Notes under the pieces: generated by a model
What the model was told of the DNA's origin: nothing
Database searches by the model: none
Seen by the model: only the letters and a program-made list of their open reading frames with translations
Position numbers and translations under genes: made by a program
Assembly (NCBI RefSeq): GCF_035582795.1
Contig: NW_027445436.1
Location: forward strand, 5,020,770 to 5,084,769
Length of the DNA: 64,000 bases
Reading direction: 5' to 3'
Source: Mycteria americana
Lineage: Eukaryota; Chordata; Aves; Ciconiiformes; Ciconiidae
Shown: one piece after another, positions 1-64,000 of the stretch
Position numbering within the stretch: position 1 is the stretch's first letter
Layout of the letters: each line of letters starts with the position of its first letter

Positions 1-20
1 GGCTTTCACAAGCCTTGATA

Positions 21-605
21 CTGTTATCCCACAAGTGTGAGGTCGTTTACCCGGTGTGCAGGATGCCAATATACACACAGGGCAGAGGTATTTTATTTCA
101 TGTCTGCACAGAGATGGGTGCTAGGTGGTAGCTCCACAAAGCTAGCACAAAGTTTGGTCATGCAGGTACAGTATTTATACAGTCCAGTTATGCATATGCA
201 TAAGTAATTACACAAAGCAGTTTTCTATTGGTCTACATTTCTCTTGTTTCAACTTAAAGCTACAGTGCTACTTTAATATTCTGTGCATGCTCAAAGGTGA
301 GGGGTCTCTGCTTGGGCCGGGATCTCCAGCTCGAGGGGTGTGACTTAGTATTATAATGAGGATAGTTCACGTGAGGGTGCTTCTTATCACGCTTCTACTA
401 GTTGTTTCAGATGGTTCCCAAAACATCTTAATTAGCTTACATATTTCTCCAGGATGTGCTTTACTCCCAATTTCTTGTTTAGACGTTCCACTTTCCAGCC
501 TGAATCCCCCTTATCAGTTTTGCGTAAGTCCTGGCCTTCCACCAGCTCCTGTTAGACTACACTGTTAGACTACAATACTAATGCTAAAGTGAGTACTACA
601 ACAGG
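21..605 (-). mobile_element. LTR (class I ERV style) inserted in an older pol
   Basis: The segment runs from TGTTATCC to CTACAACA, the TG...CA ends of an LTR. Read on the minus strand it has a TATA-like TATAAATA (172-179) and, about 75 bases downstream, an AATAAA polyadenylation signal (92-97), so it is transcribed leftward. The flanks are pieces of the same plus-strand retroviral RT: bases 1-20 encode the stretch just before, and 606 onward the ECQSEFNTPILP-like stretch just after. The LTR therefore sits inside that pol gene. I see no clean target-site duplication, so the exact ends are uncertain by a few bases. Confidence 0.6.
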
Positions 606-2221
606 GAGTGTCAATCAGAGTTTAATACTCCCATTTTGCCAGTAAGAATGCCTAATTCTCCAGAATATGGGTTGGTACAGGACTTGTGGGAAATTAACAC
701 TTGAACAGTCAATGTCCACCCTGTGGTGCCAAACCCGTATACGTTACTTGCTTCCATCCCTGAAAATAATATGTATTTTACAGTTCTGGATTTAAAAGAT
801 GCTTTCTTTTGCATTCCGGTGGATGAACAGAGTCAGCTCATCTTTGCTTTCGAATGGGAAAGCCCGACCACAGGACGAAAGACTCAACTATGTTGAACTG
901 TACTACTACGAGGATTCAAAAATAGCCCAACGTTATTTGGCAATGTATTGGCAAAAGAATTGGAACAATGGCAGGGTAATAATGGACACATAACCTTGTT
1001 GCGATATGTTGATGATTTATTAATTGGCTCAAGCAATTACAGTGAATGTTTTGAAGCTACAATTAGTTTGCTGAACTGTTTAGGACTTGCAGGATATTGC
1101 GTCTCTGAAAAAAAAAAAAAAAGCCACAAATAGCAAAAGATAGAGTTCGATACCTGGGATTTGAAATCACGCAGGGACAGAGGAAACTGAGCACAGAGTG
1201 GAAGGAGGCAATTTGTAGAATTGCTGTACCTACATCAAAAAAACAACTGAGAGGATTCTTGGGTATGTCCGGATGGTGTTGGTGGTGGATTCCTAATTTT
1301 GGACTGATCGCTAAACCACTATATGCTGCCATCAAGGGTCCAGAGGGACTATTTGAATGGACTGCTGAGTGTCAAAAGGGTTTTGACCTTTTCAGCTGTA
1401 TGTGCATGAGAGGCAACAGGTGGCTTTAGGGGTCCTAACTCAAATGTTGGGAAGCTGGAAGAGACCTGTGGGGTATTTCTCTAAACAATTAGATGAAGTC
1501 AGTAAAGGATGGCCTGCTTGTCTGAGACCTGTTGCTGCAGCAGTGATTTTAATTGAAGAGGCCAGGAAACTGACCCTGGGACAACCCATGACCGTGTTTG
1601 TACCCCATGCTGTGATCTCTCTCCTAGTAAACAAGGGGCACCATTGGATTTCTCCTAGCAGACTGGCCAAATACCAGGCTGTTCTGCTGGAGCAGGATGA
1701 CGTTACCCTTTCAATATCTGTCACTTTAAATCCTGCGACTTTGCTACCGATCTCAGAACAAGATGAATTACAACATGATTGTCTGACAACAATCGAACAA
1801 GTTTATTCCAGCCGACCGGATTTACAGGATACTCCTCTTTCTGATTTTGATTTAGAATTATATACAGATGGAAGCAGTTTCATGTCTGGAGGAAAGCGAT
1901 GTGCTGGATATGCAATAGTGACCAGAGACCATGTTTTGGAAGCCGAATCTTTGCCTTATAATACTTCAGTCCAGAAGGCGGAATTGATTGCTCTAAGTCG
2001 AGCTCTAGAAATAAGGACCAGGAAGAAGGCTAATATTTTCACAGATTCGAAACATGCTTTTGGAGTTGCCCATGCTCATGGGGCAATTTGGAAAGAAAGG
2101 GGACTTTTAAACTCACAAGGAAATTATACCAAGAAACGCATATGGGATCTGACGCATTGGTCCTTACTGCAAAAAAAATATGTTATAGGACCAAAAATGC
2201 AAAGTAGTGCAGACATAGGGT
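606..2221 (+). pseudogene. pol: Class I (gamma-like) ERV pol fragment: RT and RNase H
   Basis: Remains of a gammaretrovirus-like reverse transcriptase and RNase H. RT palm motifs are visible as VLDLKDAFF (about 785) and YVDDLLIG (about 1005-1030), followed by the connection region (open from 1402) and RNase H with LYTDGSSF (about 1857) and FTDSKHAF (about 2037). The frame is broken by stops and indels, including a poly-A run near 1110-1121 and a shift near 1395. It stops abruptly at 2221 where an ERVL-like element was inserted, and resumes as integrase at 11899. The related gene in the provirus at 20445-28083 has the same motif order, so both are class I. No function is expected. Confidence 0.85.
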
Positions 2222-2806
2222 TGTCGTGGTTTAGTCCCAGACGGCAACTAAGCACCACGCAGCCGCTCGCTCACTCCCCCCCCCCCGCGGTGGGATGGGG
2301 AAGAGAATCGGAAGAGTAAAAGTGAGAACACTCGTGGGTTGAGATAAGGACAGTTTAATAGGGAAAGCAAAAGCCGTGCACGGAAGCAAAGCGAAGCAAG
2401 GAATTCATTCACTACTTCCCATGGGCAGGCAGGTGTTCAGCCATCTCCAGGAAAGCAGGGCTCCATCATGCGTAACGGTTACTTGGGAAGACAAACACCA
2501 TCACTCCGAATGTCCCCCCGTTCCTTCTACTTCCCCAGCTTATATACTGAGCATGAAGTCATATGGTATGGAATAGCTCTTTGGTCAGTTTGGATCAACA
2601 ATCCTGGCTGTGTCCCCTCCCAGCTTCTTGGGCACCTGGCAGAGCATGGGGAGCTGAAAAAAAGTCCTTGACCAGTGTAAATACCGCTTAGCAACAGCCA
2701 AAACATCAGCGTGTTATCAATATTATTCTCATACTAAAACCCAAAACACAGCACTACACCAGCCACTAGGAAGGAAATCAACTCTATCCCAGCCGAAACC
2801 AGGACA
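2222..2806 (-). repeat. 3' LTR of the ERVL-like element
   Basis: The LTR has TGTC...GACA ends and is 585 bp, the same length as its partner at 11314-11898, including an 11-C run near the left end. On the minus strand it starts TGTCCTGGTTTCGGC. A TATA-like TATATAAG lies on the minus strand near 2539-2548. Similar LTRs occur at 15187-15786 (solo) and 58143-58747, so this is a multicopy family in the genome. Confidence 0.9.
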
Positions 2807-3097
2807 GTATCCACCCCTTATTCTATACCATTTACATCATGCCCAGATTCTACCCCTTCTAATACAATTAAGTTCATTTAGTCCGTGGCTTTGGGCTCCA
2901 TCCGTCATAATAGTCCTTCAGGGCAGAAGAGATGGTCTGTGGTGTTGGATTGTTGCATGTTGAAGCCAGTTCTGGTTCCATCACCACTGCACTTTGCTTG
3001 CTTTCGTTGAAGTTCATTCTTCATTAATCTGGGTGATCCTTATTGAAAAAGTGATGACACACAGTATTATATAGCAATTGACATCATACCATTTAGT
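2807..3097 (-). other. 3' untranslated internal region and polypurine tract
   Basis: The stretch lies between the integrase stop and the 3' LTR. Immediately before the LTR the minus strand reads GAATAAGGGGTGGATAC, a plausible polypurine tract (2807-2823) for plus-strand priming. The remaining 270 bases have no open frame of note and no envelope-like sequence. Confidence 0.6.
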
Positions 3098-4069
3098 TCA
3101 TTGGCTATTCTCACCCAAAATCAAATCCCCTTGAGGTACACATCTGACTTCCCCATCCTCTCGCATTACCCACCAAGTGCACCCGGGTCCTTGAGCAAAA
3201 GCAATCCCACGAATGGGCTTGCCTTTGCCTGAGGCAGGAGTAACCCAGACTGTCTTCCCCAGCATGTTTTTTATGTGTACTACAGGGACCTTATCCCCTT
3301 CTACAGTGCGTAAAAGTTTTGATTGGGCAGGGCCAGCTCGATTGACAGATCCCCTAGTGTTGACTAACCAGGTGGCCTTTGCTAAATGTGTATCCCAATG
3401 TTTGAATGTCCCACCACCCATTGCTCGCAGTGTATTCTTTAACAGTCCATTGTATCGCTCAATTTTCCTGGAGGCTGGTGCATGATAGGGGATGTGATAT
3501 ACCCACTCAATGCCATGCCCTTTGGCCCAGGTGTCTATGAGGTTGTTTCGAAAATGAGTCCCGTTGTCTGACTCAATTCTTTCTGGGGTTCCATGTCGCC
3601 ATAGGACTTGCTTTTCAAGGCCCAGGATAGTGTTCCGGGCGGTGGCATGGGGCACAGGATATGTTTCCAGCCATCCGGTCATTGCTTCCACCATTGTAAG
3701 CACATAGTGCTTGCCTTGGCGGGTTTGTGGGAGTGTGATAGAATCAATCTGCCAGGCCTCCCCATATTGATATTTCAGCCATCATCCTCCATACCACAGA
3801 GGCTTTAACTGCTTGGCTTGTTTAATTGCAGCGCATGTTTCACATTCATGGATAACCTGTGCAATAGTGTCCATGGTCCAGTCTACCCCTCGGTCACGAG
3901 CCCATCTATATGTTGCATCTCTTCCTTGATGGCCTGAGGTATCATGGGCCCACCAAGCTATAAATAATTCACCCTTATGTTGCCAGTCCAGGTCCACCTG
4001 AGCCACTTCAATCTGAGCAGCCTGATCCACCTGCTGGTAGTTTACTGTACAGTGGGGCCTCCTCAGCAC
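3098..4069 (-). pseudogene. pol: ERVL-like integrase
   Basis: Integrase region in two overlapping frames. The N-terminal zinc-binding HHCC motif is present (HDTSGHQGRD ... CETCAA, about 3820-3950). The catalytic core shows the first Asp in WQID (about 3750), the second in ESDNGTHF (about 3557-3580) and the Glu in KIERYNG (about 3445-3465), so the DDE triad is retained. The C-terminal part ends at VPQGDLILGENSQ (3098). A frame change and a stop near 3780 separate the zinc domain from the core. Just upstream, near 4030, the sequence jumps from the RT connection to the zinc domain, so the RNase H domain is deleted. The protein is not expected to be functional as a single chain. Confidence 0.85.
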
Positions 4070-4416
4070 GCGTCACCTCCTCCTCTGGCGATATTCCAAA
4101 ATGTTTGCCTTCTGGCCAGTCCATAATTACTTCCAAGATTCCTGGGCAATTGCGGTTTCCTATCCAAGCCTGTTGTGTGATCAGTGCAACCCGCTTACTC
4201 CACGTAGCATCAGTTACATGATGTGTGGAGGGGACCCTCCCTTTGAACATCCAGCCCAGCACCGGCAGTCGAGGTGCCAAGAGGAGCTGTGCTTCCGTAC
4301 CAACCACTTCTGAAGTAGCTCGAACCCCTTCATATGCTGCCAATATCTCTTTTTCAGTTGGAGTATAGCAGGCCTCAGATCCTGTGTTTCCCCGAATCCA
4401 AAACCCTAGGGGTCGA
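4030..4416 (-). pseudogene. pol: ERVL-like RT connection segment, RNase H deleted
   Basis: The minus strand from 4416 down encodes GFWIRGNTGSEACYTPTEKE and continues to about EEAPLYSKL near 4060. This is the region between RT and RNase H. It matches in frame the RT segment ending at about 7769 on the far side of the CR1, so both were one gene before the CR1 came in. The expected RNase H domain (several hundred bases) is absent, and the reading resumes directly in integrase. Confidence 0.75.
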
Positions 4417-4644
4417 CCTCTCCTTCCAGTTGTGGGCAGCGACACAAGAAAGAACAGAGACAACCAATCTATTAATGCATGGCTCCGTGGCTGGTGTCAT
4501 CGCCACGGATTTGGTTTTTTTGACAACGGGATGGCCTACACAGCACCAGGTTTGCTGGCGTCTGACGGGATTCATCTTTCTCAAAGGGGAAAGAGAATCT
4601 TCGCTCAGGAACTTGCGGGGCTCATCGACAGAGCTTTAAACTAG
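4417..4644 (+). pseudogene. CR1 ORF1 C-terminal fragment (esterase-like)
   Basis: The frame encodes the tail of CR1 ORF1p, with GFGFFDNGMAYTAPGL and the DGIHLSQRGKRIFAQEL block. In CR1 ORF1 proteins this is the C-terminal SGNH-hydrolase (esterase) domain, where the D..H pair in DGIH belongs to the catalytic set. The N-terminal part is missing through 5' truncation. It stops at 4644, two bases before the ORF2 start at 4647, which is the usual close packing of the two CR1 ORFs. Confidence 0.7.
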
Positions 4645-4646
4645 AC

Positions 4647-7600
4647 TTGAAGGGGGAGGGGAATAACATCAGGCTTGCCCATGAGACACTGAGGGACGAC
4701 GTGTCACGGTTAGAGGGAGCGGGTGCCAGCGAGGGCACTCGGCCTGTGTCTCCGAGATGTGAGGGGTATGCCAGGGCACAGCTGAAGTCGAACGGAGTTG
4801 AGCCAGGGGATACTGAGGCAACGGGAGCCAAGAGGGAAACACCAGTGAAACACCTCAAAGCACACAAGGGGTGTTCTTCTATGAAGGAGACACGGGTCAC
4901 AGCCCAGCTTAAGTGCCTCTACACCAATGCACGCAGCATGGGTAACAAGCAGGAGGAGTTGGAAGCCATTGTACACCACGAAAACTGTGATATGGTGGCC
5001 ATCACGGAAACGTGGTGGGAAGACTCGCACAACTGGAGTGCGACGATGGATGGCTATAAACTCTTCAGGAGGGATAGGCGAGGCAGGAGAGGTGGTGGGG
5101 TAGCCCTGTACGTCAGGGAGAGTCTGGATAGTTTAGAGCTCGATGATGGTGACGATAGGGTGGAGTGTCTATGGGTAAGAATCAGGGGGAAGGCCAACAA
5201 GGCAGATATTGTGGTGGGAGTCTGTTACAGACCACCCAAACAGGATGAGGAGACAGATGAACTATTCTATAAGCAGCTGGGAGAAGCCTCACGATCGCTA
5301 GCCCTTGTTCTTGTGGGGGACTTCAACCTACTGGATGTCTGCTGGAAATACAATACAGCAGAGAGGAAACAGTCTAGGAGGTTCCTAGAGCGTGTGGCAG
5401 ATAACTTCCTGACACAGCTGGTGAGTGAGCCAACTAGGGAAGGTGCCCTGCTGGACCTGTTGTTTGCAAACAGAGAAGGACTTGTGAGCGATGTGATGGT
5501 TGGAGGCTGTCTTGGGCAGAGTGATCACAAAATGAGAGAGTTTTTGATACGTGGTGAAGCGGCGAGGGGGGTCAGCAAAACTGCCACCTTAGACTTCCGG
5601 AGGGCAGACTTTGGCCTGTTTAGGAGACTGGTCGAGAGAGTCCCCTGGGAGGCAGCCCTTATGGGCAAAGGAGTCCAGGAAGGCTCGACATTCTTTAAGG
5701 AGGAAGTCCTAAAGGCACAAGAGCAGGCTGTCCCCAGGTGCCGAAAGACGAGCCGGCGGGGAAGAAGACCGGCCTGGCTGACTAGAGAGCTCTGGCTCAA
5801 ACTCAGGAAAAAGAGGAGAGTCTACAACCTCTGGAAGAAGGGGCGGGCAACTCAGGAGGACTACAAAGGTGTAGAGAAGCTGTGCAGGGAGAAAATTAGA
5901 AGGGCCAAAGCTGAGCTAGAGCTCAATCTGGCTGCTGCTGTAAAAGACAACAAAAAACACTTCTTCAAATACATTAGCAGCCAAAGGAGAGCTAAGGAGA
6001 ATCTCCAGCCCCTAGTAGACGGGGGAGGGAACACAGTGATCAAGGATGAGGAAAAGGCTGAGGTACTTAATGCCTTCTTTGCCTCAGTCTTTAATAGTAA
6101 GACCAATTGTTCTCTGGGTACCCAGCCCCTGAAGTTGGAAGATAGGGACGGGGACCAGAATGGAGCCCCCATAATCCAGGGGGAGATGGTGAGTGACCTG
6201 CTGCACCACTTAGACACTCACAAGTCTATGGGGCCTGATGAGATCCACCCGAGAGTACTGAAGGAACTGGCAGATGTGCTCACCAAGCCCCTTTCCATCA
6301 TTTACCAGCAGTCCTGGCTAACTGGGGAGGTCCCTGCTGACTGGAGATTAGCGAATGTGACGCCCATCTTCAAGAAGGGCCGGAAGGAGGATCCGGGGAA
6401 CTACAGGCCTGTCAGCCTGACTTCGGTGCCAGGGAAGCTGATGGAGCAGATCATGCTGAGTGCTATCACAGGGCATGTAGAGAATAACCAAGGGATCAAG
6501 CCCAGCCAGCATGGGTTCAGGAAAGGCAGGTCCTGCTTGACCAACCTGATCTCCTTCTACGACAAGGTGACCCGCCTAGTGGATGAGGGGAAGGCTGTGG
6601 ATGTTGTCTATCTAGACTTCAGTAAAGCCTTTGACATGGTTTCCCATGGCGTTCTCCTGGAGAAACTGGCTGCTCATGGCTTGGACAGGTGTACTCTTCG
6701 CTGGGTAAAGAACTGGCTGGATGGCTGGGCCCAAAGAGTGGTGGTGAATGGAGTTTACTCCAGTTGGCGGCCGGTCACAAGTGGTGTCCCCCAGGGCTCT
6801 GTGCTGGGGTGAGTTCTGTTTAATATCTTTATCAATGATCTGGACGAAGGGATCGAGTGCACCCTCAGTACGTTTGCAGACGACTCCAAGTTGTGTGGGA
6901 GTGTTGATCTGCTGGAGGGTAGGCAGGCTCTGCAGAGGGACCTGGACAGGCTGGATCGATGGGCCGAGGTCAATTGTATGAGGTTTAACAAGGCCAAGTG
7001 CACGGTCCTGCACTTGGGCCACAGCAACCCCATGCAACGCTACAGGCTTGGGGAAGAGTGGCTGGAAAGCTGCCTGGCAGAGAAGGACCTGGGGATGTTG
7101 GTTGACAGCCAGCTGAATATGAGCCAGCAGTGTGCCCAGGCGGCCAAGAAAGCCAATGGCATCCTGGCCTGTATCAGAAATAGCGTGGCCAGCAGGACTA
7201 GGGAAGTGATCGTGCCCCTGTACTCGGCACTGGTGAGGCCACACCTCGAATACTGTGTTCAGTTTTGGGCCCCCCACTACAAGAGAGACATTGAGGTGCT
7301 GGAGTGTGTCCAGAGAAGGGCAATGAAGCTGGTGAAGGGACTGGAGCAGAAGTCTTATGAGGAGTGGCTGAGGGAACTGGGATTTTTTAGCCTGGAGAAA
7401 AGGAGGCTGAGGGGAGACCTTATCGCTCTCTACAACTACCTGAAAGGAGGTTGTAGAGAGGTGGGGGTCGGTCTCTTCTCCCAGGTAACAAGTGATAGGA
7501 CAAGAGGAAATGGTCTCAAGTTGCACCAGGGGAGGTTTAGATTGGATATTAGGAAATGTTACTTCACTGAAAGGGTTATCAAGCATTGGAACAGGCTGCC

Positions 7601-7676
7601 CAGGGAAGTAGTTGAGTCGCCATCCCTGGAAGTATTTAAAGGACGTTTGGATGAGGTGCTTATGGACATGGTGTAG
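4647..7676 (+). pseudogene. CR1 ORF2: endonuclease and reverse transcriptase, one stop
   Basis: The product nicks target DNA and reverse-transcribes CR1 RNA. The N-terminal APE-type endonuclease shows NARSMGNKQEELE (about 4925), ITETWW (about 5001), VLVGDFNL (about 5310) and QSDHKM (about 5518). RT shows NYRPVSLTSVPGKLMEQ (about 6402), HGFRKGRSCLTNL (about 6511), YLDFSKAFD (about 6610), GVPQGSVLG (about 6784) and FADDSKL (about 6873), so the catalytic Asp pair is present. A single in-frame TGA at 6810-6812, right after GVPQGSVLG, splits the frame into 721 codons and a downstream part that continues without further stops to 7676. The protein is otherwise full length for a CR1 ORF2. Confidence 0.9.
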
Positions 7677-7768
7677 TGGTGGTCTTGGTAGTGTTAGGTT
7701 TACGGTTGGACTCGATGATCTTAAAGGTCTTTTCCAACCTATACAATTCTGTGATTCTGTGACCTCGA

Positions 7769-8652
7769 GTCTCCCCTGGTGCTTTCTGCCAGAGGCTCCA
7801 GGTAGGGCCATTCTCCCCAGCTGCAGTGTAGAGCACATTTTTTACGTCTTGCCCTGCCCGGACTGGCCCAAGGGCTACTGCATGAACTATCTCCTGTTTA
7901 ATTTTTTCAAAGGCTTGTTGTTGCTCAGGGCCCCATTTGAAATCGTTCTTCTTCCGGGTCACTTGATAGAGAGGGCTTACGATCAAACTGTAATTTGGGA
8001 TATGCATTCTCCAAAAACCCACAATGCCTAAGAAAGCTTGTGTTTCCTTTTTGCTAGTTGGTGGAGACATGGCTCTTATTTTGTTAATCACATCCATGGG
8101 GATCTGGCGACGTCCATCTTGCCATCTTATTCCTAAAAACTGGATCTCCTGTGCAGGTCCCTTGACCTTACTTTGTTTTATGGCAAAGCCGGCTTTCAGG
8201 AGGTTCTGGACTATTTTCTTCCCTTTCTCAAAAACTTCTGCTGCTGTATTGCCCCACACGGTGATGTCATCAATGTATTGCAGATGTTCTGCAGCTTCAC
8301 CCTGTTCCAGTGCAGTCTGAATCAGTCCATGGCAAATGGTGGGGCTGTGTTTCCACCCCTGGGCATTCGATTTCAGGTGTACTGAACACCCCTCCAAGTG
8401 AAATCAAACTGGCTAGCACTGTGCTGCCAAAGGGACTGAGAAGAACGCATTAGCGATATCATTTGTAGCATACCATTTGGCTGCTTTTGACTCCAGTTCA
8501 TATTGCAGTTCCAGCATGTCCAGCACGGCAGCACTCAGCAGCAGCGTGACTTCATTCATGCCACGATAGTCTGCTGTTAGTCTCCACTCTCCATTAGACT
8601 TTTGTACTGGCCATATGGGACTGTAAAAAGGTGAACGAGTCTTACTGATCAC
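7769..8652 (-). pseudogene. pol: ERVL-like reverse transcriptase
   Basis: Reverse transcriptase read leftward. The fingers region starts at SKTRSPFYSPIWPVQKSNGEW (8570-8640). The palm has DIANAFFSVPLA, then QGWKHSPTICHG (about 8330) and the catalytic YIDDITVWG (about 8260-8285). The thumb and connection continue as FLGIVGFWRMHIPNYS (about 8010) to KAPGETRG at 7769. Breaks near 8410 (a stop after AAQC and a frame change) and stops near 8660-8730 make it a pseudogene. The YIDD box and the fingers sequence resemble class III (ERVL) RTs of birds more than the YVDD class I copies elsewhere in the window. Confidence 0.85.
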
Positions 8653-9183
8653 TCCTTGGCTCTCCAGTCAATGAATCAGCTTATGGATGGGAATCAGGGA
8701 GTCTCGGTTGGTGCGATATTACCTCCAGTGCACTGTTGTGGTAGCAATCGGCACCTGCTGTTCTTTGACCCTCAGCAACCCCACAACAGAAGGGTCTGAG
8801 AGACTGGGCAAGGTGGATAGCTGTTTAATTTCTTCCGTCTCCAAGGCAGCTATACCAAAAGCCCACCAGTACCCTTTTGGGTCCTTGAAATACCCTCTCC
8901 TCAGGTAGTCTATGCCAAGGATGCACGCAGCCTCTGGGCCAGTCACAATGGGATGCTTTTGCCACTCATTCCCAGTTAGGCTCACTTCGGCCTCCAATAC
9001 AGTCAGCTGTTGGGATCCCCCTGTCACTCCACAAATACGGATGGGTTCTGCTCCTATATAGCTTGATGGCATTAGGGTACACTGTGCACCGGTGTCTACT
9101 AGAGCCTTATACTCCTGTGGGTCTGATGTGCCAGGCCATCGAATCCATACAGTCCAGTAAACCCGGTTGTCCCTTTCCTCCAC
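8653..9183 (-). pseudogene. pro: ERVL-like protease
   Basis: Aspartic protease region. The active-site motif is VDTGAQCTLMPSSYIG (about 9050-9095), with the flap region GVTGGSQQLTVLEAEVSL and the closing ILGIDYLRRGYF (about 8900-8925). The protein acts as a dimer on Gag and Pol. The frame is open from 9183 to 8719 and then meets stops before RT begins. The same protease, cut short after GNEWQ, is found at 55830-56055 in another copy of the family. Confidence 0.85.
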
Positions 9184-10467
9184 CTGGCTGAAGGCAGGGC
9201 CCCCCTAATCCTGGTCACAATATTAATTACCCATTTCTTGTATATACGAGTCAGGAGTTTCTTCATTATAATCAAGAGTAAGATCAGCCCTTTTACTCTG
9301 TCTGGGGAACTGTCCACTGGAAACCGGAGCAGCAGTTTTCCTGGAAGAACCCCCTTTGGTGACTGTTTTTCCTTGCAACTCACGTACCCGTGCCTCTAGG
9401 GTCGAGGTAGGTTTTCCATCCTACTTCCTCATATCCTCTCCGTGGTCACGCAAGTAAAACCATAGGGTGCCCCGTGGTGTGTACCCTCTATATCCTCTCT
9501 TTTGAGCAGAGGAATGCTGACTCCTAATAGCTGAGGCACTGGTCCGTATAGGTGGGGAGTAGGACATATCTTCTTCGAATCGCTGGACCTTCTGGGACAG
9601 TTTTTCCACAGCTGAGACAAGGGAGGAGGAAGAGATACTTTCTTCGTATTCCCGGAGGTTACTAGCAGCTTCATTCACTGTTGGACCATCTCCGTCTCTC
9701 CAGATCAGTATTGCCAATGGGTTGGCACACAACAATGGTGCGTTCCGTACCAACTTCCGCCACATAGGTCTTGTGCACTGGACCTCATCTGGATCTGTGG
9801 GTGACCGCACATCGTCCAGATCACCATAAATCACTTCCAGCACGGCTAATTCCCTCAGGTACTGGATACCTCTCTCCATGGTGGTCCATTTCCCGGGGCA
9901 GTATACAACATCTTCCTTGAAGGGATACCTTTCCTTTATAGCTGACAGGAGTCGCCTCCAGAGGCTGCGGACTGGTTCCCCTTTTCCAATCGCTTTGTCA
10001 ATGCCCCCTTCCCTAGAAAGGGATCCCAGCTGCTTGGCTTCCTTCCCCTCTAATTCCAGGCTACTTGCCCCGCTATCCCAGCATCAGAGCAGCCAGGTGA
10101 CAATGTGGTCCCCTGGATGACGGCTGAAATCTTTTCGCATATCTCGCAGCTCACTCAGGGATAGGGATCGGGTGGTTTCCGTCTCATTTACGAGTTCTTC
10201 ATCTTCCTCTTCCTCTCCCTGTGATGGCCCTGCTCCTTCATCTTCCCTTTCTAAACGAGCTGACTTTCGCTTCCAGGATTTCTTTTTATTTATAGGGGCG
10301 ACTGATACTGACACGGGTAGGTCCTCTGTCTGAACCGCAGTGCTTGTAACAGAGTTGTCCGGAGCAGCTGCAGCTGCAGTGCCTGTCACAGGGGGGGGTG
10401 GAGTAGCCACAGTGCCTGTCATTTTGTCACCAGATCCTTGAGGGTTCTGAATAGTGTTGAACAGGGC
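9184..10467 (-). pseudogene. gag: ERVL-like Gag, central and C-terminal part
   Basis: Fragments in several frames: a Ser/Thr/Ala-rich linker with a basic KKKSWKRKSARLERE patch (about 10250-10290), an acidic EGEEEEDEELVNE run, the capsid-like QYLRELAVLEVIYGD and CTRPMWRKLVRNAP blocks (about 9750-9870), and the C-terminal GTLWFYLRDHGEDMRK and LEARVRELQGK blocks (about 9380-9470). No CCHC zinc knuckle is visible at the expected C-terminal position. A TGA sits between the N-terminal hydrophobic part and this part (near 10466) where the copy at 57312 reads through. Indels near 10100 and 9420 break the frame. Confidence 0.75.
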
Positions 10468-11124
10468 TCAGTAGGCATGGGCCAGACCCCAGCACATTGC
10501 AGTGATTTGTGTCTCCCTAGAATTGGCAGGGTGACGACATACTTTTTCCAAATATTCTACTAATTTTTCAGGATTCTGCACTTGTTCAGGGGTGAAGTTC
10601 CAAAACACTGGAGGTGCCCACCATCCTAGGCATTTGCCCATGCTATCCCACACACCCTGCCACTCATAACTATCTGGCCTTGGGGCAGATCTCTGGATGA
10701 TATTCTTAAATTGCTTACTAATCTTGGGCAAGATCGAAACACTATTCCCAAGCAATACCAATAGAAGTATCTTAACTACCCAAGGATGTTCAAGATACTG
10801 AAAAGTTATTGCAATGAAGGAGGAAGCATTGCAGAAGAAAGTAGTGAAGGTACAATTCTGCATTTCCTCCATAAAGTAATACCTGACATACAATAACGGT
10901 TTCAGTACAGCACTTAGATAGTACCAAAATAAATCCAAGATCACTGTTTTAATAACAAATTTCACAGGCAAAACATCACCAATTAAAGCAGAGCACAGAA
11001 ACAGCAGTGATGTCCTGGCCATCTGCCAGCCCAGGCGCATGGCCATTGCTGTTATCAAAATGTTCCCAGGCACAGCAGAATAAGGTGATAAGCAGCACAG
11101 CAGCACGGCAAGCAGCAAAAGCAA
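10468..11124 (-). pseudogene. gag: Hydrophobic N-terminal region fused to Gag
   Basis: This 218-codon frame begins with a leucine-rich signal-like stretch (LLLLAVLLCCL), followed by at least two more long hydrophobic stretches (about residues 40-75 and 105-130), and runs directly into the capsid-like YEWQGVWDSMGKCLGWWAPP and VFWNFTPEQVQNPEKL blocks. The hydrophobic part is thus the N-terminus of Gag, not a separate gene. The same arrangement recurs at 57312-58051 and in part at 61860-62030, so it is a family trait. A membrane-anchored Gag through transmembrane segments would differ from the myristoyl anchor of most retroviruses. Topology is inferred from composition alone. Confidence 0.65.
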
Positions 11125-11313
11125 AAAGCAGCCACTAACGAGCCCTAGACTCTAATATACAGTGAAGAAAGTAAGCCCTATGACAAGCACAGAAGCTTGC
11201 TGATTAATAGCTAAACAGCAATAACAGCTGTAAGTTCTATCATCTAGCACATTCCAATCAAATCTGCCATTATCTCAAACCCTTCGAGCCCCACGTTGGG
11301 CGCCAAAAAGAAC
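11125..11313 (-). promoter_or_regulatory. Leader with Lys1,2-type primer binding site
   Basis: Untranslated leader of the ERVL-like element. On the minus strand, eight bases after the 5' LTR, the sequence TGGCGCCCAACGTGGGGC (11288-11305) matches the 3' end complement of tRNA-Lys1,2, the primer of several beta- and spumaviruses. The remaining leader is short (about 160 bases) and has no notable open frame. Confidence 0.8.
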
Positions 11314-11898
11314 TGTCGTGGTTTAGCCCCAGACGGCAACTAAGCACCACGCAGCCGCTCGCTCACTCCCCCCCCCCCGCGGTGGGATGGGGAAGAGAAT
11401 CGGAAGAGTAAAAGTGAGAACACTCGTGGGTTGAGATAAGGACAGTTTAATAGGGAAAGCAAAAGCCGTGCACGGAAGCAAAGCGAAGCAAGGAATTCAT
11501 TCACTACTTCCCATGGGCAGGCAGGTGTTCAGCCATCTCCAGGAAAGCAGGGCTCCATCATGCGTAACGGTTACTTGGGAAGACAAACACCATCACTCCG
11601 AATGTCCCCCCGTTCCTTCTACTTCCCCAGCTTATATACTGAGCATGAAGTCATATGGTATGGAATAGCTCTTTGGTCAGTTTGGATCAACAATCCTGGC
11701 TGTGTCCCCTCCCAGCTTCTTGGGCACCTGGCAGAGCATGGGGAGCTGAAAAAAAGTCCTTGACCAGTGTAAATACCGCTTAGCAACAGCCAAAACATCA
11801 GCGTGTTATCAATATTATTCTCATACTAAAACCCAAAACACAGCACTACACCAGCCACTAGGAAGGAAATCAACTCTATCCCAGCCAAAACCAGGACA
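11314..11898 (-). repeat. 5' LTR of the ERVL-like element
   Basis: The LTR is 585 bp with TGTC...GACA ends, nearly identical to 2222-2806. It is followed on the right by AGGGT, the second copy of the target-site duplication, and then by the interrupted class I pol. Confidence 0.9.
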
Positions 11899-12690
11899 AG
11901 GGTTAAAAAAAATGTCCAGTATGTTGTGCTAACAATCCAAAGGTGGAAAAGAAAACGATAGGAGGAAATGTAAAATGAGGAATAATGCTCGGGGAGCGCT
12001 GGCAAATAGATTTTTCAGAGTTACCTAGATGTAACCAGTATAAATATTTGTTAGTCCTGGTAGATACTTTTTCTGGTTGGCCTGAAGCTTTCCCCTGTCA
12101 CACCAATAAGGCAAGAGAGGTAATTAAAGTAATGTTAAAAGAAATAATTCCTAGGTTTGGTATTCCAGAAGGAATATCTTCTGACAATGGACCACATTCC
12201 ATAGCAGAAATATTACAATGAGTATCAAAAATTTTGAGAATAAAATGGGATCTCCATACCGCATGGAGACCTCAATCCAGTGGAAAGATAGAGCGAGTGA
12301 ATCGGACTCTTAAGAGGAAAATTTCAAAATTATGTCAGGAAGCTCACCTCAAAGGGGTAGAAGCCCTACCTTTGGCCCTATTGAGAGTTAGGGTAACTCC
12401 AAGAATCCAAGAAAGAGTAAGCCCCTTTGAGATAATGTATGGAAAACCGTATCCTACTAATGCACTCACAATGAAAGAGGATCAAATGTACGTTAAAGGA
12501 CAGGAAACAGTTAAAGAGTATTTAATCTCTCTTTCGCAGATCTTATCTTCATTACATAGGTACTTAAATCAGAGGACACCTTTGCCTTTGCATACATTTG
12601 AATTTGGAAAGATGAGCCACAAAAGGAAAAGTGGAAACAGGCCTTATTGGGAGCTCATTGTCACAATCCCCATTGATATCCTTTTTCTGT
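11899..12690 (+). pseudogene. pol: Class I ERV integrase, continuation of the 606-2221 pol
   Basis: The sequence directly after the ERVL-like element continues the broken plus-strand pol. The integrase core begins WQIDFSELPRCNQYKYLLV (about 11998) with the first Asp, then ISSDNGPHS (about 12177) with the second and GKIERVNRTLKRK (about 12280) with the Glu. A stop near 12220 splits the frame. The C-terminal FEIMYGKPYPTNALT block and a degraded tail run to about 12690, where similarity ends against a minus-strand RT fragment. The stretch between RNase H and the integrase core (zinc domain) is missing or decayed at 11899-11980. Confidence 0.85.
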
Positions 12691-13820
12691 GAGTCCCATA
12701 TGTAGGCTAAAGCGGGCCCCTGGTATTATTTGGCCCATAGCCTGATTTTCTAAAACATTGCATGTTAATAAATGAAGTGCCTCTTCATGAGTAACCAGGT
12801 AGCACGCTTCTTCAACAGATCGTATAAGGGTCGAGCAATTATACTAAACCTTGGAATATGGGCTCGCCAGAATCCTAAAGTTCCTAGAACTTGTCGGAGC
12901 TCCTTCTTATTGGAGGGTGAGCTCAACTTGGATATTTGCTGCAGGGTATCAGAGGGAATACACTGCCTGCCACTTTGCCAAGTTATGCCTAAAAATCGAA
13001 CCGTTTGGCTAGGTCCTTGTCATTTAGCCTCAGGGAAGTAATTCCCTTATTTTCCAGATGGACCAGGATGCGATCACACATTCTTTAGACCTTATTGAGG
13101 GAATCCCCTCCAATTAAAATGTCATCTATATATTGATATACTATCATCCCTGGTTCCTGTGGGACTTGTTCTATTTCCCGAGCTAAAGCCTGATGTGACA
13201 ATGTAGGGCTATGTTTGAATCCTTGGGGTAATCGGGTAAAAGCGTACTGTGTTCCGCCCTGAGTGAAAGCGAATCTCTCTTGATCCTCAGGTTGTAATGG
13301 GACCATGAAAAGCGTATCCTTTACATCCAGGACCGCCATCCAAGGATGGGCTGCTTGCTCTATAGTGAAAACAAGATCCGTGATAGATGGGACGGCAGCA
13401 TGTAAGCGTCCAGTATTTTCATTCAGTTTATGATAATCTACTGTCAAACACCAGGTGCTGTTAGGCTTATGGACAGGCTACACAGGGTAGTTATACGGGG
13501 AATGAGTTTTCTGAATAATACCCTGTCATTCTAAATCCTGAATAAGACTAGTTATGCCTAGTGAGGCTTTGGAGCTAATGTGATATTGTTGTACATGAGT
13601 CAAGGCACTTTTAGGTAATTTAGGTGCTGCCTGTAATAAAAAAGCACTAGACCCCTAGGTTGGTATTTTATCTATAGAGACTAGACTGTGAAGTTTTGAA
13701 TCCAAGGGTTTGGTGCCCAAGTGCCTAATGGTTTGGAATTTTAATTTCAATATATCCAGGGTTTCTTTGTCCTGCACCCAACAAGGTTTCTTTGTCCTGC
13801 CAACTACTCCCCATCAAGGA
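12691..13820 (-). pseudogene. pol: Retroviral RT fragment of a further ERV
   Basis: Leftward RT. TVDYHKLNENTGRLHAAVP (about 13400-13445), MAVLDVKDTLFMVPLQPED (about 13275-13340), LPQGFKHSPTLSHQ (about 13190-13235) and the catalytic YQYIDDILIGG (about 13105-13140) are in one open frame (13085-13447). Degraded thumb and connection sequence, similar to LGTLGFWRAHIP, continues to about 12700. Upstream, a frame near 13725-13810 may be the end of its protease. The sequence is distinct from both the ERVL-like and the class I copies in this window. Class is uncertain; ERVL or a class I outlier are both possible. Confidence 0.7.
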
Positions 13821-13970
13821 GGTTTTCCAGTTAAGGAGATATCCTTTGTCAGTATGTTTACCAGGTCGCCTTTGTGGCTGCTCTGTCAGTACCCCAAAGC
13901 TTCCCACCTCCCCAGGAGCATAGTAAGTGTATTTTAACAGAAGCAGCGGCATAGGCATGTCTACTGACAT
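13821..13970 (-). CDS. Small ORF downstream of PolB remnant, possibly Maverick integrase N-terminus
   Basis: The frame opening at 13970 reads MSVDMPMPLLLLKYTYYAPG followed by EVGSFGVLTEQPQRR. The YYxPxxxGSFG pattern resembles the start of the retrovirus-like integrase of Maverick/Polinton and adintovirus elements, but the match is short. Its right side lies 70 bases downstream of a minus-strand polyadenylation signal, which would suit a separate gene of the same element. Its left side merges into retroviral sequence. Chance resemblance is quite possible. Confidence 0.25.
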
Positions 13971-14036
13971 GCTGCTAGTTCACACATCTATGAAATGAAA
14001 CACTGGACAATCATTTTAACTCAAGTACAGAGAAAC

Positions 14037-14042
14037 TTTATT
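14037..14042 (-). terminator. Polyadenylation signal of the PolB locus
   Basis: The minus strand reads AATAAAG about 200 bases downstream of the last recognisable polymerase block (14240). It would end a leftward transcript of the DNA-polymerase locus. Confidence 0.4.
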
Positions 14043-14049
14043 AAAAAGG

Positions 14050-14409
14050 CATGAGGGGAGTTGGTTGCCAGTCAGCCTTCTCCAGGCTTTTTCCTTTTTA
14101 GCGTTTCCTTGAACGCTACTGTCACTTCTATGTCTGTTCTCCTTTCTTTAGCTGCTGCAGGCCCAGACAAGAATGCAGACAAGTCACGGCACACTTCTGA
14201 CTTCTCCCCCTCAGTCAGTCAGCTGCAGCTTTTTGAAACGTTCACCACCCCATAATATTCTGGTGGTGGAAGAGGGCCCACATAACTTTGATTTTCAGCA
14301 ATGCTAAAATAACCTTTGCAGTCCTCGATACCCAAAGCTTGGGGAAGGCAGGAGCCTTCCTTCATGGGTAAAAACTTTAAAGGGTCTATGACATATACTC
14401 AGGCTGGGT
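14050..14409 (-). pseudogene. DNA polymerase B fragment, block after exonuclease motif II
   Basis: On the minus strand about 14405-14240 encodes VIDPLKFLPMKEGSCLPQAL then CKGYFSIAENQSYVGPLPPP and EYYG. This pattern (D-x-L-x-FLPM, LP-x-A-x-G, KGYF, NQxYVGPxPxxYY) is typical of protein-primed family B polymerases of Maverick/Polinton and adintovirus elements, between exonuclease motif II and the palm. It continues the polymerase part at 17726-19180 after removal of the intervening CR1. Past 14240 the frame degrades to a stop and a basic stretch, then the polyadenylation signal. The palm motifs (SLYP, DTDS) are absent, so the polymerase domain proper is lost. Confidence 0.75.
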
Positions 14410-14469
14410 ACTTCTATGCACATGATGTGACAGGAAGGGATCAGAAAATCAGGAGAGGCCGGGAAGACG

Positions 14470-17400
14470 AGGAGGGGGAGTTGCCTTTAATGTGAGAGAA
14501 CAGCTGGAATGTATGGAGCTCTGCCTGGGAATGGATGAGGAGCCAACTGAGAGCTTATGGGTAAGGATTAAAGAGCAGACCAGACCAGTATGGGTGACAC
14601 TGTAGTGGGTCTGCTATAGGCTGCCTGACAAGGAAGAACAAGTGGATGAGGCCTTCTACAGACAGCTAGAAGCAGCCTCATGCTCACAGGCCCTGGTCCT
14701 CATGGAGGACTTCAACCACTCCGATATCTGCTGGAGGGACAACACAGCGGGGCATAAGCAATCCAGGAGGTTCCTGGAGAGCATCAATGACAACTTCCTG
14801 ACCCAAGTGATAGAGAAGCCAATGAGGAGAGGTGCTCTACTGGAACTTATACTCCCATACAAGGAAGGGGTCATTGGGGATGTGAAGGTCAAAGGCAGCC
14901 ATGGCTGCAGTGACCATGAGATGATGGAGTTGAGGATCCTGAGAGGAGGGAGCAGGACAAAAAGCAGGCTCACAGCCCTGAACTTCAGGAGAGCAGACTT
15001 TGGCCTCTTCAGAGATCTGCTTGGTAGAGTCCCAAGGGATAAGGCCCTGGAGGGAAGAGGGGCTCAAGAAAGCTAGTTAATATTCAAGCATCACCTCCTC
15101 CAAGCTCAAGAGCGATCCATCCCAATGAATAGGAAGTCAGGCAAAAATGCCAGGAGGCCTGCGTGGATGGACAAGGAGCTCCTGGCTGTGCTGGTTTTGG
15201 CTGGGACAGAGTTAATTTTCTTCATAGTAGCTTGTATGGGGCTATGTTTTGGATTTGTGCTGGAAACAGTGTTGATTACACAGGGATGTTTTAGTTATTG
15301 CTGAGCAGTGCTTACACAGCATCAAAGCCTTTTCTGCTTCTCACACCACCCCACCAGCGAGTAGGCTGGGGGTGCACAAGAAGCTGGGAGGGGACACAGC
15401 TGGGACAGCTGACGCCAACTGACCAAAGGGATATTCCATACCATATGACATTGTGCTCAGCAATAAAACCTGGGGGGAAGAAGAAGGAAGTGGGGGACGT
15501 TCGGAGTGATGGCGTTTGTCTTCCCAAGTAACCATTACGCGTGATGGAGCCCTGCTTTCCTGGAGATGGCTGAACACCTGCCTGCCCATGGGAAGTAGTG
15601 AATGAATTCCTTGTTTTGCCTTGCTGGGGTATGCAGCTTTTGCTTTACCTATTAAACTGTCTTTATCTCAACCCATGAGTTTCTTTCTCACTTTTACCCT
15701 TCCGATTCTCTCCCCCATCCCACTGTGGGGGGAATGAGCGAGCGGCTGTGTGGTGCTTAGTTGCTGGCTGGGGTTAAACCACAACACTGGCCAAACTCAG
15801 ACACAAAAAGGAAGCATATAGAGGGTGGAAGCAAGGACAGGTAACTTTGGAGGAATACAGAGACATCGTCCAAGCATGCAGGGATGGGGTTAGGAAAGCC
15901 AAAGCCCTAATGGAATTGAATCTGGCGAGGGATGTCAAAGGCAACAAGAAGGGCTTCTCTAAGTACATAGGTGACAAAAGGAAGGCTAGGGAAAATGTGG
16001 GCCTGCTGCTGAGTGGCACATGGTGACATGGGACATGGAAGAGGCTGAGGTACCGAATGCCGCCTTTGCCTCAGACTTTACTAGCAAGATTGGCCTTCAG
16101 GAATCCCAGGTCCCAGAGACCAGGGGGAAAGCCTGGAGCAAGGAAGACGTACCCATGATGGAAGAGGATCAGGTCAGGGAATACTTAAGCAAACTGGACC
16201 CTGATGGGATGTGCCCAGGAGGGCTGAGGGAGCTGGCAGATGTCATTGCGAGGCCACTCTCAATAATCTTTGAACAATCATGGCGACTGGGAGAGGTGCC
16301 TGGGGAATGGAGGAAAGCAAATGTCGCTCCTGTCTTCAAAAAGGGGAAGAAGGAGGACCCAGGGAACTACAGGCCAGTCAGCCTCATCTCGATCCCTGGG
16401 AAGGCGATGGAGCAGCTAATCCTGGAAACCATTTCCAGGCACATGAAGGGCAAGAAGGTTATTGGGAGTAGTCAGCATGGCTTCACCAAGGGGAAGTCAT
16501 GCTTGACCAACTTGAAAAACTTCTATGATGAAGTGACTGGCCTGGTAGATGAGGGGAGAGCAATGGATATTGTCTACATAGACTTCAGGAAGGCTTTCGA
16601 CACTGTCTCCCATTAGAGCCTCATGGAGAAGCTGATGAAGTATGGGCCAGATGAGCAGACAGTGAGGTGGTTTGAAAACTGGCTGAATGGCTGAGCCCAC
16701 AGGGTGGTGATCAGTGGCACAAAGTCTAGTTGGGGGCCAGTAACTAGCAATGTACCCCAGGGGTCAACAGTGGGTTCAGTCCTGTTCAACATCTTCATTA
16801 ATGATCTGGATGCTGGGGCAGAGTGTACCCTCAACAAGTTTGCTGATGACACAAAACTGGGAGGAGTGGCTGATACGCCAGAGGGTCGTGCTGCCAGTCA
16901 GAGGGACCTGGACAGGCTGGAGAAATGGGCTGACAGGAACCTCATGCAGTTCAACAAGGGGAAGTGTCAAGTCCTGCACCTGGGGAGGAACAACCCCAGG
17001 CACCAATATATGCTGGGGGCACCTGGCTGGAGAGCAGTTTTGCAGAAAAGGACCTGGGGGTCCTGGTGGGCACCAGGTTGAACATTGGCCAGCAACGTGC
17101 CCTCGCTGCAAAGGCGGCTAATGGTATCCCAGACTGCATTAGGAAGATTGTTGTAAGCAGTTTGAGGGAGGTGATCCTTCCCCTCTCCTCAGCACTGGTG
17201 AGGCCACACCTGGAGTCCTGTGTCCAGTTCTGTGCTCCTGAGTACAAGAGAGACATGGACATACTGGAGGGGCTCCAACAAAGGGCCACAAAGATGATTA
17301 AGGGACAGGAACATCTCTCACATGAGGAAAAGCTGAGAGAGCTGGGACTGTTTAGCCTAGAGAAGAGAAGGCTCAGGGGGGAATCTTATTAATGTGTTAT

Positions 17401-17640
17401 AAATACCTGAAGGGAGGGTGTAAAGAAGACGGAGCCAGGCTCTTTTCATTGGTGTCTAGTGACAGGACAAGAGGCAATGGGCACAAACGGAAACACAGGT
17501 GGTTCCGTGTGAACATCAGGAAACACTTTATTACTGTTGAGGGTGACTGAGCACTGGAACAGATTGCCCAGAGAGGTTGTGGAGTCTCCCACCTTGGAGA
17601 TATTCAAAAGTCATCTGGACATAGTCCTGGGCAACCGGCT
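14470..17640 (+). pseudogene. CR1 ORF2 remnant
   Basis: Broken ORF2. Endonuclease blocks include ALVLMEDFNHSDICWRD (about 14690) and GCSDHEMMELRIL (about 14905). After the solo LTR the frame resumes, with RT blocks NYRPVSLISIPGKAMEQL (about 16366), HGFTKGKSCLTNL (about 16475), YIDFRKAFDTVSH (about 16575), [15 protein letters not shown] (about 16752) and FADDTKLGG (about 16838). Stops at about 16615 and 16693 and several indels disable it. The C-terminal region extends to about 17640. Confidence 0.85.
15187..15786 (+). mobile_element. Solo LTR (ERVL-like family) with TSD CTGGC
   Basis: A 600-bp LTR with ends TGTGCTGGTTTTGGC...AACCACAACA. Identical CTGGC lies on both sides (15182-15186 and 15787-15791), and the CR1 ORF2 reading joins across it ([12 protein letters not shown]). 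The sequence is the plus-strand relative of the LTRs at 2222 and 11314. It carries AATAAA at 15462-15467. No internal region remains, so it is the product of LTR-LTR recombination. Confidence 0.95.
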
Positions 17641-17725
17641 CTAGGTGGCCCTGCTTGAGCAGGGCAGTTGGACAAGATGACCTCCATAGGTCCCTTCCAA
17701 CCTCAACCATTCTGTGATTCTATGA

Positions 17726-19180
17726 GTTTACCACCTTGGGTGATTAATTGCAATTCCATTTTTTCCTTCAGAAGCTGACTAACAACAAAGTAGCCATCAT
17801 AGCCTTTGGCATTATGCGCTAGGAAAGTGTAGCCCCAAAACTTTGTGTCCGTAAACAACTGAATAAAGTTCATGAGACATATGTCCCCTTTAAACTCCCA
17901 TTCTCCTTCAAATTTCCTTTCTGCCTTTTCTTCTTCATCCCAAGGGGCATCCGGAGCTAACTCCATGGCAAAAATGTAGTTCTGGATATGTGTCCCGGTT
18001 TCCTACATACATTCCATGTCATAGATAATATAGCCCTGCCCTGCTTCTGCATTTTTGATCACGGTCACAAAACACTGGTGCTGGCTTACATTACAGACCT
18101 TTTTATAGCACATTCCACACTTCCAGCACATTCCATCACATTCGTGATGTTTTTCTGCATAGGCCTTACACTTCTCAGCCAAACAATTAATTTCTTTTTT
18201 AATAGCCTGGGCCTTGTGCCTCTGTAAACATTCCCCAGACCTGCACAACAGCCTTCAGATGGGACACCTTATCCTTGTCCCCAAGTTAACAGCACAGTCA
18301 TGAGACAAGCAGAGCCGGCAATAATATTTACAGCTATGGCCATGGTTATGCAATGTATGACAAAGCTCACAAAAGTTTCTTGCCCCAAATACCTTCCTCA
18401 CATCCTTAACCCCATAATAATGTTCATGATGTAAATGGAGGAAACAGGTCTTGGGATATCTAAGACTGTCGTTTGGCTTAAAGATCCCCCAAGCCTTTTT
18501 CCCCTCAGATAGGAGGATGATGCATATATTAACATGTATCAATTCCTCAAACAAGGGGATGTCACTCAGCATGACCTTCCTGTGCACAGACCACCCCAGT
18601 TTGTTACGTAGCTCTTTTGCTCTGCTTAACAGTTCCGCATCTGTCAGATCCTTCACTGCTGTATGCGCTGTGAGACTCCCAGCAAAACAGAGATTATTGT
18701 TGCTGTTATTTAGATCAATTAAATAGCGATGCTTTTGGTCTATAGTTTTGGAATGGAGGATATAGGCTGCAGGGTTCTGCATAGCCCACTCCCAATGACT
18801 TTTACAATAATGATAGCCAGTCTGATCAAAACACAGCGCTCTCTTACTTTGCAGGAGAGTACTGACCCAGTCTAAACATTTTGCAGCATTCATATTGTTT
18901 AAATTAATGGCGGGAGAATATAAAGGGTCATGCATGCTGGCAGCTTCAAGATGGACCTAAGCCTAATCACCAGGTTCAAACAGCTGACATAAATGGTCAG
19001 ATATTTGCTCTACACCCCAAACAAACGTTTCATAAGCTTCATGTAGTGGTACCTGATCTAAATTAACAAATCTGTATTCTTCTACGTATCACCTAGCTCT
19101 GAACTGGCTCTGGATCGGCCAGTCCCACTGCCGAACATGCTCCATGGAAGCCATGGGGCGGTCTGCTGCCTCCTCTACCA
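17726..19180 (-). pseudogene. Protein-primed DNA polymerase B, N-terminal and exonuclease part
   Basis: Reading leftward from about 19160: the FVNLDQVPLHEAYETFVWGV and LFEPGD blocks, then YSPAINLNNMNAAKCLDWV (N-terminal domain, with two stops near 18960), a Cys/His-rich zinc region (FCELCHTLHNHGHSC, CRLCLSHDC, CDGMCWKCGMCYKKVC; 18060-18370), exonuclease motif I YIIYDMEC (about 18010-18035) followed by ETGTHIQN, and motif II FLAHNAKGYDGYF (about 17795-17835). It ends at LITQGGK where the CR1 begins. The order and the Cys-rich insertion before exonuclease I fit Maverick/Polinton or adintovirus polymerases. Frame breaks: a stop inside ECM*ETG (about 18000), one near 18245, and two near 18960. 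An adenovirus origin is less likely from the motif context but not excluded. Confidence 0.75.
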
Positions 19181-19558
19181 CCTCTGCTACATTTGAGGGT
19201 GGGGGTAAAGCTGGTCTTTCCAATGCCCTCTCAGGCATTGGGAGTGCAACAGGTGGCCCCCCCGGGAAACATCCTCATTGTGTTTGACAGCCTCTTGCTC
19301 TGCAGGGGGATGCAGTAACCGGGAAGTCCCTTCCAGGGTGTCATCTTCTACCCTAGTGGGAGACATGTTCACTGGCCCACCACGTTCAGAAAAACAGTTT
19401 GCATTTAAGGGCCCTTGTGGTCCCCCGTAACCCCTTGCCAACAAGACATTTGCAGCAACGCAAAATTCATTTAGCTTTCCTAATTAGCAGTCTTTGTTTT
19501 AACAGCTTTTTCTGTTTTGCTAGCCTGTAAGCCAAGGCCTCAAAACTAACAGACCCAC
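19181..19558 (-). pseudogene. Unrecognised ORFs upstream of PolB
   Basis: Two leftward stretches. 19187-19444 encodes a Gly/Pro/His-rich polypeptide that could be the polymerase N-terminus or an unrelated piece. 19467-19558 encodes the basic end SFEALAYRLAKQKKLLKQRL of a protein that, once the solo LTR at 19559-20217 is removed, continues in frame with 20222-20330. The C-terminus is strongly basic and helical in composition, as in nucleic-acid-binding or minor capsid proteins. I do not recognise a family. Confidence 0.35.
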
Positions 19559-20217
19559 TGTCACCGAAATCGGGAATCAAACTCCTTAACACCAATGCAG
19601 CATTAAGAAGCAGGCATTCTTTATTACGGCGCCGGATGCACGGGGGATCATTCCACCTAGCGTGCATACCGCAGGTTACATCAACCAAAGCTTATATTGT
19701 CCAGTTACATACATATGCATCAAATTTCCCAGAATGATCATGCATATTCATTCTATTTCCCAGAACTAATTATCATATTTGCATGGTCATTACGCATGCA
19801 TCCTTGAACTCCGAGGGGCTTCCGTGGGGGTCTCTGGTGGTCCTGGGTGGTCGTACAGGTGTGTCCTTTAGCTGACCCCTTCTTATGGGCATGCGCAATA
19901 TCGTCTTGCTTATGTAACTTGCTTCCCTTCTTCACGGTGCATGGTCCCTAACAATGATTTGGCACCCTTATTCCTATTCTAACACAAACCAATTATTCTA
20001 ACTACCCCTCGACTCATTGTCAAGATGGGCTGGGACTGTACTGGGAGCATAGCAGCATGTCCGTACTACTCCTTGTCCTATTGTCTTTGGGCATAGTAGC
20101 ATATCCATAGCCATAGATGTATAAACACAACATTAAAGTATTGTCTACCCGGCTCCTATCTCTATGTTGCTTAGTTACAAAAGAACAAACTAATAATTTT
20201 GGTTACATTTGGTTACA
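19559..20217 (-). mobile_element. Solo LTR with TSD CCAC
   Basis: A 659-bp LTR with ends TGTCACCG...GGTTACA, flanked by CCAC on both sides (19555-19558 and 20218-20221). A minus-strand AATAAA lies near 19618-19623 within TTCTTTATTACGG, giving leftward orientation. The 4-bp duplication and the left-end sequence resemble the class I LTRs at 20445 and 27382. Confidence 0.9.
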
Positions 20218-20221
20218 CCAC

Positions 20222-20444
20222 CAGCCTTTTTATCACCACCATCCGGTCTGCTACTTCTTTGTGCCTGAAAATGATCATGGTCTTTCAGCTCTGCAACACC
20301 CCCTTGCTCGTACTGATCTGCTTGCTCTTTCTGCGGTAGCTGTGATCTCTAAGAGCATAGGGCTGTGGTCTGTGTCCCAAAGCCTGGATCTTGCTGCTTT
20401 TGCAGTAATCATTGTCTAACAGAACTGTCTTGACTGCATGCTTG
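20222..20444 (-). pseudogene. Continuation of unrecognised basic ORFs, split by a provirus
   Basis: Minus-strand reading from 20444: one frame gives VKTVLLDNDYCKSSKIQALG and then a basic tail up to a stop near 20287; another gives EQGGVAELKDHDHFQAQRSS and joins the frame at 19467-19558 across the solo LTR. The first frame is continuous with 28084-28112 once the provirus at 20445-28083 and its CTTG duplication are removed. No family recognised. Confidence 0.35.
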
Positions 20445-21146
20445 TGTTGCCGTGAAAAGCCGAAATCAGAACTCAATAGTCGGGATGACTATTAAGCAGG
20501 TATTCTTTATTGCAGCGCTGGGCAGCACTGGGGATCGCTCCGCAACAAGTGCTCCGACAAACAAGCAAGATCACAGAGGTTATATGTTGCAAAATATACA
20601 TATTCATAAGATTAATTTATATAAACATGAGATTTCTTGGAACTCATTAATATATGTAAATGTCCCTGACGCATGCGTACTTAAGTCCTTAGGTGGTCGT
20701 TAGGGATCCTCTGGTGGTCGTTGGAGGAAGTCAGTAGTCTTCATCACTCTGACCGCTGACTGAACTTTGTCTTTACGCATGCTCAGTCCATCTTTGTCTT
20801 GCTCATACCTTCCTTGCATATCCAAAATCAGGTGGTTCTTGTGTAGTTTCTCCTTATCAGCCCTTTCCAGGGACACAGGGCCTGAAGAATTCCTCTTTAT
20901 CTGTCTTCATTGCAACTATCTCGGCTAACCAAGGATTTAACACAGGCAAAGCATTCTTACTCTAATGATTAGGTCAAATAAAGAAAGCTCATTAGCAATT
21001 CTACTATCTAAGCTTCCTTACTTAAGGCCAACAATACTGGCAAGCTAGGCCAAATTATCTGCGAAAGGGAGACTAAAAGGAAACATTGAGCAACCAAGAT
21101 ATTTACAGCATTTCTTTTTTGTCTTAGGGGATTTTAGCTCTTTTCA
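20445..21146 (-). repeat. 3' LTR of the young class I provirus
   Basis: The LTR is 702 bp, TGTTGCCG...CTCTTTTCA on the plus strand, the same as 27382-28083. The minus strand carries AATAAA near 20505-20510 (in the TTCTTTATTGC context). Confidence 0.95.
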
Positions 21147-21361
21147 TTCCCCCCTTTTCTTTAAACTTTGTAAATTCTTTTACAAAGGTTCTAAATTAAA
21201 AGTCATTACTATTTCCACATATTTCTTTCAATTATTCGCTTTACACAGCCAACACAAATGGCAAGGATGATAACAATTATTATCTAACATTAAATTGTTA
21301 GCATCCTCTTCACACAAACTTTTACACACTAGTAAACGAGCGCATAGCAGCATCAGTAAAA
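21147..21361 (-). other. Polypurine tract and short 3' internal region, no env
   Basis: Next to the 3' LTR the minus strand reads AGAAAAGGGGGGAA (21147-21160), a textbook polypurine tract. The remaining 200 bases are AT-rich and hold no envelope-like coding sequence (no signal peptide, no CX6CC region). Confidence 0.85.
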
Positions 21362-24300
21362 CTACTTTCGGGTCAATCTTACGGACGTTGGTCCCGTAGG
21401 CTGAGATTTCCATGGTCCAGTAGGTGCTTTCTTAATTCTCGAATAGTGGATCCACGCAGCGTGCTTCTCAAGCTTAACTGCAGTGTAGGTTGTGAGCAGA
21501 ACTTGAAAAGGGCCACTCCATTTCTCTTCAAGAGGGTCACCTGAAATATTTTTAACATAAACCCAATCCCCAGGTTTAAACAAGTGCACCGGAGAATCTA
21601 AACCCCACGCTCTGGTAGATACCACCAATTTATTTACTTCTTGTAATTGTTTTCCTAATGCTATTAGATATTGCTGTAAGCTAATTTCCCCTGCTTGGGT
21701 GAGATCTTGCCCTCGATATCTGGTTTGAAATGGTCTCCCATATAAAATCTCAAAGGGACTCAATTTCTCTTTAGTCCTTGGTTTAGTTCGAAGTCTCAAT
21801 AATGCAATTGGGAGGGCCTGATCCCATCTCAAGTTGGTTTCCTGACAAATTTTGCTCAATTGTGTTTTTATCATATGGTTCATTTTCTCTACCTGTCCAC
21901 TTGCTTGTGGGCGGTAGGCTGTATGCAATTTCCAATTAATTTCTAAAAACTTACTAGCTTGCTGAACTACCTGTGACACGAAGTGTGGCCCTCTGTCAGA
22001 GGAGATAACTTCTGGCACTCCAAACCTAGGAATAATTTCTCTTAATAAAACTTTTGTTACTTCTCGAGCTTTATTTGTTCTGCAAGGGAAAGCTTCAGGC
22101 CATCCAGAGTAGGTATCTGTTAACACCAACAGATACCTATACCCCCCTTTTCTAGGGAGCTCCGAAAAGTCTATTTGCCAGTTTTGACCTGGAACATTTC
22201 CTTTGCCTATGCTTCCAAATTTTACACGATTTTCTACCTTTGGGTTATTTTTCAAACATGTCTCACACCTATCAACCACACTTTTCACAGTTTGAAACAA
22301 ATTTCTAGCCACTATCTGCTTAGTGAGAGAGTTATACAGAGCTTCAGTTCCCCAGTGAGTTTTATCATGTTCAGTCTTTGTCAGTGCCCACAGTAGTCTA
22401 AAGGGGATTATTATCCTGTTATCTTTTAACACTGCCCATCCTGATAGGCCAATTTTAGCCTCTAAGTCAGTAATTAACTTCTGATCCTTTTCATCGTATT
22501 CAGCTGATTCAGGTAGTGGCAAAGATTTTTCAGGAATTAAACTTAGTATCTCACCTTGTTCCGCTGCTTGCCTTGCTTCATAATCAGCCAACTTATTTCC
22601 CACTTCCCTGTCAGTGTTACCTTTCTGATGTCCTTTGCAGTGCATAATTGCCACTGCTGACGGAAGTTGCACAGCTTCTAAAAGTCGCAGTATTATATCA
22701 GCGTGTTTTATACCTTTCCCTTGAGCGGTTAAGAGTCCTCGCTCCTTCCAAATTGCTCCGTGAGCATGCACTACGCCAAAGGCATATTTTGAATCTGTCC
22801 ATATATTCACGCGCAGTCCTTTGGCAAGCTCCAGTGCTCTCACTAAGGCAACTATTTCGGCTCGTTGTGCAGATGTGCCTTTAGGGAGTGACTTTGCTTC
22901 CACCACCTGATCTGTGGTGGTCACAGCATATCCTGCCATTCGAACTCCATTCTTTACAAAACTACTCCCATCGGTATACCAAGTGTGGTCAGCTTCTTCC
23001 AGTGGCTCATCCTTCAGGTCAGGCCTGCTTGCGTATACGGTCTCAATGGTTTCTATACAATCATGTACAACAGTCTTCATTTCCTGCTTATTACTTAGAA
23101 AAGAAGCGGGGTTAATTACAGCAGATGTAACGATTTCAATATCGTCCTGTTCCATCAGGACTGCTTGATACTTCAGAAACCTTGATGGTGACAGCCAATG
23201 TCCTCCTTTTTGTTCCAAAACGGAAGTTACAGCATGGGAAGTATGCACAACCATCTTTTGTCCCAAGGTAAATTTTCGAGCTTCTTGAATGATCAAAACA
23301 ACAGCGGCAACTGCCCGAAGGCATCCCGGCCATCCTTTACTTACCTCATCCAATTGTTTGGAAAAATATGCTACTGCTCGTTTATAAGGACCCAGCCTCT
23401 GGGCTAGAATTCCCAAAGCCACTCCTTGTCTCTCATATGAGAACAACCAGAAGGGCTTTGTTATGTCTGGCAGGCCCAAAGCTGGAGCTCTCATTAATTC
23501 CAATTTCAATTCTTTGAATGCCCTCTTGGCTTCATCAGTCCATGTTAACTGTGTCTGACTATTTTTCAACAGTTCGTACAAGGGTTTAACTAAAAGTCCA
23601 TAATTATAAATCCATAATCGACACCAACCTGTCATTCCCAGAAAGGTTCGCAGCTCTTTTACTGTGGTCGGTTCTGGGGTCCTGCAGATGGCTTCTTTTC
23701 GGTCATTCCCGAGCTGTCTCTGTCCTTTAGAAATCACAAATCCCAAGTAGATTACTTCTTTTTTCAAGATCTGGACTTTCTGCAACGATACTCGATAACC
23801 ACTTAGTCCAAGAAAATTTAACAAACTCACAGTCCATTCCTTACATTCTTCTTCTTTTTCCGTAGCTATCAGAATATCATCCACATATTGCAAAAGGGTA
23901 CCATTTCCTGGAGGCCTTTCCCAGACCTCTAATTCTTTAGCCAATTGATTTCCAAAAATTGTGGGGCTATTCTTAAATCCTTGAGGTAACACTGTCCAGG
24001 TTAGTTGGGTTTTCCGTCCTGAATCAGGGTTTTCCCACTCAAAGGCAAAAAAGTTGCGGCTTTCAGGGGCCAAGGTGAGGCAAAAGAATGCATCTTTCAG
24101 ATCTAGTACTGTGAACCATTCATAGGTTTCTTTTAAACTGGTCAATAAAGTGTATGGGTTTGCCACTACCGGGTGCAAATCTTCAACTATCCGATTTATT
24201 GCTCGTAGGTCTTGCACCAATCGGTAGGTTTTGCCATCAGGCTTTTTGTCAGGCAGAATGGGAGTGTTGTACTCTGGAGAGCATTCAGTCAATAATCCGA

Positions 24301-24898
24301 ATTTTATAAATTCATCTATAATATGTTTCACTCCTCGTCTATCTTCCAATTTCAAAGGATATTGTTTCACCCTAATGGGTCGTGCTCCTTCTTTGAGTTT
24401 AACAACAACCAATTCCGCATTTTTAGCTTTTCCAGGTATTCCCGAGGCCCATACTCCTGGGTATACCTGGTCTTTTATTTCCTGCATAATTTCTTCTTCT
24501 CTAACTTGGGGTTCAGTGAGAACCAAACTTAAAATTTCAATGTGGTTTTCTTCTGGTATTTTAAATTCGATTTCCCCATCTTTAAATCTTATTTCAGCAT
24601 TCAATTGTTCTAATAAGTCCCTTCCCAAAAGTGGTCTAGGAGCTTCAGGCAAGTAGAGGGATTTATGAATCCCTACACTTTTTCCAATTTTAAATTTCAA
24701 TGGTCTTAGAAAGAAAGCCCTCTCAACCTGCCCTGTTGCTCCCACAATGTTGACAGTTTGTTTACTCACGGGCAATAAAGTCTGATTTAATACTGAAAAT
24801 GTGGCACCTGTATCTATTAAAAATTCTACAGGTTTTTCTTCTTTCCCTAGCTGAATTTTTACCAAGGGTTCTGCTAGGGAAGATTCCCCTGGTCCCCA
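21362..24898 (-). CDS. pol: Pol polyprotein: protease, RT, RNase H, integrase
   Basis: A single open frame of about 1178 codons from the gag stop (first Met codon at 24865). Protease: FLIDTGATFS near the start and LLGRDLLEQL. RT: LDLKDAFFCLTL, LPQGFKNSPTIFGNQL and catalytic YVDDILIA. RNase H: WYTDGSSF, AEIVALVRALELA and IWTDSKYAFG, with the second His region CKGHQKGNTDREVGNKLAD. Integrase: HHCC zinc domain (H near KTEHDKTHWGTEALYN, CETCLKNNP), core with QIDFSELP, ISSDRGPHFVSQ and SGQVEKMNHM, then a GPY/F module (KWSGPFQVLLTTYTAVKL). All catalytic residues are present. Expression would be by readthrough of the TGA at 24899-24901. No stop or frameshift is seen, unlike the other pol copies here. 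Confidence 0.95.
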   Translation of the reverse strand, partial: WGPGESSLAEPLVKIQLGKEEKPVEFLIDTGATFSVLNQTLLPVSKQTVNIVGATGQVERAFFLRPLKFKIGKSVGIHKSLYLPEAPRPLLGRDLLEQLNAEIRFKDGEIEFKIPEENHIEILSLVLTEPQVREEEIMQEIKDQVYPGVWASGIPGKAKNAELVVVKLKEGARPIRVKQYPLKLEDRRGVKHIIDEFIKFGLLTECSPEYNTPILPDKKPDGKTYRLVQDLRAINRIVEDLHPVVANPYTLLTSLKETYEWFTVLDLKDAFFCLTLAPESRNFFAFEWENPDSGRKTQLTWTVLPQGFKNSPTIFGNQLAKELEVWERPPGNGTLLQYVDDILIATEKEEECKEWTVSLLNFLGLSGYRVSLQKVQILKKEVIYLGFVISKGQRQLGNDRKEAICRTPEPTTVKELRTFLGMTGWCRLWIYNYGLLVKPLYELLKNSQTQLTWTDEAKRAFKELKLELMRAPALGLPDITKPFWLFSYERQGVALGILAQRLGPYKRAVAYFSKQLDEVSKGWPGCLRAVAAVVLIIQEARKFTLGQKMVVHTSHAVTSVLEQKGGHWLSPSRFLKYQAVLMEQDDIEIVTSAVINPASFLSNKQEMKTVVHDCIETIETVYASRPDLKDEPLEEADHTWYTDGSSFVKNGVRMAGYAVTTTDQVVEAKSLPKGTSAQRAEIVALVRALELAKGLRVNIWTDSKYAFGVVHAHGAIWKERGLLTAQGKGIKHADIILRLLEAVQLPSAVAIMHCKGHQKGNTDREVGNKLADYEARQAAEQGEILSLIPEKSLPLPESAEYDEKDQKLITDLEAKIGLSGWAVLKDNRIIIPFRLLWALTKTEHDKTHWGTEALYNSLTKQIVARNLFQTVKSVVDRCETCLKNNPKVENRVKFGSIGKGNVPGQNWQIDFSELPRKGGYRYLLVLTDTYSGWPEAFPCRTNKAREVTKVLLREIIPRFGVPEVISSDRGPHFVSQVVQQASKFLEINWKLHTAYRPQASGQVEKMNHMIKTQLSKICQETNLRWDQALPIALLRLRTKPRTKEKLSPFEILYGRPFQTRYRGQDLTQAGEISLQQYLIALGKQLQEVNKLVVSTRAWGLDSPVHLFKPGDWVYVKNISGDPLEEKWSGPFQVLLTTYTAVKLEKHAAWIHYSRIKKAPTGPWKSQPTGPTSVRLTRK

Positions 24899-26450
24899 TC
24901 AATTTTCTTCCGTGTTGGCTACCATCACCGATTTGCCCAGTCTCGGGCAATCTTTTTTTCCAGTGCCCCAGTTGTTTACAATAGGCACACTGATCTTTCA
25001 AGAGGGGTTTATTTCCTCTATTCCCTCTAAGTGGGGCACTTGCACCACTTCTCATAACTCCTCTCCCCTCATTGCTGTTGCTCTGAGGGGGTATCTGACC
25101 TTCTACGGTGCGCAAAGCAGCTACTGTAGCATTAGCAATTGTTTTACCCATTTGTTTTTCCTTTCGACTATCTCTATTCCGATACACTTGCCAAGCAGTT
25201 TCCAATAACCTTTCCAAGTCCCTTGCATCTGCCCCTTGCACTTTCTGTAATTTCCTTCTAATATCATCCACCGACTGTCCCAGAAACAGAAATATTAGCT
25301 GACTTTTACCTTCTTGAGAGGTAGGGTCTAAAGGAGTATATTTCCGCATTCCTTCCTTTAGCCGATTCAAAAAGTCAGTAGGTGACTCCTTTTTATCTTG
25401 TTTTATCTCATACAGCTTAGACCAATTTACTGATTTTGGGACAGCATTTCTTATTCCGTACGCAATCCATTCCCTGTACCGCACTAGTAAATTCCTGGTT
25501 CCCATCTGGTTAGGGTCCCAGCCGGGATTGGTAATTGGAACATGATTATCCACTGTTCCTGGCAGAGTCCCAGCCAGCACCAGAGCCTGCACCTGAGTCC
25601 TAGCTGCTCTCACAACCATCTGTTTTTCTGATTCACTGAACACTGCATCCAGCATTGCATCCACATCCTCCCAGTCAGGGTCCTGGGTTTTCACAATCAA
25701 TTCAAATCCTTTAGCAACCCTCTCAGGGTCGTCCCGATAATTCCCTGCAGTAACTCGCCAGCCGTCCAAGTCTGCTAAAGTGAAAGGTACTTTAATTCTA
25801 ACAGGTCCTCCCGCTCCCATCGCTTGTCTTAAGGGAGCCTGTATCGCAGGTCCCACTTTGCTTCGGGTCCTGGTGGTTATGGGAGAAAACCTAATATCTG
25901 TTTCCTCTCTCTCTCTCGTCTCCGGCTCTTCTCTCCCAACAGCACCCGCATCTCCTTCTCTATCACCTTCCCTTTCTAGCGGAGGCAAATAATCCTCTAA
26001 CCTTTCATTCTGCGAACCAACTTTCAAACATCTCTGTCCAATGCTACACGCCGAGCAACACCTTTTCAATATCCTATTTTGCTTATTTCTCTCCTTTTCT
26101 ATCACCAAGACCATAGGGTCCTGGGGCGCCAAATTAATTCCGCACTCTTTCTGCCACTCAGGGTGATTCCGCAGAGTGAAAAACATATCTGCATAAACCA
26201 CCTCATCCCATTTTCCTTCCCGCCACAAAAATAACATGAGTTGCAACAAAGTATTATACTTCAAAGTTCCGTTCAAAGGCCATTTTTCACCATCTTCTAA
26301 TTTGTACAGGGGCCACCACTGATCACAGTATTTGATTAACGTTTTCTTATTCACACTTCCACCTGGTTGTCCCCCTATCTCTTTCCAGTGTGCTAAGATA
26401 CATCCTAGAGGGCTTTTCTTTACAATACCACCACTTTGCTGTCCCCCCAT
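24762..26450 (-). CDS. gag: Gag polyprotein, shifted near its C-terminus
   Basis: Starts MGGQQSGGIVKKSPL at 26450; Gly2 suggests myristoylation. The matrix part (about residues 1-125) is followed by an acidic/proline linker with EDYLPPLERE, a capsid of gammaretroviral style (PFTLADLDGW near residue 220, and the major-homology-like region ESPTDFLNRLKEGMRKYTPL near 365), then a basic nucleocapsid with CAYCKQLGHWKK. At a run of seven A (minus strand; 24953-24959) the frame leaves the zinc knuckle before its last Cys, and the open frame instead runs on to 24762, overlapping pol. The other frame at that point completes the knuckle and reaches the TGA just before pol, so a single-base insertion is likely. 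It could also be an assembly error in a homopolymer. Confidence 0.9.
   Translation of the reverse strand: MGGQQSGGIVKKSPLGCILAHWKEIGGQPGGSVNKKTLIKYCDQWWPLYKLEDGEKWPLNGTLKYNTLLQLMLFLWREGKWDEVVYADMFFTLRNHPEWQKECGINLAPQDPMVLVIEKERNKQNRILKRCCSACSIGQRCLKVGSQNERLEDYLPPLEREGDREGDAGAVGREEPETREREETDIRFSPITTRTRSKVGPAIQAPLRQAMGAGGPVRIKVPFTLADLDGWRVTAGNYRDDPERVAKGFELIVKTQDPDWEDVDAMLDAVFSESEKQMVVRAARTQVQALVLAGTLPGTVDNHVPITNPGWDPNQMGTRNLLVRYREWIAYGIRNAVPKSVNWSKLYEIKQDKKESPTDFLNRLKEGMRKYTPLDPTSQEGKSQLIFLFLGQSVDDIRRKLQKVQGADARDLERLLETAWQVYRNRDSRKEKQMGKTIANATVAALRTVEGQIPPQSNSNEGRGVMRSGASAPLRGNRGNKPLLKDQCAYCKQLGHWKKRLPETGQIGDGSQHGRKLMGTRGIFPSRTLGKNSARERRKTCRIFNRYRCHIFSIKSDFIARE
24899..24901 (-). other. Gag-pol boundary TGA, candidate readthrough stop
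   Basis: In the pol frame, the end of the nucleocapsid is followed by TGA and then pol continues without another stop. Gag and pol in one frame separated by one stop is the gammaretroviral readthrough arrangement. The bases after the stop are GC-rich (TGGGGACCAGGGGAA), and a downstream structure would be expected but was not computed. Confidence 0.7.
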
Positions 26451-27360
26451 TCTACCTTATTGATTCTGTACTTCCGTTATTCTCCCACAGATTATTTTAA
26501 TAACCTCAACCTGTCGCGCTTTATTCTCCCACTCTGACCACATTCCACAATTCTCACATTGAATAAACAATTCACAAGGAAAAGCGGTTCACATTCATTT
26601 TCAGGATGAGACGCACAGGTCTCCAGGTTTTCCACACTCACTTTGCAGTCACACTGTGTTTCAGTCACTCACCAGTCACACCAGAGTTAACTCAGCTCAT
26701 TCACGCTTAGTTGCCGATTTCGCAGTGCCTAACGAATATATCCAAATTCAATACCAATAAACCAATATCCGAGTTTGGTGCCAGTAAATCCATACCGCCA
26801 ACAGTACAAACTCATGCGGGTTTCATAAGTGTACCAATACCAAAAGGCACGTTCTTGCAGAAGTACAAGGCTTAACCCGTGCCTGTACCAACATACCACC
26901 AACAGTACAAACTCATGCGGGTTTCATGAGTGTACCAATACCAAAAGGCACGTTCTTGCAGAAGTACAAGGCTTAACCCGTGCCTGTACCAACGTACCAC
27001 CAACAGTACAAACTCATGCGGGTTTCATGAGTGTACCAATACCAAAAAGCACGTTCTTGCAGAAGTACAAGGCTTAACCCGTGCCTGTACCAACGTACTA
27101 AATACCAAATGTATACCCTCAGGCACTAGTAGCCTGGTATACGGCGCTCAGCGTAGGACGTCTCCTACGACTTATGAGAACCTTCCAAATGACCAGTCCC
27201 AAATTCCAAAACAGAAAAGATTTAAAGAATACCTTTTTCCTTTAGATGGTCCTTGTCTGCTCCCGCAGTGATCCGATTGAGGCGAGGAGTCCCTCCGGGA
27301 AATCCCGGGGGTACCCTAGGGAGTCCTGTTCTCAGCGGGTCCTGCAGCCGAGCAGAGCGG
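26451..27360 (-). promoter_or_regulatory. Provirus leader, probable packaging region, no ORF
   Basis: A 0.9-kb stretch between the primer binding site and the gag start. It is long for a gammaretroviral leader and should contain the packaging signal and dimer linkage. It holds three tandem 101-bp repeats (listed separately). Open frames on the plus strand here are antisense and repeat-driven, so they are not genes. Confidence 0.7.
26801..27100. repeat. Three tandem 101-bp repeats in the provirus leader
   Basis: The unit beginning ACAGTACAAACTCATGCGGG starts at 26801, 26902 and 27003, exactly 101 bases apart, and copies differ by only a few bases (for example CATAAG/CATGAG and AAAGGC/AAAAGC). 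The third ends near 27100. They lie in the region expected to hold the packaging signal. Confidence 0.95.
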
Positions 27361-27378
27361 GTCCCATCTGGGGTGCCA
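27361..27378 (-). promoter_or_regulatory. Primer binding site of the young provirus
   Basis: The minus strand reads TGGCACCCCAGATGGGAC three bases after the 5' LTR. It begins TGG as all tRNA-primed sites do. I cannot assign the tRNA with confidence. The related provirus at 34402-41408 has TGGCAACCCAGGTGGGAC at the same place. Confidence 0.75.
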
Positions 27379-27381
27379 AAC

Positions 27382-28083
27382 TGTTGCCGTGAAAAGCCGA
27401 AATCAGAACTCAATAGTCGGGATGACTATTAAGCAGGTATTCTTTATTGCAGCGCTGGGCAGCACTGGGGATCGCTCCGCAACAAGTGCTCCGACAAACA
27501 AGCAAGATCACAGAGGTTATATGTTGCAAAATATACATATTCATAAGATTAATTTATATAAACATGAGATTTCTTGGAACTCATTAATATATGTAAATGT
27601 CCCTGACGCATGCGTACTTAAGTCCTTAGGTGGTCGTTAGGGATCCTCTGGTGGTCGTTGGAGGAAGTCAGTAGTCTTCATCACTCTGACCGCTGACTGA
27701 ACTTTGTCTTTACGCATGCTCAGTCCATCTTTGTCTTGCTCATACCTTCCTTGCATATCCAAAATCAGGTGGTTCTTGTGTAGTTTCTCCTTATCAGCCC
27801 TTTCCAGGGACACAGGGCCTGAAGAATTCCTCTTTATCTGTCTTCATTGCAACTATCTCGGCTAACCAAGGATTTAACACAGGCAAAGCATTCTTACTCT
27901 AATGATTAGGTCAAATAAAGAAAGCTCATTAGCAATTCTACTATCTAAGCTTCCTTACTTAAGGCCAACAATACTGGCAAGCTAGGCCAAATTATCTGCG
28001 AAAGGGAGACTAAAAGGAAACATTGAGCAACCAAGATATTTACAGCATTTCTTTTTTGTCTTAGGGGATTTTAGCTCTTTTCA
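27382..28083 (-). repeat. 5' LTR of the young class I provirus
   Basis: The LTR is 702 bp, identical by eye to 20445-21146. It is followed by CTTG (28084-28087), the duplicated target. It should contain the promoter that drives leftward transcription of gag-pol. Confidence 0.95.
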
Positions 28084-28690
28084 CTTGGTCTCCTGCCTCT
28101 TCTTTTCAGCATTGCCCTAAGGATCAGGAAACACGTATAGCACCAGCCTGCACCCCATAATGGTCTTATTGGCAGCTGTAAGATCCACCACAACCATGGG
28201 CAAAGGGAGCTCCCCACCACCACCCACCCTCTCTGTGTGGCACTTACCTTGAAATCCAGTTTGAGATTCACAGGCTCATTGGCCATTTTTTCTGGTTTGC
28301 ATGGTCTTTTTTGGGAACCCCTTATGGTCTTTTTCTTATTTTCCCCACACACATGTTCTTCCAAAGTCAGCATCTGGTTCTGGTTTTTCCATTTTTGCAG
28401 ACAGTGCTGCCTGTATCTTGCAGCACCGTGCAAAGCCCAAAGTCTGCCCCAGTAATCCTGCATGGCCATGCTGTTGGGCTGGGCCTGGATGCAGGGGCCT
28501 CTCAGTCCAGCTCACAGGATTGGTCTCTTCTTTGCCTGTGACATCGTTTGAGCAGGGGGCCCCTTGGTGGGCCTCCTGGGAGGGGTCTGTAGCCCTCGGG
28601 CATGTTCCAACTTGTCTGTGCCCTCCCCCCCCTTTGGCGACCCTTCACCTTCTTAAAGTTCCCCCCCCACCCCAGACATGTTAGGGTTTG
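28084..28690 (-). pseudogene. Possible spliced gene of the PolB-bearing element
   Basis: Minus strand. A frame from about 28540 reads AKKRPIL, a stop, then MAMQDYWGRLWALHGAARYR and a basic region ending NEPVNLKLDFK, immediately followed by CAAGGTAAGT, a strong splice donor (about 28252). An acceptor-like pyrimidine tract and AG (CCTGATCCTTAG) ends near 28113. Joining the two keeps the frame, which then runs across the provirus TSD into the VKTVLLDNDYCKSS frame at 20287-20444. This would be a small basic protein with an intron. I do not recognise it. It may belong to the same DNA-virus-like locus as PolB, which has the same strand, but could also be host sequence. Confidence 0.3.
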
Positions 28691-28984
28691 TTCTGCAGCC
28701 TGGTAAAGTGGGGGATCCGAACCCTGCCTTTTACTTTTGCTTAATTACTTTCTATTCCCATTTCATCTTTAATTATTCATTCCATTAGTTTTTATTAAAG
28801 AATGTTTTGTCCTTTTTATACCTATGTTTTTTAATATAAATGTATATAGAAGTATATATTTAAAATAGTGTATTTATCTGTAAATAAATAAAATATATAT
28901 TTATACATATTTGTATACCCCTTTATATATATATAGCTCTATGTACGAATATATTGTATATAATTATAAATATTTTTATATCTG
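28691..28984. other. AT-rich spacer, nothing recognised
   Basis: AT-rich stretch with runs such as ATATATATTTATACATAT and no coding or repeat family that I can name. It separates the putative spliced gene from the CCAAT repeat array. Confidence 0.5.
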
Positions 28985-29690
28985 AGCACTTCCTGATCCA
29001 AAGGAAGCGGGCAGCCAATCACAGGGCAGCCTGAGAACACATGGGTATGACGGTATCAAGAAATAGCTGTCAGCCAATCACAATGCAGTATGAAAACACA
29101 TGGGAAATAGCGCTGTCAAAAGTGGGAGCCTCCCTGTATGTAATGACAGGGGGCTTCCTTTTCTGACGTGCTTCCGGGTACACTGGTCGGGGAGGCTAGT
29201 CCTGCCAGCCAATTACAGGGCAGTATGAAAACACATGGAGCATGACATTGTCGAAAATGGTGGCTAGCAGCCACAAAATGTTGGCTGAAACAACTTGGCA
29301 GGCCCTGCGTAATTAGTGAGAGGGTTTTTTCTGCTCTGGCATCATTCTAGGGTAAACAGGAAGGGGTGGCTGGTCCTGCCAGTCAATCACAGGGCTCCCT
29401 GAGAACACGTGGGTATGACAGTGCCAAGAAATGGCCGTCAGCCAATCACAGAGCAGTATGAAAACATGTGGGTTATGACTTTTAACAAAATGGCAGCTCC
29501 CTTCCATAAAATGGCGGCGTCCTGTGTATGTAGGGGAAGGGTTTTCTGGGTCTGATGTACTTCTGGGTAAACTGGTAGGGGGTGGCTAGTCCTGCCAGCC
29601 AATCAGAACAGACCACATGACTGGAAGAGGGGAGGGACTTCCAGAGAAAATGGCGCATGAGGCTGCTCGGAGGGGGGTAGGGCACCATTT
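28985..29690. repeat. Degenerate direct repeats with CCAAT boxes
   Basis: The motif AGCCAATCACAGGGCAG followed by TATGAAAACACATGGG or CCTGAGAACACATGGG recurs at about 29012, 29073, 29205, 29377 and 29438, with a shorter copy at 29595. Pairs are offset by 365 bases (29012 to 29377, and 29073 to 29438), which shows a repeat unit of about 365 bp. Other shared pieces are GGGTAAACTGG, GGTGGCTAGTCCTGCCAG and AAAATGG. Each unit has CCAAT boxes (NF-Y type) and a CTTCCGGGT Ets-like site. It looks like a duplicated promoter or enhancer, not a coding region. Confidence 0.75.
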
Positions 29691-30062
29691 ACTTATTATC
29701 TTGCTTATCAGTTGAGCCTATGCTACTGGCACTCTGCCTATTGTAAAAGGCTGCTGCATACATCATACGGAATAGCAACCACTCTGTAACAAGGGCTTGG
29801 AATAAGCCCCGTATCATCTTAAATGTTTGGGCTAGCTTCAAACTTGGTAGTACACAATGGTTTCAACTATTACAATAAAATATTCAAACAGACCTTCATG
29901 ATTTATGATATAGAACAGAACTCTTGAGAGCAGAGCTCTCAAAACATTTAGATTTTGATAACTTTATCAGTTTGAGGGGAAAAACTGGAAAAAGAACTTG
30001 AGATGTGTATTATTTTCCCTTTGCAGAGATTTTGTGACCGAAACCAAAAATTAGTATCAGTC
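29691..30062. other. Intergenic, nothing recognised
   Basis: Single-copy-looking sequence without an open frame or known repeat, between the CCAAT array and the solo LTR at 30063. Confidence 0.5.
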
Positions 30063-30929
30063 TGTATTGGGTTTACATAGCAAGGTTTTGGTAGCACTTG
30101 GGGCTGCAGGGGTAGCCTCTGCGAGAAGGGACCGGGGCTGCCCCCATGTCGGACAGAGCCAGTTTCAGCCGGCTCCAAAGCAGATCTGCCGCTGGCCAAA
30201 GCTGAGCCAATCAGCGATGTCGGTAGTGTCTCTGTGATAACATATTTAAGAAAGGGTAAAAGTCATGGTGCAGCAGCTCTGAGGGAGAAGAGTGAGAAAA
30301 ATATGAGAGAAGCAACTATGCAGACACCAAGGAGGAGGGGGAGGAGGTGCTCCAGGCACCAGAGCAGAGATTCCCCTGCAGCCTGTGGAGAAGACCATGG
30401 TGACGCAGGTTGTCCCCCTGCAGCCCATGGAGGACTCCATGCCACAGCAGGTGGATATGCCCCAAAGGAAGCTGCAGCCCGTGGAGAGGAGCCCACGCTG
30501 GAGCAGGTTTGCTGGCAGGACTTGTGACCCCGTGGGGGACCCATGCAGGAGCAGTCTGTTCCTGAAGGACTGCACCCGGTGGAAGGGACCCACACTGGAG
30601 CAGTTCTTGAAGGACTGCAGCCCATGAGAAGGACCTACGTTGGAGAAGTTAATGAAGGACTGTATCCCATGGGAAGAACCCCATACTGGAGCAGGGGAAG
30701 AGCGTGAGGAGGAAGGAGCAGCAGAGACGAAGCATTATGAACTGACTGCAACCCCCATTCCCCATCCTCCCTGTGCTGTTTGGAGTGGGGGGAGGAGGTA
30801 AAAGAGTTGAGAGTGAATTTGAGCCTGGGAAGAAGGGAGGGGCAGGGGCAAAAGGTGGTTTTAGTTTTGTTTTTGTTTCTCACTATCCTTCTCTATTTTT
30901 AATTGGCAATAAATTTAATTAATCTTATC

Positions 30930-32046
30930 ATAGAATCATAGAATGGTTTGGGTTGGAAGGGACCTTAAAGATCATCTAGTTCCAACCCCCCTGCCATGGG
31001 CAGGGACGCCTTCCACTAGATCAGGTTGCTCAAAGCCTTATCCAACCTGGCCTTGAACACTTCCAATGATGGGGCATCCACAACTTGTCTGGGCAACCTG
31101 TTCCAGTGTCTCACCACCCTCATCATAAATAATTTCTTCCTTATGTCCAATCTAAATCTACCCTCTTTCAGTTTAAAGCCATTGCCCCTTGTCCTGTCAC
31201 TACACTCCCTGATAAAGAGTCCCTCCCCATCTTTCCTGTAGGCCCCCTTGAAGTACTGGAAGGCCGCTATAAGGTCTCCCTGGAGCCTTCTCTCCTCTAG
31301 GCTGAACAACCTCAACTCTCTCAGCCTGTCCTCATAGGGGAGGTGTTCCAGCCCCCTGATCATCTTCGTGGCCCTCCTCTGGACCCGCTCGAGCAGGTCC
31401 ATGTCTTTCTTATGCTGGGGGCCCCAGAGCTGGATGCAGTACTCCTGGGGGGGTCTCATGAGAGTGGAGTAGAGGGGGATAGTCACTTCCCTCGACCTGC
31501 TGGCCACACTTCTTTTGATGTGGCCCAGGATACGATTGGCTTTCTGGGCTGCTAGCGCACATTGCTGGCTCATGTCCAGTTTTTCATCCACCAATACCCT
31601 CAAGTCCTTCTCCGCAGGGCTGCTTTCAATCCACTCATCACCCAGCCTGTATCCATGTTTGGGATTGCCCCGACCCAGATTGGCCTTGTTGAACTTCAGG
31701 AGGTTTCCATGGGCCCACCTCTCTAGCCTGTCAAGGTCCCTCTGAATGGCATCCCTTCCCTCTAGAGTATCAACCAGACCACTCAGCTTGGTGTCATCCA
31801 CAAACTTGCTGAGGGTGCACTCAATCCCACTGTCCATGTCCCCGACAAAGATGTTAAATAATACTGGTCCCAATACAGACCCCTGAGGGACACCACTTGT
31901 CACTGGTCTCCACCAGGACATCGAGCCGTTGACCGCAACTCTTTGAGTGTGACCATCCAGCCAATTCCTTATCCACTGAGTGGTCCACTCGTCGAATCCA
32001 TGTCTCTCAATTTTAGAGACAAGGATGTTGTCATGGATCTTCCCCA
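30930..32046 (-). mobile_element. CR1 LINE fragment inside the LTR
   Basis: Starts (plus strand) with TCATAGAATCATAGAATGG, the reverse complement of the CR1 tail, and extends through the ORF2 C-terminal half. The LTR sequence before (TTTAATT) and after (TTCCCCAATTTGAGTC) is contiguous in the other LTR copy at 48985-49020, which fixes the insertion point. Confidence 0.9.
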
Positions 32047-32047
32047 A
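31016..32047 (-). pseudogene. CR1 ORF2 C-terminal part, open
   Basis: 343 codons without a stop from the RT region to the natural end (KALSNLI). RT blocks are [34 protein letters not shown] and [10 protein letters not shown], the last in place of the usual FADD. A small in-frame deletion removes the KCxVLHL block ([14 protein letters not shown]). The protein lacks the endonuclease and N-terminal RT, so it is a truncated copy that happens to stay open. Confidence 0.85.
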
Positions 32048-32212
32048 TTTGAGTCTGTTTTGCCCGTGATGGTAATTGCTGAGTGATCTCCCTGTCCTTA
32101 TCTCAACCCACCAGCTTTTTCATCTTATTTTCTCCCTCTGTCCTGCTGAGGAGGGGGAGTGAGAGAGCAGCTTGGTAGGCACCTGGCAGCCAGCCAAGGT
32201 TAACCCACCACA

Positions 32213-34401
32213 AAGTCTAATTGTAAAAATAAAATTTAATCTACTAGTAGCCCTGGACAGCAATTTCCACCTCTCTTACTATGGCAGGGTAGAGGACAGA
32301 TTCAGAACAGTTTCAACTGAAAAACATTAACTTATCTGGCTTTTCCCCTTTCCAAGTTAAATCTCAAAGAACAGTGATTTTCAAGAGGTACGTCAACAGA
32401 CAAATGTTACTCCCCTCCCTCCCCCAAGATCAGGAGTCTGAGAGGAATGGGAAATGGGCAGAATTCCCTACTATGGTTATTCTCCTATGTGCTCTTCTCA
32501 TACTTGTTAATTTTCACATATAGGCTGCCTGAGAAAGGCAGTATTTCCGTGTGAGACTCAGGCCTTTAGAAGATCCGTTTTCCTGGCCTAGAAACCAGGA
32601 GATTGCAAGGGTATGTAGGAGTGTCACATCCATTATGGGGTTCTGCCAAAGTTGCAGAGCTAGGAGGCCCTCCATTCTTCCAAGCTGCAGGAGGATTGTC
32701 TCTGTGATCCTAACCATATTTACCAGAGATTTCTTCCTTCAAGGCTTAGACTTCTGGCACCACATTTGCCTTAGAGTCATTGGGGCACACCTCCACTACA
32801 TAGGGTCTTAGAGACAACAAGTAGCCCTTAAAATATAATTTTCTTAGGGTTTTTCCTTTTTATTTAGCATAAATCTATGTATAATATCTACATGTTCCAT
32901 TAAATCATAAATGCAGAAATGCAGCAGCATTGCTCCAAAGTAGAAGAGAACCTTCTATTTTAATTGTTGCTTATTAATTCACTGCAAAGTGGCTGGCCAT
33001 ACTCTCCTTCAAGAGCAAACTCCAACATAACTAAAGAAAAAAATGCCAGAATAAGGAAGTAGCCACACATTTTACTTAACTCAATCCTAAAGAGCTGATT
33101 CTAGATCCTGTTGAGTATTTAATCCTATAAGAGCCAGGGACCTTCAAGAGAGCTGATTCTAGATCCTGTTGAGTATTTAATCCTATAAGAGCCAGGGACC
33201 TTCAAGAATACTATGAGGTTCATACAAGCTACTTTTTTAACACATTGAATGGAACATCAGGGAACTATAAAAAGGAGATCACTTCCTGGGTAACCTCAAC
33301 ATGTAACCCAAGGAGCAATAAGGAGAGCAAAAGGGTACCTTGGAAACCACAGCTTCAAAAGAAGGAAATGGTTTTGTATCTCACCTTGGTTTGTTATAGG
33401 TAAGCTGTGCTTCTGAGTAAATAGGGGGCTTTAGTCAGGGAGAGAGGATTTTAAACAAGTTTTTTTCTTTCTCAGGTGAACATCCTAATTGTAAATTAGT
33501 AGCTAGAGGACACATATGCCTTCCATTGTCTTACAGCTGCCATACCTGGTTGTATTTTGTGCCTTGTTCAAGGGTGTAGGCATGTTCCCACCTGTACTTT
33601 AGCAGAGCAAAAAGAGCAAGCTTACCTCCTGAAGGGCAGCTGCCCTTTGAAGAGGCTTGGGATGAAGTGCAGCATCCCCAAAATGTTTTGGTGGAGGTGT
33701 TTTTAGAGATACATGGTGAGCATTCTGACAGAGGGGGATGGATGGTCATCTTCCCCCACAGACTCTTTTCTCTAAAATTTAGTAGTCTACCTCTTGGTAC
33801 ATAGTTGTAAGCTTTTACCTAAGAATGATACCAAAAGGCTGCCAATACTTTCTCCCTCCCCTTTCTTCTGTAATGCTAACATTCCAGTAATGATGTATAC
33901 TCTGATAAATAGTGGCATCTTTATTGTAGGCAGCAGAAGAGATGGAGAGAGTGACAAGATTAAGAGCTCTTTAGGCAATGATTCTTTTTCTGTATTTGTA
34001 TGCTACTTCGCATAATGTGATCGTAGATACCGCTGCTATTCCTAGGTATAACTAGATAATAATGGTAATAATTATTACAATGGAGGGTTTGTAAGACAGT
34101 GAATCTTTATTTGCATGATTACAGAATAGGAGGGCTTGCTGGCATATCTTTATATAATGTGTTTTCAAGGATACATTTATGAATACCAGTTTTATAAACT
34201 TTCCTCATTCAATTTGGGAAAAGTTCAACTTCAATTGTACTTTATACAGCTTTACTGTTTTTATGAGCATAGTTCTTGAAATTTATGCATCGAGTACCTC
34301 AGCCTTATCTGTGTCTGCTGTCACTAAATCATCCACCCCATTCAGCAGCAGTCCCACATTTTCCCTGTTCAGCCTTTTACTATTAATGTAATGGTGGAAG
34401 C
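32213..34401. other. Intergenic sequence without a recognised gene
   Basis: About 2.2 kb of ordinary AT-rich sequence. I see no exon with splice sites, no known repeat family and no long frame. The only structure found is the 58-bp tandem duplication listed separately. Confidence 0.5.
33091..33206. repeat. Perfect 58-bp tandem duplication
   Basis: The unit starting AGAGCTGATTCTAGATCCTG occurs at 33091-33148 and again at 33149-33206 with no difference by eye. Being perfect, it is recent or an assembly artefact. Confidence 0.9.
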
Positions 34402-34738
34402 TGTCATGAAAATTTCACAACTGGCCTGTGCCAACTGAGGAGAGAGGCTAGGACACAAAGTATAGAATTACAAGAGTAATTCTTTATTCGTGCGCATGAG
34501 GTGTCCCATTCAAATTGGGGCACCCTGAATGCGGTTTTACACATGGTTCTTATACTTTTCAAGCATTCAAGTACAACATGATTTGGCCAATCACTACTTA
34601 ACACACACATACTACTATTTTGAAAAGCAACTATAATTCTATGGCGTCATCATCTACCTGCTTCTTTCTTGATCTAGGTATCCCTCCCTGGAGTCGGTCT
34701 TGCTACAGTTACTTGTCTATTATGCCAGATAATGGGAG
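34402..34738 (-). repeat. Truncated 3' LTR of the older provirus
   Basis: Matches the first 340 bases of the LTR at 40751 (TGTCATGAAAATTTCAC to GATAATGGGAG) and then switches directly to integrase sequence. The missing part is the U3 start, together with the polypurine tract and the integrase C-terminus. Confidence 0.85.
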
Positions 34739-35520
34739 CATATTTTTGCAGTTAGAGTTTTCAGACTTAAGTTCATTCTTTCTACTTTCCCTGCTGACTG
34801 GGGATGATATGGAGTATGCAAATCTTGCTGGATTCCTAAAGTTTTGTAAAGTTGGCAAATTACTTGTGAGGTGAAATGACTTCCTTTATCTGAATCAATC
34901 CTTTCGGGAATTCCATAATGAGGAATGACTTCCTTTAATAAGAACTTAATTACAGCTGCAGAATCAGCTTTAGTTGTTGGCGTGGCCTCAGGCCATCCTG
35001 AAAGTTGATCAATTATTACCATCAAATAGCGATAGTTGCCAGCTTTTGGCATTTCAGCAAAATCAGTCTGAATGTGTTGGAAAGGTACAATTGCCCAGAG
35101 TCTACCCCCCAGAGAGTCCAAATGTTTAGTATTTTGGGGATTATATGACTGACAGGTTGTACAAGCCATGGTTACTTGTTTGGCTGCGGTGTAGATTCCT
35201 GGCACAAACCAATCCTTCAATATTGTCTGGGCTAGTGCAGCAACCCCAAAGTGCCCTAGGTTGTGATGTATTTTTGCTATAGGAATCAAGTATTGCTTAG
35301 GTAAAATAGGAAGGTTTTCTGTACCTGCTCTCCATATTCCCCGGGAGTCTTTGGTTGCTTCATACCTTTTCCAAGAGTCAATTTCCTCAGTAGGGACAGT
35401 CAAGTATATTTCTTCAGGAGCAGGTAACGCTAAGTTGGATCATTGGACTGCTTGTAAGCTTGGTGGTTTGTACAGCTGTTGTGCTGCGGCTTCAGTGGCA
35501 ATATCTGCTAGATTATTTCC
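34739..35520 (-). pseudogene. pol: Integrase of the older provirus
   Basis: An open frame of 227 codons (34720-35403) carries the zinc domain HHNLGHFGVAAL ... CTTCQSYNP (35150-35275), the core with TDFAEMPKAGNYRYL (about 35060), DSDKGSHFTSQ (about 34890) and AGKVERMN (about 34770-34790), so the DDE triad is kept. It is cut at LTAKICS by the junction with the 3' LTR. From 35404 to 35520 is the degraded region between RNase H and integrase. Confidence 0.85.
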
Positions 35521-35524
35521 TTTA

Positions 35525-36720
35525 TTATCTTCTTTTGTCCTTCCTTGGGTATGGGGCTGGCTGATGAATGATAGCAAGTTTCTCTGGCAATTGTATAACT
35601 TTTAACAGTTCAGTAATTTGCAGAGCATTTGATATTTTACTTCCACTAGAAGTCATAAACCCATGCAGCTTCCATAACTGCCCAGTAGCGTGGCATACTC
35701 CAAATGCATATCGAGAATCAGTATAAATATTTATAGTCTTTTCTTTGGCCAGCTGACAGGCCTTTGTCAATGCAATTAATCCTGCTGTGCTTGTGCACTC
35801 AGCTTCGGACTGAGTGGTGAAGCCTCCACTACTGCATTCATAGTAGTTACTGAATAACCCGTAACCCAGTTGCCATTCAAATAATACGAGGACTCTGTCT
35901 CGTCCCACTCAGTGGGTTGCGAGATGGGTGAATCTTTTTGATTCCCCGAGGGTTTGTGCACCGACGAAGGCCGATCTCTGCTCGGCAGAGCCGCGGGGCT
36001 GGTAGAGTCACGACAATGACTCAGAGGAACAGTCTGACTAGAAATTTTATTAACTGGCAAATTCGACAAACAGACAAACTTAACGAACTGGCAAGCTCAA
36101 CGAACGAACAGAGGCAATTTGGCAATGGAGCTATTTTCCAGGCAACCCGTCACAATTTATCCCAAACTGATATATAGTGGAAGAGTAGAGGAAGAGAGAA
36201 GTGAGAAAAGGAAAGGACAAGAGAGGAGGATAGAGAAAGGAAAAGTATCACCACCCTTGGATCCCATGATGACAATGACAGGCATGGCAATCCTCCGGTG
36301 GTGGGCATACGTGGTTCCCTGGGGGTGTGTCTTTTATACTCTAGTCCCCGCCTCTGGTTACGCCCCCTTGAGGCCTTATATGGTTCTTGTTCTAGAAAGT
36401 TCTCAATCTTCTGCGCAGGCGCTGGGGGAGGGGGGTGGTCGCGAGGGGTCTCTCGGGTGGTCGCAAGCCCCTTCCTCAGATAACCCTGTGTGACCTCTGG
36501 CCATATATGGTAAGGTCTGTCAGAACCCGGAACTGCGCATCCTCCAACACGCTCTCCACATCCTGCTCTCTCCCATCCTGTGCTAGCCAACCTGCCATTG
36601 CCATGCAAATCGCGCCTCGCCTTGCCACAATGTTTGAGACATTAACTCTTTCAGTCTCTCACAGACTCATCAACAAATAGTTCCAGATCGGGGTCTAGAA
36701 ACGGCACATCTGTTAAATCT
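35525..36720 (-). pseudogene. pol: RNase H of the older provirus, split by a solo LTR
   Basis: FLDPDLELFVDES lies at 36669-36715, just right of the inserted LTR, and SYYLNGNWVTGYSV follows at 35830-35890 on its left, together giving the first RNase H motif. TSTAGLIALTKACQLA and IYTDSRYAFGVCHA follow (35690-35800). The domain ends near 35560. The LTR at 35896-36663 with its GACTC duplication interrupts the frame after the VDES motif. Confidence 0.85.
35896..36663 (-). mobile_element. Solo LTR with TSD GACTC
   Basis: A 768-bp LTR, ends TGTCTCGTCCC...TCTCTCACA, flanked by GACTC (35891-35895 and 36664-36668). The minus strand has TATAAAAG (36330-36338) and AATAAA (36044-36049), giving leftward orientation. 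The 5-bp or longer duplication differs from the 4-bp class I proviruses here. No internal region remains. Confidence 0.95.
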
Positions 36721-38640
36721 TCCCGAGTTTTTTCAGCTTCACGGGTTGTTACTACACAATCATGATGTGAGAGTTCATTCCCCAGGTAAAGGGAGTAGAG
36801 TAGCAGGGTTCAGCGTATTACATCGCTTAATTGTTATGTTTTCCGCTGTTAAGAGAATCAGCTCATAGCGATGTATTTGCTGTGGTGACGTTGCCTGCGT
36901 AACATTCTGTGATAGCAGCATTTCAACTTCATGTGGTACTTGTACTGTCAGAGGGTGTCCGAGCACTAGATTTTTACTCTGTTCAACTAGGAGTGCTGTG
37001 GCAGCTATTGCATGGATGCAGGCAACGGATCGTTGAGCTACCGGATCCAGCTGAACTGAATAACATGCAATTGGACATTTTCATCCTCCTAGGCTTTGAG
37101 TTAACACCCCTGAGGCTATTCCTTTCCTTTCATGTATGAACAAGCTAAATGGCTTACCGTAGTCTGGTAATCCCAGAGCAGGTGCAGTCATTAATGCTTG
37201 TTTTAGACGTTCAAATGCCTTTATCTTGTCAGCTGTCCAGTGGATAGGTTCCTCAGCATCTTGAGCTTGTACCAAAGGTTTAGCCATTTCCCCAAAAGCA
37301 GCTATCCAGGGTCAGCAGAATCCTACTGCTCCTAAAAAAGCTCGAAGTTGTTTCTTAGTAATAGGTTGAGGAAGATTTTGAATAGCCTTAATGCAGTTAT
37401 TAGACAGTCGTCGTTCTCCTTGTTGGAGAATGTAACTCAGATATTCCACTTCCCCCCCCCCAAAATTGTAGCTTATGCAGAGAAGCCTGATGGCCAGCTA
37501 AGGCAAATAATAATGTGCAGGTGTCAGCTATACAAGATTCCTTAGAGGTACTAGCTGTTAACAAATCATCAACATATTGCATCAAAACAGGTCCATTTTT
37601 AAACACAACATCCTGCAAATCTTTTACTAAAATTCTAGAAAAAATAGTGGGGGACCCAGTGAAGCCCTGGGGAAGCCTTGTCCATGTCAGCTGTATTTTT
37701 CCCCAAGTAAATGTGAAAAGGTATTGAGAGTCCGGATGGATAGGTATACTAAAAAATGCGGTGCATAAGTTGATTACAGAGTACTGTTATAGAAGCAATT
37801 TGATTAACTGTATTCTTCTCTCTGAATAGTCTCGTTTAGCATTAGTAGCTTAGCACTAGTAGCTAAAGTAGTTGAAGCCTTAGGCCGCAAGAGCTGACTG
37901 AGAGTAAACTTTTTGATAAAACTAATGCTGCTAACACAGAACTAGCTGAATCCAGCAGATGTGAGCAGAATGAAGAAGATAAGGACCAAGGAAACAATTC
38001 CAAGAGAATGAGGTAACTTCAGAAGAAGGCCAGCCCAGCGACAGTGAAAACCAATAAGAAATCAAGAGACCACCAACCAGAATTAAGTGATTGGACTTGG
38101 AGATCGGGTGCTGGGTGGTACAGGTATAATTGAGGGGCGCAATCTGGGGTAGGGGTCCCTCTCTGGAGGCACCCAGCTCGAGCTGTAACCTGAGAACTAA
38201 TAAAAGAGGAACTGGAAACCTTCACTCGGACCTTACATTAATCAGTGGGATCCTAGGGTTGGACCCTGTTATGGTGGCCAGCGTGCGTAAATCCATAACA
38301 GTACCATTTAGCATTTACTGGAATTAATGTAATAATTGTAGAAGGATCTGGTACCACCAGGTGGGGAACTATGACCCACTCATTTATCACCCTAAGATCT
38401 TGCACAAACCAGTAAACTGGTTCGCCATCTGGTCCCAGTTTAGGTTTTCTGGTCGGTAGGATAGGAGTACTGCAAGGGGACTGACATTCTACTAATATTC
38501 CCTTTTTTATATACTCCTCTATCAGTGGTGCAACGCCTGCTATAGCTTCAGTAGATAATGGATATTGTCAGATCAAGGGCGGATTACCGCCTTTAGTTTG
38601 AATATATACTGGTGTGACTGATTTGAGTAAGCCCACATCT
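36721..38640 (-). pseudogene. pol: Reverse transcriptase of the older provirus, split by a solo LTR
   Basis: Connection region APALGLPDYGKPFSLFIHE (37120-37190), thumb, then the catalytic QYVDDLLTAS (37550-37585) and TVFSRILVKD-like palm blocks up to 37780. Past the inserted LTR the fingers region continues at 38305-38540. A run of C near 37450-37457 and stops near 37300 break the frame. Confidence 0.8.
37785..38300 (+). mobile_element. Solo LTR with TSD GTAC
   Basis: A 516-bp LTR, ends TGTTATAG...CCATAACA (imperfect inverted repeat), flanked by GTAC on both sides (37781-37784 and 38301-38304). AATAAAAG at 38199-38206 and a GGTATAATTG box (38121-38130) give rightward orientation, opposite to the host provirus. 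Confidence 0.9.
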
Positions 38641-39140
38641 ATGGGGTCCCATCCCCACAATTAAATTGGTATATCATTTAGTTCCTTAGGCAAAGTTCCT
38701 AATTCACTGGGGTTTGCCAAGGCAGCGATCAATTTTGGTAAATTTGGTATAGGTAATTTGAGTTTAATTCCATCTGGAGTACAATGTAACTTTGCATTCA
38801 GCTTACAGAGAAGATCCCTTCCCAGCAAGTTGACAGGAGTGTCCTGTACAACTATGAAAGAGTGGGAGGTGGTGAGAGATCCCACTTGTACTTTCAAGTT
38901 ATCCAGGAATGGGTACAGTGCACACAGATCCTTCTATTCCTACTGTCCTTTCATCACCAATTATTTTTGCTTGTTTAGGTTTTATATTTAAAGTAGAAAA
39001 GGTTGCCCCTGTATCTATCAGACAGGAATAATTATGTCCATCAACTGAAAGGTTTAAGACCAGATCCTCATAAGAGGGGGAAAATATTTCATATTCAGAG
39101 GCTTCTGTAGTAGCTGCACAATAGGTTCCCCGCTAATCAT
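38641..39140 (-). pseudogene. pro: Protease of the older provirus
   Basis: The active-site region SCLIDTGAT lies at 39005-39035 and LLGRDLLCKLNAKL at 38800-38845 on the minus strand, with frame changes between them. It matches the protease of the younger class I provirus in order and motif, so both belong to one broad group. Confidence 0.8.
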
Positions 39141-40576
39141 CAATCCTGGGCAAAATCGTATTGCCCCTGTCGCATAGCGGGGAAAGATTGCACCTTAGGA
39201 TTGAGTGGTCTTTTTGGGAAGCTCTTTGGATGTACTGGGCGCTCCTGTTTCCAATGACCCTGTTGTCCACAATAATTACAACAGTCTCCTGTTCCTCAAG
39301 GCCCATCATTCCTAAAATTTCTCCCTCTGCTTCTGCCTTGGGGACCTCTGTATCCCTGCCCCCTTAGTCTAGGATTGCTATTCAATGCTGCTGCCAATAG
39401 ACTAGCTTTTTGTTGCTGTTCTTTCTTTTTTTGCTTTAGCCGTCTTTCATCTCTTCCATTAAATACAAACGTAGCGACACTATTTCATCCAATCCTTTGC
39501 CCTGCCATCCTGGCACGTGTTTAGAAAAATATTTCCTAATATCTGGGGCTGACTGATCTACAAAGAAAGACACCATTAGAGTCCAATTTTCCTCATTTTC
39601 AGGGTTGACCCCTCCAAACATTCTCACTTGTTTAACCAATCAGGCATAATATTCAGAGGGGTGTTCAGTATTACCTTGCTGGCATTCTCGGACCTTAGCC
39701 CAATTTACAGTCTTTCTTCCTGACAATTCTAAGGATTCTAACAGTCCCCCTCTCGCTCTTTGCAGCATACCTCTATCGGCTGGTAAAATGGGGTCCCATC
39801 CTGGGTCATTAGCTGGCCATGGGGTTCTGCCTGGTGATTCCCTAGCCCATCTACGATTTGTTTCCCAAATTTTAATTTTCTCATCCGGAGTAAAGACTGC
39901 CTCAAATAGTTGCTGTGCATCAGCCCACATAGGGTCATAAATGTGGAGAATGCTGCATATAGTTTGTACCACCTTCTCCGGATCATCCTGCAATCTGGGC
40001 ATCTGTTATTGCCACAAGACCAAATCAGTGGGTGCAAATGGCATGTGGATTGTTCCTGCAGCAAGCTGACCAGGTTCCAATCCCAGCCCTATAATTTTTT
40101 GTCAGAGAGGTGCTTGAAGCTGGGAGCAGTAGCAATAGCTGGTGCAGAAGTCAAAGCCAAGGCAGGAGAAGGGGTAGTAGGATAAGTGGGTGGAGCTGCT
40201 AGCTGAGGGTAAATTCCGGAATGCAGAGAGTTCTTTTTTTTTCCCCGTTCGTTCAGAGATTTTTATTTATCTTCCGCTCCAGACGGGAAAATTTTCTTTG
40301 ATACCTGTAATTATCCCAGACATATCAATAATCCATTTGTGATGGCAACTGCTCTTCTAATTGCTGGAGTAAATAGCTCAGCTTAATATTATCAAAAGAA
40401 TCAGACCGTGGCCACATTTGGTCTGCGTCAGCAAAAATAGTCACTTCTGGCCAATTTTCCTGACATAGTTCTATAGCTCGGGCTTTTGACAACCCAGCTG
40501 TCCCATCAATAGATTTCCAGCATTGCAACAATTCATCTACCGGTGACTTCTTCACTATACTTTGTCCTCCTCCCAT
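39141..40576 (-). pseudogene. gag: Gag of the older provirus
   Basis: Starts MGGGQSIVKKSPVDELLQCW at 40576 (the same style as the young provirus, with Gly2 for myristoylation). The matrix frame closes at 40325. The capsid follows in 39640-40010 (PRLQDDPEKVVQTICSILH, PANDPGWDPI) and 39436-39639. The nucleocapsid knuckle CNYCGQQGHWKQER lies at about 39255-39290 and lacks the final Cys. Several frameshifts and a poly-T run near 40231 disable it. Confidence 0.85.
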
Positions 40577-40729
40577 TATTACAAAAAATCACCTCCTTAC
40601 TGCCAAACAAGATCTACACTCCACTACCCCCATGCCTGAGTATCTTGAGGTGAACTCACCCACAGGCCAGCAGTACAGATCGTTGGGGTCCGGGCGGTAG
40701 TGAGACGTTGAATCAGGCGAGTCAGCTAA

Positions 40730-40747
40730 GTCCCACCTGGGTTGCCA
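40730..40747 (-). promoter_or_regulatory. Primer binding site of the older provirus
   Basis: The minus strand reads TGGCAACCCAGGTGGGAC three bases after the 5' LTR. The tRNA is not assigned. It is similar to the site at 27361-27378. Confidence 0.7.
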
Positions 40748-40750
40748 AAC

Positions 40751-41408
40751 TGTCACGAAAATTTCACAACTGTCCTGTGCCGACCGAGGAGAGAGGCTAG
40801 GACACAAAGTATAGAATTACAAGAGTAATTCTTTATTCCTGTGCATGAGGTGTCCCATTCAAATTGGGGCACCCTGAATGTGGTTTTAGACATGGTTCTT
40901 ATACCTTTCAAGCATTCAGGTACAACATGATTTGGCCAATCGCTACTTAACACATATATACTACTATTTTGAAAAGCAACTATAATTCTATGGCGTCATC
41001 ATCTACCTGCTTCTTTCTTGATCTAGGTATCCCTCCCTGGAGTCGGTCTTGCTACAGTTACTTGTCTATTATGGCAGATAATGGGAGGGTTTCACAGAGG
41101 TGTTTGGAGGGACTAGGATTCTGGCATTATCTCGGTAGTCCAGGGGTATCCTTTCTTCTTCGTGGATGGCTTTAAGATTCCGAGAAACAAAAGGTCCTTA
41201 TCTTCAAGGTGGGGGCTGTCCTTCTCCTCCTTGCAGTGAGCTGGGGCCCTTTAGTTATGCTGACTTAACCATGTTTATGCAGTATACAATGTAAAAGATA
41301 TATCTCTTAAAAAGCTAATACAATTTCATACTATTAGGAAAGTTCATACAATTTCATACTATAAAGACTAATTGGTACAATTGTTAGGGAATGCGATTTT
41401 CCTAACAA
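40751..41408 (-). repeat. 5' LTR of the older provirus
   Basis: A 658-bp LTR, TGTCACGAAAATTTC...GATTTTCCTAACA on the plus strand, giving a TGTTAGGAAAAT/ATTTTCGTGACA terminal pairing. It is followed by AAGC (41409-41412). The minus-strand AATAAA lies near 40830-40835. Confidence 0.9.
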
Positions 41409-42835
41409 AGCTCTTCCTGTTGCTCTTGACATTCCTTGCAAGTCTCAACTCCAACTAAGCTTTAACTTTCCTGATACCATCCCTATATGCCTGGACAATA
41501 TTTCTCAATTCCTCCTCTGTAGCCTGTCTCTGCTTTCATCCTCTGCATGCTGCCTTTATGCGTTGGAGCTTCATAATTAGTGCCCTATACTTCTGCAGAG
41601 CATGCTGTCCTTCAGCACAGTATAATTCCATTTACCTGAAAGTTCTATCTATCTCTGATAGAAGCTTTTGGGTCTCAGGAGACATCCCTCTAACAAGGAA
41701 AGAGATCAGCTCTAGAAGGCATGTCAGGCAAAAAGAGTTTTTTCTAATGATTTCAGTGGTATACTTCCCATAAAGCCATACCTTCCAATTCTAGCTGTTT
41801 TCTTCAGATTAAATGGTTTAAAGAGGCCCATAAATATATGCCCCAATATACTGTAGCCTCAGAAAATCAATAGAATATGGTAGAAACTGCATTTAAGCAA
41901 AGTTGAATTATCTAGATCATTTATCTAAAGCAGCTTTGAATTTTACAGATCTTCTATTCCTAAGATACATGTATTCATGTAAGCATGGTATGTTTATTTT
42001 CCATTTCCTAGAAATACTACCTTACAAATATTTTAATTGCCTTTAATTTACCATGACAAAGTAATCATTCTCCTATACCTACTAACAGTGTTTTGAAACT
42101 ATAAGCTACCCTGTGATGCTCCCACAGTGAGCAAGAAGTCTGAAATAACAAGCTTTATTCTTTCCTTTGATTTCTTTTTCCTCTTCCCATGCTCTCCAGG
42201 CTTGCATGCCCTTCTAACTCCCTCTCTCCACAGTGATGTAACCTTTCTGTCTCTCTTACCTATCTAGGTCAGTGTTACATCCTCTGAACATGTAGTTTTA
42301 TCAACATCCAATAGACACAAAGTCTGATCTAAAGTTTGGACATGCAAAAATATTTGGACCCACAAATTTGCACCCACAAATTTTGGACCCACAAATTTGG
42401 ACCCACAAATTTGCAAATCTGAATGCAAGTCAAGGTTTGGATTTCAAGTTCACCCTATGTTTATAGGTGGTCACGACCAATAAAGTCTGTGAGAAAGACA
42501 GCAAACCTTCAGGTAGACCACAGAAAAAGAGACTTTATCCCATATACAAGTCCCTCCCTGTCTCAATTGTCTGGAAAACATATGTTTCAATCTGATATCT
42601 TTGTATACTATAGAGATTCCTTTGCTTTTAGTAAATACAGTTTATAAACACTCAAAATTTAAGAATTTTAAATCATTAAAACTCACAAGAAATAGAATTT
42701 CTTTATACTATAATATCACAGAAAAAAATCCACCATCAAGCACAGAATTATCTCATTTCTTTTAAAACTGACTTATCACTGCAGACAATTCATTAAGTCA
42801 GATAACCTATTAAAAAAAAAAAAGTAGCCAACTAG
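41409..42835. other. Intergenic, with a small tandem repeat
   Basis: AT-rich single-copy-looking sequence. At 42353-42418 a unit close to ACCCACAAATTTGG is repeated about four times. No exon or transposon was recognised. Confidence 0.5.
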
Positions 42836-43744
42836 TGCCTTAATAGTTGTTTAGGTATAAAAGTGTAAGTAGACAATAGCCAATGGATCCAGAAGATAGC
42901 TAAAAAGGGAGTGCGAGGTTAAAAAACCAAATGGCTGCTTGTGATGGATGCACCCACTCTGACTGAGTAGTACTTTGGTTCAGGTATCACCGACAAGTAG
43001 GCCTGACTGAAATCATCCTTGATGTGCAAACCTTGAGAATTGTGCTAGGCCATATCTTCTCAGGAACTAAGGAATCTAGGCCATGTCTTATCAGGAGCTA
43101 ACAGTACCAGCCTGAGCTGGGACTAGACAAAACTAAAACTGCTACAGCTGCACTCCTGCACATACACCAAAGGGGGGGTTTAACTACGAGTCAATCACTT
43201 TATGCTATAAATATCTGTAGTCCCCCCAAGCCCATTGAGCTCTCCTGTATGGCAGCAGGCTGCACGGCAGTGATCTTCCCCTTGAGCAGGGACACCTCTT
43301 AAGGTTACTCCTCGAGGTTGAGAGACCCCTTACCCAGCATCTGATATCTATAACAAGGTAAGCAACATTTTACATTAGGCCTAAAAGTATATTGTATGCT
43401 AGCAACATTTATACATCCAGCTAGTAAGTAGTAGTGTTTGACATGTTTAGTGTTTCTAAATCATTGTGTTATTTAGTGTTTCTAAATCATTTAGATTTAG
43501 AAATCGATTTAGTGTTTCTAAATCATTGACTAACCACTGTCTAAATTATCGTTTAAATCATCATTTAAATCATTGTCAAATCACTGTTTAATTACCATTC
43601 AATTATTGCTTAATCACCATTTGATTACTATTTAATTTTCATTCAGTCATCGATTAACTATCATTTGATCATCGTTTAATCATTAATAAACCCCTTTTAG
43701 TTAACCCCACAACGATGACTTCTCTTAATAATTCACTTGTGACA
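42836..43744 (+). mobile_element. Possible LTR-like element upstream of ZFAND5
   Basis: The stretch has LTR-like architecture: an inverted-repeat-poor start near TGCCTTAATAG, a U3-like part with repeated AGGCCATRTCTTMTCAGGA motifs (43048-43095), GCTATAAATATC (43203-43214), a splice-donor-like AACAAGGTAAGC (43352-43363), an AATAAA (43686-43691) and an end near TTGTGACA (43744). The flanks CTAG and CTAC are only a near-duplication. It could instead be old host sequence. Confidence 0.3.
43425..43690. repeat. Degenerate short tandem repeats of AATCATTGTTTA type
   Basis: About 20 loosely repeated units of 12-15 bases such as TTTAAATCATTG, TTTAATCACCAT and TTGATCATCG, following a more exact repeat of TAGTGTTTCTAAATCATT (43449-43525). 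It looks like an expanded short motif within the preceding element. Confidence 0.7.
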
Positions 43745-43749
43745 CTACT

Positions 43750-44960
43750 GCACGTGCAAGTTTAAACGGAACCATTAGGGGCGGAGGTGTCTGTTATTAG
43801 GGCAAGTAGATGGGGGAAGGCTTTGTTTCCTCTATCTCCTTGCACGTAGTCTCGTCCCATTCCTGTGGGCGGGGTGAAGCTGCGTGAGACAGTTGTCACT
43901 GCTCTGGACACAGCTCCTTCCGCTTCCCCGCCCCCCCTGGAGGGCAGACGATTCTCTGACTACGCGCGGAGTCTCTGTCCATTCCTGTATAGTCTCCAGT
44001 CTCAGGGAGGTTGGTGACTCTGCAGGCGATGGCGGCAGTACCGTGAGCTACCTCGCATATGCCTCGTCCTCTCTTCCCCCTCCCTAGCCGCCTCCACGTG
44101 GAAGTGCGCGGGCGTGCAGGCCTCAGCAGCATCCAGGAGGAGGCGGAGCTGACGCCAGCGGACCGGCGGGTTCGGGTTCTTCCTCCACCCTTCTTCCTCA
44201 ATTCTTTCTCTTTTTTGTGTCTTCCTTTCGTCCTTCTGCGTGTCGCGCGTCTCGTTCCGCGCTGCTGCCGCAGAAGGGAAGCGGCGGTGGCGCCGCCAGC
44301 TTTGTGCCCTGCACCCTCTTGCCCTTCGCTCTCCCAGAAACAGTCCGGAGCCACCTGCAGCGCCTCCGACATCGGCCGTGGGGTTTCTCGCTCCGCCTCC
44401 CCCCTCCCAGGAGCAGGTACACGGGCGCTGAGGGGCGGCTGGGGGGGATGCGGGCTCGGTTTCTGAGAGCTGTTAGCGCGGTGGCGGTGTGCGCAGAGGA
44501 GCGGCGCGGGGGGCGCTTGGGCCTCCCCGCGGCGTTTCTACTGCCTTCCGCGAGGCGAGGAGTGGCAGGGCGTCTCTCGTCTCCTCCGACGATCTCCTTC
44601 CTCTCACTCTGACGCGGTAGGTGCTGCGGAGGGAGGCCGCGGGCCGGGCTGGCGCACACCCCTCTCATCCCTTAGTGGGGCAGACAAAGGGAGCGAGACA
44701 ATGAGGCTTCCTCAGTCCTCACTGGGTGAGGGGAGCCGCGCGGCAGCCATTGCCGAACATGATTCAGGGGTTTGTGAGAGGCCCCGGCGCGGCAGGGAGT
44801 GCCCCGGGCTCCACATTTCCGGCTTGGCACCCTCTCCTATTTTTTTTGCTCCTTAGCCCGGCAGCCTCTGGGTCTTTTGTGTTCCGGTGTCGTCGTCGGG
44901 GGGGGGAGGGGACTGAAACGTACCACGCTTTGAGCACTTGGCGGTGCCTTTCCTTTTGTC
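43750..44960 (+). promoter_or_regulatory. ZFAND5: CpG island and probable ZFAND5 promoter/first exon
   Basis: A sharp GC- and CpG-rich block (dense from about 43860 to 44930) in an AT-rich landscape, 4.5 kb upstream of the first coding exon and on the same strand. A likely non-coding first exon ends at 44416 with GGAGCAG|GTACAC; an alternative donor is CGCG|GTAGGT near 44611. Open frames here on both strands are by-products of high GC content. The rightward gene is ZFAND5. A leftward divergent transcript cannot be excluded. Confidence 0.7.
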
Positions 44961-47900
44961 TGAGTCGTTGAGCTGGATTTAGTTGTCATTGGGAAATGCC
45001 CGGTTTTGATCCGTGTTCTTCGTCTTTTTGCTTCACCTAGAACACTATTAGAGAAGCGTATACCTGAAACATCCTTGCTGTTTGTTTGGTTTTTGGGTGT
45101 TTTTTGTGGTCCGTTTTCTAGCGGAAGATATTCAGATAAATATTTAACCAGCTAGTTTAGCCCCATCGCTGACTCAATTCCAAGGCTTTATTATTGATTT
45201 AAAATTAGTTTGTATTTGTATTCCCTTTATTATATTAAAATGAGTATTAGGATAACTTTAAGTGCATTTATTATGAACTTCACGAAGTGCATAAGTGTTA
45301 GGATTCAGTTGTAGTTTATTGGAAGTGCACTCGGTGTGCAAGAAAGAGCTTAGTTATATTGATCATTCAAATAATCTCAATATCTGCTGTTATTAAAGTT
45401 GACTATGCCTCAGCTTAGTTGTAATTTGGAACTAAAAAGATGTCTTAGTTATGAGACTTTGTTAAATACTTTATTATTATTATTAGTTATGTTCCCCTTT
45501 TAGCTTAGCTGGGTAAATTTGCCAGTAACTGAAGGTCAGTGATGTAAACTACTGTTTGAGTTAACATGCTGAATAAAATAGCTCCTTTTTATATTGGGAG
45601 GTCGGGGTTAAACAGGGACATCTCTGAGGGTTAAGACTTTCTCCTTTTGGGGGTAGAAGAGATCTTTATATTTTTTGCAAAGGTTTGGTTGTAACCACCC
45701 AACCAAAAGGTTGGGGGATGTATTTGTAAGGCCGTGAGAGAGTAATCATCTCTTAGGTCTCTGATCATAGCCGGTTGTTTTCTGTTCTTGCTGTGAAATA
45801 GAGATGAAAATGTCTGTCTGAGATGACTACCTCATAATGCTGCATTTTCTTGATTGAATTTAAGTATCTGCACTCTAGAAAAGAAGCTGTTTTCCTCTAG
45901 AAAAGAAGCTGTAGTCATGTTAATAGAATTTCATATTTTCCTCTTACAGTGGGTGTATGCTCGGCCGCTTCAGTTCTGTGGGTTGTTGGAGTTGGCAGCC
46001 TTCAGAGATGTAAATAGAAGCTGATTTCAGAGGCCCCTGCTGACAAGGTTTTGTGTCTCAGCCTTTAGCTTAGCCTGTCCTGCCTGTCACAAGGTTGCAG
46101 TGTAAGCTAATGTGCTCACCCATGTGACCCAAGTTTCTGAGAAAAGTTCAGGAAAGCAGATATGTGATGGTATTAGCTAGTTTTCCAGGAAATAGAACTG
46201 AATTTGTAAGGCCTTAGCTAGTTACTGATCTTAGTAGAAAAGCTCATAGGGAAGAATTGGAGAAGTCTGTAATCTGTCTCTTCTGAAAACTTCAGTTTCA
46301 CTGTTGGTTCAAAAGATTAAATGGCATATTTTAGTGTCCTGGTTAGTAGATTAAATTCTGGAAAGTGTATTATAACCTAGTCAGGTGATACCTGGACCTT
46401 AAGGAGTGTGAAAAAGCACAATTTCTTAAGCGTTGGATAACAACTTAATCTTTCAATTAAGGGCATGTAGTGAAAGACTGTGCTGACAAAGGAGCCATGA
46501 AGACTCTTGTTTGTGATATGTTAATACCAGCATTAATACCTAAAGCTAAATTTAGTAAGTGGTGAAACATGCTAATTTGAAAGTGGAGCAAGTCAATTGA
46601 GATTGATGGTGGTAGTGTATGTGATAGCATTTTTGATAGTACTTTAAGCTTACCTGCATAATAAGGGCAGAAGTACAGTCTTTATTTGTATTATAATAAC
46701 ATAGAGCTACAATAAAGATGAGAATATTTTTTTTAGGTCTTAGATTTTCTGTTGTGTCCATTGACTAGTGTATGGCTGTAAAACTGCAGTTTGTTGAGAG
46801 GTATATCAGAATAAGTGTGAGTTTGCTTTGTAGTACTGAAACAAAGGTATAAATCGTTGAAGTCCCATGACCACCAGCAGGCAAGCAGATTAATTTTACT
46901 CTTTTCTCCTGCTATTGATTTACTTTGACCCAAGAAGTTTAGACTAACTAGACAAATGCTGCTGTCAATTACAGTTGTCATACTGTTGAGATATTAGCAT
47001 TTGGTATGTTTGAGTTCTCATGGGCATCAGCAGACAAATGTCCCTTATTGTGGCTGCCCTTAGAGGAAAGCAGTAATCTAGAGTTTTCACTAAAATGTCT
47101 CCAAGTGCCATAGGCAGTACTTCCACTAAATGTAAATTTTTGGAGGACAAGCGCAATATTCTTATGTGACCTCAATTTGTAGTAGATCGCTTGATTACTG
47201 TATTCCAGTTGTATTGCCATTGGGAACTAAGGATTTGGTTACTATATCGGTTTTTCTACTAGCCTTGTTTTGCAGAGGTTAACTACCAGTGAAGGTGAAG
47301 TATTTTTATTCCTAACTTTTGCAGTTGATGGCAGAGATGAGGGTTAGCATTATCTACTTTTTGGGAGGTGCAGAAGTCTGCCTATATCTTTAAGACAAAA
47401 GATTTAACTGGCTTTTTGGAAATGCGTAGGCTGTGTAAATGAATGTATTCAACAGTCTAAAATTGTTTTATTTTTCTTGGAAGAGTAAAATCTGGTCTAA
47501 GCTTATTTTATAAATGCTTTTTGATAATCTGTTTTGAGGGCCTGTTGTATGCATGTTGTTGCCAGTTAATATTCGGTATTGGGCTTCATATGCAATTTAA
47601 GCAGAGTTAAAGGTCTTGTTATGGAAACTTCTCCTAAAGATATAAAATACAGTTTTAAAATGCCTGTTGCCCATACTTCAGTGATTTTTGTTCTGTTTAA
47701 CAAATGTGTTGTGAAAGTACAAACTGCTAATAATGGGATTGGCATCAGAATGATGCAAGATCAATATTACTGAAAAAGTGGAGTTCTTCTTTTGGAGTCT
47801 GCAAAGATAAGTTATGCTAATTACCAGAATTGTTTAGTAGACCCAAACTTGGTCTTGCTTATTCTACCCATCTAGCTGTGGTTTGTTGTTTGGTTGTGGG

Positions 47901-48037
47901 CTTTTTTTTTTTTTTCTACCCTGTAAGTGCTCAGAGGTTGGTAATAAAGTTTTTGTTGGTGGTTGAATTCAATTTGGTCGTAACCTGCACGCACAGCTCA
48001 GTGTCTGACAAGTATATTACTTCTTAGTATTACTATG
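44961..48037 (+). other. ZFAND5: ZFAND5 5' intron, no further feature
   Basis: AT-rich intron sequence. The only structure noted is a short duplication of CTCTAGAAAAGAAGCTGT at 45884-45913. No coding exon or recognisable transposon. Confidence 0.5.
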
Positions 48038-49176
48038 TGTATTGGGTTTGTGTGACAAGTTTTTGGTAGTGGGGGGGCCACGGGGGTGGCTTCTGTGAGA
48101 AGCTGCTAGAAGCTTTCCCCTATGTCCCATAGAGCCAATGCCAGCCAGCTCCAAGACAGACCCGCCGCTGGCCAAGGCTGAGCCAATCAGTGATGGTGGT
48201 AGCGCCTCTGTGATAACATATTTGGGGGGGGGGGGACCTGCTGTGCAACAGCAGCCAGAAGAGAGGAGTGAGAATATGTGAGAGCAACAGCTCTGCAAAC
48301 ACCAAGGTCAGTGAAGAAGGAGGGGGAGGAGGTGCTCCAGGCACCAGAGCAGAGATTCCCCTGCAGCCCTTGGTGAAGACCATGGTGAGGCAGGCTGTCC
48401 CCCTGCAGCCCATGGAGTTTAACGGTGGAGCAGATATCCACCCTGCAGCCTGTGGAGGACCCCACACCAGAGCAGGTGGATGTGCCCAAAGGAGGCTGTG
48501 ACCCCATGGAGAGCCCGTGCTGGAGCAGGCTCCTGGCAGGACCTGTGACCCCGTGGAGACAGGAGCCCATGCTGGAGCAGGTTTGTTGGCAGGACTTGTG
48601 ACCTCGTGGAGGACTTATGCTGGAGTCTGTTCCTGAAGGACTGCACCTTGTGGAAAGGACAAGTGGAAAGGACCCACGCTGGAGGAGTTCTTGAAGAACT
48701 GCAGCCTGTGGGAAGGACCCACGTTGGAGAAGTTCATGGAGGACTGTTTCCTGTGGGAGGGACACCATGCTGGAGCAGGGGAAGAGTGCAAGGAGGAAGG
48801 AGTGGCAGAGAGACTGCATGATGAACTGACCGCAACCCCCATTCCCCATCCCCCTGTGCTGCTTGGAGGGGGGGAGGAGGTAGAGCAATCAGGAGTGAAG
48901 TTGAGCCTGGGAAGAAGGGAGGGGAGGGGTGAAGATGTTTTTAAAATTTGGTTTTATTTCTCATCATCCTACTCCGATTTGATTGGCAATAAATTTAATT
49001 TTCCCCGAGTTGAGTCTGTTTTGCCTGTGATGGTAATTGGTGAGTGATCTCTCCCTGTCCTTATCTTGACCCGTGAGCCTTTCATTGCATTTTTCTCCAC
49101 CTGTCCAGCTGAGGAGGGGGAGTGATAGAGCAGCTTTGGTGGGCACCTGGCTTTCAGCCAAGGTTGACCCAATACA
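48038..49176 (+). mobile_element. Solo LTR in the ZFAND5 5' intron, TSD CTATG
   Basis: A 1139-bp LTR with terminal inverted repeats TGTATTGGGTT/AACCCAATACA and CTATG on both sides (48033-48037 and 49177-49181). It has a CCAATCAG box (48184-48191), repeated 45-60 bp segments built on GGAGCAGGTTTGTTGGCAGG and GAAGGACTGCAC (48330-48780), and AATAAA (48987-48992). Orientation is the same as ZFAND5. It ends about 220 bases before the first coding exon. A second copy is at 30063-32212 and an inverted partial copy at 55736-59197. Confidence 0.95.
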
Positions 49177-49403
49177 CTATGATAACGCTTTTTACCTCTC
49201 ATAGAGGTTCATAACTATGTTACTTATCAATACAATTGAAGTATTGAATTATATATTAACATCCATATAGCCATCTTTAAAAATGCTGATATAGCTTTTT
49301 GTGGGCAAGGTAAGCAGACCTATTTTAATTCTATAACCCTGTAATTGATTTTGGTGAAATGCCAGTTCCTAATGCAGCTCTTGGTTTTATTTACAGCATT
49401 GAA

Positions 49404-49554
49404 ATGGCTCAGGAGACAAACCAGACCCCAGGGCCCATGCTGTGTAGTACAGGATGTGGATTTTATGGAAATCCTAGGACAAATGGGATGTGTTCTGTTT
49501 GCTACAAAGAGCATCTTCAGCGACAGCAGAATAGTGGTAGAATCAGCCCAATGG
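49404..49554 (+). CDS. ZFAND5: ZFAND5 first coding exon (A20 zinc finger)
   Basis: The acceptor TTTATTTACAG ends at 49396; seven bases later ATG at 49404 opens [10 protein letters not shown]. The A20-type zinc finger follows: CSTGC (Cys residues about 14 and 18), then CSVC (about 30 and 33), spacing C-x3-C-x11-C-x2-C, which binds ubiquitin. The exon ends RISPMG-split at 49554 before GTAAAG, phase 1. The Met is chosen because the family begins MAQET and the upstream frame is non-coding. No lesion is visible, so the copy looks under selection. Confidence 0.95.
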
Positions 49555-49973
49555 GTAAAGGTTTGAGTATTTTTATTTTTTTTGTGTGTCTTGAAAATAT
49601 AATGTATAGGTGATGAGAGGAATCGTAGAATTTTTTTTCAGGAGATCTTCTGATAGCTGCATACTAAAACTATGAATATCAAAGGGAATAATACTTTAAA
49701 TCTTAGTAAAAATAAAAATGCATTTTTGTGTAATATATTCTAGCCCACTTGGTGTTGAGCCTTAATTTGCATTTCTACTTACCCTCTGCTATGCGTGTGT
49801 TCTTATATAATCCCTGTATTTTGGTCATTAACAATATAGTCTGTCTTTTAATTAAGAAGATGCAGTAGAATGAGGAATGATTGGAAACGGTTCATAACTC
49901 TATGTAAAACTACTTGACTAACTTGTATTCTATACTTTACTTATAATTAACTTCTCAAATTTCTGTTATATAG

Positions 49974-50085
49974 GGACAGCTAGTGGTTCAAACAGTCCTA
50001 CCTCAGACTCTGCATCTGTACAGAGAGCAGACACTAGCTTAAACAACTGTGAAGGTACTGCTAGTAGCACAGCTGAAAAATCAAG
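49974..50085 (+). CDS. ZFAND5: ZFAND5 second coding exon (Ser/Thr-rich linker)
   Basis: The acceptor TTCTGTTATATAG ends at 49973; the donor is TCAAG|GTAAG at 50085/50086. The reading continues [20 protein letters not shown] then [17 protein letters not shown], the flexible linker after the A20 finger. The frame joins in phase with both neighbours (phase 1 in, phase 2 out). A CR1 begins six bases inside the following intron. Confidence 0.95.
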
Positions 50086-50087
50086 GT

Positions 50088-50520
50088 AAGATCATAGAAT
50101 CATTTAGGTTGGAAAAGACCTTTAAGATCGAGTCCAACCATAAACCTAACACTGCCAAGTCCACCACTAAACCATGTCCCTAAGCACCATGTCTACACAG
50201 TCTTTTAAATACCTCCAGGGATGGTGACTCAACCACTTCCCTGGGCAGCCTGTTCCAATGCTTGACAACCCTTTTGGTGAAGAAATTTTTCCTAATATCC
50301 AATCTAAACCTCCCTTGGTGCAACTTGAGGCTGTTTCCTCTTGTCCTACGGCTTGTTACTTGGGAGAAGAGACTTGACACCCACCTCACTACAACCTCCT
50401 TTCAGGGAGTTGTAGAGAGCAATAAGGTCTCCCCTCAGCCTCCTTTTCTCCAAGCTTAACAACCCCAGTTCCCTCCGCTGCTCCTCATAAGACTTGTGCT
50501 CTAGACCCTTCACCAGATGA
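50088..50520 (-). mobile_element. CR1 fragment abutting the ZFAND5 splice donor
   Basis: Plus strand starts TCATAGAATCATTTAGGTTGG, the reverse complement of the CR1 tail, and holds the last part of ORF2 ([39 protein letters not shown]). It starts at about 50091, directly after the GTAAG donor, and ends near 50517. AAGGTA flanks both sides (50083-50088 and 50521-50526), which suggests that the donor site itself was the duplicated target. Confidence 0.9.
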
Positions 50521-50900
50521 AGGTATTATTTTGAGGTTTGAATGAACTGTGAGTGTATAGCAAGTTAAAGTAACATTGCAGTAACCTTGCCCTATTACAG
50601 TGAGTTTCTGTGGAGGAAAAAGGGACAGCGCACCTGACAGTGCTTTATGAATCCTTATAAATGAGAACTAATTAGTGTTTGGTGTTGGACTACTGCATTT
50701 ACAAGGACATTTCTGGTTTATCTGGGGAAATATTTGCTACAGATTGCCTAGTTTCTTCTAGGGAAGAGAGATAGAAATACAGGTCAGGAACGTGTATCAA
50801 TAATAACTGATCAGATAGTCTATTGATGGATTTTGACAGTTTAAGCTCTTATTATGAACCCAAAACTAATGTAATTACCCATTTCACTGTACATAAACAG

Positions 50901-50998
50901 AATTGTGCCTGTTGCCGCTTTGCCTGTAATGCAGCAAATGACAGAAATGAGCATTTCGAGAGAGGAAAAAGTATCACAGAAAACAGAGACCGAGCCAG
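50901..50998 (+). CDS. ZFAND5: ZFAND5 third coding exon
   Basis: The acceptor CACTGTACATAAACAG ends at 50900; the donor is GAGCCAG|GTATGT at 50998/50999. In phase with the previous exon it encodes IVPVAALPVMQQMTEMSISR then EEKVSQKTETEP, the linker between the A20 and AN1 fingers. It leaves in phase 1. Further exons should carry the AN1 finger (CFMCRKKVGLTGF type), not found in the window. Confidence 0.9.
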
Positions 50999-53900
50999 GT
51001 ATGTTTGCAGAGTAACACTGGGTACAACTGACTTAACAGAAGCTGACAATTTATTTACTTTCTCTTAAGTAGGCATATTCCTTTGTGGCGATGGTCTTGA
51101 GGAACTGTTAATTATGGATGCTTCTTGAGTATTAGTACTCTTGGAATCAAGAAAAATGACTAGTGCCAGAATATAGTTTTCAGACACGTGTTTGGTTTTA
51201 GTAGATAATTTGACACTTGAGGAGCATTTTGGCTATCAAACCTTCATTTTTAAAAGTAAGACACTTAAATTCTATCTGGGCATAAGATGTTCAATTTTGA
51301 AGTCAGTGTTGATTTCTGTATATAATCTAGCAGTACAGTTCTTGCTGACTCGTGGCAATCAAAATGGTTTGTTGCATTTGAAGAACAGAGTTCTTAATAA
51401 ATTCCATTCTACAGAAGAATGAGAGTGGGGGAGAAGGGAATATTTGATTTAAAATACTAACAAAGACTGCTAAAGGCTCTTGGACTAATTGAGTAATCAG
51501 TAGATATAACCAAAACATTGTTCTGTGGATATAGAATACTTATGGCATTAATTGCTTAGTTAAGAATGTTCAATTTAAAAGTTTTACTCCTGTTCAAGAA
51601 GGTTGTAGCTGTAGTATTTAAACTTTGAAGTGTAAAGTATTTCTTGGTGGGAGGTGGGGAGGGACTGCTTCCCTACCTACTAGTGAGTGATTGAATTCAT
51701 GTTTTATTATATAGCAGTTTATTCAAATGGGTATCTTAATGTACTTGTTTGATATCTATAGGTATTGACACTTGTTAATTTTAACAGTTCTGAAACAGTC
51801 TTAAAACACTAAAAGCTGATGTTTAATAGGAAAATCTGTTCACCGCAACTGAAGATAAAATGATTTTTTTTTGTTTTGAAAATCTGAGTTGAAAATTGCA
51901 GAAGGTACCACTCAGCACTATTTAGATGCATCTTTGTCAATAAGACTGCTGTTACAGCTGATAGTTAATTGTTCAGTGTTTGTACACAGGTTTTTACTAT
52001 TTTAATTAAGTCATGTTTAAGTTAAAATTGTGACATGAACTAAATTACAATTGCTTTTACTATATTCTTTTTTGGTTATGTACAGACTGAGGAGATCTTT
52101 ACATGTTTCAGCTTCTTGTAACTTATGTTATCTGAAGAGGCTTATTGTATGTAACTTTAAATTTATACTTTTGTTACAATATTTATAAACCCATATTGTC
52201 TTGTTATGAATTGCTACCTGAAAAAGTGACAGGCAGGAAAGAAATACATAAAATGGTCACAGTGGTCAAGTAATAGCTAAATTTTGTCTTATTAAAACTG
52301 CCAATAGGGATTTGTCATTTTGTCAACTGTAAAGGGCAATCTTCTGTTTCTGTTGACTTGATATCCATTTTCTCATAACAAGGCAACTAACTGATAGCAT
52401 CACACAGCACTCTCTATTGATTAGAATAGGGGAAAAATACATAAAAGCGACTCAAGATAATAATCTTGCAGGTTGAAACCAGTCAAAGCTCTGTTAAAGC
52501 TTTGTGTAGAGATCATTGGGAAAACTACTGTAGAATTTAAATGTTTGGAAAAAAACTTCTATAACAAAATTGTCTTCCTTAGTACATATCCATAAATTCT
52601 TGAAACAGTCTTCAGCTGCTCTAAAAGAAGTTCATCAAGTTGGGGGCAGCTTTTAGACATCACAGAATAGTGTCCTTATACATGTTCTTATATACCATTC
52701 TTAGATTACAAAGGGTTTATTAGACATTTAAGATATACCAATTGTTTGCTGTATTCACTGTATTGATCCTGTAACTATCTTGCAGTCAAGAAAAGCTGGC
52801 CTCAACTTCTTGTAAATCCCTATTGTGTTTGGGCTAGTTCCATATTTTTTTTCTTTCTCTTTTTCCAGCAGCATCCAATATGTGTTGGCCCCTCTTGAGG
52901 AGGAGCTGAAACAATAACAGAGTAGATGATTCATGTCACCTCACTACAACAAAGCTAATACTTTCTATGAGATGTAATTCTCTAAGATAATGCCTATCAT
53001 GATGTTGCTAATGAAAAGACTGTTCAGCTTTATGTGTAGTCTCGCCCTGGTTATTGAATTTCATAACTGTCTATCAGATGGTAGGTCAGGAACAAACAAT
53101 GTAGCCTTCAAGCAAAGTAGGTGTCTGTCTCTCTTTTTTCTTTTTTTTTTTTTTTTTTTTTTTCTCTTCAGCACTATGAAGGCTCATTCTCTTCTGCAAG
53201 CCAGAAAGTTCTAAATAGTTAGGTCTGGACAATTGTCTTGAAGTCTGTGGACTAAAAGTATACTTTCTTGCTGTTGGGATTTAAGCTTCATTTTTGTCAA
53301 CTTCAGAACCTTCTAGAATCAGATGCTTAACAGGCTTGGTTTTTCTCTTGTTTTTCACAGGTTGAGGTTGTAACCTGGATTCTCATTCAGAACAAATCAG
53401 GTCTGAAGGCAATTAATCATATCTTAGCATTTGAAGGAAGAAAGGCATGACAGATGTAACTGGCCTAGTTGGTTCTAATTTAGATGTCTAACATGCTGTA
53501 TTTTGTTGTAACTTGTAATTTCTTAGTTCAACTTTCTTGCTTGTAGTTTTGTAATTGAATTGTGGCATGTGTTCAGTACAGTTGCTTATCTGATGAACTG
53601 TTCACAAGTCAGTGAAATATAAAGACCTTTATATCAAAACTCCAATTCATAATTGGGCATTAGTTATATCATGCATTTCATAGGCTTTTGATATGCTTCT
53701 ATACTTTCTAATTAAGGATTGAATTCTAGTCCAGTCTTGACCAAAGTCAGAATATACCTGAAGCAATCTAGAGAGATTGTTCATATTTGTGTCTTTTCCA
53801 CGCTAATTTACAGGAATTAAAAGCAAAAACCCCTTATCTAAATCCTTTACTTTCCTTATGTTGATTATTACATCAGAGCAATACCATTACCAAGTTGGTG

Positions 53901-55735
53901 AGGCATAGTAGAGGCTTTTAAGAAGCCTGTTTTGTTTTAGCAGGTTTTTAAGTGGCAATAAAACATCCATACAAGAGAGCATACATATTGAGCACTAAAA
54001 CCAAACTATTCTGAAAACAAGTATGTTTAAATAATCATATTGTATCAAGTCATACCATATTTTTAGCTTTTTCTTTTTGCTTTCGTGGGTCACTACCTTT
54101 CTGAATGAGTCTCCCATCAGTTCTGTCAGTGTTTTTAGACTTAATTAGTATCAGCATGCATATCAAAAACTTTATTGTTCTTAACTCAGTAATAGCTTTG
54201 TTTTAGGGGACAGTGTGGTGAGTTATCACTCTGAAGCCACAGCTGTGGAATAGTGCTGTCTGTAAAGAAAGTGAACTGGAACTTGAAATGCATATGGTCT
54301 TGTGTAAAATAAGTGTTAAAAAAACTTCCCCAAATATTGTTAAATTAGTCTTATTCCATCCACGTTGTAGGTTATCCTTTCCATTCGTGGAAGTTGACAT
54401 TTAATGGCATTCATGAGATGATGGTTAGCTCACTTGTCTTTTGGCTCTGTACCAAGACAATATGATGAGTTATTTTAATGTTAAATGCCACAGCTGTCCT
54501 ACATGCAGGTTGAGACCCTGTTATGAGTTGCTCTCACTTATGTTATAGATAAAACCAGTAGCTATGATATATACAGTGTGTGTTGCAGATAGTATTCTGA
54601 GTAAGATGCTGAATAGACAGCTATCTTATGAGATATTGAAGGTTTGAGATGATAAATAGATTTATATTGCTTGGTTCTTGTTTTAATAACTGATTCTGAA
54701 TTGTTTTCAAACATGGCTGTAGTATTTAACTGTGGGTGCTATCTGTAGACAGTTCCTTTGTGGTTCTTGATAAAATCATTAGATATATCAACTTTGTCTT
54801 GTGTTCAAAATTATCTTCCCATTTCCCATGTCTGCTGTAGCTTGAGTAGATGTCCCTGACTGAAACAATTCTGAAATGGAACTAATAATCTCTTCTAAGT
54901 TTTGAAGCTGTCTACCTTGAAAAATAAGACTGAGAACCCAACTGCTCGTCCTGTGCTTGTTGCTGATAGGATGCCACTGTATCTTTTTGAGAGATGTGCA
55001 ACAGACATTAAGTCTTGATGGTAACCAAATTAAACCATATTTCAGTGTGATACTTAAACAGGGGTATCTGTTATATTGATGTAAGAGTAAAAATATTCAG
55101 TGTGCCTGTTAGAGTTGGACATGTGGGAGATTGGTTACATGCTGCAGAACAGTTTTATCCCAGTTTTGGCATCAAATTAAAAATGCAGTTTATTCTTTAG
55201 CCTTTTATCATGGGTACCTAGATCAGCACAGCAATTGCAGTTTCTGAAGAATAAAATATTAATTCTCAAGTTTGATAAAGCATAATACTGTCCATCTTAT
55301 TTTCAATGACTCAAACTTTATATACAAGTCAGTTGTGTTAATGTGCAGCGTAAGGATTATGTACTCTGTAGTACAGTTTTCAGTTCTGGTACTGCAGAAG
55401 TGCAGTATGTTTTCCTGATGACTTTTGGGTGCTCTTTGTCTATTACCTTTATTCCTTCTTCTGTTTTAATTTTCCCAGTTCTTCCATGGTGGGAGTTGAG
55501 GATTACTTTCATGTAAAAGTAGTTAGAATGCTTAAAACCATTTTTTTTTATTCTCTCAAGCATTTCACTCTTCACTGGCATGCTTACTGCTTTCTAGTAC
55601 TGTGGAAGTCAATGTAGTTTGTTAAACTGCTAGGGTCCTATTTTGGATAATTTGTTTGGGTATAGAGGAAGCTTCTAAAAACCTTCTTGGTATTACTTTG
55701 GTAGCCCTTTCTGGTTGCTTTAAATATGGGGAGGT
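50999..55735 (+). other. ZFAND5: ZFAND5 intron, no exon found
   Basis: 4.7 kb of AT-rich intron. I looked for an AN1-finger exon on the plus strand and did not find one. A pure T run lies at 53134-53163. No recognisable transposon. Confidence 0.6.
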
Positions 55736-55828
55736 GTAGTGGGTTGACCTTGTGTTGTGCTTTAGCCCCAGTCAGCAATTAAGTACCACGCAGCCGCTCG
55801 CTCACCCTCCCCCCTCCTGGTGGGATGG

Positions 55829-57312
55829 TTTTGCCACTCATTCCCAGTTAGGCTCACTCTGGCCTCCAATACAGTTAGCTGTTGGGATCCCCCTGTCACT
55901 CCAGAAATACAGATGGGTTCTGCCCCTATATAGCTTGATGGCATTAGGGTACACTGTGCACCGGTGTCTACTTGAGCCTTATACTCCTGTGGGTCTGATG
56001 TGCCAGGCCATTGAATCCACACAGTCCAGTAAACCCGGTTGTCCCTTTCCTCCACCTGGCTGGAGGCAGGGCCCCTCTAGTCCTGGTCATAGTATTCGTT
56101 ACCCACTTCTTGTACATACAAGTCAGGAGTTTCTTCATTAAAATCAGGAGTAAGATCAGCCCTTTTACTCTGTCTGGGGAACTGTCCACTGGAAACTGGA
56201 GCAGCAATTTTCCTGGAAGAACACCTTTGTGTGATTGTTTTTCCTTGCAACTCACGTACCCGCGCCTCTAGGGTCAAGGTCGATTTTTCCATCCCACTTC
56301 CTCATATCTTCTCCGTGGTCATGCAAGTAAAACCATAGGGTGCCCCATGGTGTGTACCCTCTATATCCTCTCTCTTGAGCAGAGGAATGCTGACTCCTAA
56401 TAGCTGAGACACTGGTCTGTACAGGTGGGGAGTAGGACATATCTTCTTTGCACCGTTGGACCTCCCGGGACAGTTTCTCCACAGCCGAGACAAGGGAGGA
56501 AGAGATACTTTCTTCATATTCCCAGAGGTGACTAGCCGCTTCATCCACTGTTGCACCCTCTCCGTCTTTCCAGGTCATTACTGCCAATAAGTTGGCATAC
56601 GACACTGGTACGCTCCGTACCAACTTCTGCCATGTGGGTCGTGTGCACTGGACCTCATCTGGATCTTGGGTAACTGCTTGTTGTCCAGGTCACCCTAAAT
56701 CACCTCCAGCATGGCTAATTCCCTCAGGTACAGGACACCTTTCTCCATGGAGGTCCATTTGCCTGGGTGATATACAACATCTTCCTTGAAGGGATACCTT
56801 TCCTTCATAGCTGACAGGAGTCGCCTCCAGAGGCTGAGGGCTGGTGCCCCTTTTCCAATCGCTTTGTCAATGCCCCCTTCCCTAGAAAGGGATCCCAGCT
56901 GTTTGGCTTCCTTCCCCTCTAATTCTAGGCTACTGGCCCCATTATCCCAGCAATGGAGCAGCCAGGTGACAGTGTGCTCGCCTGGACGACAGTTGAAATC
57001 TTTTCGCATATCTTGCAGCTCACTCAGGGACAGGGATCGGGTGGTTTCCGTCTCATCTACAAGTTCTTCCTCTCCCTGTGATGGCCCTGATCTTTTCATC
57101 TTCCCTTTCTAAACGAGCTGACTTTCGCTTCCAGGATTTCTTCTTGTGTGTAGGGGCGACCGATACTGACACGGGTTGGTTCCCTGGTTCAACTGCATTA
57201 TTTGTTGCTTGGGGGACTGGAGTAGCTGTGGTGCCTGTCGCAGGGGGAGCGGAAGTAGCCATGGTGCTTGTCGCAGGTGGGCCTGGAGTAGCTTGCATGC
57301 CTGTTGTTTTGT
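55829..57312 (-). pseudogene. gag: Deleted ERVL-like element: Gag C-terminal part and protease start
   Basis: Protease with VDTGAQCTLMPSSYIG (55930-55975) is cut after VSLTGNEWQ. Gag blocks GTLWFYLHDHGEDMRKWDGK (56295-56345), RGYRGYTP (about 56355), SAVEKLSREVQR (56460-56495) and LYLRELAMLEVI (56700-56735) are in the order seen at 9184-10467. Frame changes near 56290, 56690 and 57100. No zinc knuckle. The spacer is rich in Thr/Ala/Pro repeats (57200-57300) and differs in length from the copy at 10300-10420. Confidence 0.8.
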
Positions 57313-58051
57313 CACCAGATCCAGAGGCCTTCTCTTCCCCTCGAGGGTTCTGAATAGTGTTGAACAGGGCTTGGTAGTCTTGGGCCAGGCCCCAGCACAT
57401 TGTAGTGACTTGTGTCTCTAGAATTGGCAGGGTGACAGCATACTTTTTCCAAATATACTACTAATTTTTCAGGATTCTGCACTTGTTCAGGGGTGAAGTT
57501 CCAAAACACTGGAGGTGCCCAATGACTTAGGCATTTGCCCATGCTATCCCACACACCCTGCCACTCATAACTATCCGGCCTTGGGGCAGATCTCTGGATG
57601 ATATTCTTAAATTGCTTACTAATCTTGGACAAAACTGAAACGGTATTCCCAAGCAATACCAATAGATGTATCTTAACTGCCCAAGGATGTCAAGATACTG
57701 AAAAGTTATTGTAACAAATGAGGAAACATTCTAGAAGAAAGCAGCGAAGGTGCCATTCTGCATTTCCTCCATAAAAAACCTCTCAGAGGAAGAAGTATAA
57801 TTGCTAATTGTCTCCATGAGGTGGTACCTGACGTACAGTAATGGCTTCAGTATGAAACTTAGATACTGAAGTGAACTCAAGGCCAGTGTTTTAATAACAA
57901 ATCTCACAGGCAAAACATCACCAATTAACGCAGAGCACAGCAAAGTGCAGAAATCAATACCGATCTTTAACATGTACAGCAAAAAAATGAGCATGGTGCA
58001 GATCAGGTAAACCAATATCGAGAACAGATGAATCAATATCATGGCCCGCAA
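57312..58051 (-). pseudogene. gag: Deleted ERVL-like element: hydrophobic Gag N-terminus
   Basis: Two frames: 57731-58051 starts MRAMILIHLFSILVYLICTM and goes on through LIFLLYMLKIG, SALIGDVLPVRFVIKT and SFILKPLLYVRY, all very hydrophobic; 57312-57662 carries YEWQGVWDSMGKCLSHWAPP and VFWNFTPEQVQNP. The break between them is near 57700. The start of the protein differs from the copy at 11124, but the later hydrophobic segments are the same. Confidence 0.7.
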
Positions 58052-58142
58052 CTGTTATACAGATCTAAATTCCTTAATACGCTCTGGTTAATCTGTTATT
58101 ATCTCAAACCTTTCAAGCCCCATGTTGGGTGCCAAAAAGGAC

Positions 58143-58747
58143 TGTTGTTGTTTAGCCCCAGTCAGCAATTAAGTACCACACAGCTGCTCGCTCACTCTCC
58201 CCCCTCCAAAGGGGATGGGGGAGAGAATCAGAAGAGCAAAAGTAAGAAAACTCGTGGGTTAAGATAAGAACAGTTTAATAATTGGAACAAAATAAGGATA
58301 ATAAATTGTAATGAGAAGGAAAACTACAAGAGAGCGAGAGAGGAACAAATCCCAGGAAACAAAACCAGTGATACAACTGCTCGTCACCTGCTGACCGACA
58401 CCCAGCCAGTCCCCGAGCAGTGATCGCTACCCCCCAGCCAACTGCCCCCAGTTTATATACCGAGCATTATGTCATATGGTATGGAATAGCCCTTTGGTCA
58501 GTTTGGATTAACTGTCCTGGCTGTGCCCCCTCCCAGCTTCTTGTGCACCTGGCAGAGCAGGGGAAGCTGAAAAGTCCTTGATTTAGTATAAGCACTACTT
58601 AGCAACAGCCAAAACATCACCGTGTTATCAATATTATTCTCATACTAAAATCCAAAACACAGCACTGTACCAGCTGTGTGTATACTGTATATACACAGTA
58701 CTATACACAGCACTCTACTTAACTCTATCCCAGCCGAAACCAGGACA
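58143..58747 (-). repeat. 5' LTR of the deleted ERVL-like element
   Basis: A 605-bp LTR, TGTTGTTGTTTAGCC...GAAACCAGGACA, related to the LTRs at 2222 and 11314. It has its own insertions (for example the TGTATACTGTATATACACAG near 58678-58697, a local palindrome). The adjacent GCCCCATGTTGGGTGCCA (58118-58135, minus strand TGGCACCCAACATGGGGC) is a Lys-type primer binding site variant. Confidence 0.85.
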
Positions 58748-59197
58748 CCTTGGCTGACTGCTAGATTCCCACCCAGCTGTTGTCTCACTCCTCAGCAGGA
58801 CAGGGGAAGAAAATAAGATGGAAAAGCTCATGGTTTGAGATAAGGACAGGGAGATCGCTTACAATTTACAGTCACAGGCAAAACAGACTCAATTGGGGGA
58901 AAAGGAATTTAATTTATTGCCAATTAAAAAAAAAATTGAGTGGGATGATAAGAAACAAAGACAAAACAAAAAATGACTTCCCCCTGCCCCCTTCTTCCCT
59001 GGCTTAACTTCACTCCTTTATTCCAGACTCTTCTACCTCCTCCCTCTAGTCTGAGTGATGCAGGGGGAATGGAGGGTTGCAGTCAGTTCATAACAGTTCC
59101 TGTCTGCTGTTGCTTCCTCCTTGCAATTTTTCCCTGCTCCAGCATGGGTCCCTCACATGGGATACAGTCCTTCATGAACTGTTCCAGCTGTATTGGT

Positions 59198-59552
59198 TTA
59201 TCTAAGGAAAACCTTTGTCAGTTCTGAAAGTCTAGTTATTGCAGTGGTTATTGCTTTTTCAGAAGAAGTCTCACCGAGTCATTGTGGCTTTAATACTTTG
59301 GGGTCAGAGTAGCATTGTTCTTCCTGTTTGTAGGACCTTTCTGTGTATAGGTTGAAGAGCTGTCATGCTGTGGCTTGTGGATTACTTCCAATCATCAGTG
59401 ACCTTGCTGTTTCCCCTCTGTCTGCTTTAAAGATGCATCTTATCTTCAGACCGAGTGAAGTAAATCTTCCCAAATTTACAATGCAACACTTGTATTTGTG
59501 CTTTTTTTCAGGCACTTCTTGTACTAGGATTATATTGATCCTTATCCTAGTA
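59198..59552 (+). other. ZFAND5: ZFAND5 intron, nothing recognised
   Basis: Single-copy-looking intron sequence between an LTR fragment and a CR1. Confidence 0.5.
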
Positions 59553-60187
59553 GATAGAATCATAGAATGGTTTGGGTTGGAAGGGACCTTTAAAGGTCAT
59601 CTAGTCCAACCCCCCTGCAATGAGCAGGGACATCTTCAACTAGATCAGGTTGCTCAAAGCCCTGTCCAGCCTGACCTTGAATGTTTCCAGGGATGGGGCA
59701 TCTTCCACCTCTCTGGGCAACCTGTTCCAGTGTTTCAACACCCTCATCATAAAAATATTTCTTCCTTATATCTAGTCTGAATCTGCCTTCTTTTAGTTTA
59801 TAACCATTACCTCTTGTCCTATCACAACAGGCCCTGCTAAAAAGTCTGTCCCCATCTTTCTTATAAGCGCCCTTTAAGTATTGAAAGGCAGCAATTAGGT
59901 CTCCCTGGAGCCTTCTCTTCTCCAGGCTGAACACCCCCAACTCTCTCAGCCTTTCTTCATAGGAGAGGTGTTCCAGCCCTCTGATCATTTTTGTGGCCCT
60001 CCTCTGGACCCGTGCCAACAGGTCCATGTCTTTCCTGTGCTGAGGGCTCCAGAGCTGGATGCAGTACTCCAGGTGGGGTCTCACCAGAAGAGAGCAGAGG
60101 GGCAGAATCACCTCCCTCGACCTGCTGGCCACCCTTCTTTTGATGCAGCCCAGGATACAGTTGGCTTTCTGCCATTTGGCTTTTTAA
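59553..60187 (-). mobile_element. CR1 fragment in the ZFAND5 intron
   Basis: Plus strand begins AGAATCATAGAATGGTTTGG (CR1 tail in reverse). The minus-strand frame (59590-60132) encodes [40 protein letters not shown] and [12 protein letters not shown], the ORF2 C-terminus. It ends about 60187 where the similarity stops. Confidence 0.9.
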
Positions 60188-61500
60188 AGTCATGCCCAGT
60201 TTTGAAAACTTCTTTTGCTCCTGAGTTCTCCAACATTGTAGCAGGGGAACTGGTCTCGTAAAACTGAAGTGAAACAAACCTCATCTGGTAACCTGAGCCG
60301 ATGGTTGGCAAAAGAAATAACCATGGTGATGGAGGGGGCTACATGCCAACAGGAACTCTGTTAAGGCGATAAAACATGTTCTGGTGGTAAAAGGCTTTGC
60401 TTCATATGAATAGGGTTATTGGTACTGAGGAAGCAGGTCTGCAGATAACAGTAACAACCATTTTCCTACCATTGTTTCAGCTTTTGTCTAGTGATTTATT
60501 CCATGGCAATCATATGATAATCAGTTAGAGTACTTTGCCTGATGACTAACACAATATGATTTCTGGCATAAAATGAATTTAATATATTGAGGAATGGTAT
60601 TGTAGTTGCCCAGTTAGATTTGGCTTGTATGCTAGAGGGAGCCTTTTGTGACAAGCAATTGTCAGAATAGTATCTGATGAATTTGGCTTCTAATGTCATG
60701 CCAGAACAACCAAAACTTATAATATTTCATTTGAGTCACAGTTTGAAAAAGGGGTTTTTGTTCTGATGTGTGAGCTTTAGTTAAAGGGTGTTGTCCCTGT
60801 TCTAGCTGTTAATCAGAAGCTACTTTGAGGACTTCATTATTAAAACTCATTATTAGATCTAACTGTTGGCATAAAAGTGGGAGGATACCTCCTTTCTGCA
60901 GGTGTTATCTGTGTAGAGTAATAAATTGAACACTTTAATTTTGATTTAGGGGGCCCTGCCCCACCTCCTTGTCTTAGGACCTTTTAGTTGCCTATTTCTG
61001 CACGTTATCTGCTTTTCTTTTTTGGAATGTATTTTAGTTGTGGGGGAAGGATCCTGTTTGGCAGCTCTTTTGGGAGATGGTCCTTTGCACTTAGGATTAT
61101 TATCATTGCTTTCTAGTTCCCATGTTGCTGGTTGTGGCAGTGAACACTAGTCAGTTTGTTTATATGGAGGAGGAAGTACATTTGTCATAGTTGGTAACAT
61201 TTTCCCTTAGATGGATTTGTTTTTAATATCTTTGTTTTGTGACACAGAGTGATCTACTAGACTACCTCTTTGCCTTGATGGTTCATTGAGCTCAGATTGG
61301 GTCGCAGCTGCACTTGCACTGCTTCTTGTGAGGTTTGTCCTCCACTGGTTCAGGTGGTTCCTGCTATAGTACTTCCTATAACATGCAACTCAAATCCCAG
61401 GTTACAACAGTTTAAAGGTATATCCATTACAGTCTCTACCCTTGGTCCCTTTGTACTAGGCCATAGGGTTTAACATTGCAGTGAAATCCTCCCCTTGCCC
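60188..61500 (+). other. ZFAND5: ZFAND5 intron, nothing recognised
   Basis: AT-rich intron sequence. No exon with splice sites matching the ZFAND5 C-terminal half and no recognisable repeat. Confidence 0.5.
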
Positions 61501-61504
61501 CTGC

Positions 61505-61860
61505 TCTGACTTGGATTTATCCATGGACTGCAGTCCCATAGGGGTGTACCTGCTCCAAGCGGAGCCTTATCTATGAGCCACAGTCTCTTCAAGGTATACC
61601 TGCTGCAGCATAGACTTATCCACAGCCACAGTTGCTTCGAGGTGCACCTGTTCCAGCATGGCCTTATCCATGGGCCACAATCCCTTCAGGACTGTACCTG
61701 CTGTGTTGTGGACTTATCCACAGCCACAGATGCTTTGAGGTGTAGCTTCTCCAGCGTGGATTTATCCTTGGGCCACAATCCCTTCAAGACTGTACCTGCT
61801 GTGGCATGGATGTATCCACAGTCACAGATGCTTCCGGGTGTCCTGCTCCTGCGTGGACAG
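61505..61860. repeat. Minisatellite, about seven 50-bp units
   Basis: Units such as CTTATCCACAGCCACAGATG and CTTATCCATGGGCCACAATC, each continuing to a shared TRTACCTGCTSYRGC, recur every 48-52 bases. Two unit types alternate, giving a 100-bp higher order (61617/61712/61807 versus 61663/61758). It ends against the ERVL-like Gag start at 61860. Confidence 0.85.
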
Positions 61861-62318
61861 TCCCTTTGACTTGAGTTCACACCAGAGTTCCAGCCTGTCC
61901 AGTACAGCGGCAGTGCCCTAGCCATCTGCCAGCCCATGTGCATGGCCATTGCCGTTATCAAAATGTTCCCAGGCACAGCAGAGTAAGATGATAAGCAGTA
62001 CAGCAAGCAGCAAAAGCAAAAAGCAGCCACTAATGAGCACTAGACTCTAATATACAGTAAGACAAGCAAGCCCCATGGCAAGCACAGGAGCCTGCCAATT
62101 AATAGATAAACTACAACAGCTATAAACTCGATCTAGCACATTCCAATCGAACCTGTCGTTCTAGCACATTCCAATCGAACCTGTCGTTATCTTGAACCCT
62201 TTGAGCCCCATGTCAGGTGCCAAAAAGGCCTGTTGTGGTTTAACCCTGGTAGGCGGCTAAGCACCACACAGCTGCTCGCTCACTCCCCCAGAGTGGGATG
62301 GGGGAGAGAATCAGAAGG
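61861..62318 (-). mobile_element. ERVL-like fragment: LTR edge, leader, Gag start
   Basis: Read leftward from 62318: the last 87 bases of an LTR (62231-62318, TGTTGTGGTTTAACCC reading plus), a primer binding site variant (minus strand TGGCACCTGACATGGGGC, 62204-62221), a leader with a 31-base tandem duplication of CTAGCACATTCCAATCGAAC (62131-62186), then MAAFCFCCLLYCLSSYSAVP (from 62030), the hydrophobic Gag start. It stops at the minisatellite. Both ends are truncated. Confidence 0.8.
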
Positions 62319-64000
62319 TTCCTTTTTTTCCATCTGCCATGGCTTACAACTAGCATTTCATTTTAAACAGACTGGCAATATAACAAATCTAAAAGGAGCT
62401 TGACCATGCTTCTTTGTTTGGGAGATGTTTAGTCAATTTCTTAATGCCATAGCTAATGTCTGTCAGCTAAGGTGCGTGGTATCCAACAGGCTTACACTGT
62501 GGTGTCAGTGTTTTTTAACCTGATTTTTTTTTTTTTTTCGTCACAGGCTCTCAACTAGACTATCTGATACTGAATACTACTTTCCTTGGGGTTTAAAGAC
62601 AAGTTTAAAGGATTATATCTATTAATCTAGAAAATATTAATTGTCAAGACAAAGGAATTTTTTTCTTTAATTAAAAAGCAGCTGTGGAAACTACGCTGAA
62701 AAGTATTAATAGCAGTCATGACTGTAGTGCTGTACCTTTGATTTTTACCAATAGCATGCTTAAATATGGAAAAAGTATTATATATCCAAGACTGGATGGT
62801 ATTTTTATCCTCAGACTTAGCAAAATAGCATTGACACTGAGCTCTTCACACTTTCTAGAAAAATCTATAGAATATGCCAGAAATAAAGTTAGTAAAGAGT
62901 TTGGGTTGTTCCTTAGGACTGTTACAGTTATTGTATAAGAAAATACTGTTTTACTGTATAAAACTTTTTCAAAGCAATGAAAGTTCCTTGTTACCTCTGA
63001 AAGTTTTTCACTTCTGAATCTTGTTTACAATCTGGCATATGAACTACTGACTGGAGGCTCTCTTTGTTAACTTCTGCAGTGAATTGTGAAATGGGGCTTG
63101 GATCTGTGAGGCTTTGTGTTAGTAGTAACATAATACAAATAAAATTTTAAAAGAGCAGGTATTAATAGTAAAGATAATAAAAAATATAACTATAAGGGGT
63201 TCATGATGTCTGGAAAAATCCCCTTTTTACAGAATGCAATGCTTACTGATCCAAAAGGATCTCAACTAAGAAATCCTATTTGTGTGCATGAAGTTGGTTA
63301 CAAATGAGTCCTTTAAGCCTATGTTCTCGGTCATTAATTCTGGAGTGTATTTTATAGTTTGCTCGTTATCTTTTAAAACAATAGATGTAATCATACAACT
63401 GAGTGTTCAGGAAAACTGAACAGGAACAGACTCCTTGGATTCTATGTGTTAAAGTTTGTATACAAACATGCCTCCCTTGACTTTCCTCTGCACTAATTTC
63501 AGTACAAAAAGGATTTTAAAAACAACTGATGAAAAATTAATTTTTCAAAGAAAACTAACAGATCCATAGAAGTTCACAGAAGGACCCATTTCTGTCCTGC
63601 AGAGAACTTGAGTAAAATGTGACTAAAATTTGACCAAAAGAGTTTGTGACAAAGGCAATTGAAAATTAAGTCACTTTGACTCTACCTGCTTGATCATTAA
63701 GGTTGAATATAGTACAAGGATACAGATATCCGATGTAAATATGTACTTTTTTTTCTTTAAATTACTGAAAAAAAAGTGTCTGAAACAAGGGCTCTTTTGA
63801 GCTGTGTGGTTTGTGTATCACTGAATCAGTGGTTTGAAGCTCAAGAATGTTAGCTGTTCTGGTTGAGTCTCTGAGGTTTTAGGTCATCTGACTTGGCAAG
63901 TATAGTGGCAGAGTAACTTGGTACTATGACAAAAAAGCATTACTGTAAATGTCATTTGTTTCTAAAATATGTTCCTATTGACTGTTTTCCACAAGTATCC
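62319..64000 (+). other. ZFAND5: ZFAND5 intron to the window end
   Basis: AT-rich sequence with a T run (62524-62539). No AN1-finger exon is recognisable, so the remaining ZFAND5 exons should lie to the right. Confidence 0.5.

What the first reader, a model, noticed from the sequence alone, without database searches (positions are those of the whole stretch)
14050..19180. Remnant of a Maverick/Polinton- or adintovirus-like DNA polymerase in a bird genome
Minus-strand blocks in the correct order: N-terminal domain, Cys/His-rich zinc region, exonuclease motif I (YDMEC then ETGTH), motif II (HNAKGYDGYF) and, across a CR1, the FLPM...KGYF...NQSYVGPLP block. Protein-primed PolB of this kind marks Mavericks and adintoviruses, which as I recall are abundant in fish and reptiles and rare or decayed in birds. 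This may be an endogenous large DNA virus not described in this lineage.
Basis: partly seen in the sequence, partly recalled or inferred. Interest (0 to 1): 0.9.

Follow-up and report, generated by a model that had tools for sequence, protein, structure and literature searches.

The report
Decayed Maverick virus fossil in bird
A broken fragment of a Maverick, an old DNA virus that inserts itself into animal genomes, lies buried under later insertions on a bird chromosome; fossils of this kind were already known from birds, so it is one more dead copy rather than a new virus.

Summary
[quoted passage not shown] Pfam finds nothing significant in the pieces alone, but paralogs in the same genome that align through these stretches match DNA_pol_B_2 above its cut-off. 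Several relatives of that end start AGTAGT, and one 1,732-bp deleted copy has inverted ends AGTAGT//ACTACT, 93% alike, with a perfect 6-bp target-site duplication. These are the published ends of vertebrate Mavericks (PMC8097293). So it is a Maverick, dead, with PolB in at least 35 places of this genome. It is not a virus new to birds: degraded avian Mavericks are in print. New but unproven: 8 of 35 places sit on a 16.5-Mb, W-like contig holding 1.2% of the genome.

The parts
18957..19148 (-). PolB N-terminal region, 3 in-frame stops in the frame of P0001
   Evidence: tblastn of P0001 against the window, one alignment 19148-18342; stops counted
18258..18956 (-). PolB N-terminal domain with Cys/His region, open 233-aa piece
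   Evidence: hhalign of alignment A1 to the L022 ORF: probability 82%, E 1e-5, 198 columns
18006..18254 (-). PolB Cys/His region and exonuclease motif I (YDMEC)
   Evidence: weak against distant relatives when taken alone
17706..18002 (-). PolB exonuclease region to motif II (HNAKGYDGYF)
   Evidence: the last residues may already be CR1
14234..14426 (-). PolB block after the exonuclease, FLPM...CKGYF...YVGPLPPPEYYG, in two frames
   Evidence: tblastn of P0005 and P0006; DNA homology to paralogs 14245-14425
14427..17724 (+). CR1-type LINE inserted into PolB (edges approximate), with a nested LTR at 15186-15786
19150..19558 (-). Maverick region upstream of PolB, with a short ORF ending at 19467
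   Evidence: homologous DNA beside PolB in paralogs
19559..20217 (-). solo LTR inserted in the element, 4-bp duplication GTGG
   Evidence: sequence; empty sites in 11 of 11 loci
20218..20444 (-). Maverick region upstream of PolB, continued
20445..28083 (-). young endogenous retrovirus inserted in the element: identical 702-bp LTRs, 4-bp duplication CTTG
   Evidence: empty site within 15 bp in 9 of 10 loci, the tenth at 17 bp
28084..29011 (-). Maverick region upstream of PolB, continued
   Evidence: homologous DNA in paralogs
29012..29727 (-). terminal repeat region of the Maverick; terminus at 29727 reads AGTAGCATAGG
   Evidence: 55 matches in own genome, a lower bound; terminus aligned with other copies

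Best explanation
This is the polymerase end of a dead Maverick (Polinton; adintovirus-like) provirus. Inferred history: a Maverick replicated with a protein-primed PolB and integrated into an ancestral bird germline with 6-bp target-site duplications; copies multiplied, then decayed. This copy kept its terminal repeat (ending at 29727), the region between end and PolB, and the first part of PolB, pointing inward from the terminus. A CR1, a solo LTR and a retrovirus inserted into it, and stops and a frameshift broke the frame. Everything beyond about 14234 (rest of PolB and the other core genes) is lost or was not recognised here. Shown: homology, order, insertions, terminus, decay. Inferred: the way it replicated and integrated, from the family.
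For: PF03175 above cut-off at 10 of 10 listed matches in the same genome, in loci such as L024, L025, L026, L028 and L030 that align at about 77-85% DNA identity through the window's two PolB stretches. P0005, 71% identical to piece 3 over half of it, scores 24.8 bits for PF03175, just under the cut-off of 25.8, and shows the two window stretches as neighbours. Piece 1 is collinear with a bivalve-type PolB N-terminus. Terminus AGTAGC here, AGTAGT in L064, L067 (both ends) and L069; L067 has both ends, inverted repeats 93% alike over 297 bp, and GGGGAC on both sides. Published ends are (AGT)2//(ACT)2 with the PolB module facing inward and flanking accessory regions, and 6-bp duplications.
Against: No significant Pfam match in the window pieces themselves (best E 0.18, an unrelated family; none for piece 4). 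No integrase, capsid or ATPase of Maverick type recognised in the window (148 of 154 ORFs of 85 aa or more) or clearly beside seven paralogs (one Adeno_IVa2 match at E 0.02, not located). The window copy's other end was not found, so its own 6-bp duplication is untested; its terminus differs from (AGT)2 at one base, L063 reads AGTATT, and L065, L066 and L068 gave no such end. The structure model of a related fragment was useless (pLDDT 38.9).
Confidence: 0.95

Rival explanations
1. An endogenised adenovirus or other protein-primed virus polymerase, not a Maverick.
For: PF03175 covers several protein-primed polymerases (recalled); no direct comparison with an adenovirus polymerase was made here.
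Against: Multicopy family with inverted ends AGTAGT//ACTACT and a 6-bp duplication in one member, the published Maverick ends.
Confidence: 0.03
2. A host polymerase relic or contaminating bacterial or phage DNA.
For: Weak phage DNA polymerase family match to piece 3 (E 0.073).
Against: The gene is split by a CR1-type LINE and flanked by LTRs and a retrovirus; at least 35 places in the same assembly; no relative of the pieces found in viral contigs.
Confidence: 0.01
3. A polymerase fragment kept by the host for a new function.
For: A 233-aa piece without stops survives.
Against: Five in-frame stops across 17706-19148, a frame change and an inserted LINE inside the gene; many other copies carry stops too.
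Confidence: 0.01

Closest known systems
Degraded Mavericks of birds and other tetrapods (PMC8097293, PMC9683012; passages and, for the first, section 7)
   Same: PolB, (AGT)2 end motif, 6-bp duplication in the family, inward PolB module with a region before it, heavy decay
   Different: Only one end and the front part of PolB remain here; nested insertions; clustering on one contig
Adintoviruses
   Same: Recalled to be the same broad group as animal Mavericks, with the same type of PolB
   Different: No virion genes recognised here; the paper PMC8502044 is not held
Adenovirus polymerase
   Same: Protein-primed family B polymerase (recalled)
   Different: Adenoviruses do not form TIR-bounded multicopy insertions with 6-bp duplications (recalled); not compared directly here

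Membership tests
Maverick/Polinton | protein-primed PolB (DNA_pol_B_2) | tested here: met
   not significant in the window pieces alone; in aligned paralogs above cut-off and in P0005 just below it
Maverick/Polinton | end motif (AGT)2//(ACT)2 | tested here: met
   window AGTAGC, one base off; L064, L067 (both ends), L069 exact; L063 AGTATT; none seen in L065, L066, L068; motif
Maverick/Polinton | terminal inverted repeats | tested here: met
   in L067, 93% over 297 bp; the window copy shows one end only
Maverick/Polinton | 6-bp target-site duplication | tested here: met
   GGGGAC in one copy, L067; not testable for the window copy
Maverick/Polinton | PolB module pointing inward, accessory region between end and PolB | tested here: met
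   against section 7 of PMC8097293
Maverick/Polinton | retroviral-type integrase | tested here: inconclusive
   rve matched 2 of 71 and 1 of 77 window ORFs, among retroviral genes; none assigned to the element
Maverick/Polinton | major and minor capsid, protease, ATPase | tested here: inconclusive
   83 chosen of 143 ORFs listed (1198 ORFs in 12 loci), from 7 of 12 fetched paralog flanks: Adeno_IVa2 once at E 0.02, not located in the ten ORFs; PF21738 did not complete
Adenovirus | best match to adenovirus polymerase | not tested
   no such reference was fetched
Adintovirus | virion or exogenous genome | not testable with these tools
   decayed integrated copy only

The most novel reading that the evidence does not exclude
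The bird W chromosome is a refuge for fossil DNA viruses as well as for retroviruses: Maverick copies lost elsewhere survive there, and an end-only derivative (L067) shows that Maverick ends were still mobilised in the bird germline.
Probability: 0.3. Interest if true: 0.5.

Novelty: new member of a known kind. Interest (0 to 1): 0.3.

Why it matters
It adds a well-bounded avian Maverick locus with its terminus, a set of later insertions and many comparable paralogs in one genome. The concentration of copies on one W-like contig, if confirmed, would make it possible to ask whether Mavericks vanished from birds by loss of infection or by removal through recombination.

Tried and rejected
Viral contigs gave no relative of the pieces or of P0025. 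Motif patterns gave a phage protein, 19 mostly unrelated stretches, one hit in which my script found no matching frame and none. A profile of the fragments against the one PolB-like viral-contig protein gave probability 9%, E 0.004. PDB searches gave nothing relevant. The structure model of P0004 was too poor to use. An apparent pair of inverted ends on C33 (15587184 and 15610288) is an identical inverted duplication that includes LTR flank, not one element. CHD1-type matches fell on C32, C228, C6 and C15, not on C33, so C33 as W is unproven. Against a special role of C33: the small contigs C35 and C36 (2.7 and 2.5 Mb) hold 3 of the 35 places each, and C32 holds 6 where 2.1 are expected.

Full report
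What is there. Minus-strand reading gives three open pieces in one frame, 18956-18258, 18254-18006 and 18002-17706, and a fourth within 14398-14222. Searched apart, Pfam reports nothing significant for them. Protein searches found fragments of the same gene in public sequence: 3 for piece 1 among 94 candidates, 5 for piece 3 among 6 candidates and 22 with a profile among 285 candidates, of which 5 were the query's own members and 17 new. Tblastn of P0001-P0008 back to the window delimits the homology as 19148-17709 and 14426-14234.

Why it is PolB. P0005 carries DNA_pol_B_2 (precomputed; 24.8 bits, one bit under the cut-off); the other fragments scanned do not reach it. In the same genome the family has 10 listed matches, all above cut-off: 6 on C33, 2 on C32, 2 on C35; it rang in 0 of 14 control genomes. 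Loci behind these matches align with the window's two stretches at DNA level. Piece 1 is collinear with the N-terminal ORF of a contig filed under a Solemya velum gill symbiont (hhalign probability 82%, E 1e-5; BLASTP 25% over 106 aa; 0 of 500 shuffles as good). Piece 3 matches P0025, a more distant open fragment (0 of 500 shuffles as good), though P0025 itself has no Pfam match. Pieces 2 and 4 are not convincing alone in that test. Downstream of PolB in paralogs, 4 of 83 chosen ORFs match DNA_pol_B_2.

Where it ends. P0001 begins with residues that match a repeat array at 29.0-29.6 kb in the window. That array has at least 55 matches in the genome (40 of 84 candidates scored). In paralogs such as L040 the blocks 17700-19160, 19150-19556, 20214-20444 and 28084-29011 follow one another, so what lies between them in the window is inserted. 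Empty-site tests: CR1 16 of 16 loci within 15 bp, solo LTR 11 of 11, retrovirus 9 of 10 with the tenth at 17 bp; some loci are the same place, which leaves by my count about 10, 9 and 9 places. The retrovirus has identical 702-bp LTRs and a CTTG duplication. The terminus is at 29727, AGTAGCATAGG, aligned with AGTAGT ends of L064, L067 and L069; L063 reads AGTATT, and L065, L066 and L068 gave no such end. L067 is a 1,732-bp copy with both ends, inverted repeats 93% alike over 297 bp and GGGGAC on both sides. PMC8097293, section 7 read in full, gives (AGT)2//(ACT)2 as the commonest vertebrate Maverick end and the inward PolB module; its 6-bp duplications are in passages.

State and age. Five in-frame stops lie in 17706-19148, and piece 4 needs two frames. 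About 3.9 kb of Maverick sequence remains of 15.5 kb between 14245 and 29727 (arithmetic from the parts table). Kimura distances from the window copy to 25 loci, of the 34 other places, are 0.115 to 0.305. With a recalled bird rate near 2e-9 per site and year this would be some 29 to 76 million years of separation between copies; this is a rough inference, and W-linked rates are recalled to be lower.

Distribution. 73 matches of piece 1 cluster into 35 places; C33 has 8 where 0.43 are expected by length, binomial p 9e-9; C32 has 6 where 2.1 are expected, p 0.016. C35 and C36, only 2.7 and 2.5 Mb long, have 3 each, so C33 is not alone. The 35 are not all independent: places on C22 and C248, and two on C36, have equal or nearly equal scores, and C33 holds at least one large inverted duplication. 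Counts are lower bounds by the tool's own words. C33 is 16.5 Mb and C32 80 Mb, sizes and order that suggest W and Z, but the CHD1-type family hit C32, C228, C6 and C15, not C33, and a second marker search did not complete. The W refuge for retroviruses is in print (PMC8310711, abstract and passages; 'Maverick' does not occur in its main text). I saw no paper on Mavericks of the avian W in the listings (6 papers; 10 of 100 listed), of which I opened only PMC8097293 and PMC8310711.

What is known. Passages of PMC8097293 and PMC9683012 state that Mavericks occur in birds and that those found so far are degraded. This locus is therefore a new member of a known kind. Membership rests on the PolB family match in aligned paralogs, the end motif, the inverted repeats and the 6-bp duplication of one copy; integrase and capsid genes were not established. 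Adenovirus polymerase was not compared directly.

Noticed in passing
20445-28083: Very young retrovirus with identical 702-bp LTRs and long ORFs at 24765-26456 (gag by position) and 21365-24898 (pol by reading); the second ends about 220 bp before the LTR, leaving no room for an env gene.
   Followed up: partly
2222-2806, 11314-11898, 15186-15786: Three LTR copies of one family; the first two are 99.7% identical, the third is nested in the CR1 at about 80%.
   Followed up: no
26778-27098: Three tandem copies of a unit repeated every 101 bp, near one LTR of the young retrovirus.
   Followed up: no
L022, L023: Two contigs filed as a gill symbiont of the clam Solemya velum encode Maverick-like PolB N-termini, probably host DNA in the assembly.
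   Followed up: partly
window 30-63 kb: One of 77 ORFs matches the A20-like zinc finger (E 5.9e-12); ten candidate ORFs tested did not locate it.
   Followed up: partly
C33:15586972-15610500 of the genome: Identical inverted 801-bp stretches about 23 kb apart, a palindrome-like duplication.
   Followed up: no
C6:46511573-46612058 of the genome: Cluster of Maverick-end-like sequences in both orientations.
   Followed up: no
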